Of a DNA stretch of 45,113 nt, positions 1-45,113 are shown in pieces. The notes under the pieces were generated by a model that saw only the letters and a program-made list of their open reading frames with translations, was not told the origin of the DNA and searched no databases. How positions within the stretch are numbered: the first letter of the stretch is position 1; the number at the start of each line of letters is the position of its first letter. Made by a program: the position numbers and the translations under genes. Source of the stretch: Paenibacillaceae bacterium (lineage in GTDB: Bacteria > Bacillota > Clostridia > Lachnospirales > Lachnospiraceae); NCBI GenBank assembly GCA_015057715.1, contig SVDS01000010.1:1-45113 (forward strand). Reading direction: 5' to 3'.

Positions 1-492
1 TATAGAACTTAAAGATTATAATCCGAAACAGGAGGTCTATATGGCTGAATCAAGAAGAAAAACAACAATTGATGAACATACCTATAATCTGGCACTGGTG
101 GCGAATCCAGAAGCAGCATCATATTTCATAGTGACATGGGGTATCAATATACAAGCAGTATATTTCGGCAAAAGCTGAGAGAACAGGGAATGATACAATC
201 CATGTCCCGTGCCAGATTCTGTATTGATAACGGGCCAATAGAAGGCATCTGGGGAATCATCAAATCAGAGATGTACTATATTTCTGATTTTAATACAGAA
301 GAAGAGTTGAGAGAAGCCATAAGGGAATACATCGACTATTATAACAATGGGCGATATCAAGAACGATATGATAATCTCACCCCAACGGATGCTGCCATGC
401 AATCAAAACTCCCAAAACAATATCCAATTCCTATAAATAAACGTATAGAGAATTATAGAGCTAAATTAGCTGCTAAACAGCAATCAGCATAA
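1..492 (+). pseudogene. IS3-family transposase (OrfB) C-terminal remnant, frameshifted
   Basis: The stretch from 121 to 492 encodes the C-terminal half of an IS3-family DDE transposase. HSDMGYQYTS matches the second catalytic Asp region, and CIDNGPIEGIWGIIKSEMYY holds the third catalytic acidic residue (Glu), followed by the usual YIDYYNNGRYQ and LTPTDA tail. Upstream the same frame has a stop at 85-87. Transposase-like sequence (TYNLALVANPEA) continues in the next frame between about 68 and 117, so the gene carries a frameshift near 110-120. An ATG with a good AGGAGG site lies at 41 but only opens a short frame that ends soon after the shift. The element is cut by the window edge. I infer it is inactive; the frameshift could also be a sequencing error or part of a programmed shift, though IS3 shifts normally sit much earlier. 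Confidence 0.8.
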
Positions 493-495
493 GAA

Positions 496-519
496 ATGCG
501 ACCACTTAACTGGTCGCAT
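496..519. terminator. Hairpin just after the transposase stop
   Basis: Perfect 9-bp stem (atgcgacca / tggtcgcat) around a 6-nt loop, starting four bases after the transposase stop codon and followed by an AT-rich stretch without a clean T run. It probably ends transposase transcription inside the element. Confidence 0.55.
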
Positions 520-549
520 CATCTTAATAATTTTAGTTATTTTACCTTT

Positions 550-571
550 CTACTTGACAAGGGGCGGTTCA
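550..571 (+). repeat. Probable right terminal inverted repeat of the IS3-family element
   Basis: Read from the outside inward the sequence begins TGAACCGCCCCTTGTCAAG, a typical end for clostridial IS3/IS150-type elements, terminating in CA at 571. The left end lies outside the window, so the pairing and any target duplication cannot be tested here. Confidence 0.6.
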
Positions 572-634
572 GATAAGTTAGAAGGTTTATTTTATATGAA
601 ATCATTATATAGCATAGTATTTTTATGCCCCATG

Positions 635-1084
635 TTATTGTTTAGTTAATTCATTATATAAATAATGATTATTTTTATCTAAACTATATTCTCCAATTAA
701 TTCTGTTATTCCAAGATTTGAATCCCATTTACCATATTTGCCATATTCATAAGTATTAGTAAAAATAATTGCCGTATTGTCTTCAAATGCAATGACAATA
801 TTATCATTCATTTTACTGTTTATATTTACAAACTCTACAAAGTCAGAATTAGGTATTTTATCAAATTCGTCTTTTTTTAAATCTATCCGAATAGACTGAC
901 CAAAGATCTCATCTCCATATTTATATTCAACATCAGAATAATGAGCTGTATATTCATTTAACTTATTATCTGATGTTATTCCTTCAACCTTAACATTATT
1001 TTCATTTTTGTTAAAATTCTCGCTTTTGCAGCCGAATATAAATAGTGAAACAAATAATAATATAAATAATAATTTAATTTTCAT
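635..1084 (-). CDS. Small putative lipoprotein of unknown function
   Basis: A 149-residue protein with a hydrophobic leader (MKIKLLFILLFVSLFIFGC) ending in a lipobox-like IFGC, so it is probably a lipid-anchored extracellular protein with the Cys near residue 19 modified. The mature part is Asn/Lys-rich and acidic, with no domain I recognise. I chose the ATG at 1084, preceded by GAAAGG, over upstream ATGs that would put charged residues in front of the leader. The gene is markedly more AT-rich than the core genes further right and lies beside an IS remnant and another AT-rich gene of the same strand, which suggests acquired DNA. Function unknown. Confidence 0.7.
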   Translation of the reverse strand: MKIKLLFILLFVSLFIFGCKSENFNKNENNVKVEGITSDNKLNEYTAHYSDVEYKYGDEIFGQSIRIDLKKDEFDKIPNSDFVEFVNINSKMNDNIVIAFEDNTAIIFTNTYEYGKYGKWDSNLGITELIGEYSLDKNNHYLYNELTKQ

Positions 1085-1107
1085 TATAATTATACCTTTC
1101 ATATTGG

Positions 1108-1138
1108 AAAAGGAGCAGTACAATTCTGCTCCTTTTTT
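1108..1138. terminator. Bidirectional intrinsic terminator between the two AT-rich genes
   Basis: An 11-bp stem (aaaaggagcag / ctgctcctttt) around a 7-nt loop with T-rich flanks on both strands. On the minus strand it follows the stop of the 1144-1722 gene and precedes the start of the lipoprotein gene, so the two are probably separately transcribed or only partly coupled. Confidence 0.75.
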
Positions 1139-1143
1139 AATAA

Positions 1144-1722
1144 TTACTTAAAAGTAGTACTACCTTTTCCATCCAAATAAGTATCACTATTGGGCAGTTC
1201 AGTTTCATTTCTTACTTGTATAGCTAAATTCGTACCTGTTGGTACATTTGTAAATTTGACACCTCCTTTTATATTATCTGCTTTACCCTTATAAGAAAAT
1301 AAAGGAGTTTTATAATCTTGCATTATAGATACAACGTAGTAATGATCACTAGATGTATATGTAGCTTTTGTTTTTTTATTTAATAATTTCGCTTGTGTAG
1401 CTACACTCCACGTAGATGAAGAATTATATTCATAATTTGTGTTAACTTTATCATTTATTGTAAAACTAAATGAGCCAATTGATCTTAACATTGATTTCTG
1501 CGACTCTGGAGCAGTATAAACTATTTTTCCATTTACCAGTTCACCATTAGTATAATCTAAATCATATAATGGATCATTGATATCAACTACTTGTACGTTA
1601 CCAATAGTTTCAACTTTAACAGTTTCACCATTGATCTCGATTTCGTGCGTAGAAGCAGAAACGCTGATTGAAAACATTAAAACCATTGTAATACTTGTTA
1701 CTAATAAATGTAGCTTCTTCAT
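1144..1722 (-). CDS. Secreted protein of unknown function
   Basis: A 192-residue protein starting with a clear Sec signal peptide (MKKLHLLVTSITMVLMFSIS, cleavage likely after SVSA near residue 23). The mature part is rich in Thr, Ser, Asn and Tyr and looks like a small beta-rich extracellular domain; I recognise no family. The ATG is preceded by AAGGGGG at good spacing. It is AT-rich like its downstream neighbour and ends in a strong hairpin terminator. The pair may be accessory secreted factors that arrived with the neighbouring mobile element; that is inference from composition and position only. Confidence 0.7.
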   Translation of the reverse strand: MKKLHLLVTSITMVLMFSISVSASTHEIEINGETVKVETIGNVQVVDINDPLYDLDYTNGELVNGKIVYTAPESQKSMLRSIGSFSFTINDKVNTNYEYNSSSTWSVATQAKLLNKKTKATYTSSDHYYVVSIMQDYKTPLFSYKGKADNIKGGVKFTNVPTGTNLAIQVRNETELPNSDTYLDGKGSTTFK

Positions 1723-1799
1723 TTTAATTACCCCCTTGTAAAAATAGAATTTGTAGTTACTGATATAATATAACAGATATTTTTTTTAAAATCTATAAA

Positions 1800-1858
1800 T
1801 GCATTAATTATTACTAAATATTTAATATATAATTAATTATTAAATGATAAATAATGCA
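1800..1858. repeat. AT-rich imperfect inverted repeat
   Basis: A nearly pure A/T stretch bounded by tgcatta and its exact complement taatgca, with partly matching inner arms. It lies about 80-135 bases upstream of the secreted-protein gene. It may be a long weak hairpin or promoter-proximal AT DNA. Confidence 0.35.
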
Positions 1859-1940
1859 ACCAAATGGAAACAAGCATAGCTGATGACAGCTTTTGAAACA
1901 CGACTAGCACCAGCTAGATTAGTGCCATGCCTGGCACACT

Positions 1941-1982
1941 AGCAAAAAAGCGCTTTTCCCAATTTAGAAAAAAGCGCTTTTT
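1941..1982. terminator. Intrinsic terminator downstream of the carboxypeptidase gene
   Basis: Two copies of the self-palindromic block aaaaagcgctttt separated by about 10 bases form a strong hairpin with T-rich flanks on both strands, right after the stop of the minus-strand carboxypeptidase gene. It works for minus-strand transcripts and could also block plus-strand readthrough. Confidence 0.8.
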
Positions 1983-1992
1983 CATATTTCTT

Positions 1993-3228
1993 CTACAAAC
2001 TAAACGCATGAAGAAGGCGTTTTAAATAATCTCCAAACTTCGCTTCCCGTACAGCTCCTGCTGTCAGAACCGGGACTTCTCCGATCTTCTTTCCGCCAAG
2101 GCTATATACAAGGTTTCCTGCAGGCTGGCCTTCTTCAATCGGAGCAGTTACGGACGGAACCAGCTCCAGCTTTCTTTCTATTGCAGCAAAATCTTCCCCT
2201 TTCAGACTTAAATAGGAAAAAGAGCCGCCGTATTTTAAAGGAACTTTCTCATCCACACCATTATCTACAATCATATCCGGAAGGGGCAGCATCTCTTTAT
2301 CTTCATATAGCTTACAGTTTGCATAACCATAGTTTAAGAGAGTCTGGGCATCTGCAAACCTCACCTTATAATCCGGCGCTGCCATAATAGAGGCAATAAG
2401 ACGGACACCATCTTTTTCTGCAGTTGCAGAGAGACAGTACTTTGCAATAGAAGTAGATCCGGTCTTTAAACCTGTTACATTAAAGTTTGTTGCCATTTTT
2501 AAAAGCTTATTGGTATTTGACAGACCAAATTCTTTCGTTCCCTGCTTCGTCACGTGAGTGATGTTTTCCATCCAGATGGTTGAATAGTTATGAATCTGTG
2601 GATACTTATTAATCAGTTCCCTTGACATGGTTGCAATATCTCTGGCAGTTGTCACATGGGTAGGCGATTCTGTAAGACCGCAGCAGTCTTCAAAATGGGT
2701 ATTTGTCATTCCAAGAGCTGCCGCCCGCTCATTCATCATCTTTACAAATTCATCCTCTGTTCCTGCTATGTACTCCGCCATGGCAACGGATGCATCATTG
2801 CCTGACGCAACAACAATACATTTGATCATGGTTTCAACCGTCTGTACTTCTCCTTCTTCCAGAAATACCTGAGATCCTCCCATGGATTTTGCATGGGCAC
2901 TGGTTACAACCTCATCGGTCAGCTTGATCTTACCGGATTCCAGAGCATCAAAAATAAGGATGAGCGTCATAATTTTTGTGATGCTGGCAGGACTTCTTTT
3001 TTCATCCGCATCTTTTTCGTAAATGACCTGCCCGGTAGATGCTTCCATTAAAATCGCACTTGGAGACTGCAGGGCCGGGCCGCCTTCTGTATTAACCGCC
3101 TGGGCCTCTTCTGCTTTTACAATCATGTCCGAGGCAACCGCTATATCCGGCTCCTGCCCTGCCACCGTCTGGCACAAACAGGAAAATAGCAGAAAAAAGC
3201 TTAATATAAATGCTGTAACTCTTTTCAT
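1993..3228 (-). CDS. D-alanyl-D-alanine carboxypeptidase (S11 family, PBP5/DacF-like)
   Basis: A secreted serine D,D-carboxypeptidase that trims the terminal D-Ala from peptidoglycan pentapeptides. All three active-site motifs are present: SITK (S82-K85), SGN (142-144) and KTG (255-257), numbering from the ATG at 3228. A hydrophobic leader of about 24 residues begins the protein, and the C-terminal 110 residues resemble the beta-rich PBP5 C-domain; the last residues (YLKRLLHAF) could be an amphipathic membrane anchor. A GTG nine bases upstream is an alternative start, but it is only 3 bases from the AGAGG site, so I prefer the ATG. It is divergent from the deacetylase gene, another wall-related enzyme. 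Which dac paralog this is cannot be told from the window. Confidence 0.93.
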   Translation of the reverse strand: MKRVTAFILSFFLLFSCLCQTVAGQEPDIAVASDMIVKAEEAQAVNTEGGPALQSPSAILMEASTGQVIYEKDADEKRSPASITKIMTLILIFDALESGKIKLTDEVVTSAHAKSMGGSQVFLEEGEVQTVETMIKCIVVASGNDASVAMAEYIAGTEDEFVKMMNERAAALGMTNTHFEDCCGLTESPTHVTTARDIATMSRELINKYPQIHNYSTIWMENITHVTKQGTKEFGLSNTNKLLKMATNFNVTGLKTGSTSIAKYCLSATAEKDGVRLIASIMAAPDYKVRFADAQTLLNYGYANCKLYEDKEMLPLPDMIVDNGVDEKVPLKYGGSFSYLSLKGEDFAAIERKLELVPSVTAPIEEGQPAGNLVYSLGGKKIGEVPVLTAGAVREAKFGDYLKRLLHAFSL

Positions 3229-3348
3229 GTTATACACGTTCCTCTGATCTATAGCTTTATATCATTGTATGGGACTGCTTCCCATACATATGCCACTTTT
3301 CCCAAAAAAAATTACCCCATTTTCATTTCATCTTTCTACAAAGTATGC

Positions 3349-3354
3349 TATACT
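3349..3354 (+). promoter_or_regulatory. Possible extended -10 promoter element for the deacetylase gene
   Basis: TGCTATACT forms an extended -10 (TG-n-TATACT) 66 bases before the deacetylase ATG. There is no clear -35, so the call is tentative. Confidence 0.4.
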
Positions 3355-3420
3355 TGGACAGGGAATGTTATTTTAGTAATAGATTCAACCAAAAATATAA
3401 CAGAATTATGAGGTTTCGTT

Positions 3421-4824
3421 ATGAATCAAAATGATTATCGTAAATGGAATGTTGGAAAAGGGCCAAAACACTCAAAAAACATGTTTGCAATTATCCTGAC
3501 TGCTCTGCTGATTGTAATGGTTATGGTACTCTGTGGAATTGTTATCAATAAGAAGCTGCATCATAAGCTGATACCTACCGGCTCATCGGCTGCTGTTTCT
3601 TCTGAAAGCGAAGCACAGCCTTCTACTGAGGAAACTACTCCAGCTGATACATCGGAAGCAGATTTAAAGGCTATTTTATCAAACGCGGATCAGCTTGCTT
3701 CCCAATACGATTATGACGGAGCCATTAATCTTTTAAAATCAGACACCAGGTTTGTGGAAAAGGAAGAGGTAACGAAAGCTGTTTCCGATTACGAGACAGC
3801 CAAAGCAGCCCTTGTCCGTATCAATCCACAGGAAGTCACCCATATATTTTTCCATTCACTGATTATGGATACCTCAAAAGCGTTTGACGGTGATTCCAAG
3901 CAGGATGGCTATAACCAGATGATGACCACGAAAGATGAATTTATTAAGATGATGCAATCCATGTATGACAAAGGTTATGTACTTGTAAAAATTCATGATC
4001 TGGCGTATGAAAAGAAGGATGAAAACGGTAATCCGAAGTTTGTATATGGAGACATTATGCTGCCTCCTGGAAAAAAAGCTTTTGTACTGTCACAGGATGA
4101 TGTCTGTTATTATGAATATATGCAAGGCGATGGTTTTGCCACCCGAATCATAATCGGAGAGGACGGTTATCCCACCTGTGAGATGCAGATGGATGACGGA
4201 AGTGTTTCTGTAGGCGATTATGATTTAGTACCAATCCTTGAGAATTTTATAAAAACCCATCCAGGTTTTTCTTATAAGGGAGCAAGGGGAATTCTTGCCT
4301 TTACCGGATACAACGGAATTTTAGGCTATCGGACTGACGAAGCTTATAAAGATACCAACCCAAACTACGAAGCAGACCGTCAGGAAGCTGCAAAGGTTGC
4401 ACAGTCATTAAAGGATCACGGCTGGGAACTGTCTTCCCACAGTTGGGGACACCGGAACATGGGTGAGATTTCCATGAATCACTTTAAGACAGATACGGAT
4501 AAATGGGAGCGCAATGTGGAATCCATTATCGGTCCTACTGATATCATTCTGTTTCCATTTGGTAGCGATATTGGAAGCTGGACTCCTTACACAGACAGCA
4601 ACGAACGTTTTACATATTTAAAATCCAAAGGCTTTCGCTACTTCTGTAATGTAGACGCAAGCAAGTCTGTGTGGATGCAGCTTGGACCTGATTACTTCAG
4701 ACAGGCCAGAAGAAATTTAGATGGTTACCGGATGTTTTACTATCCTGACAGTCTGAATGATTTATTTAATGTACCTGATGTATTTGATCCGGCAAGACCT
4801 ACACCGGTTCCGCCGATGAAATAA
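3421..4824 (+). CDS. Membrane-anchored polysaccharide deacetylase (NodB-like)
   Basis: A 467-residue protein with a short cytoplasmic N-terminus, one membrane segment (about 21-43), a Ser/Thr/Glu-rich linker (about 55-80) and an extracellular catalytic region. The region carries NodB-type motifs: a DD pair at 226-227 and the metal-binding HSWGH at 340-344, which resembles the HxxxH motif. Such enzymes remove acetyl groups from peptidoglycan or other surface glycans. The region between the DD and H motifs is longer than in minimal NodB domains. GAGG lies 7 bases before the ATG. It faces a carboxypeptidase gene, which fits a role in wall modification. The exact substrate is unknown. Confidence 0.85.
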   Translation: MNQNDYRKWNVGKGPKHSKNMFAIILTALLIVMVMVLCGIVINKKLHHKLIPTGSSAAVSSESEAQPSTEETTPADTSEADLKAILSNADQLASQYDYDGAINLLKSDTRFVEKEEVTKAVSDYETAKAALVRINPQEVTHIFFHSLIMDTSKAFDGDSKQDGYNQMMTTKDEFIKMMQSMYDKGYVLVKIHDLAYEKKDENGNPKFVYGDIMLPPGKKAFVLSQDDVCYYEYMQGDGFATRIIIGEDGYPTCEMQMDDGSVSVGDYDLVPILENFIKTHPGFSYKGARGILAFTGYNGILGYRTDEAYKDTNPNYEADRQEAAKVAQSLKDHGWELSSHSWGHRNMGEISMNHFKTDTDKWERNVESIIGPTDIILFPFGSDIGSWTPYTDSNERFTYLKSKGFRYFCNVDASKSVWMQLGPDYFRQARRNLDGYRMFYYPDSLNDLFNVPDVFDPARPTPVPPMK

Positions 4825-4836
4825 TCGTCGATATGC

Positions 4837-4890
4837 AAAGACTGACACACGCTGGTTAAGTTTAAAAACAGCGTATGTCAGTCTTTTTTG
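4837..4890. terminator. Strong intrinsic terminator between convergent genes
   Basis: An 18-bp stem with one mismatch (aaagactgacacacgctg / cagcgtatgtcagtcttt) followed by six T residues on the plus strand. It ends the deacetylase transcript and, with A residues on the other side, can also serve the convergent P450 gene. Confidence 0.9.
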
Positions 4891-4903
4891 TAATTCTGCG
4901 GTC

Positions 4904-6160
4904 TCATTTTTTTCTTATATTTTTCATTATAAACCCACTTTCAGGCAAAGTGGGAATTCTTGAAAGGCTGTATCTTAAATCTTGTTCCGGAACTTCAAAA
5001 TCAACTTTGTTAACAAGAAATTTTAAACTTGCTTTCATGATTTCAATCGTAATACCTTCACCAGGACAGCGGTGTCCCTTTCCAGGATCACCACCGCCTT
5101 GAGGAATAAAACTAAATGTCCTGTCTTTTTGTTCCTCAAAACGCTTTGGCTGAAATTCATCAGGATTATTCCATATTTTAGAATCATGATTCATACCATA
5201 AACATCAAGTAATACAAGTTCACCTTTTTTAAACTCATACTGATTCCAATTAAAGTCTTTGTGTACCTCCGCTCCTAAAAACGGAGTAAACGGATAGTAT
5301 CGGCGGACTTCCTGCACAAACATTTCATAATATTTATTATCGCCACCCATCAGTTCTTCATGACATTCAGGATGTTCGTATATTGCTAAAGCTGTAAATG
5401 TAATATATGTTGAAATAGCGACAATTGGTCTGATTACATTTATAAGCTCTTTTGCAGCCATCTGTAATTCCATCTGATTGCCATCAGGCTCCCTGTGAAA
5501 AGCCATTTGATTAAGTGGCGAATCATCTTTTACGGTCAGCTTCCCTTGTCTCACATCCTCTATTATTGCTTGTATCCAAGCCTCGGTTCTATTTCGTGCA
5601 GCCTTTCCTTTCCAGTACCTGGGCCCGACTCCGCCAAATCCATCAATCATTGCACAAAAGTCATCTGCCCTGCTTTCTACATCAGATTCCAGCAATGGAA
5701 CTCCTGTCCAAAAACATGCTACCTTACATAGGTTATTCTTGGTTTCACGAAAAAGTACTACCTCTTTCATATTTACCCATTTATCAATAGAAGCTTCCAT
5801 CTCTTTCTCAAAAAGCTCCCCAAGTTTCTTTTGATGATCCTCAGTCATTAACGACATAAAAAAATGTTTTCGCTGACTATGTGCATTTTTATCCATCCCC
5901 TGAATAGCATTAACTCCTAACAGGGTTTTTTGAATTCTCTTTGGCATTGCCCCCTTTCGTTGAAATAAATCCTCATCGTAAAAGATTTTACAAGCCTCTT
6001 CGCCGCTTATACAAATTGCTTTTTTTCCCATTATATGGGTCTCAAACATATTGCATTTGTAAAGATCCATTCTATTTTTGATAAACGGATATCCTTCTTC
6101 CAATAAATTAAGAGTGTGATCTAAACCTTTGTCTTGCACAATTCGTTCTTTAACTTCCAT
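4904..6160 (-). CDS. CYP152-family cytochrome P450 (H2O2-dependent fatty acid hydroxylase)
   Basis: A 418-residue P450 very close in length and sequence to Bacillus P450BSbeta (CYP152A1). Numbering from the ATG at 6160, it has the ligand-binding RP pair R244-P245 in LINVIRPIVAIS, the ExxR motif in QEVRRYYPF, and the haem-thiolate loop PQGGGDPGKGHRCPGE with Cys365. CYP152 enzymes use hydrogen peroxide directly, with the substrate carboxylate and the active-site Arg replacing the usual acid-alcohol pair, to hydroxylate fatty acids at the alpha or beta carbon. That needs no reductase partner, and none is nearby. A TTG 24 bases upstream is a possible but unlikely start because the ATG matches family N-termini. 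The gene stands alone between terminators. Members are known in anaerobes such as Clostridium acetobutylicum. Confidence 0.93.
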   Translation of the reverse strand: MEVKERIVQDKGLDHTLNLLEEGYPFIKNRMDLYKCNMFETHIMGKKAICISGEEACKIFYDEDLFQRKGAMPKRIQKTLLGVNAIQGMDKNAHSQRKHFFMSLMTEDHQKKLGELFEKEMEASIDKWVNMKEVVLFRETKNNLCKVACFWTGVPLLESDVESRADDFCAMIDGFGGVGPRYWKGKAARNRTEAWIQAIIEDVRQGKLTVKDDSPLNQMAFHREPDGNQMELQMAAKELINVIRPIVAISTYITFTALAIYEHPECHEELMGGDNKYYEMFVQEVRRYYPFTPFLGAEVHKDFNWNQYEFKKGELVLLDVYGMNHDSKIWNNPDEFQPKRFEEQKDRTFSFIPQGGGDPGKGHRCPGEGITIEIMKASLKFLVNKVDFEVPEQDLRYSLSRIPTLPESGFIMKNIRKK

Positions 6161-6193
6161 TTCTTCTCTACTTTCTGTTTTCAAATTACTTTT

Positions 6194-6228
6194 CGAATTA
6201 TTATCGCCCTGTTATCAATTATTATTCA
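6194..6228. promoter_or_regulatory. AT-rich operator-like boxes upstream of the P450 gene
   Basis: Two related boxes, cgaattattatcg (6194-6206) and tcaattattattca (6215-6228), lie 34-68 bases upstream of the P450 start. They share the attatta/taataat core with the palindrome upstream of ahpC, and look like Fur/PerR-superfamily sites. Regulator identity is inferred. Confidence 0.35.
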
Positions 6229-6269
6229 TAGATCAAATTCAATATTTATAAGCACTTAAAAACAGAATA

Positions 6270-6316
6270 AAAAACAAAAAAAGCAGTTGGAAAAAGGAAA
6301 CCATTCTTCCAACTGC
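6270..6316 (-). terminator. Intrinsic terminator of the CobW-like gene pair
   Basis: On the minus strand a 9-bp stem (cagttggaa / ttccaactg) with a 14-nt loop is followed by a long T-rich run. It lies just past the stop of the second GTPase gene and isolates it from the P450 gene. Confidence 0.85.
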
Positions 6317-6344
6317 AATCTATTACAATAACAATATAGCTCTT

Positions 6345-7298
6345 TTAAAATTGTACAAACCCTTTCACTGGCTTTGCAGGTTCTACAGACTCGGCATATA
6401 AAACCGGTCCTTCCCCTTCATAATCTTTCCAGTATTCATATGCAATCCTGGCCTTCACACGAACCCACTGCTTTGTCTCAAGATCTTTGGCCTCTCTTGA
6501 CTTTGTGATAAAGCCCAGAAATGTCATATCATCTTCACAGCAGGTCATTGCCATGCGCCCCGGAACAAAGTAATTCTTTGGAAAGTCGGGAGTTTTTAAA
6601 ACCATTGCGGTAAATTCCACCATCTTTCCTTCATAGCGATCCCTGCGTTCCATACAGTCCAGGTACCAGATCCCATAGTCTTCCGGTGATATCTCCACTA
6701 AATCAGCACTGATGTCATAAGGTAAGTCCTCTTCTGCAATTTCATTTACTTCCCCTTCTGAATCCTCAAATACGATTTCTCCTCGTGGACACATGGACTT
6801 TAATGTACGCCGGTAGCCAGACAGATCTTCGATTCCATCACAGCGGTTGCAGATGATCATCTCGGAATTGCGTACCATTGCATATAAAAGGGACTTCATA
6901 TTGGCAGCATACAGATCAAAGGTAGACATATCAATCAGCGTTATCTGCTGGTAAACGTTCCAGTCATCCGGAAGCTTTAAATCATCTAAATTCCACATTC
7001 CATTCCATTCAATTAAAACTCTCTCCGGGTTATACAAAAGTTCCAGTTCCAAAAGTCTCTCCTGGCTTAATTCTTCCAGACTGTCAATGTAGACCGCTGC
7101 TGTCTTTGTTCTTTTCAGCAGCTCGTCACTGTACTCTGTTTCTCCTTCTTCGCAGACAATGAGAAGTGTCTTCCCTTCCGCCTTAAAATAATCCTGTTCC
7201 ATAGTGAATTGAAGGAATTGTGTCTTTCCTGACTCCAAAAATCCATCGATCAGGAAAACCGGCATAAAATCATCTTCCATTTCGTCGATATTACTCAT
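6345..7298 (-). CDS. CobW-like P-loop GTPase with C-terminal OB-like region
   Basis: A 317-residue protein with a Walker A motif GFLESGKT near residue 19, a Walker B-like RVLIEWNG and a probable G4 motif NRCD, in an arrangement like CobW/G3E GTPases but diverged. It lacks the CxCC metal motif of its upstream partner. The last 110 residues (EGKMVEFTAMVLKTPDF onward) look like a small beta-barrel domain. The ATG at 7298 has GGAGGG at good spacing and follows the previous stop by 17 bases, so the two GTPases are translated from one transcript. A partner role in metal delivery or sensing is inference from the neighbour; no metal or client can be named. Confidence 0.75.
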   Translation of the reverse strand: MSNIDEMEDDFMPVFLIDGFLESGKTQFLQFTMEQDYFKAEGKTLLIVCEEGETEYSDELLKRTKTAAVYIDSLEELSQERLLELELLYNPERVLIEWNGMWNLDDLKLPDDWNVYQQITLIDMSTFDLYAANMKSLLYAMVRNSEMIICNRCDGIEDLSGYRRTLKSMCPRGEIVFEDSEGEVNEIAEEDLPYDISADLVEISPEDYGIWYLDCMERRDRYEGKMVEFTAMVLKTPDFPKNYFVPGRMAMTCCEDDMTFLGFITKSREAKDLETKQWVRVKARIAYEYWKDYEGEGPVLYAESVEPAKPVKGFVQF

Positions 7299-7315
7299 GA
7301 TTCCCTCCAGTCCAA

Positions 7316-8560
7316 TTATTTGCCAAAGGCAAGTTTTAATTCTTCTTCTTTTAAATTTGCCCCGATTACACAAACTTTACCGGTGTACTCCGGAATACCA
7401 TCTCTGATCTCATATTGTTCCGGAACCAGATCAAAATAAAGCCATGTTCCCTTATCTATACCAGGAATCATGCCTTTGGCACGAAGTACGTCTCCAAAAC
7501 CATCGCCGTAAGCAAGTTCGTCAAGAATCCGGTCAAGTGTTTCCTTGCTCATAGCAGACACATTCTCAAGTCCCCAGCTGGTAAACACTTCGTCAGCATG
7601 ATGGTGGTCGTGATCATGGCCGCAGCTGCAACCTTCTTCATGATCGTGATCGTGGTCATGGTGATGGCCTCCGCAGCCACAGCTTCCCTCTTCATGGTCA
7701 TGATCATGGTCGTGGTGATGACCTCCGCAGCCACAGCTTCCCTCTTCATGGTCGTGATCATGGTCGTGGTGATGGCCTCCGCAGCCACAGCTTCCTTCTT
7801 CATGGTCATGGTCATGATCGTGGTGATGGCCTCCGCAGCCACAGCTTCCCTCTTCATGGTCATGATCATGGTCGTGGTGATGGCCTCCGCAGCCACAACC
7901 GTCTTCATCATGATCATGGTGATGATGCTCTTTCAGTTCCTTTAACAGGTCTTCTTCCATGGTATCGGGTTTTTCAATAATTTCAAGGAGCTGTTTTCCA
8001 GTTAACTCATCACAGGGAGTTGTAATAACTGCTGCTTTTGGATTCAGTTCTCTGATTATTTCAACTGCAAGATCCACTTTTTCAGTGGGCGCAATATCGG
8101 TACGGCTTAATACAACTGTTCCGGCATTTTCGATCTGATTGTTAAAAAACTCACCAAAATTCTTCCGGTACATCTTACACTTCTGGGCATCTACAATGGT
8201 AACTGCACTGTTAAGCGTTACCTGGATCTCAGCTGCCACATCCTTAACCGCTTTCATTACATCGGATAATTTACCCACACCAGAAGGTTCAATGATAATA
8301 CGGTCTGGATGATAGGTTGTAAGTACTTCTTTTAAGGATTGTCCAAAATCACCAACCAGTGAACAGCAGATACAGCCGGAGTTCATTTCTCTGATTTCCA
8401 CGCCGGAATCCTTTAAAAATCCACCATCAATTCCGATCTCTCCAAATTCATTTTCAATCAGGATAACCTGCTCACCAGATACAGCCTCCTGCAGAAGTTT
8501 CTTAATAAAAGTCGTTTTTCCGGCTCCAAGAAAACCGGATATAATATCAATCTTTGTCAT
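7316..8560 (-). CDS. CobW/ZNG1-type G3E GTPase with His-rich metal-binding repeats
   Basis: A 414-residue GTPase of the COG0523 metallochaperone family. Near the N-terminus are Walker A GFLGAGKT and the diagnostic metal motif CICC, followed by the Walker B-like IIIEPSGVGKLSD. Between about residues 210 and 320 is an insertion of an 18-residue unit (HHHDHDHDHEEGSCGCGG) in four exact-to-near copies plus partial copies at both ends, giving dozens of His, Asp and Cys ligands. A C-terminal CobW domain follows. Family members move zinc or other metals into client proteins. The ATG at 8560 (AGAGG upstream) begins directly at the P-loop strand. It is first in a two-gene operon. The metal is not shown by the sequence. 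Confidence 0.9.
   Translation of the reverse strand: MTKIDIISGFLGAGKTTFIKKLLQEAVSGEQVILIENEFGEIGIDGGFLKDSGVEIREMNSGCICCSLVGDFGQSLKEVLTTYHPDRIIIEPSGVGKLSDVMKAVKDVAAEIQVTLNSAVTIVDAQKCKMYRKNFGEFFNNQIENAGTVVLSRTDIAPTEKVDLAVEIIRELNPKAAVITTPCDELTGKQLLEIIEKPDTMEEDLLKELKEHHHHDHDEDGCGCGGHHHDHDHDHEEGSCGCGGHHHDHDHDHEEGSCGCGGHHHDHDHDHEEGSCGCGGHHHDHDHDHEEGSCGCGGHHHDHDHDHEEGCSCGHDHDHHHADEVFTSWGLENVSAMSKETLDRILDELAYGDGFGDVLRAKGMIPGIDKGTWLYFDLVPEQYEIRDGIPEYTGKVCVIGANLKEEELKLAFGK
7605..7930. repeat. 54-bp in-frame tandem repeat (His/Asp/Cys-rich coding repeat)
   Basis: About five copies of a 54-bp unit inside the CobW-like gene, differing mainly at synonymous positions (for example gtcatgatcatgg versus gtcgtgatcatgg). 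The number of units is likely to vary among strains. The repeats also keep a second minus-strand frame and a plus-strand frame open, which are shadows. Confidence 0.9.
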
Positions 8561-8612
8561 ACGAATCAATACCTCTTTTCTTTCCAGAGTTTAACAGGAA
8601 CTACAACTACTT

Positions 8613-8641
8613 ATTTTGTCACAAACAAAGGACAAAGTCAA
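8613..8641 (-). promoter_or_regulatory. Promoter of the CobW-like operon
   Basis: Minus-strand TTGACT (8636-8641) and CAAAAT (8613-8618) with a 17-bp spacer, about 53 bases before the ATG. The -35 is good and the -10 is weak. I saw no convincing Zur-type palindrome. Confidence 0.5.
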
Positions 8642-8713
8642 GCAGAGGCCCCATGGTTTTTCTCTGCATATTGTTAACGTTTTATCAATTTTATATATAA
8701 TTATAAAAAAAAC

Positions 8714-8741
8714 TTGAATTTTGGTTATACTATGGTAAAAT
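8714..8741 (+). promoter_or_regulatory. Promoter of the PTS IIC gene
   Basis: TTGAAT (8714-8719) and TAAAAT (8736-8741) with a 16-bp spacer, 62 bases upstream of the start codon, divergent from the CobW operon promoter. Confidence 0.55.
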
Positions 8742-8803
8742 ACATGCAACTGCTTTGGCTTAAGGTCAAATGTGTGCACCAAACAAAAAGGAGATTTTTA
8801 ACC

Positions 8804-9829
8804 ATGGAAAAACGCGGCGTAAAAGAATTCCTGAAAAGGAAGAACGTCACTATTACAGTCCAGACCTATCTCATTGACGCATTGGGTGCTATGGCATTTG
8901 GCCTTTTTGCGTCTCTGTTAATCGGAACCATCTTCGGGACCCTGGGCAAGCAGTTCAACTTAGAACTGTTTAACGTGATTTCAGATTTTGCAAAAAGTGC
9001 CACAGGCGCAGCTTTGGGTGTTGCCATCGCCTATGCCCTTCACGCCCCTGCTCTGGTACTGTTCTCTGCAGCTACTGTAGGGATCGCCGGCAATGCGCTT
9101 GGCGGACCGGTTGGCGCGCTGGCAGCAACCGTAATTGCAACGGAACTGGGGAAAATGGTTTCAAAGGAAACCCGGCTGGATATTCTTGTAACACCGGGTG
9201 TTACGATTATTTCCGGTGTACTGGTAGCTCAGTTTGTGGGACCCGGTGTAGCCGGATTTATGAACTGGTTCGGCAGCATTGTAAAAACAGCAACCGAACT
9301 GCAGCCATTCTACATGGGCATACTGGTATCCGCTCTCATCGGAATCGCTCTTACCCTTCCTATCAGCAGTGCTGCCATCTGTATTGCCCTTTCCCTGGAC
9401 GGTTTGGCAGGCGGAGCTGCAACGGCGGGATGCTGTGCTCAGATGGTTGGATTCGCCGTTCTATCCTTCCGGGAAAACGGAGTGGGCGGGCTTATGGCTC
9501 AGGGACTTGGTACCAGCATGCTGCAGATGGGAAACATCGTGAAAAATCCTAAGATCTGGATTCCCCCTACTGTAGCATCCATGATCACCGGTCCTGTTGC
9601 AACCATGGTTTTCCACTTAAAAAATATACCAGCGGGCTCGGGAATGGGAACCTGCGGACTGGTTGGCCCCATTGGTGTTTATACAGCCATGGGCGGTGGA
9701 AAAAGCATGTGGCTGGGTATTTTATTTGTCTGCTTTCTTCTGCCAGCTATCATCACACTGGTGCTTGGAGAACTTCTTAGAAAAGCAGGCTGGATTCAAT
9801 TTGGAGACTTAAAACTGGACTTAAAATAA
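8804..9829 (+). CDS. PTS_IIC_2 / PfoR-family membrane protein
   Basis: A 341-residue polytopic membrane protein with about eight to ten hydrophobic segments rich in Gly and Ala, matching the standalone PTS IIC-like family that includes clostridial PfoR. The N-terminus EFLKRKNVTITVQTYLIDAL and the segment GAMAFGLFASLLIGTIFG are characteristic. No IIA or IIB partner is adjacent, as is usual in this family, so it may be an orphan transporter or, as first proposed for PfoR, a regulatory protein. The ATG at 8804 has AAGGAG upstream; ATGs further up add a hydrophilic stretch not expected in the family. Single-gene unit ending at a hairpin terminator. Confidence 0.85.
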   Translation: MEKRGVKEFLKRKNVTITVQTYLIDALGAMAFGLFASLLIGTIFGTLGKQFNLELFNVISDFAKSATGAALGVAIAYALHAPALVLFSAATVGIAGNALGGPVGALAATVIATELGKMVSKETRLDILVTPGVTIISGVLVAQFVGPGVAGFMNWFGSIVKTATELQPFYMGILVSALIGIALTLPISSAAICIALSLDGLAGGAATAGCCAQMVGFAVLSFRENGVGGLMAQGLGTSMLQMGNIVKNPKIWIPPTVASMITGPVATMVFHLKNIPAGSGMGTCGLVGPIGVYTAMGGGKSMWLGILFVCFLLPAIITLVLGELLRKAGWIQFGDLKLDLK

Positions 9830-9839
9830 AAACATACAA

Positions 9840-9887
9840 AAAAGGAAACGGCAGGAACCAATTATTCTTCCCGTTTCCTTATTTTTA
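9840..9887 (+). terminator. Intrinsic terminator after the PTS IIC gene
   Basis: Stem aaggaaacgg / ccgtttcctt with a short interior irregularity, followed by a T-rich run on the plus strand; it also lies just beyond the end of the convergent minus-strand potassium operon. Confidence 0.75.
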
Positions 9888-9894
9888 TCCATTA

Positions 9895-10074
9895 TTACTT
9901 CCTGCTCTTTTTGTACTTACTCCTGCCTCCGTTACACCCCATACAGTTTTCACAGCCGCCGGATCCGCAGCCGCCTCTGTTGTTTCGTAAGCTGCGGACA
10001 GCAAAAAATACCAGCACCATAATTATAATCAATATTACAATCGTTACCCAGTTCTCAGCCAGCCAGACAGTCAT
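9895..10074 (-). CDS. FeoB-associated Cys-rich membrane protein (small)
   Basis: A 59-residue protein: an N-terminal membrane segment (about 8-26, VTIVILIIIMVLVFFAV) followed by a short Arg/Asn linker, a Gly/Cys cluster (GGCGSGGCENCMGCNGG, four Cys) and a Lys/Arg-rich tail. This is the pattern of the FeoB-associated Cys-rich membrane protein family. The start is an ATG 7 bases after CGGAGGTACG-type spacing, and it follows the ktrA stop by 16 bases, so it is the last gene of the potassium operon. Members normally sit beside feoAB for ferrous iron transport; no feo gene is in this window. It may be involved in metal handling. Confidence 0.85.
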   Translation of the reverse strand: MTVWLAENWVTIVILIIIMVLVFFAVRSLRNNRGGCGSGGCENCMGCNGGRSKYKKSRK

Positions 10075-10090
10075 CGTACCTCCGAATATC

Positions 10091-10744
10091 CTATTTCATC
10101 TCTTTTAATATACTGTCAATATGTTCTCTCCTGCCAATTACCATCAAATGCTCCTGCGCCTGAATAATATAGTCTGCAGGAGGCATAAGCTGTGCCCTTC
10201 CATCCCGCTTAATTCCAAGAACACTGATATGATACAGGTTTCGGATGTCCACTTCCCTGATGGATTTATGCACCCATTCCGGAAGGGGCGGGATCTCATA
10301 AATGGAATACTCAGGAGTCAGCTCAATGTAATCAAAAACATGATCTGTGCTGTAGCGAACCGCCGTCTTCTCAGCAATATCACGGTCAGGATAGATTACT
10401 TCATCAGCACCGTTTCTTAAAAGGAACTTTGCATGAATATCCCTGTTTGCCTTACTGATTACCCGTCTGCCTCCCAGTTCCTTCACCAGGCTGGTGATTT
10501 CAAGGCTGCTCTGGAAGTTGGTGCCGATACACACAAAGCAGATATCAAAGTTGGAAATACCAAGACTTCTTAACACGGCTTCGTTGGTACAGTCACCGAT
10601 CTTTGCACTTTTCACATAGGGGAGTAAATCCTCTAAGCATTCTTCCTTCTGATCTACGATCATAACATCATTGCCCAGACTTGCCATATTGATGCAAAGA
10701 TGATGCCCAAACCTGCCAAGGCCAATAATTAAAATTGATTTCAT
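10091..10744 (-). CDS. ktrA: Potassium uptake regulatory protein KtrA (RCK domains)
   Basis: A 217-residue cytoplasmic protein. Residues 1-130 form an RCK_N Rossmann domain with the nucleotide loop IGLGRFGHHL and an acidic residue at the end of strand beta-2 (MIVDQ); residues about 135-217 form an RCK_C domain. KtrA forms an octameric ring that gates KtrB in response to ATP/ADP and, in some species, c-di-AMP bound by RCK_C. The length is typical of KtrA and about half that of duplicated TrkA. AAGGAG precedes the ATG, and the gene begins 17 bases after ktrB ends. Confidence 0.92.
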   Translation of the reverse strand: MKSILIIGLGRFGHHLCINMASLGNDVMIVDQKEECLEDLLPYVKSAKIGDCTNEAVLRSLGISNFDICFVCIGTNFQSSLEITSLVKELGGRRVISKANRDIHAKFLLRNGADEVIYPDRDIAEKTAVRYSTDHVFDYIELTPEYSIYEIPPLPEWVHKSIREVDIRNLYHISVLGIKRDGRAQLMPPADYIIQAQEHLMVIGRREHIDSILKEMK

Positions 10745-10761
10745 GAATATACTCCTTTTCT

Positions 10762-12117
10762 TTATCCTACGTTAATCGCTTCTGCGGGTTGTTCCACATG
10801 AGCTATTTTGTGATTTTGTACAAAGGCAAGCGCAAATGAAAGGCTGCCGATTCTTCCGCAGTACATCAGCAAAATGATAACAACTCTGGAAAATGTACTT
10901 AGATCTCTGGTTATTCCGGTGGTCATTCCCACCGTTCCTATAGCCGAAAACGTCTCAAACAGGATATCAGAAAAGCCCAGAGACTGATTGGCCATAATCA
11001 CCAGAGATGCTGCAAGTGCAAGAAACAGATTGATTGTTAAAATGGTTCCTGCCCTCTTAATGGCCTCCTCCTGGAGACGCCTTCCAAATACATTGACACC
11101 ATAAGACTGTTTGATGTTGGAATGTACACACATAAGAAGCACAAATAAAGTTGTGGTCTTAATACCTCCGGCAGTAGAACCCGGGCTTCCTCCAATAAAC
11201 ATAAGAATGATGGTAAGAAGCTTACTGCCATCGGTCAAAGCATGGGTATCCGTGGTATTAAAACCTGCTGTTCTGGCCGTTACAGAACTAAATAGGGAAG
11301 TCAGTATCTGACCACTAGCGTTCATTCCCACTAAGAGATTGTTTCTCTCAAGCAAATAAAATAGGAGTCCTCCACCAAATACAAGAGTAAAGGTCGTTAC
11401 CAGTACGATTTTGGTATGAAGCATATATTTATTGAAATGTAACCGGTTCTTATAAATATCATCCCATACGATAAAGCCAATACCTCCGATAATAATCAGG
11501 GACATAATAACCAGGTTAACCAGCCAGTCATCGTAGTATGATACAAATGAATTATAAGGTTCTATATGTCCCATTAAGTCAAACCCCGCATTGCAGAACG
11601 CAGATACGGAATGAAAAATACCATAAAAAACGCCTCTTAAAATTCCATACTGGGGAACAAACCGGGTTGCTAATAAAATTGCTCCCACACTTTCAAACAA
11701 AAAGGTTCCTTTTATGATTCTTTTTGCCAGCCTTACCACTCCTCCAATCTGAAGGGTATTCACACTCTCCTGCAAAAGCCCACGTTCCTTCAGACCGATT
11801 TTACGTCTCAGTACGATGGATATAAAAACTCCCACTGTAACAAAGCCAAGTCCTCCGATCTGTATCAGGGTCATGATCACAATCTGACCAAAAAGTGTCC
11901 ACTGGGTCCAAGTGTCCCTGACTACCAGACCTGTTACGCAGGTAGCGCTGGTAGCCGTAAACAGGCAATTGATAAAATTCTCTGACTGCCCGTCCTTACT
12001 GGAAAAAGGGAGCATTAAAAGAAGTGCTCCAGTCAATATAATGCCTAAGAAGCCATAAGCCAGATACTGTGTCTGGCTTATATTCCACTTAAAACGTTTT
12101 TTTTGTTTATTATCCAT
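10762..12117 (-). CDS. ktrB: Potassium uptake membrane subunit KtrB (TrkH/KtrB family)
   Basis: A 451-residue ion-conducting subunit with the four pore-loop repeats of the Trk/Ktr family: ATSATCVTGLVV, HSVSAFCNAGFDL, SSVTARTAGFNTTD and FSAIGTVGMTTGIT, each carrying the filter Gly. It pairs with KtrA encoded directly downstream. The short N-terminus and length fit KtrB better than TrkH. AAAGGAAAGG lies about 13 bases upstream of the ATG. It is the first gene after a 103-base spacer with a likely promoter, so ktrB, ktrA and the Cys-rich gene form one operon. Confidence 0.93.
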   Translation of the reverse strand: MDNKQKKRFKWNISQTQYLAYGFLGIILTGALLLMLPFSSKDGQSENFINCLFTATSATCVTGLVVRDTWTQWTLFGQIVIMTLIQIGGLGFVTVGVFISIVLRRKIGLKERGLLQESVNTLQIGGVVRLAKRIIKGTFLFESVGAILLATRFVPQYGILRGVFYGIFHSVSAFCNAGFDLMGHIEPYNSFVSYYDDWLVNLVIMSLIIIGGIGFIVWDDIYKNRLHFNKYMLHTKIVLVTTFTLVFGGGLLFYLLERNNLLVGMNASGQILTSLFSSVTARTAGFNTTDTHALTDGSKLLTIILMFIGGSPGSTAGGIKTTTLFVLLMCVHSNIKQSYGVNVFGRRLQEEAIKRAGTILTINLFLALAASLVIMANQSLGFSDILFETFSAIGTVGMTTGITRDLSTFSRVVIILLMYCGRIGSLSFALAFVQNHKIAHVEQPAEAINVG

Positions 12118-12162
12118 GATTGTGTTGCTGCCTTTCCTTTCTTACGGCTGATTCATCAGCAT

Positions 12163-12168
12163 AGTATA
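12163..12168 (-). promoter_or_regulatory. Possible extended -10 promoter element of the ktr operon
   Basis: Minus-strand TGCTATACT (extended -10, TATACT at 12163-12168) about 45 bases upstream of ktrB. The -35 is weak (TTTCCT with about 16-bp spacing). I saw no c-di-AMP riboswitch signature in this spacer. Confidence 0.45.
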
Positions 12169-12220
12169 GCACATTTCTTTCTAAAGGAAAAGGTAAGTTT
12201 TTAACATCCTGCAGGTAAAA

Positions 12221-13252
12221 TCATTTCCTATTTTTAACATTTACCTGAATCTGCCGGCTGGTCTTTTTTACAAGCTCCGAAGGCTCATACTGGTCTTCAT
12301 CAAATAAAAACTGGTGAAGGAGTTTCACGTTCTCCTCCAGAGTAACCGGTATGACACAATCCCTCTTATTAATTTTAGCATCAATCATTTTAGTGGGAAA
12401 TCCCTGGTTTTCCGTCAAATGAAATCTCTTCATATTTTTCATAATTGGAATTATATCTTTCATTCCAATACTAGTGGAAATTTGGGGCAGAATGGCATTG
12501 GCCAGCCGGTTTAAGGTGGGTAAATCAGCCTCCCTGGCTTTTTTCAGTGCCAGATTGGCAACCTCTCTCTGCCTCTCTGTCCGCTTAAAATCCGTATCCA
12601 TTTTTCTAAGTCTGGCATATGCAACCGCCTGAACTCCATCTAAATGGTTGGGACCTTCCTTCTTTAAATGATGGGATCCCACACCTGTTGATTCCACAGT
12701 CTCTGTGATAAACCCATTGATCAGCCGGAATTCATCGTGGCTGATATCCACATCAATTCCACCCAGAATATTAATGGCATCAGCAACCGCTTTCCAGGTA
12801 AAAGATGCATAATCATCAATATTAATATCCAGATTATCCGTCAGTGCTTCCAGAGCCTGTGCGGGGCCTCCGCTGAAGTAGGCCTCATTAATCTTATCAA
12901 ACCGCCCCTTATCATTTACTTTTAAATAAGTATCCCGATAAACGGAAACCGCTCTTATTTCCCCTGTTCCCAGGTTTATATTAAACAGCATCTGCATGTC
13001 AGATCTGGTTCCTTTTCCCAATGTTCCGTCTCTGGAATCCACTCCAAATACGGCAACAGTCCAATATCCTTCCATCTTCTCCTGGGTCTCAATGCTGATA
13101 TTGGTATTTTGAATTTTAGGCATTTCCACTTCCGGCAGTTTTTGAGGCATATGAGTGATGTTCCATGCATATCCAATCATTGTTCCGATTAAAGAAGCCC
13201 AGACCGAAGCTATGATAACCAATCCCCACTTTAAATATTTTGAATTTGCCAT
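12221..13252 (-). CDS. LytR-CpsA-Psr (LCP) family cell wall glycopolymer ligase
   Basis: A 343-residue type II membrane protein: one membrane segment at about 9-30, then an extracellular LCP domain from about 65 to 270. Family signatures are FGVDSRDGTLGKGTRSDM, the Arg-rich VSVYRDTYLKV, the acidic KINEAYFSGGP, and QAVAYARLRKMDTDFKRTERQ. LCP enzymes transfer polyprenyl-pyrophosphate-linked glycopolymers such as teichoic acids or capsules onto peptidoglycan. GGAGG precedes the ATG. It lies alone between a HAD phosphatase and the ktr operon. The polymer is unknown because no teichoic or capsule genes are in the window. Confidence 0.92.
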   Translation of the reverse strand: MANSKYLKWGLVIIASVWASLIGTMIGYAWNITHMPQKLPEVEMPKIQNTNISIETQEKMEGYWTVAVFGVDSRDGTLGKGTRSDMQMLFNINLGTGEIRAVSVYRDTYLKVNDKGRFDKINEAYFSGGPAQALEALTDNLDINIDDYASFTWKAVADAINILGGIDVDISHDEFRLINGFITETVESTGVGSHHLKKEGPNHLDGVQAVAYARLRKMDTDFKRTERQREVANLALKKAREADLPTLNRLANAILPQISTSIGMKDIIPIMKNMKRFHLTENQGFPTKMIDAKINKRDCVIPVTLEENVKLLHQFLFDEDQYEPSELVKKTSRQIQVNVKNRK

Positions 13253-13269
13253 GTTTCCTCCATCCTCTT

Positions 13270-13305
13270 CACAAAAAAAGAAGAGATATTTACGTATCTC
13301 CCCTT
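13270..13305 (-). terminator. Intrinsic terminator after the HAD phosphatase gene
   Basis: On the minus strand a GGAGATA / TATCTCT stem with a 6-nt loop is followed by a T-rich run. It lies between the phosphatase stop and the LCP start. Confidence 0.65.
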
Positions 13306-13327
13306 AATTTTCCATCATTTCGGATTT

Positions 13328-13981
13328 TTATTCAAAAACATGTTGAATCTCTCTGGGATGGCTGATGATATATTTGGGTTCAAATGCTTCCAGCTCCTGC
13401 CTGTCCCGAAATCCCCAAGTCACTCCTACCGTATCCATTCCTGCATTTCTGCCTGTCTTCATATCCGTATTGGTATCACCAAAATACAGGCAGGACGATG
13501 GCTGCAGCGAAAAACGTTCTGCCATTAAAAGTGCTCCGGCAGGATCAGGTTTTACCTTTATTCCATTTCCTTCCCCAATAATCTGATCAAAAAAGTTTTT
13601 CCCATAAACACTCTCCACACATTCAACTGCCCGGTCATGTCCTTTATTGGTCAGCACTCCTAATTTAATCCCTTTTGCTTTTAAATCCTTTAATAACTCT
13701 GGCATACCGTCATATGCCTTCACTTTATAAAGGCAGTTTTCCTGGAAGGTCTTTTCATAGATCAGCAGTGCCTCCTCATAATGAATCAGCTGGTTATCTC
13801 CTGAATATAAAAGCGCCCGTTCCACCAGTTTGCGGTATCCATCTCCTACAAATTTTTTGGTATGGGCTTCGTCTATGGGAGCATAGCCAAATTCTCCCAT
13901 AGTCAGGCTGATGCTGTGAGTCATGGACTGGATTGTGTCTATGATGGTTCCGTCTAAATCAAATATACAGCTTTTATACAT
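13328..13981 (-). CDS. HAD-superfamily phosphatase, phosphoglycolate phosphatase-like
   Basis: A 217-residue haloacid dehalogenase-type hydrolase. Motif I is FDLDGTIIDT (nucleophile Asp8 and acid/base Asp10), followed by a small helical cap (about 15-85), motif II VLTNKG, the Lys region IKVKPDP and motif IV FGDTNTDMKTGRNAGM. This is the Gph/PpaX-type subclass, acting on phosphoglycolate, pyrophosphate or other small phosphoesters; the substrate cannot be fixed from sequence. AGGAGG precedes the ATG. Probably a single-gene unit. Confidence 0.88.
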   Translation of the reverse strand: MYKSCIFDLDGTIIDTIQSMTHSISLTMGEFGYAPIDEAHTKKFVGDGYRKLVERALLYSGDNQLIHYEEALLIYEKTFQENCLYKVKAYDGMPELLKDLKAKGIKLGVLTNKGHDRAVECVESVYGKNFFDQIIGEGNGIKVKPDPAGALLMAERFSLQPSSCLYFGDTNTDMKTGRNAGMDTVGVTWGFRDRQELEAFEPKYIISHPREIQHVFE

Positions 13982-14123
13982 GTTATACCTCCTGGCTGCA
14001 GTACTATATAAAAATTGTACTTCCTGTCCGGCTTTTTATCAACACTTTTCGCACTTTTTCGTATATCAGGCCTTTATTCGTCCATACTTTCAATATCCCA
14101 TACAAATAAAACAGGAGTCTATT

Positions 14124-14309
14124 ATGAATAAACATTACAGATACTGGGCAATCGGGTTAATCCTGGCATTTACTTTTCTGATGATTGCCGTCTTTACAAC
14201 CGTAAACTGGTACAAGATTAGAAAAGCAGCTCCGGAAAGCCTTCCTGCCGTTGAAGTTAACCGGAATTTAGATAACGTTATGGCAGAAACTCAAATGCCC
14301 CCGTCGTGA
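14124..14309 (+). CDS. Small single-pass membrane protein of unknown function
   Basis: A 61-residue protein with a basic N-terminus (MNKHYRYW), one membrane segment (about 8-28, AIGLILAFTFLMIAVFTTV) and a short extracytoplasmic tail. ACAGGAG lies at good spacing before the ATG. Its stop codon falls inside a hairpin, supporting a real short transcript. It is divergent from the HAD phosphatase gene. No family recognised. Confidence 0.65.
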   Translation: MNKHYRYWAIGLILAFTFLMIAVFTTVNWYKIRKAAPESLPAVEVNRNLDNVMAETQMPPS

Positions 14310-14325
14310 CTGACAGGGGCATTTG
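14292..14325. terminator. Hairpin ending the small membrane-protein gene and the fruA transcript
   Basis: Perfect 10-bp stem (caaatgcccc / ggggcatttg) with a 14-nt loop, overlapping the last codons of the small gene and lying just beyond the convergent fruA stop. T-runs are weak on both sides, so it may protect 3' ends more than terminate. Confidence 0.6.
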
Positions 14326-14332
14326 AACAATA

Positions 14333-16234
14333 TTATAATTCAGACTGGAGATTTTTCTTTAATGCCGCAAGAACCAGGCAGCCTGCAAAAGAGCCGACAA
14401 TAATTGCAATCAGATAACCAAATGGATTGCCGATTGTAGGAAGAACAAAGATTCCGCCGTGAGGTGCTCTTAAGGTACATCCCAGTGCCATGGAAAGTCC
14501 GCCTGCTATTGCAGAGCCGATCATACAGGAGGGAATCACACGAAGAGGATCCGCTGCTGCGAAAGGAATTGCACCCTCAGAGATAAAGGACAGTCCCATA
14601 ATATAGTTTACAAGACCTGACTGACGCTCTTTATCTGTAAATTTCTTTTTAAAGAATGTGGTGCACAGTGCGATCGCGATTGGTGGAACCATACCGCCTG
14701 CCATAACTGCTGCCATAATATCAAAGTTACCTTCAGCCAGCTGTGCCGTACCAAAGACGTAAGCTGCCTTATTAACCGGGCCACCCATATCCACTGACAT
14801 CATGCCGCCAACAACTGCTCCAAGTATTATTTTACTTGTTCCGCCCATACCGTTTAACAGACTGGTCAGTCCGTCATTAATCGCTCCCACAAACGGATTG
14901 ATAAATGTGGTCACAACGGAAACAAGGAGAATACCAATTAACGGATAAAGAAGTACCGGTTTAATTCCCTCTAAGGATTTTGGAAGTTTTTTAAATGCAC
15001 CCTTTAAAAACAGAACAATATATCCACCAATAAAACCAGCAAGCAATGCTCCAAGGAATCCGGAGTTTACGCTTCCGCCGCCAGGATTTGCAAAGGTGGC
15101 TCCCATTTTAGCAATCAAACCGCCGACAAAACCAACTGCCAGACCAGGACGGTCAGCAATACTCATGGCAATATATCCTGCCAGAACCGGGAGCATCATT
15201 CCAAATGCCTGTTCTCCGATAGTTTTTAAATAAGCCGCAAGCGGTGTATTCTTACCGAAATTGGAAGGGTCAATGGAATAATCATCAAACAGGAATGCAA
15301 GTGCGATTAAGATACCGCCGCCTATAACAAAGGGAAGCATATGAGAAACACCGTTCATTAAATGCTTGTAGATTGAACGACCAACACCCTCTTGTCTTGT
15401 ATCTTCTCCGGAAGATGCAGAACCGCTATAGTGGTAAACCGGAGTTTCACTGCTCACTGCACGTTTGATCAGTTCCTCACCTTTTTGAATTCCCTCAGAA
15501 ACGGTTGCTACCACAACACGTTTCCCATCAAAACGGGACATATCCACATTCTTATCTGCTGCAATAATAATACCGTCAGCTGCAGCGATTTCATCCTTTG
15601 TCAGTGCATTTCCAATCCCCTCTGCACCGTTTGTTTCTGCTTTGAGAGGAATTCCTAACTTTTTACCCTTCTGTTCCAGGTTTTCAGCTGCCATAAAGGT
15701 ATGGGCAATTCCGGTGGGGCAGGCTGTTACTGCCAGAACGCGGTAGCCACTCTTAACTTCTTTTGGTTTTGCTTTTCTGCCAGCTTCTTTTTCATCAATC
15801 AGACGAAGAAACTCTTCCTTTGAACCTGCATGAATCAAAGATTCCTTAAAATCAGGATCCATTAACAGAGTCGATAATTTAGACAGAGCCTCCAGATGTA
15901 CATCTGCTTCTCCATCTGGTGCTGCAATCATAAAAATAATCGTGGACAGGGAACCGTCATACGCGTCATAATCCACTCCGTCCGGTACTACAATTGCTGC
16001 AAGACCAGGCTCTTTTACTGCTGCTACCTTCGCATGAGGAATGGCAATTCCATCTCCCACTGCTGTACTTCCAAGTGCCTCTCTTGCCAAAATGCCTTCC
16101 TTATAGGCTGCTTTGTCCCCCAGTCTTCCGGCAGCATCCATCAATTCCACCAAACGATCGATGGCCCCTTCCTTACTGGAAACATGAACCCCAAGCTCCA
16201 CACTTTCTTTTTTCAGTAAGTCTGTAATCTTCAT
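14333..16234 (-). CDS. fruA: Fructose-specific PTS permease, fused IIABC
   Basis: A 633-residue fused phosphotransferase permease that imports fructose as fructose 1-phosphate. Domain order is IIA (about 1-150, phospho-acceptor His67 in IAIPHAKV), IIB (about 163-265, Cys172 in VTACPTGIAHTFMAA) and IIC (about 290-630, about eight to ten membrane segments with the MLPFVIGGGILIAL and SEGAIPFAA regions). The ATG at 16234 overlaps the fruK stop by one base (TGATG), and GGAGGGG lies just upstream, so FruK and FruA are translationally coupled. A TTG one codon upstream is a less likely start. Confidence 0.95.
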   Translation of the reverse strand: MKITDLLKKESVELGVHVSSKEGAIDRLVELMDAAGRLGDKAAYKEGILAREALGSTAVGDGIAIPHAKVAAVKEPGLAAIVVPDGVDYDAYDGSLSTIIFMIAAPDGEADVHLEALSKLSTLLMDPDFKESLIHAGSKEEFLRLIDEKEAGRKAKPKEVKSGYRVLAVTACPTGIAHTFMAAENLEQKGKKLGIPLKAETNGAEGIGNALTKDEIAAADGIIIAADKNVDMSRFDGKRVVVATVSEGIQKGEELIKRAVSSETPVYHYSGSASSGEDTRQEGVGRSIYKHLMNGVSHMLPFVIGGGILIALAFLFDDYSIDPSNFGKNTPLAAYLKTIGEQAFGMMLPVLAGYIAMSIADRPGLAVGFVGGLIAKMGATFANPGGGSVNSGFLGALLAGFIGGYIVLFLKGAFKKLPKSLEGIKPVLLYPLIGILLVSVVTTFINPFVGAINDGLTSLLNGMGGTSKIILGAVVGGMMSVDMGGPVNKAAYVFGTAQLAEGNFDIMAAVMAGGMVPPIAIALCTTFFKKKFTDKERQSGLVNYIMGLSFISEGAIPFAAADPLRVIPSCMIGSAIAGGLSMALGCTLRAPHGGIFVLPTIGNPFGYLIAIIVGSFAGCLVLAALKKNLQSEL

Positions 16235-17151
16235 CAAAACCCCTCCTTTAATAATTCATTGTAAAGCTTCCTGATATCTTCTTTCCCTGCAAGGCCATCG
16301 GAAAATGCGGTGGCACTTCCAGCGGCGCTTCCAAGACGCAGAGCATGTTCATAACTGCCGTTTTCCAGGTATCCTGCAATAAAGCCTGCTACCATGGAAT
16401 CTCCGGCTCCAACAGAGTTTTTCACAGTTCCTAAGGGTACTCCCATGGTAAAGACCTCTCCCTTTTCCGTAATCAGAACTGCACCGTCTCCTGCCATGGA
16501 AACCAGTACATTTTCAGCACCCTTTTCCTGAAGGAGTTTTCCATAATGGATAATTTCATCAACACTTTTAAGCGTTACCCCGAACATCTCCCCTAGTTCA
16601 TGATTGTTGGGTTTTATCAGAAACGGATGATAATAAAGCACGTTTGAAAGTAAATCCCGGGTCGCATCAACCACAATGCGGATCCCCCTTTTATCCAGAT
16701 ACTCCATGATCCGTTCATAAATATCATCATTCAGTGAAGCAGGAATACTTCCTGATAAAATCAGGACGTCCCCTTTTGTAATACAGTCAAGCTTTTCATA
16801 AAGCTTTTCCACATCTTTTTCCGTGATCTTTGGTCCGCTTCCGTTAATTTCTGTTTCTTCACCGGATTTGAGCTTTACATTGATTCTGGACATTCCTTGT
16901 TCAACATGAATAAAATCACTTCGAAATCCCAGATTTTTCACTCTGCGTTCAATCTCGTCTCCGGTAAATCCAGCGACAAAGCCTAACGCAGTATTCCCGT
17001 ATCCCAGAGTAGCCAGAACGGTTGATACGTTCAGCCCCTTCCCTCCGCAGTAAATGTCTTCCTGCTCGGTTCTGTTAACGGTTCCCAGTGTGAAGTGATC
17101 TACTTTTACGACATAATCGAGAGCCGGATTAAATGTTACTGTGTAAATCAT
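16234..17151 (-). CDS. fruK: 1-phosphofructokinase
   Basis: A 305-residue PfkB-family sugar kinase that converts fructose 1-phosphate, the product of FruA, to fructose 1,6-bisphosphate. PfkB signature 1 is GGKGLNVSTVLATLGY near residue 37 and signature 2 is VGAGDSMVAGFIAGY with the catalytic Asp near residue 252; the start MIYTVTFNPALDYVV is typical of 1-phosphofructokinase and tagatose-6-phosphate kinases. AAGGAG precedes the ATG. First gene of the fruK-fruA operon behind a consensus promoter with operator-like repeats. Confidence 0.95.
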   Translation of the reverse strand: MIYTVTFNPALDYVVKVDHFTLGTVNRTEQEDIYCGGKGLNVSTVLATLGYGNTALGFVAGFTGDEIERRVKNLGFRSDFIHVEQGMSRINVKLKSGEETEINGSGPKITEKDVEKLYEKLDCITKGDVLILSGSIPASLNDDIYERIMEYLDKRGIRIVVDATRDLLSNVLYYHPFLIKPNNHELGEMFGVTLKSVDEIIHYGKLLQEKGAENVLVSMAGDGAVLITEKGEVFTMGVPLGTVKNSVGAGDSMVAGFIAGYLENGSYEHALRLGSAAGSATAFSDGLAGKEDIRKLYNELLKEGF

Positions 17152-17176
17152 ATATCACTGCTCCTTCTTTATATAA

Positions 17177-17190
17177 AATTTTATTTCATC
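17177..17190. promoter_or_regulatory. Operator-like site downstream of the fru promoter
   Basis: Minus-strand GATGAAATAAAATT, the same core that forms both arms of the palindrome in front of the RpiR-type regulator gene. It lies between the -10 and the fruK ribosome binding site, a position suited to repression. Confidence 0.6.
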
Positions 17191-17201
17191 CCCTCGTCTA
17201 T

Positions 17202-17230
17202 ACTATAATACGATTGTTTTATTTCGTCAA
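17202..17230 (-). promoter_or_regulatory. Sigma-A promoter of the fruK-fruA operon with overlapping operator half-site
   Basis: TTGACG (17225-17230), 17-bp spacer, TATAGT (17202-17207) on the minus strand. The -35 and spacer contain GACGAAATAAAAC, a near copy of the operator core GATGAAATAAAA seen downstream and in front of the regulator gene. Confidence 0.8.
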
Positions 17231-17242
17231 TAAGTTTATGCA

Positions 17243-17257
17243 AGAAATATTATTTCT
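17243..17257. promoter_or_regulatory. Perfect palindrome upstream of the fru promoter
   Basis: agaaata-t-tatttct, 7+1+7 bases, centred about 20 bases upstream of the -35. It shares GAAATA/TATTTC with the other sites and could be an extra operator or a catabolite-control site. Confidence 0.4.
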
Positions 17258-17381
17258 CAAATCATTTCGTCGCTTTGCACAATTAGTGATAAAACAACCC
17301 TTATAGTACCCCTATTTTTTGTGCTATTTCTCCATATACCATTGTTCCCCAAAGAAACTGCTAAGATTCATCCCTTTGAAT

Positions 17382-17409
17382 CAAAAAAAAGAGAACCTTA
17401 CGGCTCTCC
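17382..17409 (-). terminator. Intrinsic terminator of the RpiR-type regulator gene
   Basis: Minus-strand stem GAGAGCC / GGTTCTC (one G-T pair) with a GTAA tetraloop followed by eight T residues, immediately after the stop codon. Confidence 0.88.
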
Positions 17410-18264
17410 TTATTTTTTATCATCGGATATTGCAATTTCGTGACGTCTGATATGATCATGTGAATTCTTCCTGCTGACCGATAAAAAGAGATATAAGATC
17501 TCCATTACGGTTGTGGCCGATACTCTGGAAAAACAAAATTCACCTAAAAGAAGCTTTTCCCTGGTTGCCGTAGTAATGTGAAGATCGCAGGCCTGTCCCA
17601 GAGGCGAAGACGGATTATTGGTGATTGCAATGGTAGGAACATGGTTTTCCTTAGCTACTGCCACCAAAGTCATAAGCCGTTTGGAAAAACCGGAATTGGA
17701 TATGATAATGACCGCATCCTCTGGCCCCATATTGCAGGTATATGCCATCTGGGTCTCCCAAATGGTTCCAGATACTGTGGCAATTCCCAGTTGATTGAAT
17801 TTAAAGGCGCCGTCAAGTGCTACGGGGATGGTATTACCCACTGCCACCAGCTGGACTGTTCTGGCTTTTTCTATCATGGTTAAGATCTGATCAAGCTCTG
17901 CCGGTTCCATCATGGAAATGGTCTGGGTCAGTTCCGCCACCTTATTGGCCAGGATATTCTGAAGAGACTGACCGATATTATCACGGCTGATGTCATTGGA
18001 AACTTCAATGGAATTGCCCCGCTCCTCCGCCACCTCTTTAGCCAGATTAATCTTTAGATGATGAAAGCCATTAAATCCGCATCTTCTGCAGAACCTGGAT
18101 ACTGTGGCATCGCTTGTTCCACTTGCCAGAGCCAGTTCTGCTACTGTCATGTCTATGATATCACTTTTATTTGAGAGAATGAAATCCGCAATCTTTTTCT
18201 CTGCTTCAAAAAAAGAATCATAGGATGAGCAGAGAACTCCGGACACACTTATACTTTCCTGCAT
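17410..18264 (-). CDS. MurR/RpiR-family transcriptional regulator (HTH-SIS)
   Basis: A 284-residue regulator: an N-terminal HTH_6 domain (about 1-80; MTVAELALASGTSDATVSRFCRRCGF is the recognition region) and a C-terminal SIS sugar-phosphate isomerase fold (about 120-260, VGNTIPVALDGAFKFN, IIISNSGFSKRLMTLV). The SIS domain of such regulators binds phosphosugars. It sits directly upstream of fruK-fruA in the same direction but is separated by a terminator and the fru promoter. Shared operator-like sequences in both promoters suggest it controls itself and the fru operon, probably in response to fructose 1-phosphate or the bisphosphate. The ligand is inference. Confidence 0.9.
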   Translation of the reverse strand: MQESISVSGVLCSSYDSFFEAEKKIADFILSNKSDIIDMTVAELALASGTSDATVSRFCRRCGFNGFHHLKINLAKEVAEERGNSIEVSNDISRDNIGQSLQNILANKVAELTQTISMMEPAELDQILTMIEKARTVQLVAVGNTIPVALDGAFKFNQLGIATVSGTIWETQMAYTCNMGPEDAVIIISNSGFSKRLMTLVAVAKENHVPTIAITNNPSSPLGQACDLHITTATREKLLLGEFCFSRVSATTVMEILYLFLSVSRKNSHDHIRRHEIAISDDKK

Positions 18265-18291
18265 ATATGGTTTACCTCTAATTCATGTAAT

Positions 18292-18324
18292 TTTATTTCA
18301 TCATTATATATGATATGAAATAAA
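18292..18324. promoter_or_regulatory. Palindromic operator flanking the -10 of the regulator gene
   Basis: Perfect 10-bp inverted repeat TTTATTTCAT / ATGAAATAAA separated by 13 bases, with one arm in the promoter spacer and the other just past the -10. This is a textbook arrangement for autorepression by a dimeric regulator. Confidence 0.75.
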
Positions 18325-18331
18325 TTGTAAA
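18303..18331 (-). promoter_or_regulatory. Sigma-A promoter of the RpiR-type regulator gene
   Basis: TTTACA (18326-18331), 17-bp spacer, TATAAT (18303-18308) on the minus strand, with about 35 bases to the start codon. It overlaps the inverted-repeat operator. Confidence 0.85.
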
Positions 18332-18338
18332 GCATGGA

Positions 18339-19241
18339 CTATTCTTTCCCCGACGTCAGAAGAAATACCGTAGAGAGAATGCACACAAATCCCACAAAGT
18401 CCATAAGACCAAAGTTAACTCCCATAAAAATCACAGAAAACACAGTGGCTGACACTGGCTCTACCGATGCCAGAAGACTCCCTTTCTTAGGTCCCACACA
18501 GTTTACGCCTTCCATATAGCAGGCAAATGCAATGATTGTACCAAACACAATAATAAGTGCCATTGCCGTAACAGCCGCCCCATCAAGGAGAACGGTCTTC
18601 TCCCAGGGCCGGAAAATCAGACCAAGTAAAACTCCGCCAATGAGCATCCCCCATGCCGTTATTACCATAGAGCCATACTTACTTAAAAGCCTTCCCGGCT
18701 GAGTGGTGTAAACTGCAAGGGCTCCCGCAGAGCACAGTCCCCAAAACAGTGCACGGTCTGAAATCGCAAGACTTCCCGGTTTCCCATGAGTTGCCAGTAA
18801 AAAAGTTCCTGCCATGGCAAGGGCTGCAGCAAGCAGTTCGTGTTTTTCAGGGATCTTTCCCGCCCGTGCGGAAACATAAAGCATAATCAGAACAGGTCCT
18901 ATGTACTGAAGCACCGTTGCGGTACCTGCATTGGAATATCCAATGGCGGTGAAATAAGTATACTGGCACATGGACATGCCAACCATGCCAAAGATGAATA
19001 AATCTCTCATATCCTTTCCGTCTTTAAACGGTGCAAAGATCTGCTTTCCCTGTTTCATAAAGCAGATAACCAGCAGCAAAATTCCTGCACAAAGTAATCG
19101 TACCGGAACCAGCCAGTCGGAAGCCATTCCTTTCACCTGCAATAGATACTGCCCGCAGGTTCCCGATATTCCCCATAATATTCCGCCGGTTATGGTCAGA
19201 ACACTTCCCCGCTTAAGGCGTTTGTTCTCTGTCATCTTCAT
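18339..19241 (-). CDS. EamA-family (DMT superfamily) transporter
   Basis: A 300-residue integral membrane protein with about ten predicted helices in two homologous halves, each an EamA repeat (first half from GSVLTITGGILWGISGTCGQ, second from ALFWGLCSAGALAVYTTQPG). The ending CVGPKKGSLLASVEPVSATVF is a strong family signature. These proteins export or import small metabolites such as amino acids or purines; the substrate is not predictable. Its start at 19241, with GAGGAAG upstream, lies inside the end of the metallophosphoesterase gene (29-base overlap), so the two genes are coupled. Confidence 0.9.
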   Translation of the reverse strand: MKMTENKRLKRGSVLTITGGILWGISGTCGQYLLQVKGMASDWLVPVRLLCAGILLLVICFMKQGKQIFAPFKDGKDMRDLFIFGMVGMSMCQYTYFTAIGYSNAGTATVLQYIGPVLIMLYVSARAGKIPEKHELLAAALAMAGTFLLATHGKPGSLAISDRALFWGLCSAGALAVYTTQPGRLLSKYGSMVITAWGMLIGGVLLGLIFRPWEKTVLLDGAAVTAMALIIVFGTIIAFACYMEGVNCVGPKKGSLLASVEPVSATVFSVIFMGVNFGLMDFVGFVCILSTVFLLTSGKE

Positions 19242-20787
19242 CGCTGTCTTCCTCTTTCGTTTCTTCTGTCCTGCCCTCCCATGTATTATGGTCAGAAGCC
19301 GTATCTCTTAATATCTGGTCAATCTGGGCAAATAGCCGGCTGTCCGGCAGATTCCTCTGCCATAAGTGAAATGCTGCGGTGGATTTAATCTCCCTGGCAT
19401 CGATGGGTCTCCCAGCGCAATAATCACTGTTTAAATCCCCATACAGCTTTGCCATCTCCTCAATCTGTTCTTTTGGAAGATTCTTAATCTGGCTGCTCAC
19501 CTGCTCATACACCACTTCTTTTAAGCTTTCTTTGGCATATCCGCTAAAGCTTAAAAGGTTTTCATCCGTTGTTCCTGTTTTCTTACCCCAGTCCTCCACA
19601 TCGGTTCGTTCCGTGGTATAAATAAGCCGGTTGTCACCAGTCCAGGTCAGGACACCGTACTGATTAGGACTGATGGCAAAGGAGTTCGCAACCACTTCAC
19701 TGATGTGGTAATCTGCTCCCTTTTCACCTGGTTCCTGTTTGTAAGTCTTGGTTTTCTGCAAATGCAGATGACCGCTTATGTAAAGAGGAATCCGGTAGCT
19801 CTCCAATAAACGTACCACAGCCTGGCTATTTTCCAGGGTACAGTCCTCCGGATACAAAATACTCTCTTTCAAAAGGTTATGGTGGGCAATTACCACAACC
19901 GATACACCCAGCTTTTTCGCTTCTTCCAGCTGTGTTTTCATCCAGTCAAGGGTTTCTTCTTTAATTCTTCCCCCTACTTTGTTATAAGGTTCATACTGGG
20001 CAGAATCCACCATAAGAAGCCAGTTTTTCTCGTCCAGTTCATAGACATAACTAAGAGAGTTCTGATCCAGACTTCTGGCCTGATCGTATCCGAATCTGCG
20101 GTATATATCATAGAAATCCTTTTCGTTCGCTTCCTGTATGGGTTCCTTTTCCTTACCGAAATAAGATGCTGCCGCATGATTATTAATATCGTGGTTTCCA
20201 GGTATTACAAGAACCTTTACTCCCTTTTCTTCCAGAACCGCTAATTTTTCAGCCAGCGCCTCATGTCCCTTTTTCTCTCCATTTAGAGTTAAATCACCGC
20301 TTAAAATCACCGCGGCAGGCTTCTTTTTCTCCATCTGGTCTGTAAATGCATCCATAATCTGTGGAATATAGCGGACTACCTTACCATCGTCCAGCTTCTC
20401 CAACTCATCGAAAGCTTCCCCGTAATCCGTCAGCTCCGGTGAAAAATAATGGACGTCCGATGCAATTACAATGACCGGAGGCTGGTACGGTTTTTCCTCT
20501 TCTTTCGTTTCTCCCACTGCCTTTTCCGTGCGGCAGGGTAGAGAAGGGCTTATGGCCTCTTTCGTACCTTGTTCTGTCTCAGCAACAGAAAACGTTTCCC
20601 TGTTATCTTTCGTCTCCGGTTCTTCCTTTGTATCAGGTACTGCTGTGCTTTCCGTCGCCCTGTTAACATCTCCGTCCTTTGTATCAGGAGAATGAACTTT
20701 CTGTAACAACAGGACAATGAGAAAGCACAGCAGGAGCATAACTGCATAGATGCAAACCAGAAATATGTTCTTCTTTCGCTTATTCAT
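19213..20787 (-). CDS. Membrane-anchored calcineurin-like metallophosphoesterase
   Basis: A 524-residue protein with one N-terminal membrane segment (about 8-28) and an extracytoplasmic, Lys/Glu/Thr-rich linker to about residue 95. The metallophosphoesterase motifs follow in order: ASDVHYF, SGDLTLNGEK, VIPGNHD, IAHHNLL and ISGHLHL, which supply the two-metal site. A C-terminal region of about 130 residues, ending in an acidic Glu/Asp tail, has no named domain. Such enzymes hydrolyse phosphodiesters or phosphomonoesters; the extracellular position suggests a nucleotide, teichoic acid or lipid-linked substrate, which is inference. It overlaps the DMT transporter gene downstream. Confidence 0.88.
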   Translation of the reverse strand: MNKRKKNIFLVCIYAVMLLLCFLIVLLLQKVHSPDTKDGDVNRATESTAVPDTKEEPETKDNRETFSVAETEQGTKEAISPSLPCRTEKAVGETKEEEKPYQPPVIVIASDVHYFSPELTDYGEAFDELEKLDDGKVVRYIPQIMDAFTDQMEKKKPAAVILSGDLTLNGEKKGHEALAEKLAVLEEKGVKVLVIPGNHDINNHAAASYFGKEKEPIQEANEKDFYDIYRRFGYDQARSLDQNSLSYVYELDEKNWLLMVDSAQYEPYNKVGGRIKEETLDWMKTQLEEAKKLGVSVVVIAHHNLLKESILYPEDCTLENSQAVVRLLESYRIPLYISGHLHLQKTKTYKQEPGEKGADYHISEVVANSFAISPNQYGVLTWTGDNRLIYTTERTDVEDWGKKTGTTDENLLSFSGYAKESLKEVVYEQVSSQIKNLPKEQIEEMAKLYGDLNSDYCAGRPIDAREIKSTAAFHLWQRNLPDSRLFAQIDQILRDTASDHNTWEGRTEETKEEDSDEDDREQTP

Positions 20788-20869
20788 CTGATTCCATAAA
20801 GATCCTTTCTGGTTCTTCCCATGGAATCATACCATGTTTTTTATGCAGGAGCAACCCTGGTGTTTGACG

Positions 20870-22039
20870 TTAGTACCACCTGGTAAGGGGGAGCTCATTA
20901 TTGATTCCCTTTGATATAAGAATCTGGTGCAGATCGATGATTCCGTTATGAAATGTTGCAGCGCAGGCATTTAAATATAAATCCCACATTCTCACAAATT
21001 CAGTTCCCATCTTTTTTTCGATCTGATCCCTGTTTTCGTTAAAATTCTGATCCCAGTGACGCAGTGTTTTATAATAATGTCGTCTGAGACTTTCCACATC
21101 CAAAACATAAAATTTATGATCACTTAATAGATTTATCATTTCTCTGAGACTGGGTACCATGCCTCCTGGGAAAATGTATTTTTTCATCCAGGGATCTCCC
21201 GGATACTCCCTCAGTGCGCTGATAAAATGTAACAGGAACAGTCCTCCTGGCTTTAAAACGGACTCTGCACTTTTAATAAAGAGATCATAATTTTCTCTCC
21301 CAACGTGCTCCACCATTCCCACACTGACTACCCGGTCAAAGGTCCTTCCGCTTTTCGGCAGGTCCCTGTAATCCATTAATTCTACGGTAATACGATCAGA
21401 CAGACCCAGAACCTCAATCCGCCTTTCAAATTCCTTTTTCTGCTCTGCGCTTAAGGTAATCCCCAGCCCCTTTACACCGTATTCCTCTGCCGCCCTTATT
21501 AACAGATAACCCCAGCCGCAGCCAATGTCTAAAAGGGTCATGTCCTCCTTTAAACAAAGCTTCTTTAAAATACGTTCCACTTTATTGCACTGAGCCTCAT
21601 AAAGGGTATCATTTTCTGTCTTAAAATAACCACAGGAATAGCTCATGGTATCATCGAGCCAAAGACTGTAGAAATCATTACCGATATCATAATGAGAAGC
21701 AACTTCCTTTTCCTGATTCTTTTTGGAAAGAGAAGTAAAAAAAAGTGTTTTTAGTTTTTTCTGATCTGCCGTAAAAGCAGCCATTTGTCCCATAAAATGA
21801 TCCAGTGCCTGGAATAAATCTCCTTCGATATCCAGATTTCCCTTCATATAGGCTTCGCCCAGTGCAAGGGAAGTACTGGACAGCAGCATACTGCTGTCAA
21901 TCTCATCTTTCAAACTGACTGTAAATACTGGATTTCCCTCACCGATTAAATGGGATTTTCCGTGAAGTTTTACTTCAAACGGATATTGGTCAAATCTTTG
22001 AAGATACGTGATTAAATATTGATCCGATATAAGTTTCAT
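20870..22039 (-). CDS. cfa: Cyclopropane-fatty-acyl-phospholipid synthase
   Basis: A 389-residue SAM-dependent methyltransferase that adds a methylene across double bonds of membrane lipid acyl chains. Signatures are VASHYDIGNDFYSLWLDDTM followed by SYSCGYF, the SAM-binding LLDIGCGWGYL, the acidic strand end VELMD and VSVGMVEHVGRENY, all characteristic of CFA synthases; the N-terminal 110 residues form the small lipid-binding domain. Length is typical. GGAGG precedes the ATG. It follows a phosphopantetheinyl transferase and an MBL hydrolase in a probable operon. Confidence 0.93.
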   Translation of the reverse strand: MKLISDQYLITYLQRFDQYPFEVKLHGKSHLIGEGNPVFTVSLKDEIDSSMLLSSTSLALGEAYMKGNLDIEGDLFQALDHFMGQMAAFTADQKKLKTLFFTSLSKKNQEKEVASHYDIGNDFYSLWLDDTMSYSCGYFKTENDTLYEAQCNKVERILKKLCLKEDMTLLDIGCGWGYLLIRAAEEYGVKGLGITLSAEQKKEFERRIEVLGLSDRITVELMDYRDLPKSGRTFDRVVSVGMVEHVGRENYDLFIKSAESVLKPGGLFLLHFISALREYPGDPWMKKYIFPGGMVPSLREMINLLSDHKFYVLDVESLRRHYYKTLRHWDQNFNENRDQIEKKMGTEFVRMWDLYLNACAATFHNGIIDLHQILISKGINNELPLTRWY

Positions 22040-22099
22040 GGGCCTTCCTCCATTTCAGTGATAACCACTTACATAGATTCTTGCCCATTTATTTTCATC

Positions 22100-22684
22100 T
22101 TATAATATTTCATCAAAGCATATCTCCGTTTTCTTAAACGTGCACAAAGATAAAATATATCTCTCCTTCAGACAATACTGGACTATCTGCACTTCGGGAA
22201 CAGAGCATGCAATACCATCCGGACCCAGTTCAAAAGAAAACTCCGTAAGAGGAATGGTAATCCCCCACCCCCCGGCTTTTACATAACTCTCCTTCAGCGT
22301 CCAGATCTTAAAAAAGAAGGCAGTCTGTTCCTCTCCCTTAAGCTTATAAAACTGCTCCTTTTCCTGTTCTGACATCACTTTTCGGATAATATTCTCAGAA
22401 AAAGGGCGTATTTCTTCCACATCAATCCCCACCGGTGCATCTCCTATTGCGCACGCGGCCAGTCCAGCCGTATGGCTGATGTTATGAAAGATAAGGGGAT
22501 ATTCCTTTAATTGAGGTTTGCCATGTACTCCCTTTATAACCGGAATTGGATTGCTCTCACCATAATCGATTCCATAATCTCTCTTTAATCCCTTTCGAAG
22601 AAGCAGCTCTCCCTTAAGATGTTCTGTTTCCCGTTTATTCTCACCCTCTGCTAAATTAAATTCTTCCGCGTAAATTTTTATCAT
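22100..22684 (-). CDS. 4'-phosphopantetheinyl transferase, Sfp/Gsp type
   Basis: A 194-residue enzyme that transfers the phosphopantetheine arm of coenzyme A to a Ser on carrier proteins. Motifs are the N-terminal HNISHTAG substrate region, the Mg-binding PVGIDVEEIRPF and the WTLKESYVKAGGWG catalytic motif, in correct order. Sfp-type enzymes usually serve nonribosomal peptide or polyketide carriers, or activate ACP in organisms lacking AcpS. No carrier protein or synthase is within the window. The ATG at 22684 has GAGGAA upstream and follows the MBL stop by 17 bases; a longer upstream start would overlap that gene. Confidence 0.92.
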   Translation of the reverse strand: MIKIYAEEFNLAEGENKRETEHLKGELLLRKGLKRDYGIDYGESNPIPVIKGVHGKPQLKEYPLIFHNISHTAGLAACAIGDAPVGIDVEEIRPFSENIIRKVMSEQEKEQFYKLKGEEQTAFFFKIWTLKESYVKAGGWGITIPLTEFSFELGPDGIACSVPEVQIVQYCLKERYILSLCTFKKTEICFDEIL

Positions 22685-22701
22685 ACTATAATTTCCTCTG
22701 T

Positions 22702-23349
22702 TTATTTTTCTATCCGGCTCCACGTTCTGTTCTCTGCCGGATTCCCGTGACAGAAAAATATTTTTCTTGCTCCAAGAGCACTGATTTTTTCCGCACTTCT
22801 GATCATGGCTTCATGATCACAGTAAATCATGGGAAGTCCGGGATAAAATAAGTTCATCAGGGCATCTCCCACAAAGACAGCCCGTTTCTCCAGTTCCAGC
22901 CCGATGGAACCTCTGGTATGGCCGGGCAGTTCAATTATTGTCCCATCAATGCCGTATTCATCCAACCGGTCTCCCTCTTTTAAAAAAATGTCAGGTGTAA
23001 AATCAAAAATAACAGATTCTTCAAAGTTTTTTGCAGCAACATCGGCAACTACCATCCCTAAAAGGCCCTGATATGACACAGGTACTTTAAAATTATCCTT
23101 AAGTATCTCCAGATCATCTCTGTGGATTGCCAGAGGGGCTTTTAACTCTTTGGATAAATGGGCCGCATTCTGTACCTGTTCTATATGACCATGAGTCAGA
23201 ATAATAAGTTCTACTCTGCTCTTTTTGCAATGATTAAGAATCTTTTCTTCAAAGCCTTTTCTACCGGTGTCAATCAGAATGGCTCTTTCTTTTTTTTCTA
23301 TCAGATAACAGTTTTCACTTCCGCACCTGATCCTCTTTATTTCCGCCAT
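22702..23349 (-). CDS. MBL-fold metallohydrolase
   Basis: A 215-residue metallo-beta-lactamase-fold protein. The metal motif is LTHGHIEQVQ (THxH with E-Q in place of the usual D-H), followed by PGHTRGSIGL, FVGDALMN and a final FFCHG. The altered metal loop suggests one of the two metal sites is modified. Related proteins are glyoxalase II-like or thioesterase-like hydrolases; position beside a phosphopantetheinyl transferase might hint at a thioester role, but that is speculation. I chose the ATG at 23349 because AGGAG lies 8 bases upstream; GTG and ATG codons further up lack a site. Confidence 0.82.
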   Translation of the reverse strand: MAEIKRIRCGSENCYLIEKKERAILIDTGRKGFEEKILNHCKKSRVELIILTHGHIEQVQNAAHLSKELKAPLAIHRDDLEILKDNFKVPVSYQGLLGMVVADVAAKNFEESVIFDFTPDIFLKEGDRLDEYGIDGTIIELPGHTRGSIGLELEKRAVFVGDALMNLFYPGLPMIYCDHEAMIRSAEKISALGARKIFFCHGNPAENRTWSRIEK

Positions 23350-23503
23350 CAATCCTTCTCCTACTTTCTCACTCATTCCCACTTAATGCCTTTTTATAAC
23401 GGGTATCACTGTTTATTCTATTGAGAAAGTATGCTGGATATTCCACCAATCACTTAAGCATATCATTTATTTCTCCCTACATCAAACCCTTTTCGTAAAA
23501 TAC

Positions 23504-23543
23504 AAAAAAGACCTGCAAGTCTTATCTTTGACCTGCAGGTCTT
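23504..23543 (-). terminator. Intrinsic terminator after enolase
   Basis: Minus-strand 10-bp stem AAGACCTGCA / TGCAGGTCTT with a 16-nt loop and a six-T run, about 13 bases past the enolase stop. The loop partly repeats the stem sequence. Confidence 0.88.
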
Positions 23544-23555
23544 ACTCACTCTTAA

Positions 23556-26514
<2,959 letters not shown>

Positions 26515-26526
26515 AGGATCCCGCCT

Positions 26527-27090
26527 TTACAGAAGCCCTACTAAATCCAGACTGGGCTTTAATGTCTTTTCACCTGGTTTCCATTTTGCAGGACAAACCT
26601 CATCTCCGTGTTTGGCAACAAACTGGGATGCCTCCACTCTTCGAAACAGTTCTTCTGCATTTCTTCCAACGTTGCCGGCAATCACTTCATAAGCTACGAT
26701 AACTCCTTCCGGATTCACAACAAAGGTTGCCCGCTCCGCCATGCCGGATTCCTCAATCAGAACATCAAAGCTTCTTGCCAGCGCGCCTGTAGGATCCGCA
26801 AGCATGGGATACTGAATCTTTTTTATTGTCTTTGATGCGTCATGCCAGGCCTTGTGTACAAAATGGGTATCACAGGACACGCTGTAAATTTCACAGCCCG
26901 CCTTTTTAAAATCCTCATATTTATCTGCAAGATCTTCCAGTTCCGTTGGGCAGACAAAAGTAAAATCTGCGGGATAAAAAAAGAATACGGACCACTTTCC
27001 CAGAACATCCTTTTTAACCACTTCCTTAAATTCTCCATTTATAAAACTTTGTACTTTAAAATCACTGATCTCTTTTCCAATGAATGACAT
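26527..27090 (-). CDS. ahpC: Peroxiredoxin AhpC
   Basis: A 187-residue typical 2-Cys peroxiredoxin that reduces hydrogen peroxide and organic hydroperoxides. The peroxidatic Cys47 lies in ADFTFVCPTE and the resolving Cys166 in DEVCPAKW; the C-terminus is the normal GEKTLKPSLDLVGLL. AAAGGAG precedes the ATG. First gene of the ahpC-ahpF-eno unit, behind a clear promoter with an upstream AT-rich palindrome. The reductant is presumably the fused flavoprotein encoded next. Confidence 0.97.
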   Translation of the reverse strand: MSFIGKEISDFKVQSFINGEFKEVVKKDVLGKWSVFFFYPADFTFVCPTELEDLADKYEDFKKAGCEIYSVSCDTHFVHKAWHDASKTIKKIQYPMLADPTGALARSFDVLIEESGMAERATFVVNPEGVIVAYEVIAGNVGRNAEELFRRVEASQFVAKHGDEVCPAKWKPGEKTLKPSLDLVGLL

Positions 27091-27181
27091 ACAATCTATC
27101 TCCTTTCCTGATGGCTATACTCAATTAATATGGCTTGTTTCAATTAAATTTATGAGTTAGTTGTTCCTAATTCATGGTATA

Positions 27182-27210
27182 ATCATAGCATAGTTTACCA
27201 GAAAATTCAA
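27182..27210 (-). promoter_or_regulatory. Sigma-A promoter of the ahpC operon
   Basis: TTGAAT (27205-27210), 17-bp spacer, TATGAT (27182-27187) on the minus strand, leaving a leader of roughly 85 bases before ahpC. Confidence 0.75.
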
Positions 27211-27222
27211 TAAACAATATTG

Positions 27223-27236
27223 ATAATAATTATTAT
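27223..27236. promoter_or_regulatory. PerR/Fur-like palindrome upstream of the ahpC promoter
   Basis: Perfect 14-bp palindrome ataataattattat preceded by a G, resembling Fur-superfamily boxes (GATAAT..ATTATC). It lies just upstream of the -35. Peroxide control by PerR is plausible but the position is unusual for simple repression. Confidence 0.5.
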
Positions 27237-27250
27237 TTTATTATTAAGTT

Positions 27251-27299
27251 AAAAAAACCGGAGAAGCCCAAAGGTTTTTCTCCTTTGCAGCCACTCCGG
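27251..27299 (-). terminator. Intrinsic terminator of the met-trpS run
   Basis: Minus-strand two-tier hairpin: outer stem CCGGAG / CTCCGG, inner stem CAAAGG / CCTTTG, then seven T residues. It lies just past the stop of the small 80-residue gene. Confidence 0.85.
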
Positions 27300-27316
27300 C
27301 ACTCAAGTTTCCGGAG

Positions 27317-27559
27317 TTAAATCATCCAGAAGTTTGTCTTATCTTCATTATACTCCAGCTGAAAACGCAGTTTCTTAAAGTACGCTTCCAGTGTCTCATA
27401 AAGCGTCTGATACTCTGCTGTTCCATTGCTTTTACTAAGGGATTCCACAAAGCAGGACTGTTTCCCGCAGGCATCTCTTAAATGAATCTTAAATTCCAAT
27501 CCGCTGTCTTTTAAAAGCTGATTGCATTCCAGTATCTCATGAATGGACACGATCTTCAT
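27317..27559 (-). CDS. Small RDAC-like protein of unknown function
   Basis: An 80-residue soluble protein with a conserved-looking HLRDACGKQSC segment near residue 26-36 and an alpha/beta pattern (KIVSIHEILECNQLLKDSG at the start, FKKLRFQLEYNEDKTNFWMI at the end). The RDAC tetrapeptide matches a small family of uncharacterised clostridial proteins known by that name; I recall the name, not a function. It begins 8 bases after trpS ends and is followed by a terminator, so it is the last gene of that transcript. Confidence 0.7.
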   Translation of the reverse strand: MKIVSIHEILECNQLLKDSGLEFKIHLRDACGKQSCFVESLSKSNGTAEYQTLYETLEAYFKKLRFQLEYNEDKTNFWMI

Positions 27560-27567
27560 GATAACCC

Positions 27568-28659
27568 CTATTCCTGGCTTTTAAACCGCTTTGCCTGTTC
27601 TCCGATCAGTTCCACATCGTCAAAATAGTTGATCTTCATCGCTTCCTTAACTTCTTTTAAGGTAGCGGCAGCTGCTGCTTCTGCTTTCTGGCTTCCCTCT
27701 TTTAAGATCTGATATACGTAAGGAATGTCTGCTTCGTACTCTTTTCTTTTCTTTCTGATGGGCTCTAACTCTGCCTGCAGCACACTGTTTAAAAATCTCT
27801 TTACTTTAACGTCTCCAAGTCCGCCTCTCTGATAGTGCTCTTTTAACTCATTGAGGTTCTTGTAGTCCGGTAAATATTCTTTAAAATCCTCTTCTTTGCA
27901 AAATGCATCCAGATAGGTAAATACAGTATTGCCTTCCACCTGTCCGGGATCGGAAACCATCAGGTGATTGGGATCGGTGTACATGCTCATTACCTTTTTC
28001 TTAACCTCATCCTCTGAATCGGATAAGTAAATGCAATTGCCAAGGGATTTGCTCATCTTTGCCTTGCCGTCTGTTCCCGGAAGACGTAAGCACGCCTGGT
28101 TATCCGGAAGCAGGATATCCGGCTCTACTAAAGCCTCTCCGTAAACGGAATTGAACTTCCGTACGATCTCCCTGGTCTGTTCAATCATAGGCTCCTGATC
28201 TTCTCCCACAGGAACCGTGTTGGCCTTAAATGCCGTAATATCAGCTGCCTGGCTGATTGGATAGGTAAAGAAGCCCACGGGTATGCTGGTTTCGAAGTTT
28301 CTCATGGCAATCTCAGATTTTACAGTAGGATTGCGCTGAAGTCTTGAAACGGTAACCAGATTCATATAATAGAAGCTAAGCTCTGTAAGCTGTGGTATCT
28401 GAGACTGGATGAACAACGTACTCTTACTGGGATCCAGTCCGCATGCAAGATAATCCAGCGCTACCTCAATAATGTTCTGACGAACCTTTTCCGGATTGTC
28501 CGCATTATCCGTTAATGCCTGGGCATCCGCTATCATAATAAAAATCTCGTCAAATTCGCCGGAATTCTGCAATTCCACCCTGCGCCTCAGCGAACCCACG
28601 TAATGTCCGATGTGAAGCTTTCCGGTGGGTCTGTCCCCCGTTAAAATTATCTTTCCCAT
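27568..28659 (-). CDS. trpS: Tryptophan--tRNA ligase
   Basis: A 363-residue class I aminoacyl-tRNA synthetase that charges tRNA-Trp. The HIGH motif appears intact in [13 protein letters not shown] and the KMSKS motif in [13 protein letters not shown]. The adenylate-site segments [15 protein letters not shown] and [11 protein letters not shown], and the [15 protein letters not shown] stretch, are characteristic of the bacterial TrpRS type. The spacer to metH (67 bases) is too short for a T-box leader and I see none. It lies between metH and a small RDAC-like gene, probably on the same transcript. Confidence 0.95.
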
Positions 28660-28726
28660 TTTGTACCTCCAGATATATTATCAAGTTTTATTGTACCATT
28701 CATTCGTTATTTGTCAATGAGGCACC

Positions 28727-31165
28727 TTATTTTACTTCAAATATATCCTCGGCATAATTCACAGATGCCATGGCGTCCCGGCAATACTGGTCTGCACCGA
28801 TTGTCATTGCGTACTCTTTTGTGAGAACTGCCCCGCCGACCATAACCTTTGCAAAAGGCGCCTGGATCCGAAGCTGGCGTATGGTCTCTTCCATGCTTGG
28901 AACCGTGGTTGTCATAAGAGCACTTAACCCCACCAGCTTCACATTCCGTTCTATGGCCGTTTTTACAATGGTTTCAGGCGGAACATCTTTTCCAAGATCC
29001 AGTACCTCATAGCTGTAATTTTCCAAAAGCACCTTAACAATGTTTTTGCCGATGTCGTGAATGTCTCCCTTTACGGTGGCAAGTATTACGGTTCCTTTTT
29101 TCTTTTCCTCTGCACCGCTTTGTGCCAGTTTCTCCTTAATAACCTCAAAAGCTGCCTTTGCCGCCTCTGCGCTCATCAGGAGCTGGGGAAGAAATACGGT
29201 TCCCTTCTCAAAACCTTTTCCAACCTCATTGAGGGCGGGAATCATCTCCTCATTAATAATGGTAAGAGGTTCCCTGTTTTCCAGAAGTTCAGAAACTGCA
29301 GCATACGCTCTGTCCTTTAATCCTTTTTTTATACTTTCCCCTAAGGATAAATCCGTTCCGCTTACCCCGGCAGCTTTCTGATCCCCTGCCTGTCTTTTCA
29401 CCTCACCAAGAACAGCCACATTCCCGCTGTAGATGCTGATATAATTGCTGCACTGGGGATCTAAGTCTGCAAGCACACGGAAGCTGTAGTAGGAGCGCAT
29501 CATGGCCTCTGAGTTTGGATTTATAATGGCAGCGCTTAACCCGTTTTGCAAAGCCATGGTAAAGAATGCTGCATTGACAATCTCTCTCTGGGGAAGACCA
29601 AAGGAAATATTGGATACTCCAAGTATGGTTTTTCCCTGTAATTCATCCCTTACCCGTCTTACGGTCTCAAGGGTTGTAATGGCACCTTTGTTGTCAGAGC
29701 TCACTGTCATACACAAAGCGTCAATGATAATATCTTCTTTTCCGATTCCATATCCGGCTGCCGTATCATAGATTTTTTTCGATACTGCAATTCTTCCCTC
29801 AGCTGTTTCCGGAATACCGTCTTCGTCAAGAGCAAGAGCCACCACCACTCCTCCGTACCGTTTTACAAGAGGGAAAATGGCTTCCATCACTTCTTTCTTT
29901 CCGTTAACGGAATTTATAAGCGGCTTACCGTTATAGATTCTCATGGCACGTTCCATGGCAGTCATATTAGAGGTATCTATCTGTAAAGGCAGGTCAATGA
30001 TACTTTGCAGTTCTTTCACTACTTCTACCATCATGGCCGGTTCATCAATTTCAGGTAGTCCCACATTCACGTCAAGTACATGGGCTCCGTTATCCTGCTG
30101 GAGAACGCCCTCTTTTAAGATATACTCCAGATTGTGATCCTTTAACGCCTGCTTAAATTTAGCTTTTCCCGTCGGGTTAATCCGTTCTCCAATAATAACC
30201 GGATCCAGATCTATGACAACCGCCTGGGCATAGGAGGAAATCACCGTCCGGTTCTTTCTTTCCGGAAGTCTGACCGGCAGATCTTTACAAAGAGCTGCCA
30301 TTTTTTCAATATGCTCCGGCGTGGTTCCGCAGCAGCCGCCGATGATACAGGCTCCCGCCTCCACAATCTCCTTCATGACTCTGGCAAATTCATCGGCATC
30401 AATGTCATAAACCGTCTTTCCGCCTTCACTTCTTGGAAGTCCGGCATTGGGGTTTACAATGACAGGAAGAGAAACCACCTTCATGATGTCTTCCAGAATG
30501 CCTTTCATCTGAACAGGACCAAGACCGCAGTTAATTCCCAGGGCATCCACTCCCAGCCCTTCTAAAAGAGCTACTGTAGATTCCACATTTCCGCCTGTTA
30601 AAAGCTTTCCCTTGTCATCAAAAATCATAGTCACGAAAACAGGCAGGCTGCTGTTTTCTTTTGCAGCCAGAACCGCTGCTTTTGCTTCATAGCTGTCACT
30701 CATGGTTTCAATGAGAATAAGGTCTGCCCCTTCCCGTTCACCGATTCTTACCACCTGGGAAAACAGCTCATAGGCATCTTCAAAATCCAGATCTCCCAGA
30801 GGCTTTAAAAGTTTGCCGGTAGGACCGATATCAAGGGCTATTGCTCCTTTTGACCTTCCAGGGGTATATGCGGCAGTATCCACTGCCTCCCTGGCATTCA
30901 TCATGGCAGCTGTTACAATCTGCTCTAAATCAAATTCCTTGTCCTTATTATATTTTAAACCATTGGCACCAAAGGTATTGGTTTTAATCATATCTGCACC
31001 GGCTTCCAGATATTCTCTGTGAAGCTTCACGATTAAATCAGAATGGGTTACATTCCAGGTTTCCGGCAGTTCACCGGGTTTTAAGCCATTGGCCTGTAAA
31101 AGGCTGCCCATGCCGCCGTCAAAAAGCAGGATTCTTTCTTTCAATTTCTCTAAAATCGCAGTCAT
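28727..31165 (-). CDS. metH: Cobalamin-dependent methionine synthase (without activation domain)
   Basis: An 812-residue modular enzyme that makes methionine from homocysteine using methyltetrahydrofolate. Order: homocysteine/zinc barrel (about 1-295; zinc Cys in GINCGLGP and GGCCGT), folate barrel (about 310-570; DVNVGLPEID), a cap (about 590-670) and the B12 domain (about 675-812) with the cobalt-ligand motif GDIHDIGK. The SAM-binding reactivation domain of the 1,200-residue E. coli type is absent and is encoded separately directly upstream. The true start is the ATG at 31165, since the first ATG in the frame is part of the GGAGG site. Confidence 0.95.
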   Translation of the reverse strand: MTAILEKLKERILLFDGGMGSLLQANGLKPGELPETWNVTHSDLIVKLHREYLEAGADMIKTNTFGANGLKYNKDKEFDLEQIVTAAMMNAREAVDTAAYTPGRSKGAIALDIGPTGKLLKPLGDLDFEDAYELFSQVVRIGEREGADLILIETMSDSYEAKAAVLAAKENSSLPVFVTMIFDDKGKLLTGGNVESTVALLEGLGVDALGINCGLGPVQMKGILEDIMKVVSLPVIVNPNAGLPRSEGGKTVYDIDADEFARVMKEIVEAGACIIGGCCGTTPEHIEKMAALCKDLPVRLPERKNRTVISSYAQAVVIDLDPVIIGERINPTGKAKFKQALKDHNLEYILKEGVLQQDNGAHVLDVNVGLPEIDEPAMMVEVVKELQSIIDLPLQIDTSNMTAMERAMRIYNGKPLINSVNGKKEVMEAIFPLVKRYGGVVVALALDEDGIPETAEGRIAVSKKIYDTAAGYGIGKEDIIIDALCMTVSSDNKGAITTLETVRRVRDELQGKTILGVSNISFGLPQREIVNAAFFTMALQNGLSAAIINPNSEAMMRSYYSFRVLADLDPQCSNYISIYSGNVAVLGEVKRQAGDQKAAGVSGTDLSLGESIKKGLKDRAYAAVSELLENREPLTIINEEMIPALNEVGKGFEKGTVFLPQLLMSAEAAKAAFEVIKEKLAQSGAEEKKKGTVILATVKGDIHDIGKNIVKVLLENYSYEVLDLGKDVPPETIVKTAIERNVKLVGLSALMTTTVPSMEETIRQLRIQAPFAKVMVGGAVLTKEYAMTIGADQYCRDAMASVNYAEDIFEVK

Positions 31166-31189
31166 ACATTCCTCCATCTAGTTTCTATC

Positions 31190-31831
31190 TTATCTCCGGT
31201 ATGCACAGTCCTTTTTCCCACAGGATTCACACCCTTTTATCTCACAACGGTAAGGCTTCTTACTGACTCCCATCACTGCCGTCACGGATTTGGAAGGAGT
31301 CATAAGCAGGCTTTCCGTAAGCATAATGCCGATCCGTTTGGGTGTTTCCAACACTGTTGTTATATCTTTTTGACATTCCAGGGAAAAATCACCGTAACCA
31401 GGACTGAATCTGGGTCTTAAATAAAAGCCCCTGGCCTCATATTCCTGTTTCAGCTTCCGGTTTTCCTGGTCGCAGTATTCTTCAATCACTGCAGCGGCAG
31501 CTGCCTGCATAATGACAGCCCTGCTCATCTGCAGTCTGGTGTATTTGTGAAGCAGCACATCAACTCCGGTTCCAAGTGTGGCAGCAAATAATATAACTTC
31601 CTCACAATCCGCCAGATTTTTACTTAAATTCCGGCTTTTTGTACGAAAGACAGTAAAATCAATCTCATTCTCAGGAAGCAGTGTTAACGGAAATGCTCTG
31701 TATATACATTTTGGTGATGCTGCAGCCAGAAGTTCTTCCAATACTTCCTCTACCAAAGCACTGACCTGTTCATCGCTTTCTTTATTTCCATATCCTAAAT
31801 ATCTAAGAATCTCCTTCCGGCTGATCTCCAT
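31190..31831 (-). CDS. MetH reactivation-domain protein
   Basis: A 213-residue protein that corresponds to the C-terminal AdoMet-binding activation domain of methionine synthase. Signatures are RPRFSPGYGDFSLECQ, RIGIMLTESLLMTPSKSVTAVMG and a Cys-rich end (CEIKGCESCGKKDCAYRR). It presumably restores oxidised cobalamin on the split MetH by reductive methylation. The C-terminal Cys cluster is extra relative to the E. coli domain and may bind metal or a cofactor. It starts 71 bases after metF and ends 24 bases before metH. Confidence 0.92.
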   Translation of the reverse strand: MEISRKEILRYLGYGNKESDEQVSALVEEVLEELLAAASPKCIYRAFPLTLLPENEIDFTVFRTKSRNLSKNLADCEEVILFAATLGTGVDVLLHKYTRLQMSRAVIMQAAAAAVIEEYCDQENRKLKQEYEARGFYLRPRFSPGYGDFSLECQKDITTVLETPKRIGIMLTESLLMTPSKSVTAVMGVSKKPYRCEIKGCESCGKKDCAYRR

Positions 31832-31855
31832 CCTTATCCCTCCGATTTTTCCTGA

Positions 31856-31890
31856 TAAAACAGGTCCGCTCTTTTACAGAAACGGACCTG
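31856..31890 (-). terminator. Hairpin between metF and the activation-protein gene
   Basis: Perfect 8-bp stem CAGGTCCG / CGGACCTG with a 14-nt loop followed by only four T residues on the minus strand. It is likely a partial terminator that lowers readthrough from metF into the activation and metH genes. Confidence 0.6.
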
Positions 31891-31902
31891 CTGCTTTACG
31901 GA

Positions 31903-32760
31903 TTACAGTATCTGAGAAAGATTTTCCTTGATCTTTAAGGCCACATCAGGCTTATTCATAGAATAAACATGAATGGCATTGACACCGTTTGCAATTAAAT
32001 CAATGATCTGCTCCGTTGCATAGGCTATTCCTGCCTGCTTCATGGCTGCCGGATCTTCCCCAAACCGGTCAACGATCGCCTTAAACCGGGTGGGCAGATA
32101 GGTTCCGGACAGCTGGCAGCTGCGTATGATCTGCCTCACATTGGTTACAGGCATAATTCCTGCAACAACCGGGACTGTAATTCCCTTTTCCCGTATCCGG
32201 TATAAGTAATTATATAAGATGTTATTGTCGAAAAACATCTGGGTGGTTACAAAATCGCATCCTGCTTCCACCTTCTGCTTTAAGTAATCCATATCAATGG
32301 TTTTGTTTGCTGATTCCACATGGCCTTCCGGATAACAGGCAGCTCCGATGCAGAAATCACCGGTTTCCTTAATTTCCCGGATCAGCTCTGATGCATAGTT
32401 GTATTCCCGCTTATCCGGGGCATCTTCCGGGATATCACCTCTTAATGCCAGCACGTTCTCTATCCCTGCTTCCTTTAGCTCACCTAACACCTGACGTACC
32501 TTTTCTTTTGTTGAAGATACACAGGTCAGATGGGCCAGGGCCGTAACATGATATTCATGATGGAGGGCAGAAGCGATGTCTACGGTATACTTACTGGTTC
32601 CTCCGCCGGCGCCGTATGTGACGCTCATAAAGGCAGGTTTCAGTTTTGCTATCTCAGCAGCCGCCTTCTCAACAGAATCATACTTATCCTCTGTCTTAGG
32701 CGGAAACACTTCAAAAGATAAGGTCGGCTTTCCCTGGCTCAATATATCTGTAATCTTCAT
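31903..32760 (-). CDS. metF: 5,10-methylenetetrahydrofolate reductase
   Basis: A 285-residue flavoprotein barrel that reduces methylene-tetrahydrofolate to methyl-tetrahydrofolate, the methyl donor for MetH downstream. Family signatures are LSFEVFPPKTEDKYD (catalytic Glu in FEVFPP), AFMSVTYGAGGGTS, VLALRGDIPED and FVTTQMFFDN. Length matches the bacterial type without a SAM-regulatory domain. AGGAG precedes the ATG. First gene of the metF-activation-metH run. No SAM riboswitch is present in the 86-base spacer upstream. Confidence 0.96.
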   Translation of the reverse strand: MKITDILSQGKPTLSFEVFPPKTEDKYDSVEKAAAEIAKLKPAFMSVTYGAGGGTSKYTVDIASALHHEYHVTALAHLTCVSSTKEKVRQVLGELKEAGIENVLALRGDIPEDAPDKREYNYASELIREIKETGDFCIGAACYPEGHVESANKTIDMDYLKQKVEAGCDFVTTQMFFDNNILYNYLYRIREKGITVPVVAGIMPVTNVRQIIRSCQLSGTYLPTRFKAIVDRFGEDPAAMKQAGIAYATEQIIDLIANGVNAIHVYSMNKPDVALKIKENLSQIL

Positions 32761-32844
32761 TCTGTCAATCTCCTATCCTCTGCTTCTTTTTATTTTAACA
32801 CTTTACCATAAAAAACTTTTTCCCGCAACAGGTAGTATTCCAAA

Positions 32845-32862
32845 TTTTACTGACCAGTAAAA
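32845..32862. repeat. 18-bp palindrome straddling the hflC stop, upstream of metF
   Basis: ttttactgaccagtaaaa, 8-bp arms around two central bases. It lies upstream of a possible metF promoter (minus-strand TTGCGG at 32823-32828 and TAAAGT 17 bases on), a position typical of activator sites. No T run follows, so it does not look like a terminator. Confidence 0.4.
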
Positions 32863-33716
32863 ATCCTGGCAAGGGGAGAGCCTCCCGGAAGGATTAGGGT
32901 ATTCCCATTTCCTGCAAGTGACTTTTTGGCTGCTTCCAGCGACCGCACAAAGGAATAGAAATCTGATCTTTGAGGATCATGATAAGCTTCCGCCATAATT
33001 CTCATATATTCTCCTTCTCCTTCTGATGTGATTGATGCCGCCTTTGCCTGAGCATCAGAAATACTGATTGCTATTTCACGGTCTGTTGTATTTTGTATCT
33101 TTTTCGCCTCTGCCTGGCCTTCTGCTGTAAATGTGGCAGCTATTTTGGCACGCTCTGAAATCATTCTTTCATACACGGCTGTTTTATTATCTGCCGGAAG
33201 ATCCAGGCGCTTTGTTTCCACTGCCAGCAGACGGATTCCATACTGGCCCATGTTTTCTCCTACATTATCCATAATCGCCTGAGAAAGTTCCCCATCACGA
33301 CTGCTTATAACTTCATTCTGGGCCATACTGCTGATCACATTCTTTACTGAGTTATAAACCACCGTATCAATTCTGCTCTCTGCACCAGTAAGAGATGAAT
33401 TCAGTGACTGGGCAAATTTCAGAGGATCTTCAATCCGCCAGAGCACGTAGCTGTCACTGAGCATGGTTTTTTTATCCATGGTAATCACATCGGAAGCCGC
33501 AAGATCGTAAATTAAAATCTGTTTTGGCAGAGTATCTGCTGTCTGGATCAATGGTATCTTGAAAGAGACGCCTGGGGAATCAATGACTCTTTCCACTCTT
33601 CCAAACTGTCTGATCAGCTTAAATTCATTTTCCTTTGTTACTACTAACCCTCCGGAAAGCACCGTTACGGTAACTGCAGCAATCACAATTCCTATGGCTG
33701 TTTTTATCTTTTTCAT
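32847..33716 (-). CDS. hflC: SPFH/band 7 protein HflC
   Basis: A 289-residue protein with one N-terminal membrane segment (about 7-25), a band-7/SPFH domain (to about 190) with the opening VVTKENEFKLIRQFGRVERV, and a coiled-coil Ala/Glu-rich region (ISERAKIAATFTAEGQAEAKK). HflC forms with HflK a large membrane cage that modulates the FtsH protease and membrane protein quality control. It overlaps hflK by four bases (ATGA), so the two are translationally coupled. It shares the promoter and riboswitch upstream of hflK. Confidence 0.92.
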   Translation of the reverse strand: MKKIKTAIGIVIAAVTVTVLSGGLVVTKENEFKLIRQFGRVERVIDSPGVSFKIPLIQTADTLPKQILIYDLAASDVITMDKKTMLSDSYVLWRIEDPLKFAQSLNSSLTGAESRIDTVVYNSVKNVISSMAQNEVISSRDGELSQAIMDNVGENMGQYGIRLLAVETKRLDLPADNKTAVYERMISERAKIAATFTAEGQAEAKKIQNTTDREIAISISDAQAKAASITSEGEGEYMRIMAEAYHDPQRSDFYSFVRSLEAAKKSLAGNGNTLILPGGSPLARIFTGQ

Positions 33717-34690
33717 TCCTGATTCTCCTTCTTTTCACTGGCCGCTCCTCCTGTAAAGCTGTCAAGAGGGAGGATGGTACTGGTCTTGTCTGTACCGTCA
33801 ATAATCACTTTCATGTTTGGAAGCACATCTTCCATTGTTTCATAAAACATTCTTTTTTTGGTCACTTCCGGGTTTTTCACATATTCCTCGTACATGGCAT
33901 TGAATTTTGCTACCTCTGCACTGGCCGCATTAATCCTCTTTGCCTTGGCAGACTCCGCTTCCTGAAGAATCTGATCTGTCTGGGCAGTTGCCTCCGGAAG
34001 CTTTTCATTGCGGTACTTATTTGCATTGTTGATCGCTGTCTCTTTTCCCTGTTTGGCTGTTTCCACTGCCTTAAAGGCTTCCATTACCTCCTTTGTGGGC
34101 GGTTCTGAATCCTGTATGGTGACATTGATCACCGTAAGCCCTACATTGTGTTCTGCCAGTTTTGATGTGATCATTTCCTTAACTTTTGACTGAATCTCAT
34201 TTTTTCCATTGGTCAGCACAGAATCCACATCGTAACTGCCAATGACTGTTCGGATGCTGCTTCTTGATACATTCTGTAAAATGATCAGGGGATCGCTGGA
34301 AGCATAGATTGCCTTTACCGGATCTGTAACTTTATACTCCACAAAAAAATCCACGTTTACAAAATTATAATCCTTCGTAATCATCAGGGAATCTTCTTCC
34401 TTGCTCTCATTGTCACTGGGATCGTAGCCGACAGCAAATCCCTGTATGGTGGTATTCACCTTATGCACATTCTGTACAAAGGGGATCTTAAAATGCAGTC
34501 CCGGCTCTGCAACCGTTCTTGGAATCCCTAACGTGGTCACTACCGCCTGTTCCTGCTCCTGCACATTATAGACAGAGCCAAATGCAATCACAGGAACCGC
34601 AACAGCGAGTAAAACCGCTATCCCGGATTTCTTTATCACTTTCCGGATTTTTCTTAATTGCTCCGTTCCTTTTGGGTTAACTGTTTCCAT
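33713..34690 (-). CDS. hflK: SPFH/band 7 protein HflK
   Basis: A 325-residue partner of HflC: N-terminal basic tail, membrane segment (about 23-43), SPFH domain beginning YNVQEQEQAVVTTLG, and a coiled-coil region (TAKQGKETAINNANKYRNEKL, ATAQTDQILQEAESAKAKR). GAGAGG lies upstream of the ATG. It is the first gene after a 180-base leader that carries a metal-type riboswitch and a terminator, so its synthesis appears to be controlled at transcription elongation. HflK from enteric bacteria has a Gly/Pro-rich N-terminal tail that is absent here. Confidence 0.92.
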   Translation of the reverse strand: METVNPKGTEQLRKIRKVIKKSGIAVLLAVAVPVIAFGSVYNVQEQEQAVVTTLGIPRTVAEPGLHFKIPFVQNVHKVNTTIQGFAVGYDPSDNESKEEDSLMITKDYNFVNVDFFVEYKVTDPVKAIYASSDPLIILQNVSRSSIRTVIGSYDVDSVLTNGKNEIQSKVKEMITSKLAEHNVGLTVINVTIQDSEPPTKEVMEAFKAVETAKQGKETAINNANKYRNEKLPEATAQTDQILQEAESAKAKRINAASAEVAKFNAMYEEYVKNPEVTKKRMFYETMEDVLPNMKVIIDGTDKTSTILPLDSFTGGAASEKKENQE

Positions 34691-34738
34691 TCTTTATTTC
34701 CTCTCTTTCTTTTTAGGGGGTCTCTCGCAAAAAAGGAT

Positions 34739-34785
34739 ATAAAAAAAGACCTTTGCCGGTACCTGATGGTATCAGTAAAAGTCTT
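34739..34785 (-). terminator. Riboswitch-controlled intrinsic terminator in the hflK leader
   Basis: 18-bp stem with two mismatches (AAGACTTTTACTGATACC / GGTACCGGCAAAGGTCTT, loop ATCA) followed by seven T residues, about 49 bases before hflK. Its 5' arm contains the 3' strand of riboswitch helix P1 (34777-34781), so the two structures exclude each other. Confidence 0.9.
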
Positions 34786-34868
34786 GACATTTCATAAGAA
34801 TGCGGATAAATCTCTTTATCGTTCTGACGCACGCTTATCCAGCCTTTCGGTGGAAGCTACTCCCTTTT
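34777..34868 (-). ncRNA. yybP-ykoY (manganese) riboswitch aptamer in the hflK leader
   Basis: Read on the minus strand, helix P1 is AAAAG / CTTTT, followed on the 5' side by the conserved GGAGTAGC and on the 3' side by TCAAGA. Between them are a hairpin with GAAA loop (GCTT...AAGC outer stem) and a second arm with the asymmetric loop GTCAGAAC, stem GATAAA / TTTATC closed by a GAGA tetraloop, and CGCAT. This matches the two-legged yybP-ykoY layout. The class binds Mn2+ (with Mg2+) and usually turns genes on. Here P1 formation would break the following terminator, giving an ON switch. Assignment is from memory of the consensus, not a covariance search. Confidence 0.85.
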
Positions 34869-34880
34869 GCGATTGGGATT

Positions 34881-34909
34881 ATTATATCAGAATGATTATT
34901 GTCTGTCAA
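34881..34909 (-). promoter_or_regulatory. Consensus sigma-A promoter of the hflK-hflC operon
   Basis: TTGACA (34904-34909), 17-bp spacer, TATAAT (34881-34886): both hexamers perfect. The predicted start, near 34874, falls a few bases before the riboswitch aptamer, so strong initiation is gated by the leader. Confidence 0.92.
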
Positions 34910-34925
34910 TAGCAGGTTTTAACGG

Positions 34926-35864
34926 CTAAGTTTCCTGATTTATTACAGCCTCAGGATTGTTATAGGATACATAAACCTGTATCCGGTCTTCATAGATATA
35001 GATGTTTACATCAAAGATACCTTCCAGGATATAGGCTCCTTCCCGCTGGTTAATCCTTGCCTGTGCCTGTTCTATAATCGAGTCAGCACTGCTCTGGTCT
35101 GCCTCAACCCTACACCCTGCTTCTGTATCCAGTAAAAACTGTTTCAGATATGCCAGAGTCGCTTCCTGATCCTCCAGATAGGAAACATACCGGTGGAGTT
35201 CCCCTGTAACCGTATCATAGTTAATATCCACATACTCATACGATTCCACATCAGAACCAGTTTCTTCCGCTGCTTTAGGAGTCAGATAAACGCTTTCCAC
35301 AGTCTCATAAAAAGTCAGCGGATTGCCATCCTGCTTAAACTCATAATTATCCCCATAAGTCTCCTGGGAAATTATGGTGTAGCCATACTCCTCTTTTTCC
35401 ATAAACTGGACCACAGACCTGGAAATCCCTTTTCCGTCCGTATCAAAGTGATCGAATCCGCTGCAATGCTCTCCTGCGGCTATTATCTCCGCTTCATTTA
35501 AATCCCGATATCCATAGTCATCATATCCCACTGCTGTATCATACTTGCTTTCCAAAGAGGTGGCATTTACCGCACAGCTGATAATCACACTGGCCAGAGT
35601 CGTGATCACAATAAACAGAATCACAGCAAACAGCAGTACATTGGATCGGCCCTTTCCAGGCAATGGAGTATGGACAGTCGGTTGAATTGACGACGCCTTG
35701 GCGACAGACGGCTGACTTACCGGAATTACTGTGTCGCTTCTCTTCTCATTTAATAAATAGTCTGTATTCCAGTAAACAGGCTTTTTAACAACACGCCTGC
35801 ATCTGGGACAGTAATTGATCTCATTCACCGGCAGATCACAAACCGGACAAATCTTTCTCATCAT
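34926..35864 (-). CDS. Zinc-ribbon membrane protein of unknown function
   Basis: A 312-residue protein. The N-terminus has a four-Cys zinc-ribbon (CPVCDLPVNEINYCPRCRRV, residues 6-25), then a basic Pro/Ser-rich stretch, one membrane segment (about 75-97) and a larger acidic extracytoplasmic domain rich in Tyr, Asp and Glu, without a recognised family. This cytoplasmic zinc ribbon plus single membrane helix pattern is common in uncharacterised Firmicute envelope proteins. AGGGGG lies upstream of tandem ATGs. It follows the small 108-residue gene by 18 bases and precedes the strong hflK promoter. Confidence 0.8.
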   Translation of the reverse strand: MMRKICPVCDLPVNEINYCPRCRRVVKKPVYWNTDYLLNEKRSDTVIPVSQPSVAKASSIQPTVHTPLPGKGRSNVLLFAVILFIVITTLASVIISCAVNATSLESKYDTAVGYDDYGYRDLNEAEIIAAGEHCSGFDHFDTDGKGISRSVVQFMEKEEYGYTIISQETYGDNYEFKQDGNPLTFYETVESVYLTPKAAEETGSDVESYEYVDINYDTVTGELHRYVSYLEDQEATLAYLKQFLLDTEAGCRVEADQSSADSIIEQAQARINQREGAYILEGIFDVNIYIYEDRIQVYVSYNNPEAVINQET

Positions 35865-35882
35865 CTTTTGTTTCCCCCTAAT

Positions 35883-36209
35883 TTAACCCAGAACCAAATG
35901 AGCCACTGCGATCTCGTCATCCTCCCTGAAGCCCTGTGCGCAAACCTGAATGTCATAAACGTATTTTTCATCCAAACCTGTTAATTCAGCGATTTTTTCA
36001 ATGCTCATTCCATCTTTCGCAAGTGCCAGAACCTGATGCACGTCTTCAATTGTCTTTTTAAGTAGTTCGTCAGACTGTGGAGAAATATTAAGTGAATTCC
36101 GATCTAAATCCTGCTCCGTAATGAAATCCTCCAAAGAAAGCTTTTTCTCACTGTCCTGCCCCGTATAATAATCTTCTGATAATTCCCAGTCTTTATCCTC
36201 TTTTAACAT
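35883..36209 (-). CDS. Small acidic protein with predicted helix-turn-helix-like C-terminus
   Basis: A 108-residue cytoplasmic protein, acidic at the N-terminus (EDKDWELSEDYYTGQDSEKK), with a C-terminal helical segment (ALAKDGMSIEKIAELTGLDEKYVYDI) that reads like a short HTH of the resolvase or sigma-region-4 type. No family recognised. AAAGGAG precedes the ATG. It lies between the ftsZ terminator and the zinc-ribbon gene, and probably starts that small unit. Confidence 0.7.
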   Translation of the reverse strand: MLKEDKDWELSEDYYTGQDSEKKLSLEDFITEQDLDRNSLNISPQSDELLKKTIEDVHQVLALAKDGMSIEKIAELTGLDEKYVYDIQVCAQGFREDDEIAVAHLVLG

Positions 36210-36221
36210 AAGGCGCTCCTT

Positions 36222-36252
36222 TCAAAAAGAGGCAGGTTCATGAGAACCTGCC
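36222..36252 (-). terminator. Intrinsic terminator after ftsZ
   Basis: Minus-strand 9-bp stem GGCAGGTTC / GAACCTGCC with a 4-nt loop, followed by TCTTTTT. It ends the division and wall gene run. Confidence 0.88.
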
Positions 36253-36265
36253 TGCTATGTATCTA

Positions 36266-37582
36266 TTATCTTTTATTTCTTAAAAAGTCAGGAATATTAA
36301 TCTGTACTTCTTTGTTCACAGTCGGACGGTAAGGCTGGCTATTCCCCTGTGGTGCAGTCTGGGGAGTTCCCTGTCCGTAATTAGGCTGTTTATTATAATT
36401 TGGATTGTTATAATTAGGATTGCTGTAATTTCCGGCATTCTGGTTATTGGGATAAGGCTGTCCGGAATAGTTGTTGGTATTGCTATAATTCTGGTTAAAG
36501 TTCTGATTGTATGCAGGATTTGCTGCAGTTGTAGCTGCTGCTTCCTGGCTTGCTGCCTGTGGTGCTGCTTTGGGCTGCTTATAGTTTGGATTGGAGAAGT
36601 TAGTCATAACCTTGGCTACCGGTGTTTCATGCTGCATATCAAGTCCGGTTGCAATCACTGTAATGCTTGCTTCATCCTGTGCATTCTCATCATACATGGC
36701 ACCAAAAATAATATTGGCATCATCTCCTGCCATCTCCTGAACATAGCTTGCTGCCTCATTGGCTTCAATCAGGCTGATATCTCCGGAAATATTAATGATT
36801 ACATGAGTTGCTCCTTCAATGGTTGTCTCAAGAAGCGGACTGGAAACTGCCTGTTTCACTGCTTCTAAAGCCTTCTCATCGCCCTTTGCGTGACCGATAC
36901 CAATATGAGCAATGCCTTTGTCAGTCATAACGGTCTGAACATCAGCAAAATCCAGGTTAATCAGCCCTGGTACATTAATTAAATCCGTAATACCCTGAAC
37001 TGCCTGCTGAAGTACTTCATCCGCTTTCTTTAAAGCATCAGGCATGGTGGTACGCCTGTCCACAATTTCAAGAAGACGGTCGTTAGGGATTACAATCAGT
37101 GTATCAACACTTTCTTTTAAACGTTCAATACCATTCACAGCATTGGACATACGTGTTTTAGCTTCAAAACGGAATGGCTTTGTAACAACACCAACAGTTA
37201 AGATTCCCATATCTTTCGCAATCTTAGCTACAACAGGGGCTGCACCAGTTCCTGTTCCGCCTCCCATACCGCATGTAACGAATACCATATCGGCACCCTT
37301 CATGACCTGAGCCAGCTCGTCCGCATTCTCTTCCGCTGCCTTTTCGCCAATTTCAGGTTTTGCACCTGCGCCAAGTCCCTTGGTCAGTTTCTCGCCGATC
37401 TGCATAGCTGTTGGAGCCTTGCAAAACTGCAATGCCTGCTTGTCCGTATTGATTCCAAAAAATTCCACACCAGCTATATTCTCATCAATCATGCGGTTCA
37501 CTGCATTGTTTCCGGCACCGCCTACACCGATTACCAGAATTCTAGCAGCGTTATCCGCCTCATTTATTTTAATCTCTAACAA
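36266..37582 (-). CDS. ftsZ: Cell division protein FtsZ
   Basis: A 438-residue tubulin-like GTPase that forms the division ring. The GTP-binding motif GGGTGTGA is at 107-114, with [15 protein letters not shown] near the N-terminus. The polymerising core ends near residue 330. It is followed by an unstructured linker of about 95 residues very rich in Asn, Tyr, Gln and Pro with NPNYN-type repeats, and a normal C-terminal conserved peptide ([11 protein letters not shown]) that binds partner proteins. The start is TTG with AAAGGAGG at good spacing. It is separated from divIB by 118 AT-rich bases that contain a probable promoter, so it can be expressed independently. No ftsA is next to it. Confidence 0.98.
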
Positions 37583-37603
37583 GATTATATCCTCCTTTAA
37601 CCA

Positions 37604-37621
37604 TATACAGCTTACTGTATA
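37604..37621 (-). other. Stem-loop at the 5' end of the ftsZ leader
   Basis: 7-bp stem tatacag / ctgtata with a 4-nt loop, placed just after the predicted transcription start and before the ribosome binding site. It may stabilise the ftsZ message. Confidence 0.45.
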
Positions 37622-37633
37622 AACCTATTTAAT

Positions 37634-37662
37634 ATAATATTTTATTTTGTAAAAAATATCAA
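37634..37662 (-). promoter_or_regulatory. Probable ftsZ promoter
   Basis: TTGATA (37657-37662), 17-bp spacer, TATTAT (37634-37639) on the minus strand, about 50 bases upstream of the TTG start of ftsZ. Confidence 0.6.
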
Positions 37663-37700
37663 CCATTTTTTTAACAAAATTCCAGACAAATTATGTAAAT

Positions 37701-38429
37701 TCACTTATCCTTCACAAACCGATAAGAAGTGACAGTTTCCGCCTCGTCATATGTATCCAGATACAGAGTGCCAGCCAGACCGCCTAAAACCGGAAGCTGA
37801 TCATTCAGTTCGGAGATCTTTCCGTTCATCTGGTCATTGCTTCCAAGGTACACTTTGATGGTGCCCATAACAAGAGTTGCATTCCCGCTGGAATCATAAC
37901 GGATCTCATCCACTGGGATTTTATGGGTTGATAAAAGCTGGGTAAGTGTTAAGATCTGGCCAAATACTTTTGAATCCTCCACGGGGAGGGGCTGGTGCAG
38001 AGCGATATGCCCATACTTAAGCCCCGTAATCCATGGAATTCCTGTCAGTTTTCCGCTGGAACTTTCCACAATAATCCCGTCTTTATCAAAATACATATAG
38101 CTGCCCATATAGGAAACATAACCAACCACGGATTTTTCATATACAATCACTTCTATGCTGACTGGGCTCAGGAATACGATTTTGTAATCTTCCACGAAAG
38201 GAATCTGTTCGTGTTCCCGAAAACGGTCCTTATAAAAACAGGTAATCGCATTCCGGTCCCAGCCATCTTTAAATAATAAGTCTATGATCTGATCTGAAGT
38301 ATATTTCTTGTTGCCGGTTACAGTAATGTTTCTGATTTGCAGTGACAAAAAAGCTGCCGACCCGGCCAGAAGGAATACTGTTATGATTGCAACGATCATT
38401 TTTCTTCTGCTTTTTTTGAAGTTTCTCAT
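37701..38429 (-). CDS. ftsQ: Cell division protein DivIB/FtsQ
   Basis: A 242-residue bitopic membrane protein: basic N-terminus, membrane segment (about 12-30), then a POTRA domain starting IRNITVTGNKKYTSDQIIDL and a FtsQ/DivIB beta domain. It links divisome proteins outside the membrane. Its ATG overlaps the murA stop by four bases. Compared with B. subtilis DivIB the cytoplasmic tail is short. Position in the dcw cluster supports the assignment. Confidence 0.9.
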   Translation of the reverse strand: MRNFKKSRRKMIVAIITVFLLAGSAAFLSLQIRNITVTGNKKYTSDQIIDLLFKDGWDRNAITCFYKDRFREHEQIPFVEDYKIVFLSPVSIEVIVYEKSVVGYVSYMGSYMYFDKDGIIVESSSGKLTGIPWITGLKYGHIALHQPLPVEDSKVFGQILTLTQLLSTHKIPVDEIRYDSSGNATLVMGTIKVYLGSNDQMNGKISELNDQLPVLGGLAGTLYLDTYDEAETVTSYRFVKDK

Positions 38430-39676
38430 TCCTTACCTCTGATTGCAGCTCCAAGACTGCTTAAATCCCGGCAAATGTCCTCATACCCCCGTTCGATATG
38501 GTGGCATTCAGAAATCTCCGTCACGCCTTCGCCTGCAAGCCCAGCTACCACAAGGGCAGCTCCGCCTCTTAGATCAGGGGCAGTTACACAGTTTCCTTTT
38601 AGAGGATACAGTCCGTGTACAATGGCCCGTTTGCCCTCTATGACGATATCTGCCCCCAGTTTCTTAAGCTCATTTGCTGCTCCGAACCTGCCTTCAAAAA
38701 TCGTTTCCTCCACTCTTCCCCAGCCGGATCCCGATGCCATCACTGCCATCACCTGAGATTGAAGATCGGTTGGAAAACCCGGGTAAGGTTCGGTTACAAC
38801 ATTCACACAGTCAGGACGGCCTCTCATGGAAACCTCCAGCTGATTTTTATAAAGCTTTAATTCAGCTCCCATCCGTTCCGCCAGAGAGAGAGCTGCAGTC
38901 AGATGACCCGGACGGATTCCATCCAGCAGTACATTTCCTTCCGCTGCCATCACTGCCGTTAAATAAGTACCTGCCACAATCCGGTCTCCTGCGACAATAA
39001 ATTCAGAATCGTGTAAACCTGTCACCCCGGTCACAGCAAGCCTGGAGGTTCCAGCCCCGTGAATAATTGCTCCCATGTTGTTTAGGAATTCACAGAGAGA
39101 AGTGATCTCCGGTTCTTTTGCTGCTCCATGTATGACAGTGATTCCTTTCGCATAGACAGCTGCCATCAGGGCATTCTCCGTAGCTCCCACACTGGGAAAC
39201 GGAAAGTAAATATCGGCGCCCACAAGTGTCTTCGCAGATGCACACAGTTTCTCATCCTTTTCCTCTATCACTGCGCCAAGGGTGCGGAATGCAGCCAGAT
39301 GCAGGTCGATGGGTCTCTGCCCGATGGAGCAGCCTCCGGGAAAGCTGGTAACTGCATCACCCAGCCTCCCTAACAGGGGACCTGATAATATAATAGAAGA
39401 ACGCATGCTCTTTATATACTCTTCCGGAATCTCTGCACATTTGATGTCAGAAGCATCAATGGTCAGCGTATGTCCGTCAAGACTGTAAATACACCCGATA
39501 CGCTCAAGTATCCCCAGCATACAGAACACATCCTGTATCCTGGGGACATTATGAATCACTGTAGTACCTTTATGGAGAACCGCCGCTGCCATTATCGGCA
39601 GAACAGCATTTTTGGAACCCTGAATTTTTATCTCACCTTTTAAGGATCGTAACCCCTGGACCTGTATGACTGACAA
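38426..39676 (-). CDS. murA: UDP-N-acetylglucosamine 1-carboxyvinyltransferase
   Basis: A 416-residue enzyme that adds enolpyruvate to UDP-GlcNAc, the first committed step of peptidoglycan synthesis and the target of fosfomycin. The catalytic Cys116 lies in FPGGCSIGQRP, so the enzyme should be fosfomycin-sensitive at this position. The start SVIQVQGLRSLKGEIKIQGSKN is typical. I chose TTG at 39676 because GGGAGG lies 7 bases upstream, while the ATG five codons further up overlaps that site. It lies between ftsW and divIB, where many Firmicutes have murG or murB. Confidence 0.95.
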   Translation of the reverse strand: MSVIQVQGLRSLKGEIKIQGSKNAVLPIMAAAVLHKGTTVIHNVPRIQDVFCMLGILERIGCIYSLDGHTLTIDASDIKCAEIPEEYIKSMRSSIILSGPLLGRLGDAVTSFPGGCSIGQRPIDLHLAAFRTLGAVIEEKDEKLCASAKTLVGADIYFPFPSVGATENALMAAVYAKGITVIHGAAKEPEITSLCEFLNNMGAIIHGAGTSRLAVTGVTGLHDSEFIVAGDRIVAGTYLTAVMAAEGNVLLDGIRPGHLTAALSLAERMGAELKLYKNQLEVSMRGRPDCVNVVTEPYPGFPTDLQSQVMAVMASGSGWGRVEETIFEGRFGAANELKKLGADIVIEGKRAIVHGLYPLKGNCVTAPDLRGGAALVVAGLAGEGVTEISECHHIERGYEDICRDLSSLGAAIRGKE

Positions 39677-39744
39677 ACCGGTACCTCCCATGGTTTCTTA
39701 TATACTATCCTATGTTATAAGTGAGAGAATGGTTTCATATCCAG

Positions 39745-40896
39745 CTATTTTTCCAGTTTAATCTGATTGGAAACACTTAAAACCATGCCCATTTCAGCCA
39801 TAAGAAACAGGACCGAGGTTCCCCCGTAACTGATAAAGGGCAGTGTGATTCCGGTATTGGGTATGGTATTGGTTACAACAGCGATGTTTAGGATAACCTG
39901 TATGGCTATGTGTCCCATAACACCTACCACTAAAAGTGCGCCGAACAGATCCGGTGCATTATCTGCAATCAGCATGAAACGGTATATCATGAAAAGAAAA
40001 ATAAGTATTACGGATACCGCCCCAAAAAGTCCAAGTTCCTCACAGATTATGGAAAAAATCATATCATTTTGTGCCTCAGGCACAAATCCCATCTTCTGTA
40101 TGCTCTCTCCCAGGCCTCTTCCTACCAGGCCCCCGGAGCCAATGGCATAAAGTCCCTGCAACACCTGATACCCTCCCGTAGAAGGATAAGCCTCCGGTTC
40201 CAGCCAGACAAGGATTCTTCCCAGCTGATAATCATGAAGAATGTTTAATTTCTCAAGAACCGTGGCAATGGGGCCGGCAAACGCCAAAAGCCCTACTCCT
40301 GCAAATCCGCAGGCAAAAAACGGCCATTTCTTTTTACACGCCACAAACAGCATGACAAACGCAATTCCCACAATGATGATACCGGAGCTTAAGTTGTTTG
40401 CAGCAACAATTCCTGCAATAGGCAGGGTTGTTACTATGATCAGCACCACACCATTCTTCGTGTTGATGTTTTTGCCCATCTGTACTATCATGACAGCCAG
40501 CATAACAATGAGAGCTATTTTTACAAACTCCGTAGGCTGAAACGTCAGGCTTCCTACTCCCAGCCATCTTCGCTTTCCGTTAAATTTTTTACCAAACAGA
40601 GAGACGGCGATCATCAAAATATAAGAAAGCACGTAGGCAAACACCGCAAATTTCCCATACCAGTGGTAATCCATCTTCGAAATAATGATCATCAGGATAA
40701 ATCCGCCCAAAGCGATCTTTGCCTGCTTCATCATAAAAAATGAGGCATTGCCAAACTTTAACTGAGCGGCATAAGAGCTGGAGCTATATATCATAATCAA
40801 ACCGAAAACAGACAGAAATATTACCGTGAACAGCAGACTGTAGTCATAAAAACGGCGCGGCCTGTTTTTTTTCACTACTGGCCTTTTTTCCGCCAT
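39745..40896 (-). CDS. ftsW: SEDS-family peptidoglycan polymerase FtsW
   Basis: A 383-residue integral membrane protein with about ten helices. SEDS signatures include MIYSSSSYAA in the first helix, NGKRRWLGVGSLTFQPTEFVKIALI, AQNDMIFSIICEELGLFG with the catalytic Asp, and the terminal TGITLPFISYGGTS. SEDS proteins polymerise lipid II with a partner class B penicillin-binding protein, probably the one encoded upstream. Start ATG at 40896: AGGAGG lies 7 bases before it, and the ATG six codons upstream contains this site. Which of FtsW, RodA or SpoVE it is rests on the dcw position. Confidence 0.92.
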   Translation of the reverse strand: MAEKRPVVKKNRPRRFYDYSLLFTVIFLSVFGLIMIYSSSSYAAQLKFGNASFFMMKQAKIALGGFILMIIISKMDYHWYGKFAVFAYVLSYILMIAVSLFGKKFNGKRRWLGVGSLTFQPTEFVKIALIVMLAVMIVQMGKNINTKNGVVLIIVTTLPIAGIVAANNLSSGIIIVGIAFVMLFVACKKKWPFFACGFAGVGLLAFAGPIATVLEKLNILHDYQLGRILVWLEPEAYPSTGGYQVLQGLYAIGSGGLVGRGLGESIQKMGFVPEAQNDMIFSIICEELGLFGAVSVILIFLFMIYRFMLIADNAPDLFGALLVVGVMGHIAIQVILNIAVVTNTIPNTGITLPFISYGGTSVLFLMAEMGMVLSVSNQIKLEK

Positions 40897-40937
40897 ACCA
40901 TTCCTCCTCGCCATTCAAATTCCAATGCCCGTTCAGC

Positions 40938-42284
40938 TTAAAGACTGCGGACACATTCTTTAAAAATCTCTCCCCGCTCTTCATAACAACGAAACATTCC
41001 CCAGCTTGCGCAAGCAGGTGAGAGCAGTACGTAATCTCCTTTGTTTGCATAGGAGGCACAGACTTTTACTGCTTCCTGCATATCCTCCGCATACATCACG
41101 TTGGTAAAGCCATGTTTAGCCGCGCATTCCGCGATTTTCTCCCTGGTCTGGCCAAGAAGCACCATATGTTTCACTTTTCCGTCAAAGGATTCAATCCACT
41201 CATCGTATTCGGAATTTTTGTCATATCCGCCTGCTATTAAAATGGTGGGCCCGGGCATGGCTTTCACTGCCTGGATTGCCGCATCGGGATTGGTCCCCTT
41301 GGAATCATTGTAATACTTCACTCCTGCTTTCTCAGCGACAAACTCAATTCTGTGTTCCACTGCCTGAAACTCACAGACAGCCTTTTTAATTACTTCCATC
41401 GGAACATTCAGTTCGGAAGCTATGGCAATGGCGGCCATCACATTCTCATGGTTATGGCGCCCCAGAAGATTTAATTCGTTAATATTTACAATTTCTTCCC
41501 GATTTCCCCTGTGATTGCGTATAATGACATCTCCATCAATACAATAGCCCTCAGCCAGAGAATTCCTGCTGCTGAAATAGATTGCACGGGGTTTCATGGA
41601 CTCTCCGAACTCCCGCAACACAAGGTCATCATAGTTTAAAACACAGCAATCCTTTTCTGTCTGGTTTACGGTGATGCTTTCTTTCACTTTTATGTAGCAT
41701 TCCATGGTTTTATGACGGTTTAAATGATCTGGCGTTATGTTTAAAATCGCGCTGACATCCGGGTGGAAATCAGTGATGGTTTCTAACTGAAAGCTGCTGA
41801 CCTCCGCTACCGTAACGGAATCTTCCGTGGTTTTCAGCGCCTCCTGGGTGTAAGGAATTCCAATATTTCCCACCACATAGACATGTTCATAAAATGCTTT
41901 CATGATCTCGCCTGTCAGTGCCGTGGTAGTGGTCTTTCCGTTGGTTCCCGTAATAGCAGCCAGCTTCCCTTTTGCATGATGATATGCCAGCTGTATCTCA
42001 CTCCAGACAGGAATATCCGCTTCCTTTAAAACTGATACAAACGGTGCATCAAGTGGGATGCCCGGACTGATCACACAAATTGATATATCTTTTAAATCTT
42101 CTTTTTTCAGTTCTCCAAGAATTACAGAGATTTTATCTGTTTCACCAAACTGGCTTAACAGCTCATCCTTTTTTAAAGCATCATTGCTGTCATATAAAAC
42201 AGCTTCATCGCCGGTTTTTAAAATCATCCTGGAGGCGGCGATCCCACTTTTTCCACTTCCTGCAACTAAAATTTTCTGACTCAT
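40938..42284 (-). CDS. murD: UDP-N-acetylmuramoylalanine--D-glutamate ligase
   Basis: A 448-residue Mur ligase that adds D-glutamate to UDP-MurNAc-L-Ala. The N-terminal Rossmann domain begins ILVAGSGKSGIAASR; the ATP-binding P-loop is AITGTNGKTTTTAL; the central domain has NITPDHLNRH; and the C-terminal domain carries YNDSKGTNPDAA and LSPACASWGMF. Length is normal. It follows mraY by 12 bases and precedes ftsW by 41. Confidence 0.96.
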   Translation of the reverse strand: MSQKILVAGSGKSGIAASRMILKTGDEAVLYDSNDALKKDELLSQFGETDKISVILGELKKEDLKDISICVISPGIPLDAPFVSVLKEADIPVWSEIQLAYHHAKGKLAAITGTNGKTTTTALTGEIMKAFYEHVYVVGNIGIPYTQEALKTTEDSVTVAEVSSFQLETITDFHPDVSAILNITPDHLNRHKTMECYIKVKESITVNQTEKDCCVLNYDDLVLREFGESMKPRAIYFSSRNSLAEGYCIDGDVIIRNHRGNREEIVNINELNLLGRHNHENVMAAIAIASELNVPMEVIKKAVCEFQAVEHRIEFVAEKAGVKYYNDSKGTNPDAAIQAVKAMPGPTILIAGGYDKNSEYDEWIESFDGKVKHMVLLGQTREKIAECAAKHGFTNVMYAEDMQEAVKVCASYANKGDYVLLSPACASWGMFRCYEERGEIFKECVRSL

Positions 42285-42296
42285 ATGGTTTCTCTC

Positions 42297-43265
42297 CTAT
42301 AATCCAAGATATGCCAGCAGGCAAAGAACTGCTGTAATTATGGCAAATACTGCAACCACCCTTGTTTCAGACCATCCGCAAAGCTCGAAATGATGGTGGA
42401 TGGGAGCCATTTTGAAAAATCGTTTTCCGCCCGTTCTTTTAAAATATGTCACCTGAATAATGACCGATAATACCTCAAGCAGATAGATAAATCCGATGAT
42501 AGCGATAAAAATCGGCATCTGCATCATAAAAGCGCTGGAGGCCACAAAGCCTCCCAACCCCAGCGAACCTGTATCCCCCATAAATACCCGGGCAGGGTAA
42601 ACATTAAAAAGGAGAAATCCTAAAAGGCTTCCCACTACCGCACCGGTAATGGGACTGATTCCTGTTCTTTCCCCGATTGCTACTACTGTTAAAAATGTTG
42701 CGACCAGTATGGTGACACTGGTACACAAACCGTCAAGACCATCTGTAAAATTAACACCATTGTCTGTTCCAATTACAATGAAAAAGACTGCCGGTACAAA
42801 TAAGATACCAAAATTCAAAAAGATACCGTTCTTAAATCCGCCTGTAAATGGAACCAGCATTTCAGTTCCCACATCTTTGGAATGAAGCAGATAGAAAGCA
42901 AAAATTCCTGTAATGAGAAGCTGACCTGCCATCTTCTGTACAGGGGTTAATCCTTCTGATCGTTTCATTACGATTTTAATGTAATCATCAAGAAAGCCAA
43001 CGATACCAAATCCCACCGTCACAAACAGCACCGGGATAATCTTTGGATAATCTTTTACGTAAAACAGAGACGTAATGATAATACTGGTTAGAATAATCAG
43101 TCCGCCCATGGTGGGAGTTCCCTGTTTTTTCAAATGGCTTTCCGGCCCTTCCTTGCGGACCTCCTGACCAAATTTTAATTTGTGCAGAAACGGAATTACT
43201 ATGGGACACAGCATTGCGCTGATGGCAAAAGCTATGATGATTGCCAAAATCGTTTCGTTAATCAT
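42297..43265 (-). CDS. mraY: Phospho-N-acetylmuramoyl-pentapeptide transferase
   Basis: A 322-residue membrane enzyme with about ten helices that transfers phospho-MurNAc-pentapeptide to undecaprenyl phosphate, making lipid I. Signatures are KKQGTPTMGGLI, the acidic FLDDYIK, NFTDGLDGL with catalytic Asp residues, and the cytoplasmic APIHHHFELCGWSE. The ATG at 43265 has GAGGTG upstream; a TTG four codons up is unlikely. It sits between the class B penicillin-binding protein and murD, the standard dcw order without murF between. Confidence 0.96.
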   Translation of the reverse strand: MINETILAIIIAFAISAMLCPIVIPFLHKLKFGQEVRKEGPESHLKKQGTPTMGGLIILTSIIITSLFYVKDYPKIIPVLFVTVGFGIVGFLDDYIKIVMKRSEGLTPVQKMAGQLLITGIFAFYLLHSKDVGTEMLVPFTGGFKNGIFLNFGILFVPAVFFIVIGTDNGVNFTDGLDGLCTSVTILVATFLTVVAIGERTGISPITGAVVGSLLGFLLFNVYPARVFMGDTGSLGLGGFVASSAFMMQMPIFIAIIGFIYLLEVLSVIIQVTYFKRTGGKRFFKMAPIHHHFELCGWSETRVVAVFAIITAVLCLLAYLGL

Positions 43266-43340
43266 GTCACACCTCAATCATTTATGTATTTGTATGTCAA
43301 AAGTACACAGTTAGTAGTATACGTCTTTTTGCCCGAATAA

Positions 43341-45113
43341 TCAACCACTGATTCGAAACGTAGAAACAGTTTTTTCCTCTTCTGGCTCTATTCCCAGATA
43401 AGGAAAAATGTTCTTAAAAATGTCAGCAATCACTGGTGCGGCAATGGTTCCGCCATAGTAAATACCCTGTGGTTCATCAATGGTGATAAGGGCAATTACT
43501 TTGGGATTATCAGCGGGAGCAAATCCTACAAAGGATGAAATATACTTTTTTAAACTTCGCGGAAGTTTTTCAGAGGTGGCAGTTTTTCCTCCGATCCGGT
43601 ATCCTTCAATCTTTGCTTTTTTCCCGCTTCCCTCGGAAACAACCTGCTCCAATATATAACGCATGGTTTCACTGGTTTCTTTTGATACAATTCCCTCCTT
43701 TACCGGATAGTCAAAAGTATGCACGGATTTTCCGTCCGAACTTACTGTACTCACGCCAAAATGAGGAGTAATGCGGTTTCCTCCATTTACAATAGATGAA
43801 GCCGTTGTAATTAACTGCATGGGGGTGATCTGAAATGACTGTCCAAAGGATACGGTTGCCAGTTCTACTAGTCCCATATCTTCTTTCTTATGCATGATCG
43901 TGGAGGCCTCGCCAGGCAAATCAATTCCGGTTTTTCCTTTCAGGCCAAACTGTTCAAAATATTTGTAGTAATTATCCACTCCAAGCCTCTGCCCCACATC
44001 GATGAGTACAGGGTTGCAGGAATTCATCATGCCCTGAAGGAAGGTTTCTGATCCATGACCGCCCACTTTATGGCATCTGATTTTTCTGTCCTCTACTACC
44101 CGGAATCCGGGACAGGAAAACTGATCCGTAAGCTTTACAACTCCAGCCTCAAGTCCGGCTGCAGCTGTTACAATCTTAAAAGTAGATCCTGGCTCGTAAG
44201 TGTCGTTGATGCAGGGATTTCTCCACATCTTATTTAACAGATCCTGCTTTTCTTTCTCATTTGTAGGAACTTCTGTTGTGGTATTTAGTGTAAACGGATC
44301 ATTTAAGTTAAATTCAGGTGTATTAACCATTGCCATAATTTCTCCGTTTTGAGGATTCATTATAATGATGGACACTCGCTTTGCACCTTTTTTCTCCATT
44401 ACCTGGTAGGCCGCCTGCTCACAGTAGCGCTGTATATTTACATCCAGACTGATATGCAGATCCTGTCCTGCAATTGGTTCTATTCGGTCTTCTGCCTCAT
44501 TTTCAATTTCAATCCCTGCTGCGTCTGACATGGTTAAAATCTTACCGTTCAGTCCTTTTAAGTACTGCTCGTATTTCACCTCCAGGCCAATGATTCCCTG
44601 GTTGTCTCCTCCTGTAAATCCAAGTACGGTGGATGCAAGGGTATCGTAAGGGTAATACCGTTTGTAATCTTCATCTACCTTGACTCCTGCCAGATGATAG
44701 GACCTGATCTGGTCTCCCATAGCCTTGTCTACATTTGTCTTAATAATTTCCCTGGAACTGTACTTTTCAACTTTCTTACGGATCTCATCTTCATTCAGCC
44801 CTAATTCCTTAGACAGAACCGCAACCACCTCATCCGGTTTTTTTACCTGATTGTGGATGACCGATATGGTGCAGACGGTGCGGTTTGTAGCAATGACAGT
44901 CCCACTGGCGTCAATAATATTGCCTCTTGCAGCTTTAATGGTCCTCTCTCTCTCATGAAGATCAGAGGCCATGGCGCTGTAGTGCTCAGAGCGAAAGACC
45001 ATTAGAAAAATAAGCCGTCCCATTAATCCTGTCATGGCAAGAAACAACAGGAAAAACAGGAGGGCTATTTTCTCTCTGTGATGTGTTTTATTCGAATTCA
45101 TAAGCTGCTCCAT
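43341..45113 (-). CDS. Class B penicillin-binding protein (FtsI/SpoVD-like), start at the window edge
   Basis: A 590-residue transpeptidase with an N-terminal membrane segment (about 16-40), a dimerisation domain and the catalytic domain. Motifs, numbered from the first Met: STFK (310-313), SCN (365-367), and KTA (510-512) in place of KTG. There is no PASTA domain at the C-terminus, unlike classical SpoVD. It crosslinks new peptidoglycan with a SEDS partner, probably FtsW encoded downstream. An ATG four codons in (45101) has GGAG at fitting distance and could be the real start. The window ends exactly at the upstream ATG. I cannot tell whether the protein is vegetative FtsI or sporulation SpoVD. 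Confidence 0.92.
   Translation of the reverse strand: MEQLMNSNKTHHREKIALLFFLLFLAMTGLMGRLIFLMVFRSEHYSAMASDLHERERTIKAARGNIIDASGTVIATNRTVCTISVIHNQVKKPDEVVAVLSKELGLNEDEIRKKVEKYSSREIIKTNVDKAMGDQIRSYHLAGVKVDEDYKRYYPYDTLASTVLGFTGGDNQGIIGLEVKYEQYLKGLNGKILTMSDAAGIEIENEAEDRIEPIAGQDLHISLDVNIQRYCEQAAYQVMEKKGAKRVSIIIMNPQNGEIMAMVNTPEFNLNDPFTLNTTTEVPTNEKEKQDLLNKMWRNPCINDTYEPGSTFKIVTAAAGLEAGVVKLTDQFSCPGFRVVEDRKIRCHKVGGHGSETFLQGMMNSCNPVLIDVGQRLGVDNYYKYFEQFGLKGKTGIDLPGEASTIMHKKEDMGLVELATVSFGQSFQITPMQLITTASSIVNGGNRITPHFGVSTVSSDGKSVHTFDYPVKEGIVSKETSETMRYILEQVVSEGSGKKAKIEGYRIGGKTATSEKLPRSLKKYISSFVGFAPADNPKVIALITIDEPQGIYYGGTIAAPVIADIFKNIFPYLGIEPEEEKTVSTFRISG

Follow-up and report, generated by a model that had tools for sequence, protein, structure and literature searches.

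A yybP-ykoY-like leader with an alx-type L3 upstream of hflKC, a candidate metal-responsive riboswitch

We propose that hflK and hflC in a Lachnospiraceae genome are controlled by a metal-responsive leader RNA. In the window (the whole stretch of DNA that we analysed, 45,113 nucleotides), the minus strand holds, in order, a promoter, an aptamer, and a terminator (leader 34909-34741), and then hflK-hflC. The aptamer has the architecture of the yybP-ykoY (Mn2+) riboswitches, with an L3 of the sub-type seen in the alx leader of Escherichia coli. We think it probable that this leader is a transcriptional ON riboswitch that works by antitermination, and by analogy with characterised relatives, Mn2+ is its most likely ligand. 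Leaders of this sub-type, which we call R1 after the covariance model described below, are often followed by genes for membrane scaffolds and not by the manganese exporter that is usual for the class. If our proposal is correct, then metal stress is tied directly to membrane-protein quality control by a metal riboswitch that precedes SPFH scaffold genes (hflKC and flotillin).

The preliminary description of this DNA treated such an association as one that is not known to have been described, and our searches of the open-licence literature agree. We found no report there of yybP-ykoY with hflK; part of the association may stand in the original gene lists of the class. Searching the same literature for a riboswitch with SPFH, flotillin, YccF, band 7, or manganese gave none among the matches listed, and when HflK, riboswitch, Lachnospiraceae, and manganese were combined, hflK was absent among the matches listed. 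Nothing was found there that joins yybP-ykoY to a P-type ATPase, an exchanger, and TerC together, and yybP-ykoY with oxaloacetate decarboxylase brought up only a paper on the Na+ riboswitch.

Anatomy of the leader and the genes around it

The features are listed in Table 1. A perfect TTGACA-17-TATAAT promoter had been reported, and all 12 consensus positions do match. The reported hallmarks of the aptamer are also present, at 34868-34777: the AAAAG-GGAGTAGC opening, the GTCAGAAC loop, and the CAAGA-CTTTT closing. The terminator had been described as 18 bp long. Folding gives a hairpin followed by a T run, but the stem (34785-34746) has 16 base pairs and two A.C mismatches over its 18 positions. 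Because a simple terminator scan that allows no mismatch does not list this hairpin (0 terminator-like sites in 34500-35100), our terminator call rests on the fold. The 5' arm of the terminator, AAGACUUUU (34785-34777), holds the 3' strand of P1, as the preliminary description had it, so the aptamer and the expression platform have this strand in common.

Table 1. Features of the hflKC leader and its target genes (positions in the window)
Feature	Position	Strand	Basis
Sigma-70 promoter: TTGACA (34909-34904), 17-nt spacer, TATAAT (34886-34881)	34881..34909	-	12/12 consensus matches
P1 (switch helix), 5' strand AAAAG	34864..34868	-	Pairs with 34781-34777
L1, 5' strand GGAGUAG (yybP-ykoY hallmark)	34857..34863	-	Invariant in 13 R1 seed rows
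P2 hairpin CCACC-GAAA-GGCUGG, one bulged C	34839..34853	-	5/5 pairs vary on both sides; 91.6% of cells paired
P3 arm: P3.1 lower stem, UGCG/CGCA, L3 bulge, P3.2 hairpin	34794..34838	-	Covariation and fold
L3 bulge UCAGAAC, 7 nt	34821..34827	-	Third base is the equivalent of the Mn2+-sensing A41 (L. lactis) or A48 (X. oryzae)
Linker GAAAUGU in the place of P4	34787..34793	-	Sequence and seed alignment
L1 3' strand CAAGA (34786-34782) and P1 3' strand CUUUU (34781-34777)	34777..34786	-	Seed alignment, fold
Intrinsic terminator, loop AUCA, U tract	34741..34785	-	Fold
hflK (FtsH protease activity modulator)	33713..34690	-	TIGR01933, 232 bits (cut-off 159.4), equivalog-level; Band_7
hflC	32847..33716	-	TIGR01932, 163.6 bits (cut-off 134.4), equivalog-level; Band_7; overlaps the end of hflK

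The leader, terminator included, folds at z = -3.63. Left unconstrained, it folds at minimum energy into the terminated form (-34.3 kcal/mol); enforcing the aptamer, with no energy credited to a ligand, gives -16.9. The internal loop L1 above P1 reads GGAGUAG/CAAGA (34863-34857 and 34786-34782); it corresponds to the GGAGUAG / RAGAC loop of the class and is conserved in the R1 alignments, and L3 is 7 nt long and includes the invariant adenosine that senses Mn2+ in known members. The crystal structures have a P4 and a four-way junction. Here a 7-nt linker takes the place of P4, so we predict a three-way junction; five leaders of the family with the other L3 type (ACAUACU), which we used as seeds for a second model, likewise have only a short linker there. 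A second hairpin, over the ribosome binding site, is possible in the fold, and we dropped it as it has no counterpart by eye in more distant relatives.

The downstream genes are hflK and hflC, as first described, by equivalog matches. Beyond hflC, and 86 nt from it (32761-32846), the same strand carries metF, then a gene for a MetH activation domain, and then metH. The simple scan, which also missed the mismatched hflK terminator, found no terminator-like site between the genes from hflC to metH, and co-transcription of hflKC with metF and metH is only possible. The upstream neighbour (34926-35864, minus strand) encodes a 312-amino-acid protein whose N-terminal CPVCD...CPRC looks like a zinc ribbon by eye; it has no Pfam match at E ≤ 0.001.

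Conservation, covariation, and linkage to hflK

By DNA comparison, the leader is found in 17 genomes of the genus (including the window's own), and these are exactly the genomes whose HflK is 77-100% identical to the window's. HflK has a match at E ≤ 1e-50 in 20 of the 25 genus genomes, and the three divergent hflK genes (50-51% identical proteins) have no R1 match at E ≤ 1. The R1 model was built from 13 leaders, 11 of them linked to hflK and 2 linked to a gene for a protein of about 150 amino acids, and it has 28 base pairs; this seed make-up means that its best-scoring matches favour those two contexts. The HflK proteins that best match the window's in our genome collection, at 98% identity, are from Lacrimispora xylanisolvens and a Hungatella sp. 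metagenome assembly. The HflK search retained 80 hflK loci, 76 of them with at least 500 nt upstream. R1 has a match (E ≤ 0.01) at 34 of the 80, always upstream and on the same strand, and no match at that threshold at the other 46. These 34 leaders come from Lacrimispora, Hungatella, Clostridium sp., Blautia, Konateibacter, Murimonas, Fusibacillus, Marvinbryantia, and other Lachnospiraceae, Eubacteriales, and Clostridia. The comparison of hflK leaders that had been suggested for related genomes bears out the linkage, in all 17 close orthologues of the genus and in a large minority of the 80 hflK loci.

The second model, R2, was made from the five ACAUACU-type leaders. It matches 10 of the 80 hflK loci, and every one of these matches coincides with an R1 match that scores higher. 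Across 397 family genomes, R1 has matches in 143 (E ≤ 0.01) and R2 in 201, and either count may contain weak cross-matches to the other type. In a phylum-wide draw, R1 matched 35 of 348 genomes, including the window's own.

The preliminary description had also proposed looking for covariation in the arms among homologous leaders. Among 96 distinct aligned R1 relatives (the first 100 of the 130 R1 loci that we sampled), 23 of the 28 pairs show changes on both sides. Cells with changes on both sides number 512, against a shuffled mean of 171.5. Also, 92.0% of cells can pair, as compared to 35-48% when the partners are slid, although these percentages lean towards the model because the alignment was fitted to R1. 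P1, P2, and P3 all contribute pairs that vary on both sides, and the signal is carried by P2, the lower stem of P3.1, and P3.2. P1 pairs in 97.4% of cells, yet only 2 of its 6 pairs vary on both sides, because it is too conserved to vary much. Within the P3 arm, 5/5, 3/4, and 6/6 pairs of helices 4, 5, and 6 vary on both sides. Helix 5, the short stem by L3, is firm only in its CG/CG part because its two outer pairs are often open (unpaired in 57 and 42 of the 96 rows). The structure of the hflK leader is more than chance.

The elements on either side of the aptamer are conserved as well. Of the 128 relatives for which the sequence extends 100 nt or more upstream, 113 have a promoter site that matches at least 10 of 12 positions, versus 0 of 128 single shuffles, and among the 119 sites that score at least 9, 109 lie no more than 12 nt from the aptamer. 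In 121 of the 130 R1 relatives, the 3' strand of P1 forms part of the terminator stem (six lack the search motif and three did not fit). The same test succeeds at 47 of 70 R2 loci.

These data bear on whether the leader might be a leader-peptide attenuator or belong to some other known leader class, which we consider very improbable. There is a short ATG frame, ATGAAATGTCAAGACTTTTACTGA, across the 3' strand of P1, but the frame is lost in relatives, which carry an extra G; locus L025 reads ATGAAATAG. The helices covary, which also argues against attenuation, and we rejected leader-peptide attenuation given that the frame is not conserved. As for other classes, a lax Rfam scan of the leader found only miRNA, snoRNA, archaeal sRNA, and Phe leader families, all with E above 1.

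Class assignment and the targets of two L3 types

The preliminary description called this element a manganese-type riboswitch, and it named a non-significant score for RF00080 (Rfam's yybP-ykoY model) as a result that would count against the idea. The score is indeed non-significant: in the window, RF00080 has no match at its gathering cut-off (45), nor any match at E ≤ 10 in 34640-34960, and its two weak matches elsewhere in this genome are not at hflK. This failure says little, because in E. coli K-12 the model gives mntP just 41.6 bits (below the cut-off) and does not list alx at E ≤ 0.01, and it exceeds the cut-off in 0 of 150 family genomes. In this family, leaders with the classical motif stand before mntP despite the silence of RF00080 (for example, at locus L033). 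Our R1 model matches all 8 of the ACAUACU-type switches of the family that we tried, at 28-41 bits, and outside the family, RF00080 gives matches below its threshold at 10 of the 20 R1 loci that we scanned (best 40.9 bits). Some of these extra-family loci precede apparent P-type ATPase and TerC genes, by eye. These results suggest that RF00080 misses a common sub-class, including E. coli alx. We place the hflK leader in yybP-ykoY by its architecture, as supported by comparative evidence, and as an alx-like variant; by Rfam's own rule it is not a member of RF00080.

The metal site of this class is built from L1 and L3, and L3 is UCA41AU43UC in Lactococcus lactis and ACA48U49ACU52 in Xanthomonas oryzae, where A41 and A48 are the Mn2+-sensing base (PMC6754395 and PMC9190785, each in part). 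The L3 of the hflK leader, UCAGAAC, resembles those of L. lactis and E. coli alx and not those of X. oryzae and E. coli mntP (ACAUACU). The two E. coli leaders fall on opposite sides of the same split that we see in the family. The alx leader (L378 4371-4463; L3 UCAUUAC) is matched by R1 (19.3 bits, E = 0.003) and not by R2 (E ≤ 1), and the mntP leader (L377 4464-4550; L3 ACAUACU) is matched by R2 (24 bits, E = 1e-4) and not by R1 (E ≤ 1). This two-type split, in our family samples and between E. coli mntP and alx, is a testable handle on which yybP variants sense other divalent ions (a subject of PMC7266159, in part).

The L1 motif GGAGUAG is also present in the ACAUACU-type switches of the family, and no fewer than 19 of 100 aligned R1 rows have GGAGUAA instead. 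In those 100 rows, the sensing adenosine is kept in 97. The exceptions (L080, L081, and L089) have the L3 UCUUCUU, with U for the sensing adenosine, and all three precede the 150-amino-acid protein. By contrast with these, all 34 hflK-linked rows have the sensing adenosine and an L3 that ends in AC, and the window's hflK leader, judged by its sequence, keeps what Mn2+ sensing is known to need. A 6-nt L3 (such as UCAACC, UCAGCC, or UCACCC) occurs at no fewer than 21 of the 29 loci with the 150-amino-acid protein, at all five loci with YccF first, and, as UCAGCC, at 2 of the 13 HflK-like loci of the target sample; divergence may have gone further in the yccF group. In a few R1 members, L3 starts with A or is 8 nt long.

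We compared the targets of the two types at 130 R1 loci and 70 R2 loci. The R1 loci are 30 that we retrieved plus 100 from a score-ordered list, so they represent the best-scoring places (the sample excludes four places with scores in this range, of which three lie near a contig start); the R2 loci are 30 retrieved plus 40 chosen mainly from genomes with R1 matches. Each locus was labelled by the first recognised BLAST cluster among its first three open reading frames. To name the clusters, we scanned one or two representatives of each cluster other than ABC (Pfam, NCBIfam) and, among the single genes, that of L079. The R1 targets are P-type ATPase (45), the 150-amino-acid protein (29), HflK-like proteins including divergent SPFH proteins (13), calcium/sodium exchanger (10), OadB (7), flotillin (5), YccF (5), CNNM (4), and ABC (1), with none recognised at 11. 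The R2 targets are MntP (51), P-type ATPase (11), exchanger (6), and ABC (1), with none recognised at 1. Thus, MntP follows 0 of 130 R1 switches versus 51 of 70 R2 switches (Fisher p 5e-32), and HflK-like proteins, flotillin, the 150-amino-acid protein, YccF, and OadB together follow 59 of 130 versus 0 of 70 (Fisher p 2e-14); both p values overstate the case, as related genomes are not independent and sampling was by score and partly by genome. The window's own genome has three R2 matches, one of which (L252) precedes a P-type ATPase.

Some individual loci are also of interest. The 150-amino-acid protein stands behind R1-type switches at L052, L056, L058, L163, and others, with YccF next in several loci; the one representative that we scanned (L163) has no Pfam or NCBIfam match. 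R1-type switches precede oadB at L072, L075, L097, L185, and L195 (L097 was named by scan and the others by eye or cluster). OadB is a subunit of a Na+ pump that is known from Na+ riboswitch regulons. Other R1-type switches precede LemA-like genes (L179 and L191, by eye) or a KUP potassium transporter (L079). Locus L196 has two R1 matches on opposite strands and about 140 nt apart, at 1270-1363 (-) and 1501-1602 (+).

Since MntP is missing from the sampled R1 targets, the ligand of R1 could differ from that of R2, and the alx-like L3 sub-class of the hflK leader, which has a target set of its own, makes the ligand of this leader less certain. Perhaps R1 has the same architecture but its specificity has shifted to another divalent ion, with Ca2+ the most plausible, in which case it would control Ca2+ pumps and Na+/Ca2+ exchangers as well as membrane scaffolds. 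We consider this unlikely. The segregation of targets fits it, including in the 44 genomes in which both types were sampled, but those p values assume independence among genomes that are related, and score and genome guided the choice of both samples. An R1 ATPase finds its best match in lmo0841, a Ca2+ pump of Listeria (707 bits over 704 residues), and in a FastTree tree with a midpoint root, 9 of the 11 R2 ATPases are in a deep separate clade. This evidence from the pumps is soft, as the other 2 R2 ATPases group on the R1 side and the two R2 representatives that we tried also match lmo0841 best, if more weakly (392 bits over 482 residues for L230; 79 bits for a 200-residue piece of the R2 ATPase from the window's own genome). 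The R1 exchanger representative is a calcium/sodium antiporter (TIGR00367, above the cut-off), but exchangers were compared for R1 only. The three natural members with U for the sensing adenosine would fit a change of ion, whereas the hflK leaders keep this adenosine, whose N7 favours Mn2+, in 34 of 34 cases. Similarly, a review expects yybP variants for other divalent ions (PMC7266159, in part) and a pneumococcal relative has been called Mn/Ca2+-sensing (PMC11434433, in part), but the solved L. lactis switch, with the same type of L3, is Mn2+-specific (PMC6754395 and PMC9190785, in part), alx responds to Mn2+ (PMC9603457, in part), and outside the family the same kind of L3 stands before apparent TerC genes, by eye. 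Phrases for a calcium riboswitch found nothing in the open-licence literature.

A broader idea, which we offer tentatively as possible but doubtful, is that the R1 leaders of Lachnospiraceae-type bacteria (alx-like, UCANNNC) are a separate sub-class with an ion or signal of their own, either Ca2+ or Mn2+ gated by alkaline pH. Their regulon would join Ca2+-type P-type ATPases and Na+/Ca2+ exchangers to HflKC, flotillin, and YccF, and the branch with a 6-nt L3 (yccF and its partner), which is near the members that lost the sensing adenosine, would have changed its specificity again.

Proposed mechanism and comparison with known systems

For the hflKC leader itself we prefer an Mn2+-responsive ON switch, and we infer its ligand, direction, and physiological role as follows. 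If no ligand is present, the 3' strand of P1 would be taken into the strong terminator hairpin and transcription would stop before hflK. Rising cytoplasmic Mn2+ would dock L1 on L3, and alkaline pH would probably assist, as it does for alx in E. coli; the docking would stabilise P1, the terminator could not form, and hflK-hflC would be transcribed. During metal stress, the resulting HflKC might modulate FtsH or the membrane. We favour the ON direction because, in L. lactis, Mn2+ stabilises P1.1 and thereby prevents an overlapping terminator (PMC11087558, in part). In Bacillus subtilis, FtsH acts with YqgP to degrade MgtE, and cleavage is raised by high Mn2+ or Zn2+ (PMC7231995, in part); because this link between metal excess and FtsH is on record, hflKC is a sensible target. 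Points that speak against an Mn2+ switch are that RF00080 is silent in the window, that P4 is lacking, that the sampled R1 targets differ so clearly from those of R2 switches in shared genomes, that L3 has A at position 6 and not U as in L. lactis, that R1 finds nothing at 46 of the 80 hflK loci or at the three divergent hflK genes of the genus, that the alx match is weak, and that 2 of the 13 HflK-like loci have a 6-nt L3.

The reporters of alx are raised by Mn2+ and by alkaline pH, and most by both (PMC9603457, in part). This raises another explanation, that the hflKC leader is structured but has no metal ligand and instead reports pH or the speed of transcription, like the pH-response element of alx, or binds a protein. 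It would fit with the response of alx to alkaline pH alone (PMC9603457, in part) and with the fact that, when alx and mntP of E. coli were tried, R1 found only the alx leader. However, the loops of the metal site, L1 and L3, are along with P1 the most conserved parts, and many R1 targets are cation transporters, so we think this explanation is improbable.

Among known systems, E. coli alx shares with the hflK leader the L1 motif, an L3 of the form UCANNAC, a match to R1 (at a low similarity, as given above), and a failure to be listed by RF00080. The target of alx is annotated as an Mn2+ exporter, presumably of the TerC family, and the hflK leader differs in that it would act on hflKC, via a terminator that overlaps P1. 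The yoaB switch of L. lactis, whose target we take to be a P-type ATPase, has U at position 6 of L3 where the hflK leader has A. Going by published descriptions (PMC6754395, PMC9190785, and PMC11087558, each in part), it resembles the hflK leader in L1 (which includes A10 in L. lactis), in having a 7-nt L3 that begins with UCA (UCAAUUC), and in that the 3' strand of P1.1 is common to the terminator; it differs in having P4 and a four-way junction. The mgtA riboswitch of Streptococcus pneumoniae (called Mn/Ca2+-sensing), which we liken by description, is of the yybP-ykoY family and precedes a metal efflux ATPase, unlike the window's leader, which precedes hflKC (PMC11434433, in part). Finally, the ACAUACU-type switches (L033, L252, and others of the family; E. 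coli mntP; X. oryzae) have the same layout of P1, L1, P2, and P3 as the hflK leader, but their L3 is ACAUACU or near it, their P1 is like CAUAAG/CUUAUG, and their targets are mainly MntP (51 of the 70 sampled).
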